Positions 1 to 40,393 of a stretch of 40,393 bases of DNA are shown here, in pieces. The first letter of the stretch is position 1. Every line of letters begins with the position of its first letter. Both the position numbers and the translations under genes were made by a program. Location of the stretch: NCBI RefSeq assembly GCF_016786325.1, contig NZ_JADWYU010000098.1, positions 1 to 40,393 on the forward strand, written 5' to 3'. Under the pieces are notes generated by a model, which was not told the DNA's origin, did not search any database, and saw nothing but the letters and a program-made list of their open reading frames with translations. This DNA comes from Frankia nepalensis (GTDB lineage Bacteria > Actinomycetota > Actinomycetes > Frankiales > Frankiaceae).

Positions 1-158
1 GGCCGGCGCGGACCGGCCAGCACAAAGGATGATCGGCTGGGCGCCGGCCGCGAGGCTCACCGACGCCGCCGGTCCCGGCCTGGGAACGCGTTATCACGTC
101 GCCCCCGGGCAACCAGGTGGAAAGCTCTCGACGGGTCGGCGCGGCAGATGCTCGCGGC

Positions 159-186
159 TAGACTGCCGCTGGGGTGAAAGGGGTCT
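159..186 (+). promoter_or_regulatory. Putative -10 and ribosome binding site before the AIM24 gene
   Basis: TAGACT at 159-164 resembles an actinobacterial -10 box, and a purine-rich GAAAGGGG (177-184) lies just before the ATG at 190. No convincing -35 is visible. At 1-18 a GGCCGG/CCGGCC inverted repeat may be the end of an upstream transcription unit. Confidence 0.3.
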
Positions 187-189
187 CAA

Positions 190-1050
190 ATGTCGTGGCC
201 GGGCGGTAACCAGCAATACGGCAACCAGCCTTACGGCGGCGGCCAGCACGGAAACCCACCACCTGGCCAGCCATACGGCCAGCCCCAGTACGGCCAGCCC
301 CAGCCTGGTCAGCCGCCGTACGGCCAGCCCGGCGGTCATGGCGGGCCGCCGGCTCCCCCCGGAAGCCAGCCGCTGGGGCAGCACGCCCAGAACTACGCCG
401 GCGGCCCGCCGTTCGCCCTTGAGGAGGGCGAACGGATGCTGCGGGTCCGCCTCGACGGCGGCGAGATGTTCGCCAAGCAGGGCTCGATGGTCGCCTACAA
501 GGGCCGCGTCGACTTCGCCTACAAGAGCCAGGGTGTCGGTGGGTTCATCCGGCGCGCGGTCACCGGCGAGGGCCAGGACCTGATGACGGTGAAGGGCCAG
601 GGCATCGTGTGGTTCGCCGAGTCCGGCAGCCACATCTCCATCTTCAACCTGGACAACGACAGCCTCAACATCAACGGCCGCAGCCTGCTCGCGCTGCAGT
701 CCGGCCTGCGGTACAAGATCACGACGACGTCCGGCGGGCTCGGCGCGATGGTCGCCGGCGGCGTGTTCAACACGGAGGTCTCCGGCAACGGAGCCGTGGC
801 CGTGCTCTGCCTGGGCAGCCCGCTCGTGCTGCCGACGGACGAGCCCGTCTGCGTCGACCGGGACGCCGCGGTCGCCTGGACGTCGGGGGTGCAGACCCGG
901 GTCGTGTCCAGCTTCAAGGTAGGCAACCTGCTCGGCCGCTCCTCCGGAGAGCTCGCCCAGATCGAGTACAGCGGCCGCGGCGGCTTCGTCGTCGTGCAGT
1001 GCGGCGAGATCCCCGCCGCCGGCACCGGCTCCTCGGGCGGCTCCCACTAG
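190..1050 (+). CDS. AIM24 (DUF124) family protein with Gly/Pro/Gln/Tyr-rich N-terminus
   Basis: The 286-residue product has two parts. Residues 1 to about 70 are low-complexity, built from repeats such as YGQPQ and GQPPYGQPG. Residues from about 75 to 280 form an AIM24-type beta-rich domain, recognisable by the run MLRVRLDGGEMFAKQGSMVAY and the glycine-rich segment after GLRYKITTTSGG. There is no signal peptide or membrane helix, so it is probably cytoplasmic or peripherally attached. AIM24 proteins are named after a mitochondrial inner-membrane protein; their bacterial role is not settled. Disordered G/P/Q/Y tails are common in actinobacterial envelope and stress proteins and may mediate clustering. 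The ATG at 190 has a purine-rich Shine-Dalgarno. The gene appears monocistronic. Family call is firm, function is not. Confidence 0.88.
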   Translation: MSWPGGNQQYGNQPYGGGQHGNPPPGQPYGQPQYGQPQPGQPPYGQPGGHGGPPAPPGSQPLGQHAQNYAGGPPFALEEGERMLRVRLDGGEMFAKQGSMVAYKGRVDFAYKSQGVGGFIRRAVTGEGQDLMTVKGQGIVWFAESGSHISIFNLDNDSLNINGRSLLALQSGLRYKITTTSGGLGAMVAGGVFNTEVSGNGAVAVLCLGSPLVLPTDEPVCVDRDAAVAWTSGVQTRVVSSFKVGNLLGRSSGELAQIEYSGRGGFVVVQCGEIPAAGTGSSGGSH

Positions 1051-1064
1051 CCACCGCGCGCCGA

Positions 1065-1083
1065 CCGCCGCGCCGGGCGGCGG
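1065..1083 (+). terminator. Possible GC-rich hairpin after the AIM24 gene
   Basis: CCGCCG (1065-1070) and CGGCGG (1078-1083) can pair across a seven-base loop just after the stop codon. There is no T-tract, which is usual in high-GC actinobacteria. Confidence 0.3.
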
Positions 1084-1182
1084 GGAGCGGCGGTTCCCGG
1101 TGACGGCGTGAGCCTGGCGAAGTTACGCGACTTTCCAGCTCGGCGATGTCGATACGCGGTCGACGGCTTCGACCTAGGGATG

Positions 1183-1203
1183 GTGGGTGAGAAGGTCACC
1201 CAC
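1183..1203 (+). promoter_or_regulatory. Perfect 8-bp inverted repeat upstream of the reductase gene
   Basis: GTGGGTGA and TCACCCAC (arms 1183-1190 and 1196-1203) flank a five-base centre, ending 30 bases before the ATG at 1234. It could be a repressor operator or a 5'-UTR hairpin. No regulator gene adjoins it. Confidence 0.4.
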
Positions 1204-1233
1204 CGCCAGGAGGAGTCGGAAGGAGACGTCGTC

Positions 1234-1887
1234 ATGACGAAGCTGCGGGCGCACTGCCTGAGCATGTCGTTGGACGGATACATGGCCGGGCCGGCGCAGA
1301 GTGTCGACAACCCACTGGGGGTGGGCGGCCCGAAGCTGCACGAGTGGATGTTCGAGACCAGAGCCGGTCGGAGCATGATGGGCCTTGAAGACGGCACGGA
1401 CGGGGCCGACAGCGACCTGGTGACCGCCGGCTTCGACGGGATCGGCGCCACGATCATGGGCAGGAACATGTTCGGCCCGGTGCGCGGGCCGTGGGAGAGC
1501 GCCGACGAGTGGACCGGCTGGTGGGGTGAGGAGCCGCCGTTCCACCACCCGGTGTTCGTCCTCACCCACCACGCCCGCCCGTCGGTCGAGATGAAGGGCG
1601 GCACCGTCTTCCACTTCGTCACCGACGGTATCGAGGCCGCCCTGCGCCGCGCCGTCGAGGCGGCCGACGGCCAGGACGTCCGGCTCGGCGGCGGCGCCGC
1701 GACGGTCCAGGCCTACCTGCGCGCCGGGCTGGTCGACGAGCTGCACGTGGCGCTCGTGCCGGTGCTGCTTCGCGGCGGCGAACGGCTCTTCGACGGCCTC
1801 GACGACGGGCCGCGCGAGCTGGAGGTCGTCGAGGTGGTCCAGTCCCCGGGCGTCTCCCACGTCCGGCTGTCCCGACCGGCCGCCTGA
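1234..1887 (+). CDS. Dihydrofolate reductase / RibD C-terminal domain family protein
   Basis: A 217-residue protein of the RibD-C (DHFR-like) family. It opens with the typical first strand followed by SLDGYMAG, has the IMGRNMF segment of the cofactor pocket, and ends with the family signature RLGGGAATVQAYLRAGLVDE, which in RibD-like proteins lines the NADPH site. The physiological substrate of such stand-alone reductases is generally unknown; they are not usually the essential folate enzyme. An upstream in-frame GTG exists at 1108, but the ATG at 1234 follows GGAAGGAG with eight-base spacing and matches where relatives start. It converges with the next gene with only five bases between the stop codons. 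An 8-bp inverted repeat just upstream may regulate it. Confidence 0.87.
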   Translation: MTKLRAHCLSMSLDGYMAGPAQSVDNPLGVGGPKLHEWMFETRAGRSMMGLEDGTDGADSDLVTAGFDGIGATIMGRNMFGPVRGPWESADEWTGWWGEEPPFHHPVFVLTHHARPSVEMKGGTVFHFVTDGIEAALRRAVEAADGQDVRLGGGAATVQAYLRAGLVDELHVALVPVLLRGGERLFDGLDDGPRELEVVEVVQSPGVSHVRLSRPAA

Positions 1888-1892
1888 GCGCC

Positions 1893-2570
1893 TCAGCAGG
1901 GCCGCCCACCGAACACGGCGATCAGGAAGGACAACAGCGGACCCGCGGGGATACACGCGGACGGGGCAGCTCCCGTCGGCGCCGTGGCGGGTTCCGTGGC
2001 CGCGGGCGGGGCAAACCGCGTGGTGGCCGCGGCCGGCGCCGGGGCGGCTGGCGGCCTGGGGACGACCTGCGTGGCGGCCGCGGGCGCGGTGCTCGCCACC
2101 GCGTCCGTGACGGCACCGGTGTCGCCCGGAGACGGCGCGGCCCCGTCGGGCGGGCCGCCGCCCTCGCCGGAGGGCGCACCGGTCGCCGTCCCAGCCGCGC
2201 CCGGCGCACCGGCTCCCAGGTCGGTCGGGAGCTCGGCCGCGGACGTGCCCGCCGCGTGGCCGCCCCTGCCGGGCAGACCCTTGAGGCCCACCGCCGTCGC
2301 GCCGCCGGCCAGCAGCACGAGCAGTACGAGGCTGACAGCCACGACCGCGCGCGGTAACACCGGCCCTGCCGGCTCCTCCACCTCCTCTGAATCGTCGAAC
2401 TCATCCGGCTCGCCCGGACTCCTGGGATGGCCGAACTTCCGCGAGCCGGCCGGCGCGGCCGGGGCGCCGCCGGCCGGATCGCCGGGTTCCCCACCCGCCT
2501 CGTACAGCACTTCCCGCCCGGCGGGGTCGATGGTTCTGCGTGGCGTCGGTCGGCCCTGTCTCTGACGCAT
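1893..2570 (-). CDS. Hypothetical single-pass membrane protein with Ala/Pro-rich extracellular part
   Basis: Not recognised as a named family. The 225-residue product starts with a charged segment (MRQRQGRPTPRR), then an acidic stretch (DEFDDSEEVEEP) before one clear transmembrane helix (AVVAVSLVLLVLLAGGATAV, around residues 80-100). The rest is an Ala/Pro/Thr/Gly linker with no fold signature, ending in CIPAGPLLSFLIAVFGGRPC, which has two cysteines and a short hydrophobic run. Topology by charge is N-terminus inside. The frame is open further upstream, but the ATG at 2570 has a GAGGGC Shine-Dalgarno and the upstream residues look like translated noncoding DNA. Amino-acid composition is biased, so coding status rests on the helix, start site and codon periodicity. 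Confidence 0.6.
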   Translation of the reverse strand: MRQRQGRPTPRRTIDPAGREVLYEAGGEPGDPAGGAPAAPAGSRKFGHPRSPGEPDEFDDSEEVEEPAGPVLPRAVVAVSLVLLVLLAGGATAVGLKGLPGRGGHAAGTSAAELPTDLGAGAPGAAGTATGAPSGEGGGPPDGAAPSPGDTGAVTDAVASTAPAAATQVVPRPPAAPAPAAATTRFAPPAATEPATAPTGAAPSACIPAGPLLSFLIAVFGGRPC

Positions 2571-2907
2571 CAGCCCTCGCCGAGGTGCGGTCGCGGGCGG
2601 GCTGGCCCCGCCGCGACGGCCTGCCCTGTGTCGCGATCGGCGGCGCGGTCGCGCGCGGCAGCCGTGCCACCCGCCCGAAACCGGACCGTTACCGAGCGGA
2701 ACAGTACCGACAAACGACGCCAGAGCCCACCGAATCCGGCCGCCCGCCGCCCTGGCCGGGGCTTGCGGCGTGACGAGGTGGCCGTCGCGGGGGACGGGTG
2801 AAACCCGAAGGCCGGCCCGGACGCCGCATTCCCCCCACCGGACATGCAACCTGTTCTAGTTTGTCGACGACGCGGCGTGTCGACGGACGCGAACGAGGGG
2901 GAGGCCG
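2571..2907. other. Divergent intergenic region between membrane protein and DUF1214 gene
   Basis: Apart from the KstR-like site at 2845-2858 I see no gene here. ORFs crossing the region on either strand have no domain signatures. It must hold the leftward promoter for the membrane protein and the rightward promoter for the DUF1214/sulfotransferase pair. Confidence 0.5.
2845..2858 (+). promoter_or_regulatory. KstR-like operator (exact match to TNNAACNNGTTNNA)
   Basis: TGCAACCTGTTCTA matches every fixed position of the 14-base KstR operator known from mycobacteria. It lies 49 bases before the ATG of the DUF1214 gene, a normal operator position. Related sites occur at 10129 and 17508 in this window. 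Confidence 0.6.
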
Positions 2908-3984
2908 ATGACCACGCAGACGGAGCTGGTGTTCGCGGAGCTGCTGGCGGAGCTCGGCGTGCTGCAGCGGCGGCTCGTCGAGCAGCTCGGGCCAGACGGC
3001 GACGAGCAGACCCTTCTCGAGGCCCACAAGTGGATCCTGTCGATCCTGCAGGTCGCCACCGACGTGAACGTCTGGGCCGACCCGGCCCGCCCCCGCTTCG
3101 TCGACATCGTCGGGCCGTACAAGAAATGGGGCGGCGACAACGCCGACGCCTTCTACAAGTTCGCTCCCGTCGACCCCGCCAGGACCTACCGGGTGCGGGT
3201 CGAGCCCGGGGACGCGGTCTACCTCTCCCTCACCGTCTACGGCGGGCCGCGCGACGGGCGCTACTCGGAGCGGATCGTCGGCACCGTCAACAGCACGACG
3301 GCGAAGCCCGGCCCCGACGGGTCCATCAGCGTCGTCCTGTCCGCCAGCCCGCCCGACGACCCGGACGCGGCGTGGATCAGGCTCGAGCCCGACGCGGTGG
3401 CCGCGATCACCCGCGACTATCTCGAGGACCCCGTCCGCGGCCGCCAGGCCCAGTGGCGGATCGACGCCGACGACCCGCCGAGCGCCTTCCGGGAGAACGA
3501 CGCCGACCTGGCGGCGCGCCTGCGCGCCGCGCTCACCTGGGTGCGCGAGCAGGCGAACATGGTGCCGCTCGCGCTCGGCGCGCCGAACACGGTGGACCCG
3601 CCCTACCCGGTGCCGACGGCCACCTTCGGCTGGGCCGCCGGGGACGCCGCCTACGCGATGGGCTCCTTCGAGCTGGCCGAGAACGAGGCACTCGTCATCC
3701 GCGGCCGTTCACCCCGGTGCGTGTTCTGGAACCTGTGCCTGTGGAACCCGTTCCTGCACACCTACAACTACGACTACGAACGGGTGACCATCAACGGCGC
3801 CCAGGTGGTGTACGAGCCCGACGGCTCCTGGGTGATCGTGCTCGCGCCCGCGCCCAACGCCCACCCGAACTGGGTGTCCACGGCCGGCCATCGCCGGGGC
3901 CGCGTCTGGCTGCGCTGGTTCCTGCCCGAGGCCACCCCCGAGCGGCCGACCGTCGAGGTCGTCGACGTGAAGTCCTTAGGGTGA
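2908..3984 (+). CDS. DUF1214 domain-containing protein
   Basis: A 358-residue protein with a C-terminal DUF1214-type domain, seen in the runs VFWNLCLWNPFLHTYNY, INGAQVVYEPDGSWVIVLA and the terminal RGRVWLRWFLPEATPERPTVEVV. The N-terminal half includes a beta-rich segment around YRVRVEPGDAVYLSLTVYGG. No signal peptide or membrane helix is present, so it is probably cytoplasmic. The biochemical role of the family is not established. Its stop codon overlaps the GTG start of the sulfotransferase gene (GTGA at 3981-3984), so the two are translationally coupled and probably act together. The ATG at 2908 is preceded by GAGGGGGAGG. The KstR-like site upstream suggests induction during sterol or related lipid catabolism; that is inference. 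Confidence 0.8.
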   Translation: MTTQTELVFAELLAELGVLQRRLVEQLGPDGDEQTLLEAHKWILSILQVATDVNVWADPARPRFVDIVGPYKKWGGDNADAFYKFAPVDPARTYRVRVEPGDAVYLSLTVYGGPRDGRYSERIVGTVNSTTAKPGPDGSISVVLSASPPDDPDAAWIRLEPDAVAAITRDYLEDPVRGRQAQWRIDADDPPSAFRENDADLAARLRAALTWVREQANMVPLALGAPNTVDPPYPVPTATFGWAAGDAAYAMGSFELAENEALVIRGRSPRCVFWNLCLWNPFLHTYNYDYERVTINGAQVVYEPDGSWVIVLAPAPNAHPNWVSTAGHRRGRVWLRWFLPEATPERPTVEVVDVKSLG

Positions 3985-5258
3985 CGGCGCGGGCCGGCCG
4001 GCCCGCGCCGGTGGAGATCGACGACCTGGCCGAGCCGCGCTTCACCGACGAGGTCCGCTCCGTGCTGGCCATGATGGCCGACGCGGGCCGGGGCCTGGCA
4101 CTGGAGCCGGACGCGCTGATGGACGCGGCGGCGCGCGAGACGGGGCTGGCGGACTTCGGGCCCACCGACTTCGTCGAACGTCTCGGCGTGCTCTGCCGGT
4201 CGATGCGCGAGGACGCCGGCCTGTCGGACGCCGGTGTCCTCGCGCAGCACGTCCTGCTGGTCGGCCTGCTCAAGAGCAGGCTGTTCCTGGAGGACCTCGT
4301 CCGCCGCCACCCGGAGATCCTCGACGAGCGGATAACGGCGCCGATCGTGATCTGCGGCCTGCCCCGCACCGGCACCACCCACCTGCACAACCTGATGTCG
4401 GCCGACCCGGCGCTGCGCTGGCTGCCCTACTGGGAGAGTCGCGAACCGGTGCTGGCTCCCGACGAGGCCGCGGCCGTCCGGGCCGGCGCGCCCGACCCGC
4501 GCCCGGAGCGCACGGCGCGGGCGTTGTGGCTGGTGAACGCCGCGATGCCCTATTTCAACCGCATGCACGAGATGACGGTCGACCACGCCCACGAGGAGAT
4601 CCAGCTCCTCGCCGTCGACTTCTCCACCATGCTGTTCGAGACGACGGCCCCGCTGCCCGGCTGGCGCGACTACTACCTGTCCCACGACCAGACCTCGTCC
4701 TACCAGTACCTGGTGAAGATCCTGAAGGCCCTGCAGTGGCTGCGGGGCGGGACCCGGTGGGTGCTCAAGTCGCCGCAGCACCTCGAGCAGTTCCCCGTGC
4801 TGCGCGCGACGTTCCCGGACGCGACCTTCGTGGTCACCCACCGCGACCCGGCGGCGGTGACCGCGTCGATGGCGACGATGATCGCCTACACCGCCCGGAT
4901 GTCGCGTGACCGGGTGGACGTGGCCGCCGTCGGGCGGTACTGGGCGGACCGGCTGGAACGGATGCTGCGCTCCTGCGCGGCGGACCGCGACGGGCTGCCG
5001 GCCGCCCGGACCGTCGACGTCGTGTTCGAGGACTTCATGGCCGACGACGTCGCCACGGTCGAACGGATCTACCGGACGGCCGGCCAGCCGTTCGACGGGT
5101 CCGTCCGCGCGGCGATGACCGAGTTCATGGCCGCCCATCCCCGGGGCCGCCATGGCACGGTGCGCTACGACCTGCGCGCCTTCGGCCTGGACCCCGGGGA
5201 ACGCCGCCAGGCGCTGGCCTTCTACTACGAACGGTTCGGGCTGCGCCCCGAGGGCTGA
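3981..5258 (+). CDS. PAPS-dependent sulfotransferase family protein
   Basis: A 425-residue protein of the bacterial sulfotransferase family. The 5'-phosphosulfate loop is GLPRTGTTHL (Arg129 to Thr133 in the core), and the 3'-phosphate region is the THRDPAAVTASM segment near residues 286-297. WVLKSPQHLEQFP before it is also typical. Such enzymes transfer sulfate from PAPS to hydroxyl groups of lipids, steroids or small molecules. It is cytoplasmic, without signal or membrane helix. The frame is open upstream into the DUF1214 gene, but homology begins after the GTG at 3981, which overlaps the preceding stop. In M. tuberculosis a sulfotransferase gene also lies within the KstR-associated sterol locus, which fits the operator upstream; substrate here is unknown. 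Confidence 0.87.
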   Translation: MTARAGRPAPVEIDDLAEPRFTDEVRSVLAMMADAGRGLALEPDALMDAAARETGLADFGPTDFVERLGVLCRSMREDAGLSDAGVLAQHVLLVGLLKSRLFLEDLVRRHPEILDERITAPIVICGLPRTGTTHLHNLMSADPALRWLPYWESREPVLAPDEAAAVRAGAPDPRPERTARALWLVNAAMPYFNRMHEMTVDHAHEEIQLLAVDFSTMLFETTAPLPGWRDYYLSHDQTSSYQYLVKILKALQWLRGGTRWVLKSPQHLEQFPVLRATFPDATFVVTHRDPAAVTASMATMIAYTARMSRDRVDVAAVGRYWADRLERMLRSCAADRDGLPAARTVDVVFEDFMADDVATVERIYRTAGQPFDGSVRAAMTEFMAAHPRGRHGTVRYDLRAFGLDPGERRQALAFYYERFGLRPEG

Positions 5259-5499
5259 CCGGGTTCGCGGCCGCCTGGCCGGCGCGTGGCACCGGGCCCA
5301 CATCCGCGACTGAGGACGGGAGGACCGCTCAGTTGGGCGGCCGCGGACGGTCAAAGTTGTCGTAGGTCTCCCGCATGCTTGTAGAAGGTGGCGGCGGGGA
5401 CCGGAGACCGGGAGCACGGCAGCCCGGGAGCGCGGGTGAGGCCGGCCAGGGTACGGCCACCTCGTCCGCACGACCGATGACGACGGCGGGAGAGCGACG

Positions 5500-6540
5500 T
5501 TGACCCTCGGAGATCAACTAGCGGTTGAAGTATCAGGCCTGGTCAAGACGTTCGGGAAGACGCGCGCCGTGGACGGCGTGGACCTCATGGTCCCCGCCGG
5601 CGGCGTGTACGGGGTGCTCGGGCCGAACGGCGCGGGCAAGACGACCACCATCCGGGTCCTGGCGACCCTGCTCGCGCCGGACGGGGGCACGGCGCGGGTG
5701 CTCGGGCACGACGTGGTCCGCGAGGCGGACGCGGTCCGGTCCCGGGTGAGCCTCACCGGGCAGTTCGCCTCGCTCGACGAGGACCTCTCCGGCACGGAGA
5801 ACCTGATCCTGCTGGCCAGGCTGCAGGGCTACGGCCGGTCGGACGCGAAGAAGCGGGCGGCCGACCTGCTGGGGGCGTTCGACCTGACCGAGGCGGCCGG
5901 CCGCCAGGTCAAGACGTACTCCGGCGGCATGCGGCGACGGATCGACATCGCCGCGAGCATCGTCGTCACCCCCGACCTGCTGTTCCTCGACGAGCCGACC
6001 ACCGGCCTGGACCCGCGCAGCCGTAGCCAGGTGTGGGACATCGTGCGGGCGCTGGTCGCCGGCGGGACGACCGTGCTGCTCACCACCCAGTACCTCGACG
6101 AGGCCGACCAGCTCGCCGACCGGATCGCGGTCATCGAGCACGGCAAGGTCATCGCCGAGGGCACCTCGGGCGAGCTCAAGGCCAAGGTCGGCGGCGGCGC
6201 GCTGCACGTCCGGCTCCGCGACGCCGCGCAGCGCCCGGAGGCGGCCCGGCTGCTCACGGCGGCGCTCGGCGTGCCGGTGACGCTGGAGTCCGACCCGGTC
6301 GCGCTGTCGGTCGCCGTGTCCGACGCCGAGCCGGTGCCGGCCGGGCTCGCCGAGCTCACCCGCGCCGGGGTCAGGGTCAGCGAGTTCGCGCTCGGCCAGC
6401 CGAGCCTGGACGAGGTGTTCTTCGCCCTCACCGGCCACCCCGCCGGCGACGACGACGCGGCCGATGACCAGCCACTTACCGGCAAGAGCAAGCGCGAGGC
6501 CAAGAAGGCCGCGAAGAAGGCGAAGGAGCACGCGGCATGA
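5500..6540 (+). CDS. DrrA-type ABC transporter ATP-binding protein
   Basis: A 346-residue ATPase of the daunorubicin-resistance (DrrA) class. Walker A is GPNGAGKTT at residues 41-49, the ABC signature is YSGGMRRR, Walker B is [12 protein letters not shown], and the H-loop region is [16 protein letters not shown]. The DrrA-type C-terminal domain follows ([23 protein letters not shown]), then a Lys/Ala-rich tail of about 20 residues. It energises the partner permease at the inner face of the membrane to export a hydrophobic compound, possibly a drug or lipid. The start is a TTG at 5500 preceded by GGGAGAGCGAC. The stop overlaps the permease start as ATGA, so a two-gene operon is clear. The 240 bases upstream hold its promoter, which I cannot place. 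Confidence 0.92.
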
Positions 6541-7412
6541 CCACGACGACGACCCCCGCGGCGTCCGACCTCCTGAAGCCCGAACCGGCGCCAGTCCCGG
6601 CCGACCTCGTTGGCGAACGGCTGAGCGCGGTGCTCGCGTCGCGGACCAGGCCGCCCAAGCCGTCCGCGCTGTCGGCCTGCGGCACGTTCGGCTGGCGGGC
6701 CCTGCTGAAGATCAAGCACGTCCCCGAGCAGCTCTTCGACGTCACCGCCTTCCCGGTGATGATGACGTTGATGTTCACGTACCTGTTCGGTGGCGCGCTC
6801 GCCGACTCACCCAAGGACTACCTGCAGTTCTTCCTGCCGGGCACCTTGGTCTCGACGATCGCGATGATCACGATGTACACCGGGCTGGGGCTGAACAACG
6901 ACATCAAGAAGGGCGTGTTCGACCGCATCAAGGCCCTGCCGGTGTGGCGGCCGGCCGCGCTCGTCGGCATGATGCTCGGCGACGTGGTCCGCTACTCGGG
7001 CGCCGGCCTGCTCGTCATCGCGCTGGGTCTCGCGCTGGGCTTCCGGCCGGACGGCGGCGCGATCGGCGTGGTGCTGGCCATGCTGGTGCTGCTGCTGTTC
7101 TCCTTCAGCCTCGCCTGGGTGTGGAACATCTTCGGGATGGTCCTGCGCACCCCCGAGTCGGTGCTGGGGGTCAGCATGATGGTGCTGTTCCCGTTGACGT
7201 TCGGCAGCAACATCTACGTCGACCCGTCCACCATGCCCGGCTGGCTGCAGGCGTTCGTCGACGTCAACCCGATCAGCCACGTCGTCACCGCCGTGCGCGG
7301 CCTGATGCACGACACGGTCACCGCCGGCCAGCTCGGCTGGGTGTTCCTCTGGTGCGCGATCCTCAACGTCATCTTCGCCCCGATCACGATGCGCCTCTAC
7401 AACCGCCGCTGA
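6537..7412 (+). CDS. DrrB-type ABC-2 transporter permease
   Basis: A 291-residue permease with about six membrane helices. The N-terminal 40 residues are cytoplasmic and rich in Thr, Pro and Ala. The coupling segment [17 protein letters not shown] after the second helix is the characteristic ABC-2 motif that contacts the ATPase. A later run, [19 protein letters not shown], and the loop [20 protein letters not shown] are typical of the DrrB branch. It forms the export pore with the preceding ATPase. The ATG overlaps the upstream stop by four bases. The next gene converges tail to tail with one base between stop codons. The substrate cannot be read from sequence. Confidence 0.92.
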
Positions 7413-7413
7413 C

Positions 7414-8748
7414 CTACTCGGCGGTCGGGTCGGCGACGCGCCCGATGAACAGCGGGGTGGCGGTCTCGACGTCGTGGATGACGAACAGGTAGGGGCGGTC
7501 GACCGTGAGGTCGACGATCTGGTCGGGCGCCCCCGCCGCCACCTCCATGACCACCGCGGTCGCCGCGGCGGCCTCGGTGCCCTCCTCGTCGACGGCGATG
7601 AACGCCTCGTGGATGACCTTGTCGATCTTCAGCGGCTCGGCCGTGGTCATCCCGCTGAAGTCGGCGTCGTCGGTGAACGCGGTCGGCATGCCCAGGGCGG
7701 CCAGCAGGTCGCCGAGCTGCACCTTGGTGCGCATCGTCCAGCGCGGCAGGTCCAGGTTGACCATCGCCGACGAGAAGCCGGTCAGCAGCCCGCGCAGCGC
7801 CGGGCCGTCGAGCGAGGCCTGCGTCTCGTCGAACCGGCCCTCGTCGGGCAGGACGACGGCCATCGCCAGCTCGCCGCCGGCGTAGGGGATGTCGACCGCC
7901 CGCCAGCCCGGCCCCACCTGGTAGGCGGACGGGTGGTTGAGCGTCACGCTCATCAGGTCCGCGGAGACGACCGAGCCGTCGGCCAGGGTGAAGGGCGCCG
8001 GCTGGGCGTCGCCGAACGGCTCGTCCCAGGGGGCGCGCAGGTACAGCGCGTTCACCAGCACCAGCCGGGTGAGCGCGTTCAGCAGGCCGGGCGCGAGCAG
8101 CTCCGGGATGCGCTCATGGGTCTGGTCGGACACCCAGCGGTTGATCGCCCGGCCCGCGCCCGCCGCGTCCGCCTTGTAGTCGACCTGCCGCATCCCGGTC
8201 CCGTAGTAGCGGGCCAGGGTCTCGAGGAAGGGCTCCTGCCAGCGCAGGTCCCGCTGGCCCCACAGCGAGTTCGCCACGTCCAGGCTGATCTCGGCCTCGG
8301 AGCCGTCGGACCGCTCCCGCTTCCCGGCCCGGCTCTCGACGAGCTGGGCCAGCGCGTTCAGCCCTGGATGCAGCATGCCCTCGACCGCCGGCCCCTCGGG
8401 GGAGCTGCTGGTGTCCAGCGAGTGCAGCACGAGGTCCATCTCGGTCCCCGTCTGGCCGCGGGCACCCGCACGCGTCATGCCCAGCGCCACCGCCACCGAG
8501 TACGGCGAGCAGACCAGGTTGCCCTCCCCGGCCGCCGCGGCCTTCCGGTAGAGGTCCGCGGTGAACGCGAGCACCGCGGCGGCCGCGCCGTCGAGCGTCG
8601 TGGCGTCGGCGCTCGCCCGGTCGACCCTCACCTCGGCCACCGACCCGGACCCGCCGCCCGAGCCGCCCCCGCACCCGAGGGCGCCGGCGCCCATCCCCAG
8701 CCCAGCCGCGCCCAGGAGCGCGGTCCGCAGAAAGTCACGTCGCAGCAT
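7414..8748 (-). CDS. Serpin-family protease inhibitor with Tat/lipoprotein-like signal
   Basis: A 444-residue serpin, normal length for the fold. The N-terminus has a twin-arginine signal (RRDFLR at 3-8), a hydrophobic core and ALGC at 23-26, a weak lipobox, so it is probably exported folded and lipid-anchored. The serpin body is evident in NLVCSPYSVAVALGM, VNALYLRAPWDEPF and the closing PYLFVIHDVETATPLFIGRV. The reactive loop has an inhibitory-type hinge, EEGTEAAAATA at 388-398. Counting as in alpha-1-antitrypsin places Ala404-Ala405 at P1-P1', suggesting elastase-like target proteases. The ATG at 8748 is chosen for the signal peptide. It stands alone, convergent with the drrB gene. Bacterial serpins are uncommon; the target may be a foreign or an own extracytoplasmic protease. 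Confidence 0.92.
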   Translation of the reverse strand: MLRRDFLRTALLGAAGLGMGAGALGCGGGSGGGSGSVAEVRVDRASADATTLDGAAAAVLAFTADLYRKAAAAGEGNLVCSPYSVAVALGMTRAGARGQTGTEMDLVLHSLDTSSSPEGPAVEGMLHPGLNALAQLVESRAGKRERSDGSEAEISLDVANSLWGQRDLRWQEPFLETLARYYGTGMRQVDYKADAAGAGRAINRWVSDQTHERIPELLAPGLLNALTRLVLVNALYLRAPWDEPFGDAQPAPFTLADGSVVSADLMSVTLNHPSAYQVGPGWRAVDIPYAGGELAMAVVLPDEGRFDETQASLDGPALRGLLTGFSSAMVNLDLPRWTMRTKVQLGDLLAALGMPTAFTDDADFSGMTTAEPLKIDKVIHEAFIAVDEEGTEAAAATAVVMEVAAGAPDQIVDLTVDRPYLFVIHDVETATPLFIGRVADPTAE

Positions 8749-8863
8749 GCCCAGCTCCGACGCGCCGCCCGCCGGCCCGGTTCCTCACCCGGGCGCGGAC
8801 GTCGCCGTCAGCTGGGCGACACCGGACCAGTCCGCGTCGCCTCGCCGACGGGGCCGCCGGGCC

Positions 8864-10087
8864 TCACGGCACGTGCTCGGGAGCGGGGGTCGCGGCCAGC
8901 GCGTCGCCGAGGCGGCGGGCCTGTTCGCTCGCGCCGCCGAGGGTGAACTCGAGCTGCTTGGCGTGCAGGAAGTAGCGGTGCACGAAGTACTCCTCGGCGA
9001 TGCCCATGCCGCCGTGCACGTGGACGACGGCGCTGGCGACCCGGTGCCCGCCGTCGGCGGCCCAGAACTTGGCGGTCGCCACCGCCTCCGTCGCCTCCAG
9101 CCCCTCGCCGAGCCGCCAGGCGGCCTGCCACAGGGTCAGGCGGATCGCCTCGACGTCGATGTAGCAGTCGGCCAGCCGGTGCCCGACCGCCTGGAACGAG
9201 CCGATCGGGCGGCCGAACTGCTGACGGGTGCTGGTGTACTCGGCCGCGGCGCGCAACGCCCGCTCGGTGACGCCGAGCTGCAGCGCGCACACGCCCAGGG
9301 TCGCCCGGTCCCGCAGGGCCGTGGCGACTCCGGTCCCCACGGCGCCGGCCGGCCCGCCCAGCACGTCCTCGTCGCCGAGGCGGACGCCGTCCAGCCGGAG
9401 CAGGCCGGTGACCTCCCTGGCCGTCGTGAGCTGGGGGGAGACGCTGACCCCGGGAGCGGCCGGGTCGACGAGGAACACCGCCGTGCCGGCCTCGGTACCG
9501 GCCGGCACGAGGATCGCGTCGGCGACCGTCGCGAACGGGACCGCCGTCTTGACCCCGTCGAGCCGCCAGCCGCCGCCCGGGAGCCGGGCCGCCCGCGTCG
9601 CCGGGGACGCCGCGTCACGCCCACCCGGTTCGGCGAGGGCGACCGTGACGACCTTCTCGCCGCCGACGAGGGCGGGCAGCCAGGAGCGCCGCTGCGCCTC
9701 GGTGCCGTGCGCGGCCAGCGCGCCGGCGGCGACGGTCGCCGAGGCCCACAGCGGCACGGGCGCGAGCGCCCGCCCGGCCTCCTCCAGCACGAGGCACTCC
9801 TCGAAGACGCCGTAGCCCAGGCCGCCGAACTCCTCCGGCACGCCGACGCCGAGCAGGTTGGCCCTGGCGAGCTCGCCCCACAGCTCGCGGTCGAAGCGCA
9901 CGACGTCGCCGGCACCGGCCTGGCCGGGCGAGGCGCGGGAATGCTCTTCCTCCGCGTCCGGGGAGGCCCAGACGTCACAGATGTCGGCCTCCAGCACGGT
10001 GAGCCGGTCGTGCGTGACCCGCTCGGTGAAGATCCGCCTGGCCAGGTCGGCCAGGTCTCGCTGCTCCTCGGTGTAGGCGAAGTCCAT
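8864..10087 (-). CDS. fadE27: Acyl-CoA dehydrogenase, FadE27 (ChsE5)-like
   Basis: A 407-residue acyl-CoA dehydrogenase. It carries FDRELWGELARANLLGVG, the FAD-contact segment EYTSTRQQFGRPIGSFQAV, and the C-terminal VHVHGGMGIAEEYFVHRYF followed by EFTLGGASEQ. This pattern matches the beta-type subunit FadE27 (ChsE5) of mycobacteria, which pairs with FadE26 in an alpha2beta2 steroid side-chain dehydrogenase. The canonical GGTNEI motif is absent here and present in the divergent partner, as expected for such heteromers. The start is ATG 10087 with GAGGAG nine bases upstream; a longer in-frame start at 10123 lacks conserved residues. Residues around 45-65 include an acidic insertion. A KstR-like site lies 40 bases upstream. 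Orthology is inferred from remembered sequences, not a search. Confidence 0.85.
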   Translation of the reverse strand: MDFAYTEEQRDLADLARRIFTERVTHDRLTVLEADICDVWASPDAEEEHSRASPGQAGAGDVVRFDRELWGELARANLLGVGVPEEFGGLGYGVFEECLVLEEAGRALAPVPLWASATVAAGALAAHGTEAQRRSWLPALVGGEKVVTVALAEPGGRDAASPATRAARLPGGGWRLDGVKTAVPFATVADAILVPAGTEAGTAVFLVDPAAPGVSVSPQLTTAREVTGLLRLDGVRLGDEDVLGGPAGAVGTGVATALRDRATLGVCALQLGVTERALRAAAEYTSTRQQFGRPIGSFQAVGHRLADCYIDVEAIRLTLWQAAWRLGEGLEATEAVATAKFWAADGGHRVASAVVHVHGGMGIAEEYFVHRYFLHAKQLEFTLGGASEQARRLGDALAATPAPEHVP

Positions 10088-10128
10088 GTCGCGGCTCCTC
10101 GGCGGACGGGCGCGGCTGCCCAAGAAGG

Positions 10129-10142
10129 AGAACTTGTTCTAG
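10129..10142 (-). promoter_or_regulatory. KstR-like operator in the divergent fadE promoter
   Basis: AGAACTTGTTCTAG contains the KstR core AAC-NN-GTT at 10131-10138 with AGAAC/GTTCT arms. It matches seven of the eight fixed positions of TNNAACNNGTTNNA (read from 10128). It sits between the leftward FadE27-like and rightward FadE26-like genes and could control both. Confidence 0.55.
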
Positions 10143-10169
10143 TCACGCGCTAGCATCGGTCAGCGTAAC

Positions 10170-10184
10170 CTGACGACCCGTCAG
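10170..10184 (+). promoter_or_regulatory. Second inverted repeat in the fadE divergent region
   Basis: CTGACG and CGTCAG (arms of six bases, three-base centre) form a perfect inverted repeat between the KstR-like site and the rightward fadE gene. It has the size of a TetR- or GntR-type operator, but no specific family is assigned. Confidence 0.3.
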
Positions 10185-10283
10185 ATACCGCCTCTCGCCG
10201 GCGATCCGCCGCGCGAGCCGGCGGGCCACCGGCTGACGGGCGGGCGGTGCCGGCCGGACAGGCCGGCCGTGACAGGAGGGCCC

Positions 10284-11474
10284 ATGCGCGTCGCCTTCAC
10301 CCCCGAGCAGGAGGACCTGCGGCGCGAGCTGCGGGACTACTTCGCCCGCATGGTCACGCCCGAGCTCGCCGCCGAGCTGGCCACCGGCGAGACGACCCTG
10401 CTCGGCAAGGACGGCGCCTACTGCCGCGCCATCCGCCAGCTGGGCAAGGACGGCTGGCTCGGCATCGGCTGGCCGGCCGCGTACGGCGGCCAGGACCGCT
10501 CGATGACGGAACAGCTGATCTTCGGCGACGAGGCGACGCTCGCCGGGGTGCCGATCCCGCTGCTGACCCTGAACAGCGTCGGACCGGCGATCATGGAGTA
10601 CGGCACCCAGGACCAGAAGGACTTCTTCCTGCCCCGGATCCTGGCCGGCGAGCTGCACTTCTCCATCGGCTACTCCGAGCCCGGCGCCGGCACGGACCTC
10701 GCCAGCCTGCGCACCCGCGCCGACCGCGACGGCGACGGCTGGGTCATCAACGGCCAGAAGATGTGGACGTCGGTCATCCAGGTCGCCGACTACGTGTGGC
10801 TGGCCGCCCGCACCGACCCGAACCAGCCCCGCCACCGCGGGCTGTCGGTGTTCTGCGTGCCGACCGACGCCCCGGGGTTCTCCTGGACGCCGGTCCCCAC
10901 CATCTCCGGCTCCATCACCAGCCAGACCTTCTACACCGACGTCCACGTGCCGGCGGACGCGCTGGTCGGCGAGGTCAACGGCGGCTGGAAGCTCATCACC
11001 GGCCAGCTCAACCACGAGCGGGTCGCGCTGTGCTCCGCCGCCGGCATCCAGCAGCTGCTGCTGTGGACCCGGCGGTGGGCCGAGGCGACCGAGGCACCGG
11101 AGGGCGGCCGGGTCATCGACCGCCCGCTGGTGCGGCACAACCTCGGCACCGTGCACGCCAAGGTCGAGTTCCTCAAGCTGATCAACTGGAAGATCGCCTG
11201 GGGGGTCGACCACGGCGCCAGGCTCGGCCCGGCCCAGGCGTCCGCCACGAAGATCTTCGGGACCGAGTTCGCCGTCGAGGCGTACAGGCTGCTGATGGAG
11301 TGCGTCGGCGAGGACGCCCAGCTCGTCCGGGACTCCCCCGGCGCCGTCCTGGCCGGCCGGCTCGAGCGCGCCTACCGGCAGATCCTGATGCTCACCTTCG
11401 GCGGGGGCACCAACGAGATCCAGCGGGACATGATCGCCATGCTCGGCCTCGGCATGCCGCGGCCCCCACGCTGA
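10284..11474 (+). CDS. fadE26: Acyl-CoA dehydrogenase, FadE26 (ChsE4)-like
   Basis: A 396-residue acyl-CoA dehydrogenase with the motif FSIGYSEPGAGTDLASL, the NHERVAL helix and the C-terminal FGGGTNEIQRDMIAMLGLG. Across its length it resembles mycobacterial FadE26 (ChsE4), the alpha subunit of the dehydrogenase that oxidises C27/C24 steroid side-chain acyl-CoAs, for example in AIMEYGTQDQKDFFLPRI and VHAKVEFLKLINW. The reaction introduces the alpha-beta double bond using FAD. I chose ATG 10284 because AGGAGGG lies directly upstream; GTG 10269 is an alternative. It leads a rightward operon with an EchA19-like hydratase 12 bases downstream. The likely partner subunit is the divergently transcribed FadE27-like gene. 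Assignment to the steroid branch is strong by resemblance but untested. Confidence 0.9.
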   Translation: MRVAFTPEQEDLRRELRDYFARMVTPELAAELATGETTLLGKDGAYCRAIRQLGKDGWLGIGWPAAYGGQDRSMTEQLIFGDEATLAGVPIPLLTLNSVGPAIMEYGTQDQKDFFLPRILAGELHFSIGYSEPGAGTDLASLRTRADRDGDGWVINGQKMWTSVIQVADYVWLAARTDPNQPRHRGLSVFCVPTDAPGFSWTPVPTISGSITSQTFYTDVHVPADALVGEVNGGWKLITGQLNHERVALCSAAGIQQLLLWTRRWAEATEAPEGGRVIDRPLVRHNLGTVHAKVEFLKLINWKIAWGVDHGARLGPAQASATKIFGTEFAVEAYRLLMECVGEDAQLVRDSPGAVLAGRLERAYRQILMLTFGGGTNEIQRDMIAMLGLGMPRPPR

Positions 11475-11486
11475 CAGGAGACCGCG

Positions 11487-12374
11487 ATGACCGAGCCCCA
11501 GCCAGCCCGCCCTCGGCCAGCCGGGCCCGAGCCTGCCGGGCCCGAGCCAGCCGAACCGCCGCCGGACCAGTCCCAGCCCCCGGTCCTGGTCGAGCGGGCC
11601 GGGCACGTCCTGATCGTGACGCTCAACCGGCCGCACGTCCGCAACGCGCTCACCACCGAGATGATGGAGCTGCTCGCGAACACCTGGGACGAGGTGAACG
11701 CCGACCCGGACATCCGGGTCGCGATCCTCACCGGCGCCGGCGGCGCGTTCTGCGCGGGCGCCGACCTCAAGCAGATGTCGGCCCGTCCGCCCGGCGAGGC
11801 CTTCAAGGGCGACGGCGACGGCACGACGCTCGCGCTGGACATGTCCGTCATGAAGTGGCTCATGAAGGGTTTCACCCTGACCAAGCCGCTGGTCGCCGCG
11901 GTCGAGGGGCCGGCGATCGCGGGTGGCACCGAGATCCTGCAGGCGACCGACATCCGGGTCGCCGGCGAGTCGGCCCGGTTCGGCGTCTCCGAGGTGCGGT
12001 GGGGCCTGTTCCCGCTCGGCGGGTCCGCGGTCCGGCTGCGCCGGCAGGTCCCCTACGCGGTGGCCGCCGACATCCTGCTCACCGGCCGGCACCTGGACGC
12101 GGCCGAGGCCAAGGAGATCGGCCTGGTCAACTACGTGGTCCCGGACGGGACCGCGCTGGCGAAGGCGACCCAGATCGCCGAGGCGATCGCCGCGAACGGG
12201 CCGGTCGCCGTGCAGGCCGTGCTGCGCACCCTGCGCGAGACGGAGTCGCTGCCGGAGGAGGAGGCCTTCAAGATCGAATCCGAGATCGGCATGCGGGTCT
12301 TCCTCAGCGACGACGCCAGGATCGGCCCGCGCGCGTTCGCGCAGAAGCAGACTCCGACATTCACCGGGCGCTGA
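11487..12374 (+). CDS. echA19: Enoyl-CoA hydratase, EchA19-like
   Basis: A 295-residue crotonase-fold hydratase. After a Pro-rich N-terminal extension (about residues 5-32) the domain shows [15 protein letters not shown] (oxyanion loop) and [19 protein letters not shown]. The two catalytic glutamates of hydratases correspond to Glu149 (GGTEI) and Glu169 (GVSEV), both present, so a true hydratase is expected. The sequence follows mycobacterial EchA19 closely, for example [15 protein letters not shown] and [18 protein letters not shown]. EchA19 hydrates steroid enoyl-CoAs after the FadE step. ATG 11487 has AGGAGA upstream. It lies between fadE26- and fadD19-like genes, in pathway context. The Pro/Glu-rich extension is unusual and may be a disordered leader or indicate a later start. 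Confidence 0.9.
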
Positions 12375-12397
12375 CCCGGCCGGCAGCGGGAGCCGTC

Positions 12398-14083
12398 ATG
12401 GAGTTCAACCTCGCCGACCTGTTCGAGCGCGCCGTCGACCGCTTCGGCGACCGGGAGGCCGTGGTCGCCGGCCCGGCCCGGCGGACGTTCGCCGAGCTCG
12501 AGGAGCGCGCCAACCGGATGGCGCACCACTTACGCGGCGCCGGGGTGGGGCCCGGCGACCACGTCGCGGTCTACGCCTACAACGTGATCGAGTGGGTCGA
12601 GACGATGATCGCGACCTACAAGATCCGCGCCGTGTGCGTGAACGTCAACTTCCGCTATGTCGCCGCGGAGCTGGCCTATCTGCTGGACAACGCCGCGCCG
12701 GTCGCGATGGTCTTCCAGCGGCGGTTCACCGACCGGGTCGCCGACGTCGCGCCGAAGGTCACGAGCCTGCGTCATCTCGTCGTCGTCGAGGACGGCACCG
12801 ACCCGGCGGACGCTGACGCCGAGTCCCTCGGCGCCGCGCGCTACGAGGAGGCCCTTGCCGCCGCTCCCCCGGGCCGGGACTTCGGGCCGCGCTCCGGCGG
12901 CGACCACTACCTGCTCTACACCGGCGGGACGACCGGCATGCCCAAGGGCGTGCTGTGGCGCCAGGAGGACGTCATCTTCGCCCTCGGCGGCGGCATCGAC
13001 CTGATCAGCGGTGAGGTCGTCACCCGGCCGGAGGAGATGGCCGACAAGGGCGCGGACAGCGTCCTGACCTCGCTGCCGATCGCGCCACTGATGCACGGCG
13101 CGACGCAGTGGAGCCTGAACAACGGGCTGAGCAAGGGCCAGCGCACCGTCCTCGTGGACTCGTTCGAGCCGGCGGAGGTCTGGCGGCTGGTCGAGGCCGA
13201 ACGGGTCAACATGGTCATGATCACGGGCGACGCGATGGCCCGGCCGTTGCTCGAGACCCTCGACGCCGCCCTGACCGCGGGGGTGGACCTCTCGTCGCTG
13301 TACGCGCTGTCGTCGACCGCCGCGCTGTTCTCGCCCGCGCTCAAGGAGGCGTTCATGGAGCGTCTCGGTGTCGTCGTCACGGACGGCGTCGGCGCGTCGG
13401 AGGCGGGCTCCCACGGTGTCAGCATGACGGTCAAGGGGCAGGCCGGAGCCGACGCCGGGGTGCGCGTCAAGGCGATCGCCGACGCGCTGGTCGTCGACGA
13501 GAGCCTGAACCCGCTTCCGGTCGGCGAGATCGGCAGGCTCGCCCGCAAGGGCCACATCCCGATCGGCTACCTCGGCGACCCGGTCAAGACCGCCGAGGTG
13601 TTCCGGACCGGCCCTGACGGCACCCGCTACTCCGTCCCCGGCGACTTCGCCCGGCTGGAGGAGGACGGGCGCATCACGCTGCTCGGCCGCGGCTCGGCCG
13701 TCATCAACTCGGGCGGCGAGAAGATCTTTCCCGAGGAGGTCGAGGGCGTCCTCAAGACGCATCCCGGCGTGTACGACGCCATCGTCACCGGCGCGCCGCA
13801 CAGGCGCTGGGGCGAGACCGTCGCCGCGGTCGTCCAGCCCCGCCCCGGGGCCGCGCCGACGCTGGGCGAACTCCAGGCGCACTGCCGGGCGAGCCTCGCC
13901 GGCTACAAGGTGCCGCGGGTGCTCAGGCTCGTCGACGCCACGGTGCGCACCCCGTCCGGCAAGGCCGACCTGGTGTGGGCGCGCCGCCAGGCGGCGGAGG
14001 CGGCGCGGGCGGCCGAGACGGAGACGGCCGAGACGGAGGCGGCCGTGGGCGGCGGCGGGGACGGCGCGGGCGGTAAGGGTTGA
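12398..14083 (+). CDS. fadD19: Acyl-CoA synthetase, FadD19-like
   Basis: A 561-residue member of the adenylate-forming family. The AMP-binding loop is YTGGTTGMPKG at 174-184; INSGGEKIFPEEVE and the C-terminal lysine segment RTPSGKAD are also present. It resembles mycobacterial FadD19 from the opening NLADLFERAVDRFGDREAVV through VNVNFRYVAAELAYLLDN and INSGGEKIFPEEVEGVLK. FadD19 activates sterol side-chain carboxylates, including those of C24-branched plant sterols, with ATP and CoA. The frame is open far upstream, but ATG 12398 is where family similarity begins, 23 bases after the hydratase stop. The last 30 residues are a low-complexity Ala/Glu/Gly tail. The stop nearly abuts the thiolase-like start. 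Substrate choice is inferred. Confidence 0.9.
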   Translation: MEFNLADLFERAVDRFGDREAVVAGPARRTFAELEERANRMAHHLRGAGVGPGDHVAVYAYNVIEWVETMIATYKIRAVCVNVNFRYVAAELAYLLDNAAPVAMVFQRRFTDRVADVAPKVTSLRHLVVVEDGTDPADADAESLGAARYEEALAAAPPGRDFGPRSGGDHYLLYTGGTTGMPKGVLWRQEDVIFALGGGIDLISGEVVTRPEEMADKGADSVLTSLPIAPLMHGATQWSLNNGLSKGQRTVLVDSFEPAEVWRLVEAERVNMVMITGDAMARPLLETLDAALTAGVDLSSLYALSSTAALFSPALKEAFMERLGVVVTDGVGASEAGSHGVSMTVKGQAGADAGVRVKAIADALVVDESLNPLPVGEIGRLARKGHIPIGYLGDPVKTAEVFRTGPDGTRYSVPGDFARLEEDGRITLLGRGSAVINSGGEKIFPEEVEGVLKTHPGVYDAIVTGAPHRRWGETVAAVVQPRPGAAPTLGELQAHCRASLAGYKVPRVLRLVDATVRTPSGKADLVWARRQAAEAARAAETETAETEAAVGGGGDGAGGKG

Positions 14084-14085
14084 GC

Positions 14086-15579
14086 ATGCTGTCCTCCACG
14101 CCCGTCCTGGTGGGCGCCGCGGCCGCGGCGCGGCTGCCGGATGCCGTCGAGCTGATGGGTGCCGCCGCCGAGGCGGCGGCGACCGACGCCGCGGGCGCGG
14201 CGGGAGCGGCGCGGCTGCTCGCCGCCGTCGACCGGGTATACGTCACGCGGGGCTCGTGGGACCACCCGGACCCGGGCCGCCACCTCGCCCGGCGGTTCGG
14301 CGCCACGGCCGCGCGCACGGCCGTCGCCGAGCTCGGCGTGCTCCAGCAGAGCCTCATCACCCGGGGATGTCTCGACGTGGCGGCCGGCCGGGCGGACGTC
14401 GTGCTCGTGCTCGGCGCCGAGGCGGCGCACAGCGCCGGGCGGGTCCGGCTGGCCGGCGGCCCGCGCGCCGCCGCGACCGACGGCACCGGGCCCGACGAGT
14501 TGCTCGTGCCCGACGGCGACATCCTCGCGCCGCTGGAGATCCGCCGGCGCCTGTACCTCCCGGTCCGGCAGTACGCCGTGCTGGAGTCGGCGCTGCGGGC
14601 GGCCGACGGGGCCGGCCTCGCCGCGCACGCCGACGAGGTCGCCGCGTTGTGGGCCGGCTTCTCCCGGGTGGCGGCCGGCAACGAGGCGGCCTGGGCACGC
14701 GCGCCGGTCGAGCCCGCCGACCTGGCGCCATCGGAGCGCAACCCGATGATGGCCTGGCCCTACACCCGGTCGCACTGCTCGCGGGCCGGCGTCGACCAGG
14801 GCGCGGCGTTGCTGCTCTGCTCGGCCGGCGCCGCCCGGCGCCTCGGCGTGGCGGACGACCGGTGGGTCTTCCCGGTGGCGGCCGTCGAGTCCAACGTCAT
14901 GACGCCGGTCGCCGCGCGCCCCCACCTCGCCCGCTCCCCCGGCTTCGCCGCCGTGGGCGCGCGCCTGGCCGACGTCACCGGGGTCGCGCCGGCCGACGTC
15001 GACCACCTGGACCTCTACAGCTGCTTCCCGGCGGCGGTCCGCCTCCAGGTCAGGGAGCTGGGGCTCGCCGGCCGGGACGACCTCACCGTCACCGGTGGCA
15101 TGACGTTCGCCGGCGGCCCGTTCAACAACTACGCGTTCCAGTCGACCGTGGCCATGGCCCGGCTGCTGCGGGAATCCTCGCCGGGCGCGCGCGGCCTCGT
15201 CACCTGCGTCTCGGGGATGGTCACCAAGCAGGCCGGCCTGCTCTGGAGCAACGTCCCACCCGCCGAGGTTCCCGCCGGGAGGCCGACGATCGGGCAGGCC
15301 GGCGGCTTTCGCGCCGAGGACGTCTCTAGCGACGTCCGCGCCCGCGAGGTTCCGCTCCCCCTCGTCGACGACCCGCCGGAACCCGGCGATGGACGGGTCG
15401 CGGGGTTCACCGTCGCGTGCGAGAAGGGCGAGCCCGTCGAGGCGATGGCCGTCGTCACCCTCGCCGACGGCACCCGTGCCGTCGCGACCAGCGCCGACCC
15501 GGCGCTCGTCGCCGCGATGACCGCCGAGGAGTGGGTCGGCCGCCCCGTGACGGTCCGGGGCGGGGCCCTGCTTCCCTGA
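14086..15579 (+). CDS. Thiolase-fold acetyl-CoA acetyltransferase-like protein
   Basis: A 497-residue protein with a thiolase-like fold and a C-terminal OB-like domain (FTVACEKGEPVEAMAVVTLADGTRAVATS). Family marks are YTRSHCSRAGVDQGAALLL, DLYSCFPAAVRLQ and the late GGMTFAGGPFNNYAF motif. Where classical thiolases carry the nucleophilic cysteine (before the helix ending in VVLVLGAE) I see LGVLQQS with no cysteine, so it may not run an ordinary thiolytic cleavage. Position at the end of the fadE26-echA19-fadD19 operon suggests a role in the same pathway. ATG 14086 is preferred because GTAAGGG gives proper spacing; TTG 14080 overlaps the upstream stop. Distinct from the SCP2-type aldolases Ltp3/Ltp4 of mycobacteria. 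Confidence 0.85.
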   Translation: MLSSTPVLVGAAAAARLPDAVELMGAAAEAAATDAAGAAGAARLLAAVDRVYVTRGSWDHPDPGRHLARRFGATAARTAVAELGVLQQSLITRGCLDVAAGRADVVLVLGAEAAHSAGRVRLAGGPRAAATDGTGPDELLVPDGDILAPLEIRRRLYLPVRQYAVLESALRAADGAGLAAHADEVAALWAGFSRVAAGNEAAWARAPVEPADLAPSERNPMMAWPYTRSHCSRAGVDQGAALLLCSAGAARRLGVADDRWVFPVAAVESNVMTPVAARPHLARSPGFAAVGARLADVTGVAPADVDHLDLYSCFPAAVRLQVRELGLAGRDDLTVTGGMTFAGGPFNNYAFQSTVAMARLLRESSPGARGLVTCVSGMVTKQAGLLWSNVPPAEVPAGRPTIGQAGGFRAEDVSSDVRAREVPLPLVDDPPEPGDGRVAGFTVACEKGEPVEAMAVVTLADGTRAVATSADPALVAAMTAEEWVGRPVTVRGGALLP

Positions 15580-15590
15580 CCGCCACCGCG

Positions 15591-16022
15591 CTACGCGGGG
15601 GCGACGTGGCGGGCGATGCCCTCGACGTGCTGCTCTATGCGGCGCAGGACGGCCAGGATCTCGGCCTGCGTGTCCGGCGCGGAGTCCCGCGGGCCGGCGG
15701 GCTCCGCCTCGCCGGATCCGGCGGGGTCCGGCCACGCCGGCTCGCGGCCGGGGTCGGGCAGCGGCTCGCCGAGGAGCACCCGCAGCAGATGGTCGCTTGA
15801 CCAGCCGAGGGCGCGGCTCACCGCGGCCAGCGTCGCGTTCTGCGCGCGCCGGCCGCCGCCGCCGCGCTGCAGCACCCGCAGCGTCGCGACCGACACCCCG
15901 GCCAGGTCCGCGAGCTCCTGCTGGCCGACCCGGCAGGTCGCCATCCGCACGTTGAGCGCGGCAGCCACCGCGCGCCAGTCCTCGCGCCCGGCCGTGACCG
16001 GGCCATCCCCAATCCTTACCAC
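15591..16022 (-). CDS. XRE-type helix-turn-helix regulator
   Basis: A small DNA-binding protein. The helix-turn-helix is VGQQELADLAGVSVATLRVLQRG, followed by ATLAAVSRALGWSSDHLLRVLLGE. The C-terminal third is a Pro/Glu linker ending in an amphipathic helix (AEILAVLRRIEQHVEGIARHV) that could dimerise. I place the start at GTG 16022 because a TTGACC/TCTAAC promoter (18-base spacer) overlaps the longer frame beginning at GTG 16055; neither start has a Shine-Dalgarno, so a leaderless or near-leaderless message is likely. It converges on the thiolase-like gene 11 bases away. Target genes are unknown; the broken dioxygenase remnant next to it makes local control hard to guess. Confidence 0.75.
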   Translation of the reverse strand: MVRIGDGPVTAGREDWRAVAAALNVRMATCRVGQQELADLAGVSVATLRVLQRGGGGRRAQNATLAAVSRALGWSSDHLLRVLLGEPLPDPGREPAWPDPAGSGEAEPAGPRDSAPDTQAEILAVLRRIEQHVEGIARHVAPA

Positions 16023-16038
16023 GGGAGAAATGTAGCGC

Positions 16039-16068
16039 GTTAGATCACGGGGCACGCACGCAGGTCAA
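16039..16068 (-). promoter_or_regulatory. Putative promoter of the XRE gene (TTGACC-N18-TCTAAC)
   Basis: Read leftward, TTGACC at 16068-16063 and TCTAAC at 16044-16039 are separated by 18 bases. A transcript from here would begin close to GTG 16022. Confidence 0.4.
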
Positions 16069-16201
16069 AACCGGGCCACGTTTTCTGCCGGCGAGCGCTC
16101 TTCATTCGCTAATCCGATCGCCGAGCGCTCCGCGAGCGGATAATCGTATCCATCGGTCATGGCAGCCGAATTTTTGGCAATCCGACAACGGACGCGGCGG
16201 C

Positions 16202-16462
16202 TCAGGTCACGGGCCGCCGAAGCATGGACTTCGCGGGCTGGTCGCCGCCTTCGCCGGCGACTGCATACTCCTCGCCAACGCCGCGAGTGAAGGCGGAATA
16301 GCGATTGAAGAAGAGCGAGGTCAGGTGGTCGTTGAAGATGCAGATGATAGCGTCCCGCGTATTCTTCCGGAACCAGGAAAACAGCGGTTCGAACGCCGCG
16401 AACACCGGGGCCCACGCGCCATCGTCCTGTTTGTCCTCGTCGCGGGCGAGGTGGCGGCCCGG
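16202..16462 (-). pseudogene. Remnant of a LigB-type extradiol dioxygenase
   Basis: Read leftward, one frame gives KQDDGAWAPVFAAFEPLFSW, then AIICIFNDHLTSLFFNRYSAF and RGVGEEYAVAGEGGD before a stop at 16202. This follows the N-terminal part of LigB/protocatechuate-4,5-dioxygenase-type enzymes, including the Asn-Asp-His segment and the following VGxxEY-xx-ADEG-like stretch. The true N-terminus is missing (a terminator hairpin begins directly upstream), and the C-terminal two thirds, including remaining metal ligands, are absent. After 16202 a shifted frame (RDLSRRVRCRIAKN, to about 16066) might be further degraded sequence. The stretch is visibly richer in A and T than its neighbours. I read it as a decayed gene; it could be a deletion scar left by a mobile event. 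Confidence 0.55.
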
Positions 16463-16472
16463 GCCAGCGCCC

Positions 16473-16509
16473 GGCCCCGCCGGTCAGAGCCCCTCCGACC
16501 GGCGGGGCC
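16473..16509 (-). terminator. Strong hairpin terminator after the LLM oxidoreductase gene
   Basis: GGCCCCGCCGGTC (16473-16485) pairs perfectly with GACCGGCGGGGCC (16497-16509) across an 11-base loop, six bases beyond the stop of the leftward gene. There is no U-tract. Confidence 0.65.
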
Positions 16510-16515
16510 GCGCCG

Positions 16516-17496
16516 CTACGCCGCCGGGTGGGCGGCGGCGAAGGCCCGTAGCTCGCGGGCGACGTCGGGACCGGCCGGCGTGTACATGGCCTCGCGGAAG
16601 CCGGCCTCGGCGAGCTGGTCGAGCCCGTGCCTGACGGTCTCCGGATCTCCCACCATCCGGTCGGTGTCGAGGTGTTCCAGCAGCGAGCGGTCCCGCTCGG
16701 TCAGGTGGGTCACGTGCCCTTCGAAGGTCAGCAGGTGACGCTCGTCCGCGGGGGCCAGCTCTTCGAGAGCCTCCCGCCATCGCTGGCCGCCCGGCAGGGC
16801 GTCGACCCCGGCCGCGCCCGCGAAGGCGTAGGCGGAGTGCCAGGGGGCCACCCGCCAGGGGCCGAGCGCCTCCAGCACCCGGCTGGACCGGCGGTCCTCG
16901 CCGGGGTCCAGCACGGTGCCCGAGACCATCGTCGCGGTCGGCAGCGTCGGGTGCGGCGGTCCGAACGTGCCGTCAGCCACCTCGGGGGCGCGCCTGTTGC
17001 CGCGCGGGCCGAACACGCTGAGCCACAGCGGCACCTGGATCGGCCGCTCGGCGGCCAGCCCCGGCCAGTGCAGCATCCGGGCCGCCCTGCCGTCCAGGCT
17101 GACCGTCTCGCCCGCGAGCAGGCCGCGCAGCGACCCGACATAGTCGATCATCGCGTCCAACGACATCGGGGGCTGCCCGATCGTCATGCTGGCCGTGTAC
17201 CCGGTGCCGAAGCAGGCGCGAAAACGGCCACCCGACAGCCGGGCGATGGTCGCGATGGCGGAGGCCGTCGTCATGACGGAACGCTGGGCGGGTATCAGGA
17301 CCGCGGTGCCGAGGCCGACGCGGCTCGTCCGGACGGCGGCCAGCGCCAGGTGCGCGAACGGGTCCTCGTACAGGGGCGCCGAATCGAAGATCCACACCCG
17401 CGCGTAGCCGAGTTCCTCGGCGAGCACGGCCAGATCGGCGAAGTCCGGGCCGGGCGGAAGGCCGCAGGACAACTCAAGCGCGTCCGTACCAGTCAT
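16516..17496 (-). CDS. LLM-class (probably F420-dependent) oxidoreductase
   Basis: A 326-residue luciferase-like monooxygenase family protein. Family marks are the opening strand-helix with LAVLAEELGYARVWIFDSAPLYEDPFAHLALAA (read in parts), RVGLGTAVLIPAQRSVM, ATIARLSGGRFRACFGTG and the closing GDPETVRHGLDQLAEAGF. In actinobacteria most such enzymes use F420 or FMN to reduce or oxygenate small substrates, often in lipid or xenobiotic catabolism. It is cytoplasmic and apparently monocistronic, with a terminator hairpin directly downstream. The ATG at 17496 is 12 bases from a KstR-like site (17508-17521), so it may belong to the same regulon as the fadE/fadD cassette. Cofactor and substrate are not readable here. 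Confidence 0.87.
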   Translation of the reverse strand: MTGTDALELSCGLPPGPDFADLAVLAEELGYARVWIFDSAPLYEDPFAHLALAAVRTSRVGLGTAVLIPAQRSVMTTASAIATIARLSGGRFRACFGTGYTASMTIGQPPMSLDAMIDYVGSLRGLLAGETVSLDGRAARMLHWPGLAAERPIQVPLWLSVFGPRGNRRAPEVADGTFGPPHPTLPTATMVSGTVLDPGEDRRSSRVLEALGPWRVAPWHSAYAFAGAAGVDALPGGQRWREALEELAPADERHLLTFEGHVTHLTERDRSLLEHLDTDRMVGDPETVRHGLDQLAEAGFREAMYTPAGPDVARELRAFAAAHPAA

Positions 17497-17507
17497 GGAC
17501 CGTTTAT

Positions 17508-17521
17508 AACAACCAGTTCTA
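17508..17521 (-). promoter_or_regulatory. KstR-like operator at the LLM oxidoreductase start
   Basis: AACAACCAGTTCTA has the AAC-NN-GTT core (17511-17518) and matches seven of eight fixed positions of TNNAACNNGTTNNA. It is only 12 bases from the ATG, so it overlaps the promoter or the transcript start. Confidence 0.45.
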
Positions 17522-17669
17522 CGTCACCAGCCGCGCCGAGCGGCTCGGGGCGCGCGGCGCCGACCGCTCATCACCGCGCGCAGCCAGCGGTCCTCCCGCC
17601 GATCCCGGCCCGGCGCCACGAGGGCGAAACGACCTGCCCGCCCCTTGGCCGCGCCTCGCGGCACCCGGG

Positions 17670-18728
17670 TCACGGGCGGCGCGGACGGGCCGCGCGCGCG
17701 AACTCGGCGAAGATCTCGGCCGTGGGGTCGGCACCCGCGATCGCCGTCAGCGCGCCGGCCCAGCCGGCAACGAAGTAGTCCCAGCCGTCGGCGAGCCGCG
17801 CGCCGCAGGCCGCGGCCTGCTGGAGGAACACCAGGTCACCGCGATAGTTGAGGTCCCAGGCGAGCAGATCCGGGCCGAAGCGCGCCCGGTCGGTGAGCGG
17901 GCTGCCCGCCGCGTCCTTGCCGAGACCGGTCGCGTTCACCACGAGCCCCGGCCGGGGCAGGGCGTCCAGCAGCGCGTCGCCATCGGCCGCGCCGGTCACC
18001 CGCGCGAACGAGAGCCGCGCGGGATCCGCGCCCGCGCGGTCCGCGACGGCGCGCAGGTCGGCGAGCGCGGCCGGGCGGACATCCGCGAAGACGGCCGAGC
18101 GCGGGGCGAGCGCGGGACTGTGCCGCCAGGCGACCAGCAGCGCCGTGGCGGCGCCGCCCACTCCCAGGCACAGCACGGCGAGATCGCCCGGCAGCGGCGC
18201 GCCCTGGCGCGCCGCCGCGCGGGCACCGCCGGCGCCGCCGGAGACGCCGGCACCGTGGTCGGTGCCGACGGCGCCGTGGCCGGCGACCCCGTGGGCGGTG
18301 GCGCCGGCCAGGCCCGGGAGCACGTGGCTGAGGGAGAGGGCGTCCCGGGCGTAGGCGGTGACCGGGCCGGCGGTGGCGAGGGCGTTGACCTCCCTGGTCA
18401 GCTCGACCGCCGGGTCGACGCTGTCGAACCGGTCGGCGCAGGCCCGGTACAGACGCAGTTTGTGGGCCGTGACCACGGCGCCGTCGACCAGCGGGTTGCT
18501 CGCCATCGCCTCGACGAGGCGGTGGTAGGCCGACGGCGGCGCGTCGGGCGGCAGGTCGACGCCGCGCAGTGCCCAGGCCCGCCCCAGCAGCGCCGCCCAC
18601 GCCGGGAACACGTCATGACTGATCGAGCCCGCCGTGGTGACCCCGACGAACAGCACCAGCGGGCTCCCCCGCCAGTCCGCGATCTCGTCCAGCCGAAGCA
18701 GCCGTCGACCCGCCTGGGAACCGTTCAT
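17670..18728 (-). CDS. Shikimate dehydrogenase (AroE/YdiB)-like protein
   Basis: A 352-residue protein of the shikimate/quinate dehydrogenase fold. The N-terminal domain has DGAVVTAHKLRLY, whose Lys matches the catalytic lysine of AroE (VTxPxK), and an aspartate in YARDALSLSHVL where AroE has its NTD motif. The nucleotide-binding domain has CLGVGGAATALL, followed by VNATGLGKDAAG and AWDLNYRGDLVFLQQAA. Between the domains is a Gly/Ala-rich insertion (about 25 residues around HGAGVSGGAGGARAAA). The usual NxTDxxG is not conserved exactly, so it may use a related substrate rather than shikimate. No other aromatic-pathway gene is near. ATG 18728 is chosen; its Shine-Dalgarno is weak and the frame is open upstream to 18818. 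Confidence 0.75.
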   Translation of the reverse strand: MNGSQAGRRLLRLDEIADWRGSPLVLFVGVTTAGSISHDVFPAWAALLGRAWALRGVDLPPDAPPSAYHRLVEAMASNPLVDGAVVTAHKLRLYRACADRFDSVDPAVELTREVNALATAGPVTAYARDALSLSHVLPGLAGATAHGVAGHGAVGTDHGAGVSGGAGGARAAARQGAPLPGDLAVLCLGVGGAATALLVAWRHSPALAPRSAVFADVRPAALADLRAVADRAGADPARLSFARVTGAADGDALLDALPRPGLVVNATGLGKDAAGSPLTDRARFGPDLLAWDLNYRGDLVFLQQAAACGARLADGWDYFVAGWAGALTAIAGADPTAEIFAEFARAARPRRP

Positions 18729-18849
18729 CCGCCCATCACCCACCGATCCGCCGCCCGACGGCCTGCCTGGCGTCGGCCCGAGGGCGGCGGCGCGGAGCCA
18801 TGACTCGCCGCGGCCCACCGGTCCTGATCGGCGACGCGGAGCCGCGGAG

Positions 18850-19545
18850 TCAGGGCCGGCGCAGCTGGTAGGTCCGCACCGACTTCGGGTCGATCAGCTC
18901 GAGGGTCCGACCCGCCGGGTAGAGAACCGCGTTGAAGACGCCGGCGCAGAACGAGCCGCCAGCCTGCCGGCCGGGCAGGCCGGAACCGATCGGTTCCGCC
19001 TCGCCGGTCTCGGTGGTGAAGGTCAGCTGGTAGCCGTCCGCCGCGACGGTTCCCGAGCAGGACTGCCGGACCCCGTTTCGATGGTTTCCCGCCAGGACGT
19101 AGTCCTCGCCGGTGAGCTGCCACTGCTTGCCGCTGATCGTCAGCTGGTAGTCGGAGTAGCTGCCCGCCAGCGCGTAGTGGTGCACCCAGGGTCCCGCGGC
19201 TTGGGCCACCAGCTGGGTCGCCGGGTCCGCTGTCCCGGCGGACCGGCCACCTGGAACCAGCAGCGCGCCGACGGTCGCCGCCGCCAGGACCGCGGCTCCG
19301 GCGGCGGCCGCCAACGCCCACCGGCTCCGCCCACGGGTGGCCGGCGTTTCCGGTGGTGTCGGCGGGCTGGAGCGGTCGACCGGCGGGGATGGCACGAACC
19401 ACTCGGTGGTCGCGCCCTGCGCGCTCCAGGGCGACGGCGCGGCTGTCGTTCGGGCGGCAGGCGATCCCGCCTCCCGAACGACGGCGGCCAGCACGGGCTC
19501 GCGGTCCGAGGACCGCCCAGCTACGAGGCCACGCCTGCCGTCCAT
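18850..19545 (-). CDS. Hypothetical membrane-anchored extracellular protein
   Basis: Not recognised. The 231-residue product has a Pro/Ser/Thr-rich cytoplasmic stretch of about 70 residues, one membrane helix (WALAAAAGAAVLAAATVGALLV), and an outside domain of about 125 residues. The outer domain looks beta-rich: GPWVHHYALAGSYSDYQLTI, KQWQLTGEDYVLAG, DGYQLTFTTETGEAEPIG and a final FNAVLYPAGRTLELIDPKSV. Two cysteines (RQSCSG and SFCAG) could form a disulfide. ATG 19545 is the only early ATG, with a weak GGGGGCG before it. Upstream at 19621-19652, GTTTCG and CGAAAC arms 20 bases apart could be part of its promoter. Function unknown. Confidence 0.65.
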   Translation of the reverse strand: MDGRRGLVAGRSSDREPVLAAVVREAGSPAARTTAAPSPWSAQGATTEWFVPSPPVDRSSPPTPPETPATRGRSRWALAAAAGAAVLAAATVGALLVPGGRSAGTADPATQLVAQAAGPWVHHYALAGSYSDYQLTISGKQWQLTGEDYVLAGNHRNGVRQSCSGTVAADGYQLTFTTETGEAEPIGSGLPGRQAGGSFCAGVFNAVLYPAGRTLELIDPKSVRTYQLRRP

Positions 19546-19947
19546 CCACGCCCCCGGTGGCTGCCTTCGGCCGATCAGGAACAGCGAGGACTCTAGCCGG
19601 CGACGGGTCCGAGCGCCCCGGTTTCGTCATCGAACGGAAACACTTTCGAAACAGGCTGCCGGTAGGGGCCTGGACTCCAGGGGCGTTCGGCCCGCAACGC
19701 AGCCGTGCCGGCGACGGTGGCCCGGGCGGCGACCTGGGTACTCGGCGGTGGGCTGACCGGGGGCACCTGCCTCAGGTAGGCGTGGAAGCAGGTCGCCGGC
19801 CGCGACGAGCAGATCTCTTCCGCCGCGCCCCGGCGGCGGCCTTCGACGCCGCGGGTGCGGCCGACAGCCAGCTGACGGCCTGATGACCGGCGAAATCGTG
19901 TACGTGCGCCCTACAGACGCGAGCTGGTGCTTCGCTGTTTCGCCCCG
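19546..19947. other. 402-base intergenic region without a recognisable gene
   Basis: No ORF here has a domain or a credible start. Features seen: an inverted pair GTTTCG/CGAAAC (19621-19626 and 19647-19652), a CCTGG-ACT-CCAGG hairpin near 19669, and the leftward TAGAGT-like -10 around 19593-19598. It separates two leftward genes and probably holds the promoter of the downstream one (18850-19545). Confidence 0.4.
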
Positions 19948-21768
19948 TCAGGAACAGTCGACGTTGTACGGGCCGCTGCCAGCGTTCGTGACGACGTTGG
20001 AACACGAGACGACGTTGTTGGTGTCGTCGGGCTTGTGGATATTGACGCCATAGCCGGATCCGCCCACGTTGAGGGTGTTGCCGGAGATCACGTTCCCGGT
20101 TCCCCAGCCGTCGACCACGACATGTGTCTGGATCCCATCCAGCGGACTGTTCACGCCGGAGTTCTTCTCGATCCGCCAGCCGTTGCCCTTCAGGTCGATC
20201 CACGAGTCGGCGTAGTTGTCCCCGGTGATCCCTGACCCGTCGAAGCTGTTACCGGCGACGACGCCGCCGGTGGTTCCTTCCTTGATGTCCACGCCCTCGG
20301 CGGTGAACCCGCTCAGGGTGTTGCCGATGATCTGGTTGCGGTCGGAGTTGTCGACTCGGCCGCCGGAGAAGCGGTCCCAGTTCGACTCGGCCGTGCCGAC
20401 GTAGATCGCCTCGCCGTAGCCCTCGTTGGTCCGCCCGGTGCCGTTGACGGTGACCCCCGCCACCAGGTTGTCGCTGGAGAAGTTGCGCAGGTGAACCGCC
20501 TCGTGCCCGACCTGCGTCACGGTCAGCTTGTGAATCACGGCATGGTTGGTCTTGTCGGCCATCAGACCCTTTTCACCGTTGCGGATCGTGAACCCCTCGA
20601 GCCGCCAGTAGTTGGCGCCGTCCAGGTGGAACACGTAGCCGTTGTCGACGTCTCCGCCGTCGATGACGGCGCCCCGCGAGCCGCGTACGGTGACCGGAGC
20701 CGCGGCGGTGCCAGGCTTGTTGCCGACGAAGTTTCCCTCGTAGACGCCGTCGGCGAGCTGGATCAGGTCGCCGGGCCGGGCAGCGGACAGCGCGGCGGAC
20801 AGTTCGTCGCTGGTGGACACGTTGATGGTGCGAAGCGGCGCCGGCGCCGGTGGGACCGAGGTCACGGCGGCCGGCGGCGGCGCGACGGCCGGCGCCTGGC
20901 TGGGGACCGTCCCGCCAGTACCCTCGCCGACCCTGAACTCGGCCTCGATCACGTCGGGGTTGCCAGAGCCGTCCGAGCCACCGGTGCCGCTGGTGGGCTC
21001 GGCGCCGTCGGAGGCCGCGTCGTCGTCCACCCGCACCCGGGCGGACAGCACATGATCGCCGTCCGAGAGCTGGTCCAGCCGGACGGCGAACGGCGCGTCC
21101 CGATCGCTGAGCACGGTGTCGCCGTCGAGGGAGAACCGGACCCGTTCGACGCCATCCAGCGACGCCGTGCCGGCCACCAGGGACACCTCGACGCCGACGG
21201 CTACCGTCATGCCGTCCAGGGGCCGATCCCCTACCACCAGGGTCCACTTGCCGAGCGGCTTCGAGCTCGCGGTCGCGGCCGGTTGCGTCGGCGCGCCGGA
21301 CGCCAGGCCGCCGTCCGCACCGGCGCCGACGGCCGGGTCGTCGTCCTCACCGCCCCCAAAGACCAGCACGGCGAGGAGCGCGACGACCAGCAGCACCGCG
21401 ACCGCCGCCGCGGCCTTGCGGGGGCGGCTGTCGAGCAGCGCGGCGAGCCGCGCGCCAAGGCCCCGCCATCCGTCGCGGCCGCCCGGGCGGCGCGGCTCGC
21501 TGGTCGGGTCGGGCGCCGGACCCGCGGGGTCGTCCGACACGGGGTCGTCCGACACGGGGTCGGGCGCCGTGACCGTCGTCGTCGCCCCGGCGCCAGCGGC
21601 GGAGACCGCGGCCGGCGCGGCGGAAACCGGCTGCCGGCCGGCCCCGGCTGTCCGGCGCGGAATCGGTGTCGTTGGCGAGTCTGGTGTCGCCGGCGGCGAG
21701 TCGTGCCCGCGGCGCTGGTCTGGCTCGAGTTCCCCGGACGCGCGATCGTCGGGCGAGGTGAACGCCAT
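19948..21768 (-). CDS. Membrane-anchored right-handed beta-helix protein
   Basis: A 606-residue protein in four parts. Residues 1-118 are a cytoplasmic disordered segment rich in Pro/Asp/Ser, including a DPVSD-DPVSD duplication. Residues 119-138 form one membrane helix. About 170-300 is an Ig-like beta domain (VRFSLDGDTVLSDRDAPFAV, DGDHVLSARVRVDDD). From about 325 to the end is a right-handed parallel beta-helix, with the pectate-lyase-like entry STSDELSAALSAARPGDLIQ, DGVYEGNF and repeated coils such as NQIIGNTLSGFTAEGVDI and GNVISGNTLNVGGSGYGVNI. It ends with two cysteines (VVSCSN, NVDCS). Such proteins bind or cleave extracellular polysaccharide. ATG 21768 with a GGGAG upstream is chosen over a longer open frame. 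Enzyme activity cannot be assigned. Confidence 0.85.
   Translation of the reverse strand: MAFTSPDDRASGELEPDQRRGHDSPPATPDSPTTPIPRRTAGAGRQPVSAAPAAVSAAGAGATTTVTAPDPVSDDPVSDDPAGPAPDPTSEPRRPGGRDGWRGLGARLAALLDSRPRKAAAAVAVLLVVALLAVLVFGGGEDDDPAVGAGADGGLASGAPTQPAATASSKPLGKWTLVVGDRPLDGMTVAVGVEVSLVAGTASLDGVERVRFSLDGDTVLSDRDAPFAVRLDQLSDGDHVLSARVRVDDDAASDGAEPTSGTGGSDGSGNPDVIEAEFRVGEGTGGTVPSQAPAVAPPPAAVTSVPPAPAPLRTINVSTSDELSAALSAARPGDLIQLADGVYEGNFVGNKPGTAAAPVTVRGSRGAVIDGGDVDNGYVFHLDGANYWRLEGFTIRNGEKGLMADKTNHAVIHKLTVTQVGHEAVHLRNFSSDNLVAGVTVNGTGRTNEGYGEAIYVGTAESNWDRFSGGRVDNSDRNQIIGNTLSGFTAEGVDIKEGTTGGVVAGNSFDGSGITGDNYADSWIDLKGNGWRIEKNSGVNSPLDGIQTHVVVDGWGTGNVISGNTLNVGGSGYGVNIHKPDDTNNVVSCSNVVTNAGSGPYNVDCS
21526..21555. 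repeat. 15-base tandem repeat inside the beta-helix gene
   Basis: GGGGTCGTCCGACAC occurs twice in tandem (21526-21540, 21541-21555). It encodes the in-frame duplication PVSDD-PVSDD in the disordered cytoplasmic segment, a recent slippage product with no frame effect. Confidence 0.8.
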
Positions 21769-22385
21769 GTGCGATGTACTCCCGGGAGACACGAGCCGGT
21801 ACGGCAGGACACCGGGGTGCGCCGCTCGAGGTCCGGCGCCGTGCCCGGGAAAGCCGGTCGGCGCCGCCCGCCAGTGACAACTCGGGGCCAGCTCCGAGCG
21901 TAGTCGCCGGTCGTCCGCCGCCTTCCGCCGCCCGCGTGACAAACGGCACAGTCGCGCCGGGTAAACCCCGAGGATCCTGGCTGTGACATTTCCCGGCCAG
22001 GTGCCGTCCAGTTCCCGGCCAGGTGCCGTCCAAGTAGCCGAGGTAGTCACCATGGACGCGGCGCTGGAACAGCCACAGGCGGTGGGGTGCCGCGGTGGTG
22101 AAGCCGGTCGAGGACACGGTCGGCCAGGTCGGCCGGCCAGTCGCGTGGCAGGTCGAACACCTGCGTCCGCCGGTCGATGGTCATCGCGCCCGTCACCACC
22201 GCGCCCGCGCGCTCGACCAACGCCGAATACACGATCACACGTCGTACACGGCGAGCGCGGACTCCGCTCTGGCCAATCTCGTCGTGTCCGGGTGGCCACG
22301 CAGCTGAATGGCGCCTCTGGGAACGCCGGGCGGCCGCGGGATGCGGACGTGATGGCCGCGTGGGCGAAGAGTTTCCGCTGATCGG
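21769..22385. other. 617-base intergenic region, possible mobile-element scar
   Basis: No intact gene is recognised. A leftward ORF at 22047-22238 (63 residues, containing TIDRRTQVFDLPRDWPADL and RVLDRLHHRG) looks more protein-like than its surroundings but has no start signal and no family I can name. A 20-base direct repeat lies at 21991-22032. Together these could be remains of an insertion sequence; this is speculative. The region must also hold the promoter of the beta-helix gene. Confidence 0.35.
21991..22032. repeat. 20-base direct repeat pair
   Basis: TCCCGGCCAGGTGCCGTCCA occurs at 21991-22010 and again at 22013-22032, spaced by two bases (period 22). The period is about two helical turns, so it could be a pair of protein sites or a terminal-repeat remnant. 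Confidence 0.6.
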
Positions 22386-23666
22386 CTATGCGGCGCCGAG
22401 CAGTTGATTCATCCGTTCGGGCGTGATCGGGTCACCGCACAGCGGCGCGGCACCGAACAAGGGGACGAATGCCGCACCGTCCGGGATGATCTGGACAACG
22501 CTGTAGCAGGAGTTCGGCTCCTTGTAGTTCGTGCTCAGGTCGACCTCCTTGGGGATGAGCCCGGCGCCCTGATAGCTTGTCACGGCGCGCAGCGCCGCGA
22601 TGAAGGATTCGCGGCTGGGGCACTGGCCGGCGAGTTTGAGGCCCTCCACGAACAGGTCGGCGGCGACGTAGCCGTTGACGGCAGTGTCCGTGGTCGCGGG
22701 TTGGATCTGCGGGGAGTAGGTGTTCATCGCCTCCAGGAACGCCTGCTGCTCCGGGGTATTTGCCTGCCATGGCTTGACCTGGTTGACGATGATTGCGTTC
22801 GCCAGGTTCTTGCCGTCCTTCTGGAGGATATTGTCGTCGTAGCCCAGCGGTAGTACAGCGGCCTTGAGTTCGACACCCCGCGCGCGTAGCGCCGGCAGGA
22901 GTTTGATGGCGATGTTCGGGAGGACGACGCCGGCGAGGGTGTCGATGTCGTTTGCCTTGATCTGCTGGGCGATGGCCTCGAAGTTGGTAACTGCCTCGGC
23001 GACCTGGTAGGTCTTGACGATCTCGATGCCGGATTCCAGCAGGCTCGCGGCGAGCTGGCGGCTGAAGTCGGAGTTGGACTTGCTTCCGGAGATCGTGAGC
23101 ACCGCCGCCCGCGTCCCGCCCCGCTCGCGGACGAGCTTGCCCCAGGCGGTGTTCGAGCCCTCGCCGAGATAGTAGAAGGAGAACATGTTGCCGCGGTTCT
23201 GCCAGAGTGGGTCGCTGCCCATGCCGGTGACCGGGATGCCCTGCTCGGCCAGCCATTCGATCGAGCCTCCGGCGCCCCCGGGCGCCGTCATCATGCCGAA
23301 GACCCCCTCGTCCTCGACCAGCTCCCTGGTGACCCGGGCGTTGAGCTCCTGGTCGGCCTGGTCGTCCCGCCAGGCATAGGTGATCTCGCGCCCGAAGACC
23401 TCGCCGTTCGCGTTGGCGAGCTCCAGCCGGGCGTCGATCCCGCCGCGGAAGGCCGCGAGGCTCGCCGCGCCGTCGCCGGTGTCGCTCCAGGTCAGCCCGA
23501 GCTTGACATTCTCATTGGTGACGCCGGGCACGGAGGCGTCGCAGGACACCCCGCCGGCCGTGCCCGAACCGGCCTGGCCACAGGCGGCGAGGCCCACGGC
23601 GAGGGTGCTCGCGCTGGCGGCCAGCGCGGCGCCGCGCACTAATCGCTTCTGGACGGGTAACCACAC
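22386..23666 (-). CDS. ABC transporter substrate-binding lipoprotein (branched-chain amino acid type)
   Basis: A 426-residue type I periplasmic-binding protein. A signal peptide ends in the lipobox LAAC (Cys29). The mature part has the Leu/Ile/Val-binding fold: NVKLGLTWSDTGDGAASLAAFRGG, ELVEDEGVFGMMTAPGG, EWLAEQGIPVTGMGSDPLW, SGSKSNSDFSRQLAASLLESG and AVNGYVAADLFVEGLKLAG. Such receptors capture amino acids, amides or aromatic/lipid acids outside the membrane and pass them to an ABC importer. No permease or ATPase genes adjoin it, so it is an orphan receptor, common in actinobacterial catabolic loci. The start is GTG 23666, eight bases after AAGGAG. Neighbouring SDR and P450 genes hint at the ligand being a catabolic substrate; that is inference. 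Confidence 0.88.
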   Translation of the reverse strand: MWLPVQKRLVRGAALAASASTLAVGLAACGQAGSGTAGGVSCDASVPGVTNENVKLGLTWSDTGDGAASLAAFRGGIDARLELANANGEVFGREITYAWRDDQADQELNARVTRELVEDEGVFGMMTAPGGAGGSIEWLAEQGIPVTGMGSDPLWQNRGNMFSFYYLGEGSNTAWGKLVRERGGTRAAVLTISGSKSNSDFSRQLAASLLESGIEIVKTYQVAEAVTNFEAIAQQIKANDIDTLAGVVLPNIAIKLLPALRARGVELKAAVLPLGYDDNILQKDGKNLANAIIVNQVKPWQANTPEQQAFLEAMNTYSPQIQPATTDTAVNGYVAADLFVEGLKLAGQCPSRESFIAALRAVTSYQGAGLIPKEVDLSTNYKEPNSCYSVVQIIPDGAAFVPLFGAAPLCGDPITPERMNQLLGAA

Positions 23667-24125
23667 GGCACGGCTCCTTTGTCATGATCACGGAAATACT
23701 CCTGAGAGGCGTCCGCCGCGCCAGGAGGGCATATGGCAACAACGTGGTGGCCTCGCGCCAGAGAGGGAATCCGATATGGCGTGTATCGGTCTTCCAGGTT
23801 TTCTACGTTGAAGGAGACGCCTTCCTTCTCCCTCTCGCTACACCCACCTTCACAGGCGATTGGCGGACTCCTCCACGTCCTGGCCGACTATCCTGGACAT
23901 GCCGTGTTCGGTGAGGGCAGTGATGGTCATGGGCTGATTTCATGGCCGGCGGATCCTGGTGCCCGGAACCCCGTCGAGGACGTAGAAGCCGCCGGGTCCG
24001 AGAACGTGGCCTTAGAGGTCGACAGGCGATCCCATGGAAACGCCGCCGAGAGCATGCCGCGTCGGCTTGGCGTCGCCTGTGCTCTGGCCGTAGGCGAGGG
24101 AAATCGGATATCCGCGCTCGTCAGC
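23667..24125. other. 459-base intergenic region without a recognisable gene
   Basis: Located between two leftward genes. ORFs here have no domain. A GAAGG-AGACG-CCTTC hairpin lies at about 23810-23824, and the sequence from about 23690 to 23860 is less GC-rich than its surroundings, as expected for a promoter region of the solute-binding-protein gene. No -10/-35 pair is convincing. Confidence 0.4.
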
Positions 24126-24881
24126 TCAGGTGCGCCGGCCGCCGTTGACACCGATGACCTGCCCGGTGACGTAGGAGGACGCGTCGTCGCACAGGAACAT
24201 CGCCGCGTTCGCGATGTCCTCGGGGCGCCCGGCGCGGCGCACCGGTGTGATCTTGGCGAAGTGCTCGAGGGAGTTGGTGAAGTTGCCCTTGGAGATCTCG
24301 CCGAGCAGCTGCGGGGTGACCACCATGCCAGGCGGGATGGTGTTGACCGTGATCCCGTACCGGCCGAGCTCGAGGGCGAGCGCCTTGGTGAGCCCGATCA
24401 GCCCGGCCTTGGCGCTCACGTAGGCGGCCATCCGCTCCTGGCCGCCCTGGGCGCTGGACGACGAGATGTTGACGATCCGGCCCCAGTTCACCGCGCGCAT
24501 GTCGGGCAGGACGACCTGGGTGACGATGTAGGGCCCGCGCAGGTTGACCGCCATGACACGTTCCCACAGCTCGTCTGTGATCGACTCGAACCGGTCGAAC
24601 TGTACGACGCCGGCGTTGTTCACCAGGATCAGCACGGGACCCAGGTCCGCGCGGACCTGGGCGACGGCGGCGGTGACCTGGGCTCGGTCAGAGACGTCGA
24701 CGACGTAGCCGTGGACGGCGTCGCCCTGTTTCCGCAGGCGGGCGACCTCTGCGTCGAGCAGCTCGGCCTGGATGTCGAAGACGGCGACCTGCGTACCACG
24801 GGCCGCGAGCGCCTCGGTGATCGCGAGCCCGAGGCCTGACGCCCCACCCGTCACGATCGCGGTGATCCCCTCGAAGGGCAT
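24126..24881 (-). CDS. SDR-family NAD(P)-dependent oxidoreductase
   Basis: A 251-residue classical short-chain dehydrogenase. The cofactor motif is TGGASGLG at 11-18, NNAG lies at 88-91, the catalytic serine is in the ISSSS run near 140-143, and the active tetrad continues with Tyr154 and Lys158 (YVSAK). The C-terminus has the usual RRAGRPEDIANAAMFLCDDASSYVTGQ. Asp36 at the end of strand beta2 (VAVFDIQ) favours NAD(H). It probably oxidises a secondary alcohol or 3-hydroxyacyl/steroid substrate in the cytoplasm. ATG 24881 begins right before the first strand; the ribosome site is weak. A KstR2-like palindrome lies about 70 bases upstream. It stands beside the solute-binding lipoprotein and diverges from the NTF2/P450 genes. 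Confidence 0.9.
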   Translation of the reverse strand: MPFEGITAIVTGGASGLGLAITEALAARGTQVAVFDIQAELLDAEVARLRKQGDAVHGYVVDVSDRAQVTAAVAQVRADLGPVLILVNNAGVVQFDRFESITDELWERVMAVNLRGPYIVTQVVLPDMRAVNWGRIVNISSSSAQGGQERMAAYVSAKAGLIGLTKALALELGRYGITVNTIPPGMVVTPQLLGEISKGNFTNSLEHFAKITPVRRAGRPEDIANAAMFLCDDASSYVTGQVIGVNGGRRT

Positions 24882-25397
24882 GTGTGTCCGTCCTGCTGGC
24901 TGTGGAGGGTGGCTTGACAGTGCCCGAGTGTGGCGGGCAACATGCCCTTAATCAAGCGATTGATTTATTTGGTGGGTCGACGGCGTTGGCCGCCCCGCGT
25001 CCGGTGCTGGCTTGGCACGGACCGGCGGTCCACCGCCTCCCGAGCGTCCGCCGTCACCGCGCGGAGGCCCAGGGCGCGTTCTCCGGGGGCGCGCCCTGGG
25101 CTCCGCGTGCGTCTCCCTTGCGCGTGGAACATCTCCGACCCACTGTTTCGCCCTGCTCGAGGAGAACTGGACTGATGGCGATCGAGGTGACGCGGCCCGC
25201 GAAACAGCCACCTGGAGTAGGAGACGATCACTCGGGAGAAGATCGTCGTCACGAACTTCCACCGCGTTCTCGACCGTTATCCGGCCGGTGCCAGTCCTGG
25301 CCCGCCTCGGCGGGCCGCGGTCAGGCTGCCCCGCGACCGGCCACGGCCTGACCGCGCACGTCCGCGGATCCCCAACCTCACTACTGGGAGCATCGTT
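24882..25397. other. Divergent intergenic region of the SDR and NTF2/P450 units
   Basis: Besides the palindrome at 24950-24965 I see no gene. In the frame of the next gene, the stretch from about 25222 is open and reads TREKIVVTNFHRVLDRYPAG, which looks protein-like, but there is no in-frame ATG or GTG before 25398. It could be decayed coding sequence. Confidence 0.4.
24950..24965 (-). promoter_or_regulatory. KstR2-like palindrome upstream of the SDR gene
   Basis: AATCAAGCGATTGATT is an inverted repeat (AATCAA/TTGATT). Its core ATCAAGCGATTGAT differs at one fixed position from the KstR2 operator ANCAAGNNCTTGNT. It lies in an A/T-rich stretch typical of TetR-family operators and could control the leftward SDR, the rightward genes, or both. 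Confidence 0.5.
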
Positions 25398-25874
25398 ATG
25401 GCGCTCGCGCTGCGCGACCTTGACGAGGTCATCGACGACTACACGGGCCTCTCGAGGGTCGCGCTGGACTACACCCAACTGATGAAGAAGCTGGTCGACG
25501 GGGGCAAGCAGCCCGGATTCTCGGTCGACAGCTGGGCTCCGGTCGCCGAACTGGTCGCGGTCGACTCCTTCGAACGAATCGGCCCCTTCAAGGAAGTCAT
25601 GGCCTGGCCGGAGTACGCCGCCTTCCTCACCCAGTGGGCACGGACATCCGACTGGGAATGCTCGTTCAGGCGGGTCACCGAGGCCGGCCCCCTGGTGCTG
25701 CTCGAGCTCGAGGAGCGCAGCACGGTCGGCGGGCACAGCGGCGCGGTCAACTCGGCGACCACCTATGAGTTCGACGCCGGCGGCAAGATCACCCGCCTCG
25801 CGGTGTACCTGCAGATGCAGTTGCCAGACCCGGAGATGCTCAGGAGCTACGAGGGCATCCAGATCACGGAATGA
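25398..25874 (+). CDS. SnoaL/NTF2-like fold protein
   Basis: A 158-residue protein with the size and pattern of the NTF2/SnoaL-like alpha+beta cone fold. An N-terminal helical part (DLDEVIDDYTGLSRVALDYTQLMKKLVDGG) is followed by strands, for example WECSFRRVTEAGPLVLLELEERSTVGG and ATTYEFDAGGKITRLAVYLQMQ. The last part, with FDAGGKITRLAVY, is the usual final hairpin of the family. Members are isomerases, dehydratases, cyclases or small-molecule binders, often of steroids and polyketides, so the activity is open. It precedes the P450 by 183 bases on the same strand and may act on the same substrate. ATG 25398 follows GGGAG. No signal peptide. Confidence 0.72.
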   Translation: MALALRDLDEVIDDYTGLSRVALDYTQLMKKLVDGGKQPGFSVDSWAPVAELVAVDSFERIGPFKEVMAWPEYAAFLTQWARTSDWECSFRRVTEAGPLVLLELEERSTVGGHSGAVNSATTYEFDAGGKITRLAVYLQMQLPDPEMLRSYEGIQITE

Positions 25875-26057
25875 CGCGCGCGACCCGGCGGTCACGGCCC
25901 GCTGGGGCCGCGACGCCGGGCTGCGTCCTGTTGGTGGCCCGGCGTCAGGCACGGATGCGCGGTTGCGCTGCCCGGCCGGGCAGCGACGGTTCAGTGGCTC
26001 TCCCGTTGACGTGGAATCACAGGGGGCGCGCGGCTGCCAGCGGAAGAGGATCACAGA

Positions 26058-27326
26058 ATGATTGACGTTGATGCCGTCGACTTCTTCATGAATGGCAGGG
26101 TGCTGCACAGCCCGTACGAGTACCTGGCCGCCATGCGCGCGCGGTGCCCGGTCCGGCGTGAGCCCCACCACGGCGTGTTCATGGTGACCGGCTACGACGA
26201 GGCCGTGCAGGTCTACAACGACACGGAGCGGTTCTCGGCCTGCATCTCCGTCACCGGCCCGTTTCCGGGCTTCCCGGTGCCGCTCGACGGCGACGACGTG
26301 TCCGCGACGATCGCCGCGTACCGCGCCAGGCTGCCGATGAGCGATCAGCTACCGACGCTGGACCCGCCGGTGCATACCGACCACCGGGCGCTGCTGGCCC
26401 GGATGATCACGCCGAAGCGGCTGAAGGAGAACGAGGAGTTCATGTGGCGGCTTGCCGACCGCCAGTACGACGAGGCCCTCGCCGACGGCAGGGTCGAGTT
26501 CAACGGCGCGTATGCCGGTCCGTTCGCGATGCTCGTCATCGCCGACCTCCTCGGCGTCCCCGAGTCCAACCACGAGGAGTTCCACGAGGCCTTCTACGGC
26601 GGGCAGGCCGGCACGATTGGCTCAACCAACGGAGAGTCGCTGCCCCACACCCCGCTGGGTTACCTGTACGAGAAGTTCACCGCCTACGTCGAGGACCGCC
26701 GCCGCGAGCCGCGCGGCGACGTGCTCACCGGCCTTGCCTCGGCGACCTTCCCCGATGGCTCGACGCCCGACCTGATGGACGTGGTGCGGGTGGCCTCCAA
26801 CCTGTTCGCCGCCGGTCAGGAGACCACCGTGCGCCTGCTGAGCTCCGCGGTCATGATCCTCGCCGAGAACCCTGAGCTGCAGGCCGTGCTGCGCGCGAAC
26901 CACGAGCTCATCCCGAGCCTCGTCGAGGAGACGCTGCGCTGGGAAAGCCCGGTGCGCGGTGACTTCCGCCTGGCGAAGGTCCCGGTCACCGTCGGCGGCG
27001 TTGATATTCCCGCGGGCAGCACGCTGATGCTGCTCAACACGGCCGCCAACCGTGACCCGAGAAAGTTCCCCGCCCCCGACACGTTCGACATCCTGCGCCC
27101 GAACGCGCGCAGTCACATCGCCTTCGGCCGCGGCGCGCACGCCTGCCCCGGAGCACCACTGGCCCGCGCGGAGGCGGTGGTCAGCCTGACCCGGCTGTTC
27201 GAGCGCACCTCGAACTTCTGGATCGACGAGGACAAGCACGGCCCCGCTGGCGCGCGGCGATACCGCTACCTCCCGACATTCATGCTGCGCGGGCTGACCC
27301 GCCTGCACCTCGAATACAGCGCGTAG
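26058..27326 (+). CDS. Cytochrome P450
   Basis: A 422-residue bacterial class I P450. The I-helix is AAGQETT at 251-257 with the acid-alcohol pair Glu255-Thr256, ExxR is Glu291-Arg294, and the heme loop is FGRGAHACPG with ligand Cys363. HTDHRALL in the C-helix region is also standard. It inserts oxygen into a small hydrophobic substrate using electrons from a ferredoxin and reductase, neither of which is encoded here. ATG 26058 follows AAGAGGA. Its neighbours (NTF2-like protein upstream, CMD-fold protein downstream, SDR divergent, solute-binding lipoprotein beyond) suggest a catabolic or tailoring gene group. Substrate may be a terpenoid or steroid, but nothing in sequence proves it. It is not assigned to a CYP family. 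Confidence 0.95.
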   Translation: MIDVDAVDFFMNGRVLHSPYEYLAAMRARCPVRREPHHGVFMVTGYDEAVQVYNDTERFSACISVTGPFPGFPVPLDGDDVSATIAAYRARLPMSDQLPTLDPPVHTDHRALLARMITPKRLKENEEFMWRLADRQYDEALADGRVEFNGAYAGPFAMLVIADLLGVPESNHEEFHEAFYGGQAGTIGSTNGESLPHTPLGYLYEKFTAYVEDRRREPRGDVLTGLASATFPDGSTPDLMDVVRVASNLFAAGQETTVRLLSSAVMILAENPELQAVLRANHELIPSLVEETLRWESPVRGDFRLAKVPVTVGGVDIPAGSTLMLLNTAANRDPRKFPAPDTFDILRPNARSHIAFGRGAHACPGAPLARAEAVVSLTRLFERTSNFWIDEDKHGPAGARRYRYLPTFMLRGLTRLHLEYSA

Positions 27327-27486
27327 CTCACCAGTCGGGCCGAGCGCTGGCCGCCCGCGCGCGGAGGCAAGCCGGTAACCAGCACGGGCCGCGCGCTCTC
27401 GGAACTCTTCGAATCAGGACTCGCGCGGCTGCCCGGCCCGGTGTCCTCGGCGAACCGATACACCCACCCGAGAAGGGAGCACTCGC

Positions 27487-28056
27487 ATGGCGCGCGTCGA
27501 GCCGCTGCGGCCCCACCAGTTCCCGAAGGAGATGCGTTCGGCGCTGGCGGCCCTGGTTCCCCCGGAGCCGCGTTATCCCATGCCGAACGCCGAATGGCAG
27601 CCGAGGCCACTCGGCATGCTCGGGACATTCGCGCACCACCCCCGCCTCGCTCGGGCGTTCTTCACCTTCAATGGCCAGGTCCTGCTCGCGACGACGCTGA
27701 CCCCCCGCCAACGGGAGATCCTCATCCTGAGGGTCGCCGCTCGGCGCGCCTGCGCCTACCTGTGGGCAGAGCACGCCCACCTCGCGGAGGAGGCCGGGAT
27801 CGCCGCCGAAGAGGTGGCCGGGATCGCATCGGGCCCGGCTGAATCGCTCTTCAACCAGCTTGATGCCGCGCTGCTGAGCGCCGTTGACGAGATCGTCACC
27901 GACGGTCTGCTGACGGACGGCACCTGGGCGGTACTCGCCGCCGAATTCGACACTCAGCAGATGCTTGACGTCATCTTCACCGTCGGCGCCTACGAGGCGG
28001 TGTCGGCGATGCTGCGCTCCTTCGAGATCGAACCCGACGGCTCCCCTGGGCCGTGA
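27487..28056 (+). CDS. Carboxymuconolactone decarboxylase (AhpD-fold) family protein
   Basis: A 189-residue CMD-family protein. The core helices are PRLARAFFTFNGQVLLATTLTPRQREILILRVAARRACAYLW (read in parts), EHAHLAEEAGIAAEEVAGIA, LLSAVDEIVTDGLLTDGTW and MLDVIFTVGAYEAVSAML. The CxxC pair of AhpD peroxidases is missing (one Cys, RACAYLW), so a thiol peroxidase role is unlikely; the retained E-x-H-A-H-L favours a decarboxylase/lactonase-like or unknown role. Such genes are often next to P450 and SDR genes in aromatic and terpenoid catabolism. ATG 27487 follows GAAGGGAG. It lies 160 bases after the P450 gene on the same strand and is followed without gap by a 35-codon ORF. Confidence 0.87.
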   Translation: MARVEPLRPHQFPKEMRSALAALVPPEPRYPMPNAEWQPRPLGMLGTFAHHPRLARAFFTFNGQVLLATTLTPRQREILILRVAARRACAYLWAEHAHLAEEAGIAAEEVAGIASGPAESLFNQLDAALLSAVDEIVTDGLLTDGTWAVLAAEFDTQQMLDVIFTVGAYEAVSAMLRSFEIEPDGSPGP

Positions 28057-28163
28057 TGACCGCCGACCGGCACGACTTCGTGGGCACACCGGACGGCTGG
28101 AAGAGCGAGAAGCTCGTCGAGCAACTCGTCTGGTTCGTCAACAAACCAGGCGGCATGGGCTGA
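28056..28163 (+). CDS. Possible 35-residue ORF coupled to the CMD gene
   Basis: ATG at 28056 shares its A with the TGA stop of the CMD gene (TGATG arrangement), and the frame runs 35 codons to TGA at 28161-28163. The peptide contains DGWKSEKLVEQLVWFVNKPGG, unlike typical shadow translations in this GC-rich DNA. It has no signal or membrane helix. Re-initiation would give translation without its own ribosome site. It may be a small subunit, a regulatory peptide, or the truncated start of a lost gene. Confidence 0.35.
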   Translation: MTADRHDFVGTPDGWKSEKLVEQLVWFVNKPGGMG

Positions 28164-28243
28164 CCGTCCGCTGGACGCGGCCCGAGATCCGCCTCCGCCA
28201 CGACTGGCAGGGTCTACGCTGTTGATGTACCAACGATTGCGGA

Positions 28244-28285
28244 ACCCGCGCCCCCTGCCGGTTCGGGGCACTCCCCTGTGCGGGT
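28244..28285 (+). terminator. Nested hairpin after the P450/CMD unit
   Basis: ACCCGC (28244-28249) pairs with GCGGGT (28280-28285), and inside it GCCCC pairs with GGGGC. It could end the rightward transcript, and it lies just before the converging lipoprotein gene. Confidence 0.45.
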
Positions 28286-28359
28286 CTGGGACCAATCCGG
28301 TCATAGGAGGCCCCGCTCCCCCGACGGATCCCGTCCAGACCTCGGCACGTTCCCTCTCG

Positions 28360-29151
28360 TCATTCGAAAGTGACCGCGCCCTCGTCGTCGATCAACACCC
28401 GCAGGTCGACCCGGTTACGGACCGGGTCACCGGCGGCGCCGGCGAGGTACTGGCATCGGTAACCGGTGTCAGCCTTCTCGCCCGCCATACCGCGGCCGAC
28501 AAGTATGGCGGCCGGAATCTCGTCGCATCGCGGATCATCGAAGTGGAACCCGGGAACTGACGTGGCGACCTGCCAGAACAGCTGGTACACGTTCGTGGCC
28601 GTCAACAGGGCCACCGGAGGTGGCTCTATCCGGTACGACACCCAGAGCGCCCCCGGGGGAGCGTCGCGGGAGACGATGATCTCCCATGCCATCTCCAGGC
28701 CGTCGTACACGGTGACGCATGGGGTCACCGCGCCCGGGGCAAGGTCGATCCGGTCGTTCTCGCACCGGGCGGTGAGGTCGCCCATGACGCCGGCCATCGT
28801 GAGGGTCTTCTGCCGCAGGTCCGTCAGGATGCGGTGCAGTTGCGCATCGCCGCCCGGCGCTGCCTGCTCCACCTCGTCGCGGCCGTACCAGGAGGCCACG
28901 AAACCGGGCTGCGGCCCGGTCACCCCGACCGGTCGCGCGGTGCCCACGATCGTCGGAGACGGGGTCGGGCCGGCCGCGGTATCACCGGGCCCCGCGTCCG
29001 TGTCACCGCCACAGGCGACGGCGCCCGCCATCAGGAGAAGAACGCCCGCGAGCAGACCGGCGACGAAGCCCGCGCGACGGGCACCCGGCCCGCGGCCGAA
29101 GGTGTTCCGGCCCAGCCAGCGAGAACGCCATCCATCCGTCGTCCCGCGCAT
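28360..29151 (-). CDS. Hypothetical lipoprotein
   Basis: A 263-residue protein of unknown family. A long basic N-terminus (about 27 residues) precedes a hydrophobic core (GFVAGLLAGVLLLMAGAV) and a lipobox-like AVAC with Cys47. The mature part starts with a Thr/Pro/Gly linker and then a domain of about 180 residues with four cysteines (LTARCEND, AVTPCVTV, DPRCDE, YRCQYL), likely two disulfides, and runs such as WEIIVSRDAPPGALWVSYRIE and TATNVYQLFWQVATSVPGF. It is expected outside the membrane. ATG 29151 follows GGAGGTG with good spacing. It diverges from the FUSC gene 640 bases away. I do not recognise the domain. Confidence 0.72.
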   Translation of the reverse strand: MRGTTDGWRSRWLGRNTFGRGPGARRAGFVAGLLAGVLLLMAGAVACGGDTDAGPGDTAAGPTPSPTIVGTARPVGVTGPQPGFVASWYGRDEVEQAAPGGDAQLHRILTDLRQKTLTMAGVMGDLTARCENDRIDLAPGAVTPCVTVYDGLEMAWEIIVSRDAPPGALWVSYRIEPPPVALLTATNVYQLFWQVATSVPGFHFDDPRCDEIPAAILVGRGMAGEKADTGYRCQYLAGAAGDPVRNRVDLRVLIDDEGAVTFE

Positions 29152-29793
29152 TACGCACCTCCGGTAACGCGTCGCCTGTCGTCCTCATGGCGCGGGTACG
29201 TCGCCTGGGTCGTCAGCTCGGGCACCGCCTTCCCGTCGGGAAGCCACTCGCCAATGAGCCCGCGCTCGACGTCACGGCCTTGCGATCCGCGACCGAGCGC
29301 GCTCCCAGCCCTCTCGCATCCGATGCGGAATTCCTGCGTCAGAAGCGAAACCGCTGGTCACGAGGTCCTGAACCCGGCGCGCGGTACATCCCGTGGGCGG
29401 AACAAGTGTATTCCCATCCGACACGATTCACGCTGGTAGAACGAAGCACCCGGAATTGAACGACGGTCCTTGGCGGCGGGCGCATGTGCCGGTCGGCCCG
29501 CGAATGGACCGGCACGGTCGCGGGCGCCTCGAGGCGGGCTCCGACCGACGTGGCCGCTAGGTGGGCGGCCAGCCGGGGGCCTGTCGGTCGTCTCCACGAC
29601 CCATCGCGCGCAGGTCGCGCGCGGCCACTGGTCCGGATCGCCGCGAGCGGCGGCGAGCGGGCCGTCCGGACTCGGCACGCCGCGCTCCCACGCCGACAGC
29701 CGACCACCCGGCGAGCGCGGTGGCCTGGCGACTCGGTCGGTCGGCCTGGCTGGGGAATGCTTGCGGGGTGGTTCCGAGTCCTGCCGCCGTCTC
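29152..29793. other. 642-base divergent intergenic region
   Basis: No gene recognised. The rightward frame of the FUSC gene is open from 29470, but its translation is Arg/Pro/Gly-rich with no helices or motifs. Between about 29330 and 29460 the DNA is less GC-rich and contains TAGAAC at 29437-29442, a half of the KstR-like motif without a partner. Promoters for both flanking genes must lie here; I could not place them. Confidence 0.4.
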
Positions 29794-31779
29794 ATGACGA
29801 GCGAGCCGCGCCGTCTCCCGGTGCCCTCGCCCGCTGGCCCGAGCCGGATCGGCGCGGTGTTCGGCGTGGCACGCCCACGGGGGCGGCTGCGGATTGCCCT
29901 GGTCTGCGCGATCGCGTTCACCGTGCCGCTGAGCGTGGGCGAACTTGCCGGAAAGCCGCAGGCCGGGCTTTTGGCGACGTTCGGCGCCTTCGCCGCCGCC
30001 TACTTTCCGGACGCGACGGTGGCCGTCCGGGCACGGGCACTGCCGGTGATCGGAGTCGGGCTCGCCGCGTCCGCCGCGATCGGGGTGGCGGCGGCGGGAG
30101 CCAGCTGGACGATCGCGGTGGGGATCTCCGCGGTGGCGGCCTTCGCGACGCTGCTCGTGCGCGCGTTCGACGTGCCCGCTCCCGGGGCGTACCCGTTCGT
30201 CCTCAGCTGCGCCGTGGCGACGCAGCTGCCGCAGGACGTCGAGCGGATCGGGGAACGGGCGGCACTCACGATGGCCGGTGCCGGTTTCGCCTGGCTGCTG
30301 ACGATCTGTGCGTCGCTCCCGGACCGGCGCGGGCCGGCCCGGCGGGCGGCCGCGACGGCCCTGACCAGCCTCGCCACCATGCTGGAGGCGATCGGCACGC
30401 CGGCCTATGACTCCGCGCGGCACAACGCCGCGCAGGCGGTTCGGCACCTCAGGACGGTGCTCGGGGAAGGCTCCGGGCAGGGCCAGGGCGGGCAGACGCT
30501 CTCGGCGGTGGCGTTCGGGGCGCGGCACGTGTTCGACGCGGCCGTCGCCTATCCGACCATGACCCGGGAACCAGTACCCCGGGCGCTCCCGGAGACCCTG
30601 CGCGAGCTGGCCGCCGGGATCCAGGCCGGCGCCGGCGCCATCGGCGCCGACCCGGCCGGCCAGGACCAGGACCGTCACGACCTGCCAGGCGTGGGGACGG
30701 CCAGCTCGAGGGCGCGGGCCGGTCTCTGGGCGGCCGTCGCCGAGCTGGCCCATCCCCCGCCGGACCGGCCGACAGTCCCGTCGCTGCCGCCCGCCCGGGC
30801 AGAGTGGGGCCGGCGGTTGGGCCGGGGCTCCCTGGCGTGGCCACTGGCGGCCCGGGCCGGGCTGGCCGGGCTCGTCGCGGCGGCGCTGGCGATCGCGGCC
30901 GGGGCGGACCATCCCTACTGGGCTCCGGCCGCGGCGGCCACGGTGGTGCAGGGAACAACTGTCCGCGCCGCCGGCCGACGGTCACTGCAGCGGGCCGCCG
31001 GGACAGCCGTCGGCGTGCTGGTCGCGCTGGGCATTCTCAGCGTGCAGCTGCCCGCCTGGTGGCTGATCGCCATGATCGCCGTACTGGAGGTGGGCGCCCA
31101 GATACTCATGGCGGCGAACTACGCGCTGTCCACGGTGCTCATCACCCCGCTCGCGCTGATCCTGGTCGAGTTCGCCAGACCGGGCACGCCCCCGGCCGAG
31201 CTGGCCGCGCCGCGACTGCTGGACACGTTGCTGGGCTGCGCCGTCGGCCTGGCCGTGGTCCTGTTGCTCTGGCCGCACGCCGCCGAACGCAGGCTGCCCG
31301 GGGCACTGGCGGACTCCCTCGTCGCGACCGGCGACCTGCTCGTTCTTCGGCTCGCGGCAACCGGAGAAGGCGCGGCGGATGCCGGGGGCGCCCCGGGAGT
31401 CGCCGGTGCCCGTGAACGGCTGGAAATGGCCATCGCCCGGCTGACCGCCCTGCACGCCGACGCCGAGGACGAGCAGTTGCGCGGAACACGGGCGGCGGAC
31501 CTGCTCTGGCCCGCCGTGGTCGCCACCCGCCGACTCGGCTATCTGGTGCTGGCCGATCCGGCCGGCCTGCGCGGGCCGCCGCCCGCCGGACCGGCCGCGG
31601 TCCGCGCCGCGTTCCAGGCCCGCGCGGACGAGATCACCGGCCATCCCGTGGCGGGCGGGGATCCGATGTCCGCGCTGCCCGCCTTCACCCCCCTGCGCAC
31701 CGAGTTCGCCGCCCTGGCCGAGGCGGTGAGGACGGCCCGCTCGGCCGGAGCACTCCCCCCGCCCGGCCAGCTTTCCTGA
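29794..31779 (+). CDS. FUSC-family membrane protein
   Basis: A 661-residue protein with two blocks of membrane helices, as in FUSC/aromatic-acid-exporter-like proteins. Block one (about 30-180) includes LRIALVCAIAFTVPLSVGELAG and FVLSCAVATQLPQDVERIGER; block two (about 350-500) includes SLAWPLAARAGLAGLVAAALAIAAG (in parts), the conserved DHPYWAPAAAATVVQG, and QRAAGTAVGVLVALGIL. Each block is followed by a soluble helical region. The family moves or protects against aromatic acids or toxic amphiphiles, with few members tested. The preferred ATG at 29794 lacks a clear ribosome site; TTG 29761 after GGGGA is a possible alternative. It is monocistronic. Confidence 0.85.
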   Translation: MTSEPRRLPVPSPAGPSRIGAVFGVARPRGRLRIALVCAIAFTVPLSVGELAGKPQAGLLATFGAFAAAYFPDATVAVRARALPVIGVGLAASAAIGVAAAGASWTIAVGISAVAAFATLLVRAFDVPAPGAYPFVLSCAVATQLPQDVERIGERAALTMAGAGFAWLLTICASLPDRRGPARRAAATALTSLATMLEAIGTPAYDSARHNAAQAVRHLRTVLGEGSGQGQGGQTLSAVAFGARHVFDAAVAYPTMTREPVPRALPETLRELAAGIQAGAGAIGADPAGQDQDRHDLPGVGTASSRARAGLWAAVAELAHPPPDRPTVPSLPPARAEWGRRLGRGSLAWPLAARAGLAGLVAAALAIAAGADHPYWAPAAAATVVQGTTVRAAGRRSLQRAAGTAVGVLVALGILSVQLPAWWLIAMIAVLEVGAQILMAANYALSTVLITPLALILVEFARPGTPPAELAAPRLLDTLLGCAVGLAVVLLLWPHAAERRLPGALADSLVATGDLLVLRLAATGEGAADAGGAPGVAGARERLEMAIARLTALHADAEDEQLRGTRAADLLWPAVVATRRLGYLVLADPAGLRGPPPAGPAAVRAAFQARADEITGHPVAGGDPMSALPAFTPLRTEFAALAEAVRTARSAGALPPPGQLS

Positions 31780-31944
31780 CCCGTCGCACCCGGCCATGAC
31801 AGTCAGCCCGCGGTCACGGACCCCTGGACGGAGGGCCCGCCCGAATCACTGGTGGCCGACGCGGCGGGTGACGGTCCGGTCCTCGCCGGCTCCACGCGCG
31901 GGCCGGTAAGAATCGCCAGACGGAATCGTCCGAGGGAGACGCCG

Positions 31945-32790
31945 GTGCCAGAAGGAGACACCATCTACCAGGCCGCCCGCCGGCTGCGCCACGCGCTGGC
32001 CGGTCAGGTCCTGTCCGTGAGCGATTTCCGAGTGCCGCGGTACGCGACGGTCGACCTGACCGGCAGGACCGTGCTCGAGGTGGTGCCTCGTGGCAAGCAC
32101 CTGCTGATGCGTTGCTCCGGCGGCACCACGGTGCATTCCCACCTTCGGATGCAGGGCGCCTGGCGCACCTTTGCCGCCGGCGAGCCCTGGCGTGGCGGTC
32201 CCGACTGGCAGATCCGGGTGGTGCTCGGCAACGAGCGGCACGTCGCGGTCGGCTATCGGCTGCCCGTCCTCGACATCCTGCGGACCGCCGACGAGGCGGC
32301 CGTCGTGGGTCATCTCGGTCCTGACGTGCTCGGGCCGGACTGGGACCTCGACCGTGTGCTCGCGGGCGCGCTGGCCCGCCCGGAGCGAGCGGTGGGCACG
32401 GTCCTGCTGGATCAGTCCGTCCTCGCGGGCCTCGGGAACGTCTATCGGATCGAGGCGTGTTTCGTCGCCGGAGTCTCGCCGTGGACCCGGGTCGGCGACG
32501 TTCCCGATCTCGGCGGGCTCGTCGGCCGAGCCCGACAGTTGATCATGGTCAACGCGGACCGGCCCACGCGGGTCACGACCGGGTCGACGCGGCCGGGCGA
32601 GCACCTGTGGGTCTACGGCCGCGGCCGGCGGCCGTGCCGTCGGTGCGGTACGGCCATCCGCGTGGCCGAACAGGCGCCGTCGGACGCCCCCGAGGAAGGA
32701 CGCGTCACCTACTGGTGCCCACGCTGCCAGCGCGGGCCGGCGCCGACGGGCTCACCTGGCGGCGCCCGCGGTACCGGCATTCGGTCATAG
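31945..32790 (+). CDS. Fpg/Nei-family DNA glycosylase (endonuclease VIII-like)
   Basis: A 281-residue base-excision-repair enzyme. The start is fixed by chemistry: GTG 31945 gives N-terminal M-P-E-G-D, exposing catalytic Pro2 and Glu3 after methionine removal, and GGGAG lies six bases upstream; an in-frame start at 31852 would bury it. PRGKHLLM carries the conserved lysine of the beta-hairpin loop. The helix-two-turn-helix contains GLGNVYRIEACF, and the C-terminal zinc finger uses Cys231, Cys234, Cys258 and Cys261 with CPRCQR. It removes oxidised bases and nicks the strand by beta/delta elimination. PEGDTI rather than PELPEV places it with Nei rather than Fpg. Actinobacteria carry several paralogs; which one is not certain. 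Confidence 0.92.
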   Translation: MPEGDTIYQAARRLRHALAGQVLSVSDFRVPRYATVDLTGRTVLEVVPRGKHLLMRCSGGTTVHSHLRMQGAWRTFAAGEPWRGGPDWQIRVVLGNERHVAVGYRLPVLDILRTADEAAVVGHLGPDVLGPDWDLDRVLAGALARPERAVGTVLLDQSVLAGLGNVYRIEACFVAGVSPWTRVGDVPDLGGLVGRARQLIMVNADRPTRVTTGSTRPGEHLWVYGRGRRPCRRCGTAIRVAEQAPSDAPEEGRVTYWCPRCQRGPAPTGSPGGARGTGIRS

Positions 32791-32799
32791 CGCGGAGCA

Positions 32800-32818
32800 G
32801 GCCCTGTCCGGGTGGGCC
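32800..32818 (+). terminator. Short hairpin after the glycosylase gene
   Basis: GGCCC (32800-32804) and GGGCC (32814-32818) can pair across nine bases, ten bases after the stop codon. Weak evidence alone. Confidence 0.25.
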
Positions 32819-32849
32819 GGGCGGCGGGCAGGACCGCCGCCTCGCGGAC

Positions 32850-32889
32850 GCGATATCGCTGTCCGTACACCCCCACCGTCCGTACACCC
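32850..32889 (+). promoter_or_regulatory. Palindrome and 12-base direct repeats before an SDR gene
   Basis: GCGATATCGC (32850-32859) is a perfect palindrome. It is followed by GTCCGTACACCC at 32861-32872 and again at 32878-32889 (period 17). The cluster ends 34 bases before ATG 32924, a position suited to operator control. Confidence 0.4.
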
Positions 32890-32923
32890 ACCGCTGGACG
32901 CGGCCCTGGACAGGGCACCTCTG

Positions 32924-33688
32924 ATGCCATACACATGCATAACCGTGAAGACATTCGAAGATCGTGTCGCCGTCGTGACGGGGGCGGCGAGCGGCATCGG
33001 CCTCGCCGTCGCCGAGCGGCTTGCGCTCGCGGGCGTTCGACTGGTGATGACAGACCTCGATGGCGACGCGGTGGACGCGGCCGGGCGAGCCCTTCGCGAC
33101 CGCGGCAGTGCTGTCGAGGCGCTTCAGCTGGACGTTCGCGACCCGGACGCCGTCGAGCGGGTCGCCGAACTCGTCGTCCGCCGGTTCGGCGCGCTCCACA
33201 TCGCGGTGAACAACGCCGGGATCGTGAACCGGGGCCTGGCCTGGGAGCTCTCCCTCGCCGACTGGCACCGCGTGCTGGACGTGAATCTCTGGGGCGTCAT
33301 CCACGGCGTGCGATCCTTCGTACCCCGAATCGTCGCGACCGGCGACGAGGGCCATGTGGTGAACGTGGCCTCGATGGCCGCCGTGCATCCGCAGGAGCGC
33401 CTCGGCCCTTACACCGTCGCCAAGCACGGCGTCCTGGGCCTTTCAGACGTACTGCGCGCCGATCTCGCCGCCGTCGGGGCGCCGGTCGGCGTCAGCGTCG
33501 TCTTCCCCGGCCGCATCCGGACAGCCATGAACCCGATCGGCAGCGTCGAACCGTCCACCGTCGCGCGCAACGTCTTCGACGCGATCGAACAACAGCGTCC
33601 GTACGTCTTCACCGACGACCACTCCGCCGGCCCCGTCGAGGCGAGGCTTCAGGGAATCCTCTCGGCCCGCGCGGACGTCATCCCATAG
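32924..33688 (+). CDS. SDR-family oxidoreductase
   Basis: A 254-residue classical short-chain dehydrogenase. TGAASGIG at 19-26 binds the cofactor, NNAG is at 96-99, and the active residues are Ser150, Tyr163 and Lys167 (YTVAK). Asp44 in VMTDLDG suggests NAD(H). The C-terminal part, with VSVVFPGRIRTAMNPIGSVEP and DAIEQQRPYVFTDDHS, differs from the oligomer-forming tail of FabG-like members and resembles the group that ends in a short acidic helix. The substrate is probably a secondary alcohol or ketone; no pathway is indicated. ATG 32924 is taken; GTG 32945 is possible and begins closer to the first strand. A strong hairpin terminator follows two bases after the stop. Confidence 0.9.
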   Translation: MPYTCITVKTFEDRVAVVTGAASGIGLAVAERLALAGVRLVMTDLDGDAVDAAGRALRDRGSAVEALQLDVRDPDAVERVAELVVRRFGALHIAVNNAGIVNRGLAWELSLADWHRVLDVNLWGVIHGVRSFVPRIVATGDEGHVVNVASMAAVHPQERLGPYTVAKHGVLGLSDVLRADLAAVGAPVGVSVVFPGRIRTAMNPIGSVEPSTVARNVFDAIEQQRPYVFTDDHSAGPVEARLQGILSARADVIP

Positions 33689-33689
33689 G

Positions 33690-33715
33690 CGCCCGCCCTG
33701 CATCCTGGGCGGGCG
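33690..33715 (+). terminator. Perfect 9-bp hairpin terminator after the SDR gene
   Basis: CGCCCGCCC (33690-33698) pairs with GGGCGGGCG (33707-33715) over an eight-base loop, directly after the TAG stop. Confidence 0.6.
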
Positions 33716-33862
33716 TACCGCCCACGGCCCTTTCCCGATCTTCGGCCGGCCGGAGAAGCAGGATCCGCGCGACATCGTGGACGCGGTCGGTCCGCCACGT
33801 GATGCGCGACGGCTACCTGACGCACGACAGCCAGGTGACGCACGGCGGCTCCGCCCGGCGCC

Positions 33863-33892
33863 TGTCCGCGCCGGCGGTCGCCGGCGCGGACA
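33863..33892 (-). terminator. Perfect 13-bp hairpin terminator for the mycofactocin-type SDR
   Basis: TGTCCGCGCCGGC (33863-33875) pairs with GCCGGCGCGGACA (33880-33892) around a four-base loop. It lies 34 bases beyond the stop of the leftward gene and may act on both converging transcripts. Confidence 0.6.
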
Positions 33893-33926
33893 CCGTCTGC
33901 TTCGGGTCAGCCCGAGGACAGACCGG

Positions 33927-34745
33927 TCACCGCTTGTTGAGCAGGCCGGCGTCGACGGGGACGACGGTGCCGGTGACGTAGCGGGCCTCGTCGGAGGCCA
34001 GCCACAGGACGGCGTTGGAGATGTCGATCGGCTCGACGAGGTCGACGGGCATGGCGTTGGTCAGCGCGTTGGCGAGCGCCGGGTTGCGCTCCATGATGGC
34101 CTTGATGTCGCCGTCCGCGGCCATTGGGGTGCGCACCGCGGTGGGCGCGATGCTGTTGACCCGGATGAAGTGCGGAGCGAGGTAGTTCGCCCAGGAGCGC
34201 ATCAGTCCGATGACACCGTGCTTGGCCGCGGTGTAGGCCAGGAAACCCGCGGCGGGGATGCCGACGCCGACGAGCCCGCCGGTCGAGCTGGTGAGGATGA
34301 TGGAGCCGCCCTGCCCGCGCTCGACCATCGAGGGGATCGCGACGCGGCCGGTGTTCCACACGCCGGTCATGTTGACGGCGACGACCTCGTCCCACTGCCG
34401 CTCGTCGGGCACGCTGCTACCGCCGGCGCCGATGCCGGCGTTCGCCACGACGATGTCGACGGGGCCCAGCGCGGCCGTGCCCTCGTCGAAGGCCTGCCGC
34501 AACGCGGTCACGTCGCGGACGTCCGCCTGGCGCGCCACGATGCGCCCGCCGAGCGCCTCGACCTCCTTGACGGTCTGGTCGAGGTCCGCCGGCGTGGCCG
34601 TCCCGTAGGACGCGGACTCGATCGGCGCGCAGATGTCGATGGCAATGATGCTGGCGCCTTCCGCGGCCAGGCGCACGGCGTGGCTGCGCCCCTGACCACG
34701 AGCCGCCCCGGTGATGAACGCGACCTTGCCGTCGAACTTGCCCAT
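33927..34745 (-). CDS. Mycofactocin-coupled SDR-family oxidoreductase
   Basis: A 272-residue dehydrogenase. The cofactor loop reads TGAARGQGRSHAVRLAAEGA, the hallmark of the mycofactocin-associated SDR subgroup. After IDIC comes the short extra segment (about residues 38-55) typical of that group, which shields the nicotinamide so that it does not exchange freely. ANAG is at 101-104; the active residues are Ser153/154, Tyr171 and Lys175. The end, DAGLLNKR, is also typical. Such enzymes oxidise alcohols and pass electrons from tightly bound NAD(P) to the peptide-derived cofactor mycofactocin. The mft biosynthesis genes are not in this window and should exist elsewhere. ATG 34745 follows GGAGA. 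It is monocistronic. Confidence 0.92.
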   Translation of the reverse strand: MGKFDGKVAFITGAARGQGRSHAVRLAAEGASIIAIDICAPIESASYGTATPADLDQTVKEVEALGGRIVARQADVRDVTALRQAFDEGTAALGPVDIVVANAGIGAGGSSVPDERQWDEVVAVNMTGVWNTGRVAIPSMVERGQGGSIILTSSTGGLVGVGIPAAGFLAYTAAKHGVIGLMRSWANYLAPHFIRVNSIAPTAVRTPMAADGDIKAIMERNPALANALTNAMPVDLVEPIDISNAVLWLASDEARYVTGTVVPVDAGLLNKR

Positions 34746-34860
34746 CTGGTTCTCCGTTCGGTTTCAGCCGACCGTTAGCCTTTGATCGGCCGGATTCGGG
34801 ATGAGGCGGGTCAGATCACGCCGGCGGGACGGTCTCGCGGCCGGAGAGCAGGCGGCCGAG

Positions 34861-35664
34861 TCATTTCGCGGACGCGCGGACGACGAGCCAGACGAGCACG
34901 CCGATCACCAGCGCGCCCAGCACGGGCAGGGATCTCTTCAGCAGGGGCCAGGCGACCACGCCAAGAAGGCTGACCGGTGCCGCCGCGGAGCCAGCGGCGT
35001 CCGGGCTCGCGGTCGGCGGGGCCTTCGCGGCGACGGTCACCGGTGCCTGGGGCGTCTCGGCCAGCGGCTTGTCGGTCAGCGGTGTTTCGGCGACAGGTAC
35101 CTCGACCGGCCGCCGCGCTTCGGCCGGCGCCTCGGCCGTGGCTTGCCCGACGACGGGTGCACCCGCCGCGGACGGGGCCTGCTGGACGGCGACGTCATCG
35201 GCCGCGGGGGCCGTCTCGCCGGCCGCGAGGATGTCGGCCTCCAGGTTGCGGACGAACTGGGCGACGAGCTTCGCGCTCACGTCCGCGAGGACGCCCCGGC
35301 CGAACTGGGCCGCCTTCCCGGAGATGGTCAGGTCGGTCGTCAGCGCAACGGCCGTGGCGTCACCGTCCGGCGTCAGGCGCATCGTGACGAGGGCGCTCGC
35401 GTTGCCCTGGCCGCGGGACTCCTTGCCGTCGGCCTTGATGACCGCGTGGTGAGCCACCGGGTCCTTCACCTGGAAGGTGGCCTTCCCCTTGTACTGCGCG
35501 ACGATGGGGCCGACCTTCACCTTCACGGCGCCGTGGAAGTCCTCACCGTCGACGGAAAGCAACTGCGCGCCGGGCATGCAGGGCGCGATCCGCTCCGGAG
35601 CGGTGAGCAGCTCCCACGCCTTCTCGACGGGCAACGGAACCCGGAACTCGTTGACCAACTCCAC
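34861..35664 (-). CDS. CoxG/SRPBCC-family protein with C-terminal membrane anchor
   Basis: A 267-residue protein. The first 150 residues form a CoxG-type SRPBCC domain, starting ELVNEFRVPLPVEKAWELL and containing RIAPCMPGAQL, KVGPIVAQYKGKATF and GKAAQFGRGVLADVSAKLV. A Pro/Ala/Glu-rich linker of about 75 residues follows, then a C-terminal helix (VLGALVIGVLVWLVVRASAK) that anchors it with the domain in the cytoplasm. CoxG proteins recruit molybdenum-type CO dehydrogenases to the membrane or carry quinones, but no cox structural genes are present here. GTG 35664 is preferred because relatives begin at M-E-L-x-N-E-F, with GGAGG ten bases before; the longer start at 35715 adds a basic, unconserved leader. 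Confidence 0.85.
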   Translation of the reverse strand: MELVNEFRVPLPVEKAWELLTAPERIAPCMPGAQLLSVDGEDFHGAVKVKVGPIVAQYKGKATFQVKDPVAHHAVIKADGKESRGQGNASALVTMRLTPDGDATAVALTTDLTISGKAAQFGRGVLADVSAKLVAQFVRNLEADILAAGETAPAADDVAVQQAPSAAGAPVVGQATAEAPAEARRPVEVPVAETPLTDKPLAETPQAPVTVAAKAPPTASPDAAGSAAAPVSLLGVVAWPLLKRSLPVLGALVIGVLVWLVVRASAK

Positions 35665-35908
35665 CTGCGCACGTCCTCCAGATCGGCCGCGAGACCGCGG
35701 CTGTTGGGCGTTCACCCAGACACTAGCCGGTTGCTGAGCGACTGCCCAGCAGTGGTCCCGACACCCGGCCCGCCGCCGGGCGGACCGGAGCCGGAGCCGT
35801 TCTGGAGCCGTTCTGGAGCGGCGCGCGTTCGCGGACGAGGCTGTCGCGTCACGAGGAGCCGGGGCGCGCCGAGCCGTCGCCGACGCGGCGATCGGCTGAC
35901 GCGGAGCC

Positions 35909-36367
35909 TCAGGCGCTGGCCAGTTCGGTGTTCGCGCGCTCTGTGACCAGTGCCAACACGCGGCCCGCGATCGCCAGGTCGTCGGCCGGGATACCGGCGT
36001 AGAGCCGGGCGGAGATCTGGGCGGTCTCCGTGGTGGTGCTCTCGTAAAGCTCCCGCCCGGCGTCGGTGAGCCGGAGCCGGGACGTCGTCGCCGGGTCCTC
36101 CTCCAGCAGCTTCGCGGCTGTCAGCTCCTCGATGACGCCGCGCACGACCGACTCGTCGGTCTTCAGCGAGCCGGCGACGTCGGCGACGAGCTCGTCACGG
36201 CCGATGGACTCGCCCGCGGCCACGACGGCCCGCAGCGTCACACTCTGGTGGAACGTGGCGCCGTGGCGGTCCAGCACGCCCTCCAGCAGGGCACGCCCGG
36301 CGAAGTGCGCCAGGGCGATGACCCGGCCATTGACCGTGGGATTGACCGTGGACGCGATGGTGGTCAT
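35909..36367 (-). CDS. MarR-like winged-helix protein (second gene of pair)
   Basis: A 152-residue protein with a winged-helix layout: HQSVTLRAVVAAGESIGRDELVADVAG, then the recognition-like helix TDESVVRGVIEELTAAKLLEE, the wing RLRLTDAGRELYEST, and a C-terminal dimer helix. It resembles MarR-family regulators but with a weaker match than its neighbour. Its ATG overlaps the stop of the upstream MarR gene by four bases (ATGA, 36364-36367) and has GAGGGAG before it, so the two are one operon with coupled translation. A heterodimer or a paralog pair tuned to the same ligand is possible. No target gene besides their own promoter is evident. Confidence 0.8.
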   Translation of the reverse strand: MTTIASTVNPTVNGRVIALAHFAGRALLEGVLDRHGATFHQSVTLRAVVAAGESIGRDELVADVAGSLKTDESVVRGVIEELTAAKLLEEDPATTSRLRLTDAGRELYESTTTETAQISARLYAGIPADDLAIAGRVLALVTERANTELASA

Positions 36368-36861
36368 GAAGACTCCCTCTTGTTGTCGGTGTGCTTGTTC
36401 TCGGTGCGCGGGTCGAGAGGCACGTCGAGCAGGGCCGCCAGCTCGCGGGTGAACTGTCGGGTGCGCGGGCTGTCCTGTCCCCCGAGCGGCTCCAGCAACT
36501 GGTCCAGCAGTCCCTGGACCACGTTGATCGCGCGGTGCGTGACGTCGCGCCCCTGCTCGGTGAGCGACAGCCGCACGGCGCGCGGGTCGTTCGGGTCCCG
36601 GGTGCGGGCGACGAGTCCGGCGGCTTCCAGGGCGCGGGCGAGCTTGGAGACGTACAGCGGCTCGAGCCCCGTGTGGTCGGCGAGCTGGCGCTGGCTGGGC
36701 CGCAGCCCGGAGCGCCGCATGCCGTACAGCGAGGCCATCAGCGCGTACTGGGCGTGGGTCAGGCCCAGCGGCGCGACCGCCCGGTCGACGGCTACCCGCC
36801 ACTTCATCGACAGCCGCCAGACCAGGAACCCCGCCGTGGCGCTCTCCGCCGCTGAACTCAC
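36364..36861 (-). CDS. MarR-family transcriptional regulator (first gene of pair)
   Basis: A 165-residue MarR regulator: GFLVWRLSMKWRVAVDRAVAPLGLTHAQYALM (in parts), the helix-turn-helix PSQRQLADHTGLEPLYVSKLARALEAAGLV, and the wing RTRDPNDPRAVRLSLTEQGRD. The start is uncertain among three in-frame codons: ATG 36891, ATG 36876 and GTG 36861. I prefer GTG 36861 because TACTGT six bases before it suits a leaderless promoter, and the inverted repeat over the two ATGs would then lie in the promoter as an autoregulatory operator. Neither ATG has a Shine-Dalgarno. The operon continues into the overlapping winged-helix gene. Such regulators answer phenolic or oxidant ligands. Confidence 0.88.
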   Translation of the reverse strand: MSSAAESATAGFLVWRLSMKWRVAVDRAVAPLGLTHAQYALMASLYGMRRSGLRPSQRQLADHTGLEPLYVSKLARALEAAGLVARTRDPNDPRAVRLSLTEQGRDVTHRAINVVQGLLDQLLEPLGGQDSPRTRQFTRELAALLDVPLDPRTENKHTDNKRESS

Positions 36862-36870
36862 TCCAATACA

Positions 36871-36900
36871 GTACATGGCTACTATGTACATGGCTACTAT
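36871..36900 (-). promoter_or_regulatory. Perfect 15-bp tandem repeat containing an inverted repeat at the MarR promoter
   Basis: GTACATGGCTACTAT occurs twice without gap (36871-36885, 36886-36900). The junction creates GTACAT-N7-ATGTAC (36871-36889), a MarR-type operator geometry. Each copy also contains, leftward, an in-frame ATG, so the duplication added a start codon and a second operator half. Confidence 0.6.
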
Positions 36901-37007
36901 TTGCCCGGAGGCACCCGAGGCGGCCCTCGCCCTCCAGGGCCCTGCCGGAAGGCGCGGTCCCGGTGGGCATCTGGCCTGCTCCCCGTGCGGGCCGACGTTG
37001 GGTCCGG

Positions 37008-37013
37008 TATAAA
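37008..37013 (+). promoter_or_regulatory. Putative -10 box of the kinase gene
   Basis: TATAAA stands out in very GC-rich DNA, 72 bases before the ATG at 37086. No matching -35 is obvious, suggesting an alternative sigma factor or an activator. Confidence 0.35.
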
Positions 37014-37085
37014 TCGGGCCGGGAGATACCCCCTTCGCCCTGGATGGGGACCAGGCAGGCGCGGTTCCTTCCATAGGGGGATTGG

Positions 37086-39302
37086 ATGGGTCAGCTGCCG
37101 CCTGGGGTGGAGCCCCTGGACGAGCACGATCCGGACGTGCTTGGCCCGTACCAGGTACTCGGCCGGCTCGGCGACGGCGGGATGGGCAGCGTCTATCTGG
37201 CGCGCCACGGCGGCACCGGGCCGTTCGTCGCCATCAAGGTCATCCGCCCCGACCTGGCGCGCATCGACCAGTTCCGCGAGCGGTTCCAGCGCGAGGCCAG
37301 CGCCGCGCAGCGGGTCGCCCGCTCGGCGACCGCGGCGGTCATCGACGTGAACACCACCGGCAGCCGGCCGTACCTCGTCACCGAGTACATCGAGGGGCCG
37401 ACGCTCGAGGCGCGCATCCACACGCGCGGCCCGCTGTCCGTCTCCGAGCTCGAGTGGCTCGCGACCGCCGTCGCCACGGCGCTGCGCGCCATCCACGCCG
37501 CCGGCGTCGTCCACCGCGACCTCAAGCCCTCCAACATCCTGCTCTCGCCCTTCGGCGCCAGGGTCATCGACTTCGGAATCTCCCGGGCGCTGGACGCGAC
37601 CACCATGTTCACCGAGGGGACCATCGGCACGCCCTCCTTCATGGCCCCCGAACAGGCCATGGGCCAAACGGTCACCGAGGCCGCCGACATCCACGCCTGG
37701 GGCGCCGTCCTCGCCTACGCCGCCGCCGGCCGCCCGCCCTTCTCCGGCGACTCGCTGCCCGGTGTCATGCTCAACGTCGCCACCGCCCCGCCCGACCTGA
37801 GCGGCCTGCCCGCCGCGTTGCACCCCCTGGTCGTCCGCGCCATGGCCAAGGACGCCGCCGAGCGGCCCACCGCCGCCGAACTGCTCGGCCTCCTCCACCA
37901 CGCCGGCACCCTCGTGGCCCCGGCGGCGGGCGGACCGGGCTCCGCGCCGGCTGAGTTCCCAGCCGGCTCCAGCATCCGTTCGCCAGCGCTCCCCTCCTCG
38001 TCCGAGGACCTCGGCCCGACGCCGCATTCCCTCGACAACGCCACCGTCGCCTTCGAACCCCCGCCCGCGGCGACTCCCCTTCCGGCTTCGAGCTCTCCGA
38101 CGCCCGCGGCGACCGGCACCGGGCCTGCGGCGGCGGCGCACAGCGCCGCCCCGTCGAGCAGCGAACCGGCGCGGCCAACCCTTGTCCTGCGCCGCCCGCG
38201 GCGGCGACGGCGGACCGCCGCCATCGCCGCGGCACTCGCGGTCGCGGCCGTCGCCGCGGTCACGGCCGCCGGCCTGGCCCTGAGCCCCGGCGGAGACGGC
38301 GTCGCCAGCGTTTCCGCCACGTCCACCGGCGCGCCGGTCACGGCCGCGCCCCTGCCCGCCGGCGCCGGCCAGCGGCTTACCGGGCCGGGCGACCCCGTTC
38401 GGTCGGTGGCGTTCTCCCCGGACGGGCACACGCTGGCCGCCGGCGCCGCCGACCACCGGATCTACCTGTGGGACGTCACCACGCCGACGAGCCCCACCGC
38501 CTTCGGCCAGCCACTCACCGGCCCCGGTGAATGGGTGTCGTCGGTGGCCTTCTCGCCCGACGGGCACACGCTCGCCGCCGGCAGTGACGACCGCCGGGTC
38601 TACCTGTGGGACGTCACCACGCCGGCCAGCCCCACCGCGCTCGGCCAGCCGCTGACCGAGCCCGGCGACTGGGTGCGGACGGTCGCCTTCTCGCCCGACG
38701 GGCACACGCTCGCCGCCGGCAGCGGCGACGGCAAGGTCTACCTGTGGGATGTCACCACGCCGGCCAGCCCCACCGCGCTCGGCCAGCCACTCGACGGCTA
38801 CGGCAACTCGGTGCGGTCGGTGGCGTTCTCCCCGGACGGCCGCCTCCTCGCCGTCGGCGGATACCACGACGACGTCGCCCTGTGGGATGTCACCCGGCCG
38901 GCCGCTCCCGCTCCCCTCGGCTCGCGGCTCACCGGACCTGGCGACTCCGTCCTGTCGGTCGGGTTCTCCCCGGACAGCCACGTCCTCGCCGCCAGCAGCG
39001 CCGACGGCAGGATCTACCTGTGGGACGTCACCCAGCCGGGCCGTCCGGCCCCCCTCGGCCAGCCGCTGGCCGGTCCCGGTGGCCAGGCGCAGTCCGTGGC
39101 GTTCTCCCCGGACGGCCGGGCGCTGGCCGCCGCGAGCGACGACCACGGCATCTACCTGTGGAATGTCAGCCGTCCTGACACTCCCACCCAGGTCGGCCAG
39201 CCCCTCACCGGGCCCGGCGATGTCGTGACCGCGGTCGCTTTCTCCCCGGACGGTGGCTCCTTCGCCGCGGGCAGCGAGGACCACGCCGTCTACCTCTGGT
39301 AA
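37086..39302 (+). CDS. Membrane Ser/Thr protein kinase with seven WD40 repeats
   Basis: A 738-residue receptor-like kinase. The kinase domain spans about 20-275: glycine loop LGDGGMGSV, Lys51 (VAIKVI), HRDLKPSN with Asp145, DFG at 162-164 and APEQ near 188, all intact, so it should be active; HRD marks an RD kinase needing activation-loop phosphorylation (TMFTEGTIGTPSF). A Pro/Ala/Ser linker follows, then RRPRRRRR and one membrane helix (about 376-398). The extracellular part is seven WD40-like blades (431-738), period 46 residues, each with VAFSPDG and ending in YLWDV; the last ends exactly at YLW with no tail. The propeller may sense a cell-wall or protein ligand. ATG 37086 follows AGGGGG. 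Confidence 0.94.
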   Translation: MGQLPPGVEPLDEHDPDVLGPYQVLGRLGDGGMGSVYLARHGGTGPFVAIKVIRPDLARIDQFRERFQREASAAQRVARSATAAVIDVNTTGSRPYLVTEYIEGPTLEARIHTRGPLSVSELEWLATAVATALRAIHAAGVVHRDLKPSNILLSPFGARVIDFGISRALDATTMFTEGTIGTPSFMAPEQAMGQTVTEAADIHAWGAVLAYAAAGRPPFSGDSLPGVMLNVATAPPDLSGLPAALHPLVVRAMAKDAAERPTAAELLGLLHHAGTLVAPAAGGPGSAPAEFPAGSSIRSPALPSSSEDLGPTPHSLDNATVAFEPPPAATPLPASSSPTPAATGTGPAAAAHSAAPSSSEPARPTLVLRRPRRRRRTAAIAAALAVAAVAAVTAAGLALSPGGDGVASVSATSTGAPVTAAPLPAGAGQRLTGPGDPVRSVAFSPDGHTLAAGAADHRIYLWDVTTPTSPTAFGQPLTGPGEWVSSVAFSPDGHTLAAGSDDRRVYLWDVTTPASPTALGQPLTEPGDWVRTVAFSPDGHTLAAGSGDGKVYLWDVTTPASPTALGQPLDGYGNSVRSVAFSPDGRLLAVGGYHDDVALWDVTRPAAPAPLGSRLTGPGDSVLSVGFSPDSHVLAASSADGRIYLWDVTQPGRPAPLGQPLAGPGGQAQSVAFSPDGRALAAASDDHGIYLWNVSRPDTPTQVGQPLTGPGDVVTAVAFSPDGGSFAAGSEDHAVYLW
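38376..39299 (+). repeat. Seven WD40 repeats, period 138 bp
   Basis: Each unit runs from LTGPG through VAFSPDG to YLWDV and a linker ending GQP, 46 codons per unit. Units 2 and 3 are the most alike (VTTPASPTALGQP in both). Unit 4 diverges most (YHDDVALWDV). The set closes a standard seven-bladed propeller. Confidence 0.85.
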
Positions 39303-39314
39303 GCCTCGCCAGGT

Positions 39315-39348
39315 GCCCCGGGGCGGTCGAACCGACCCCGCGGGGGGC
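39315..39348. terminator. Imperfect hairpin between convergent WD40 genes
   Basis: GC-rich arms around GGGGCGGTCGAACCGACCCC can fold with a bulge; the outer GCCCCG can pair with CGGGGGGC. It sits between two stop codons facing each other and may end both transcripts. Confidence 0.35.
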
Positions 39349-39390
39349 AGGAGCGGCGGATCCGAGGGCCATGACGATGCCGCGGGGCCG

Positions 39391-40393
39391 CTACTTCATC
39401 TTCCACAGGCGTACGGAGCCGTCGTCGGAACCGGTGATCAGGGTGTCTTCGTTCGACGAGAACTCCCAGTCCCGCACGGTGCCCGTGTGGCCCGCGAGAG
39501 GCCGGCTGGAAGTCGGGCTGCCGGGTCCGCTCAGGTCCCACCACCGCAGCGTGTCGTCGCCCAGCTGGACGGCCAGGACCTCGCCGTCGGCGGAGAACTC
39601 CCAGCCCCGCACGGTGCCGTCGAGCCCGGGAAGAGGCCTGGGAGGGCCGGAGCCGCTCAGGTCCCACACCAGCCCCCCGCCGTCGGCCGGTTCCCCACCC
39701 TCGTCGTCCAGCCTGACGGCCAGGACCTCGCCGTCGGCGGAGAACTCCCAGTCCCACACGGTGTCGTCGAGCCCGGGAAGGGGCCCGCGCAGGACGGGAA
39801 CGCCAGAACCACGCAGGTCCCACACGAACGCGCCACCGTCGTCCAGCCTGCCAGCCAGGACCTGGCCGTCGGCGGAGAACTCCCAGTCCTCCACGGTGCC
39901 GTCGAGCCCGGGAAGGGGCCCGCGCAGGACGGGAACGCCAGAACCACGCAGGTCCCACACCAACGCACCGCCGTCGGCCAGCCTGACGGCCATCGCCTGG
40001 CCGTCGGCGGAGAACTTCCAGTCCCAGACGGTGCCGTCGAGCCCGGAAAGGAGCCTGGGAGGGCCGGAGCCGCTCAGGTCCCACACCAGCGTCTCGCCAT
40101 TGGCGGGCGTGACGGCCATGACCTCGCCGTCGGCGGAGAACTCGAAATTCTGCACGGCGCCGTCAAGTCCGGGAAGCGGCTCGCGCAGGACCGGACCGCC
40201 AGAACCACGCAGGTCCCACACCAGCACCCCGCCGTCATCCAGCGTGACGGCCATGACCTCGCCGCCCGCGAAGAACACCAGATCCCGCACGGCGCCGTCG
40301 AGCCCGGGAAGCGGCCCGCGCAGGACCGGACCGCCAGAACCACGCAGGTCCCACACCAGCACCCCGCCGTCATCCAGCGTGACGGCCATGACC
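39391..40393 (-). CDS. WD40-repeat protein, partial (N-terminus beyond the window)
   Basis: The C-terminal 333 residues of a leftward gene whose start lies outside the window. The visible part is only WD40-like blades of about 45 residues: FSADGEVMAVTLDDGGVLVWDLRGSG and variants, eight WD-type strands, ending in GSDDGSVRLWKMK. Blades are unusually alike, and some share more than 70 identical bases, so the array has been amplified recently. The chemistry differs from the kinase propeller next door (WDLRGSG rather than YLWDV), so the two are not simple duplicates. The missing N-terminus might be an effector or ATPase module (NACHT, TIR or caspase-like), as is frequent for such proteins in actinobacteria and cyanobacteria; that cannot be seen here. 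Confidence 0.85.
   Translation of the reverse strand, partial: VMAVTLDDGGVLVWDLRGSGGPVLRGPLPGLDGAVRDLVFFAGGEVMAVTLDDGGVLVWDLRGSGGPVLREPLPGLDGAVQNFEFSADGEVMAVTPANGETLVWDLSGSGPPRLLSGLDGTVWDWKFSADGQAMAVRLADGGALVWDLRGSGVPVLRGPLPGLDGTVEDWEFSADGQVLAGRLDDGGAFVWDLRGSGVPVLRGPLPGLDDTVWDWEFSADGEVLAVRLDDEGGEPADGGGLVWDLSGSGPPRPLPGLDGTVRGWEFSADGEVLAVQLGDDTLRWWDLSGPGSPTSSRPLAGHTGTVRDWEFSSNEDTLITGSDDGSVRLWKMK
39391..40393 (-). repeat. Near-identical WD40 blade array, period 135 bp
   Basis: The 77 bases 40182-40258 are identical to 40317-40393 (offset 135, cut by the window edge). About 60 bases around 39764-39823 recur at an offset of 135 near 39899-39958. One blade is shortened by three codons and another lengthened by four, showing the array is still changing. 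Confidence 0.8.

Follow-up and report, generated by a model that had tools for sequence, protein, structure and literature searches.

A conserved 15-bp tandem repeat as the candidate promoter/operator of a two-gene MarR operon in Frankia nepalensis

The question raised by this locus is whether a perfect tandem repeat directly upstream of a marR gene is a new mutation or a regulatory element. The window, as the whole analysed stretch of 40,393 nucleotides from Frankia nepalensis is called here, contains the 15-bp unit GTACATGGCTACTAT twice in tandem without mismatch, and the features around it are collected in Table 1. An earlier note had described it as a fresh perfect duplication that builds an operator and duplicates the start codon of a MarR gene. 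The exact doubling is there, but the left edge given for it, 36861, takes in 10 bases that do not belong to the repeat. The gene directly downstream is indeed a marR, its product scoring 37.1 bits against PF01047 with a gathering cut-off of 24.6. The G+C content of the array is 40% versus 72.6% for the window. Perfect tandem repeats with periods of 12-30 occur three times in the window (starts 274, 21525 and 36871) and occurred once in total in 40 dinucleotide-preserving shuffles, so that the window's repeats are above chance and the one at 36871 is not the sole example. Further tandem repeats with 100% match were seen at 21525-21562 (period 15, 2.5 copies) and 21990-22032 (period 22, 2.0 copies).

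Table 1. Features of the marR locus in window coordinates.
Feature	Position	Strand	Remark
Second gene, 152 aa	35909..36367	(-)	ATGA overlap with marR; predicted MarR fold
marR, 165 aa	36364..36861	(-)	
marR start codon GTG	36859..36861	(-)	6 nt past the -10-like hexamer; mRNA putatively leaderless
-10-like hexamer TACTGT	36868..36873	(-)	fits TANNNT
Repeat copy 2, nearer the gene	36871..36885	(-)	ATAGTAGCCATGTAC on the minus strand
Palindrome GTACAT-N7-ATGTAC of the earlier note	36871..36889	.	exact in the window
Proposed 19-bp operator dyad CATGTACA-TAG-TAGCCATG, CATG-N11-CATG	36874..36892	.	pairs 5/8 in the window
Repeat copy 1, farther from the gene	36886..36900	(-)	ATAGTAGCCATGTAC on the minus strand
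-35 position TAGCCA	36891..36896	(-)	spaced 17 nt from the -10; resembles the Streptomyces -35 motif weakly
Ser/Thr kinase-WD40 gene	37086-39302	(+)	

The age of the repeat was investigated in 112 loci, comprising the best 80 of 228 relatives from a scan of genome contigs, seven loci of the host family, 24 class loci and the window. The class search covered 393 genomes with 10 candidates scored per genome, 31 of which had a match and 30 of which yielded loci; contig-scan and class-search loci may overlap in species. With at least 20 of 38 consensus matches as the criterion for register, a homologous block was found upstream of marR in 111 of the 112 loci, the window included, giving 92 distinct rows. 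L045 fell outside the register and L033 showed one clear unit. The two copies are identical in 20 loci and share at least 12 of their 15 bases in 90/111, agreement being lower than 12/15 in the seven loci of the family f19. The block is distributed over the family handles f1, f18 and f19 and named Streptomycetaceae, and the window's 30-mer was recovered unchanged in 18 of the best 80 of 228. Copy number varies slightly, with three perfect units upstream of marR at L022 and a weaker third at L085; copy counts that take in weak matches add a third unit at L046 and two extra at L086, each with 5 mismatches. The three-unit array of L022 is an instance of natural copy-number variation. Judged from this conservation, the block being in 111/112 loci and the identical 30-mer in 18/80 relatives, the doubling is old but not shared by every locus, and the comparison of copy number in related strains that the earlier note had proposed speaks against a fresh event. 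That the repeat is a recent, strain-specific and neutral tandem duplication that fell within a promoter by chance agrees with the identity of the copies in the window, but is extremely improbable given the same 30-mer and block elsewhere.

The earlier note had also placed a candidate ATG in each copy. Both exist, on the minus strand at 36891-36889 and 36876-36874, and both are in frame with MarR in the window, where the open frame traverses the two units. Across loci, however, just 15/111 have the ATG of copy 2 in the marR frame, and in 109/111 a spacing of 6-8 nt separates the -10-like hexamer from the first in-frame start (7 nt in 89, 6 in 15 and 8 in 5), the other two being at 4 or 5 nt. 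The ATG within the repeat was rejected as the marR start by frame and spacing across loci, and with it the proposed duplication of the start codon. The -10-like hexamer is TACTGT in 52 of 106 loci and the -35 position TAGCCA in 89 and TTGCCG in 7, in counts that leave out L028, L030, L045, L055, L064 and L124 and in which L046 is misplaced. TAGCCA makes a poor -35, matching NTGACC weakly, and a simple sigma-70 promoter scan found no site. For S. coelicolor, the available part of one report gives TANNNT as the -10 motif and 21% of primary start sites as leaderless (PMC4895711). The marR mRNA of the window is probably leaderless from the GTG, as the fixed distance of the start from its TANNNT box matches what a leaderless transcript predicts. 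The regulatory placing proposed in the earlier note agrees with these data, the block being conserved where a promoter/operator is expected.

Two axes of symmetry centred 3 bp apart compete for the role of operator within the array, namely GTACAT-N7-ATGTAC, which the earlier note had proposed, and the dyad CATG-N11-CATG formed between the two units. The former is present as described, with 7/7 tested pairs in the window versus 5/8 for the inter-unit dyad, is exact in 42/111 loci and gave the best paired axis (0.681) in a first scan of 79 distinct Streptomyces-type rows, followed by the inter-unit axis on TAG (0.636). When the class and family loci were added the order flipped to 0.669 for the inter-unit axis versus 0.637. 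Over 92 distinct rows the paired fraction is 0.817 for GTACAT-N7-ATGTAC versus 0.735 for the inter-unit dyad, on different pair sets, yet the pairing of the former is no better than its column composition (reached by 1000/1000 shuffles), zero double changes were found, none of the seven f19 loci keeps it, and the overlap of one arm with the -10-like hexamer could by itself account for that arm's conservation. That GTACAT-N7-ATGTAC is the operator is accordingly improbable, although the palindrome itself stands.

The inter-unit dyad pairs 8/8 in 16/111 loci, including 7/7 of the f19 loci, in which the direct repeat is missing and the dyad is kept. It showed 22 double changes in the 92 distinct rows versus a shuffle mean of 16.2, a number reached by 0/1000 shuffles; the shuffles take no account of relatedness, and what is counted are sequences rather than events. 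With the f19 loci removed there is no covariation (12 double changes versus a mean of 11.3, reached by 440/1000). Among loci other than f19, the three free bases of copy 1, when changed, have become the partner required for pairing in the inter-unit dyad in 45/49, 12/14 and 30/31 sequences. The inter-unit dyad is moderately preferred as the candidate operator, mainly owing to one divergent family, f19.

A third arrangement would have two MarR dimers, one on each 15-bp unit, at SlyA-like sites centred on each CATG (TAGCCATGKMYA) and cooperating across the promoter, with the direct repeat as the functional form. It fits the 90 loci in which the copies are at least 12/15 alike, the 97-99% conservation of TAGCCATG of copy 1 in 80 rows, the occurrence of a complete TAGCCATGGCTA in some loci, and the top rank of SlyA among the NCBIfam models and solved structures matched by the window MarR; SAV4189, in the available text of its report, binds three palindromes at its own promoter (PMC6036246). 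The inner pair of the right half of copy 2, at the -10-like hexamer, nevertheless fails in 87/87 distinct rows. Double changes number 6 versus 5.0 in shuffles (reached by 333/1000), with a paired fraction slightly above shuffles (28/1000), and the f19 loci lack the direct repeat yet have the inter-unit dyad. We regard this arrangement as rather unlikely. The main reading, with the inter-unit dyad as operator, and the two rival operator readings are mutually exclusive.

A search that allowed up to 3 mismatches located the paired site a single time in the host genome and in one place in each of six relatives' genomes (five Streptomyces and one Kitasatospora), the three-copy locus L022 giving two overlapping matches; diverged or single sites would be missed by this search. 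TAGTAGCCATG alone was found 7 times in the host genome, two of them inside the array, compared with 2 times for a reversed control. The five sites outside the array have no second unit in the 70 bases compared, and three of them share near-identical surroundings. A wider regulon was rejected on the single paired site in the host genome. One paired site per searched genome points to autoregulation rather than to a regulon, and autoregulation of marR is plausible on these counts.

The second gene overlaps marR by ATGA, at 36367 in the window; the same overlap was seen in 80 of 81 loci, counted without L097 and L100-L104 and with starts accepted from 15 nt ahead of the marR stop onward. It was present in 84/88 loci, or 83/87 with L097 and L098 taken as the same place, and in 23/24 class loci, the match being weak in f19. 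Three or four of the seven host-family loci had no match to it (L100, L103 and L104; L099 stops at a contig end). Searches of the window protein and of two or three relatives gave no Pfam family above its cut-off, the MarR model included. An AlphaFold2 model from an alignment of 48 of the 82 second-gene proteins had a pLDDT of 93.6 and a pTM of 0.81, and among the 50 Foldseek matches listed nearly all were of MarR type, with E from 3.4e-7 and TM-scores of about 0.5-0.7. The second gene is thus predicted to encode a MarR-fold protein.

Most of the 60 rows listed align with the window at the DNA level between about 35904 and about 36902 and lose similarity near both edges; for most listed Streptomyces loci the similarity stops within about 30 bases beyond repeat copy 1. 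On sequence grounds, the putative promoter/operator, marR and the ATGA-coupled gene are one conserved unit of about 1 kb. In 80 sequences (79 loci and the window) the upstream flanks fall into 32 groups, the largest of 35, and the downstream flanks into 26, the largest of 44, indicating that part of the family was inherited in place and part moved.

The host family was represented in the comparison by 35 genomes of 7 genera. The best relative from the host's own genus is 74% identical, versus 93% for the two best Streptomyces among the best 80 of 228 relatives. The 31 class genomes with a match divide into 17 of f18, presumably Streptomycetaceae, 8 of f19 and 6 of the host family f1. In a tree of 87 rows, from which L024, sharing its genome with L023, and L097, at the position of L098, were omitted and whose bootstrap had not settled, the window falls with support 100/95 inside a set of 34 rows made up of Streptomycetaceae and one Pseudonocardiaceae row. 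The closest copies come from a family other than the host's, and the window gene is placed inside the Streptomycetaceae, so that horizontal transfer of the unit into the host from a Streptomycetaceae-type donor is likely. Both flanking genes have relatives in 8/8 genomes of the genus, the host's own included, which argues against contamination. An empty site was not found in the sister genomes G002 and G004, in which best matches to the flanking genes, taken on their own, are far apart. A second transfer is likely for L037 of Solihabitans fulvus (Pseudonocardiaceae), which carries the unit within the Streptomycetaceae set.

Upstream of the unit in the window is a Ser/Thr kinase-WD40 gene. At E <= 1e-60 the host genome contains 31 matches to the kinase part of its product, a large paralogous set; its WD40 part is encoded by a long array of repeats of about 138 bp at 38362-39282, and another long array of repeats of about 135 bp at 39702-40393 resembles WD40 in a minus-strand frame. 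In Streptomyces a pirin gene can stand beside marR, and a pirin match lies within the locus stretch in 44/111 loci, among them L053:1894-2853 (Pfam was run on one). Among the best 80 of 228 there were 36 such matches, 32 of them near full length, upstream and on the opposite strand; the remainder are on the same strand (L060 and L083), partial at the locus edge (L073) or weak (L048). The window differs in having the kinase-WD40 gene there and no pirin, with three pirin matches elsewhere in the host genome. The available part of a paper covering pirin genes mentions no MarR neighbour (PMC13118837).

Our best explanation, which we think reasonably probable, is that the repeat serves as promoter and operator for a two-gene MarR operon under autoregulation, with a leaderless transcript and a coupled second gene, in a unit of about 1 kb from a Streptomycetaceae-type donor. 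In the mechanism that we infer, a MarR dimer would most likely occupy the dyad CATG-N11-CATG that both units form between the -35 and the -10, and once bound would exclude RNA polymerase until released by a ligand. Transcription would begin at or beside the GTG to give a leaderless mRNA, and the second MarR-fold protein would be translated by coupling to marR. The whole unit would have come to the host from such a donor. More speculative, and on balance doubtful, is the idea of a self-contained, horizontally moving unit of a MarR repressor, one private operator per genome and a coupled MarR-fold protein that belongs to no known Pfam family; the latter would form a heterodimer with the repressor or counteract it as an anti-repressor and would not bind DNA independently. 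What was presumed to be a mutation becomes a defined regulatory element, in which about 40 bp hold the -35 position, the candidate operator, a -10-like box and the start codon in an arrangement that is constant under three family handles, and the coupled MarR-fold pair offers a tractable test of joint working. Among the matches listed in literature with partial full-text coverage on MarR, SlyA, pirin or the letters of the site, a description of this operon was not found.

The closest known system is SAV4189, a MarR regulator of Streptomyces avermitilis, for which the available text of PMC6036246 describes a two-gene operon and self-repression through palindromes overlapping the -35 and -10, as is proposed here by inference. 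SAV4189 differs in its consensus TTGCCYKHRSCAA, in a second gene for an efflux protein rather than a MarR-fold protein, and in a start site 22 nt upstream of the start codon, where the spacing in the window suggests a leaderless mRNA (PMC6036246, same text). By eye, the operator TTGCCYKHRSCAA in that text is not in the array, which reads TAGCCATGTAC and has no TTGCC with a CAA partner. By NCBIfam and by PDB sequence the window MarR matches the SlyA/RovA group best, scoring 43 bits against the SlyA model NF002926, far below its curated cut-off of 120. The SlyA site is TTAGCAAGCTAA, to which TAGCCATGGCTA looks similar by eye; the present operon differs in having its paired site in one place per searched genome.
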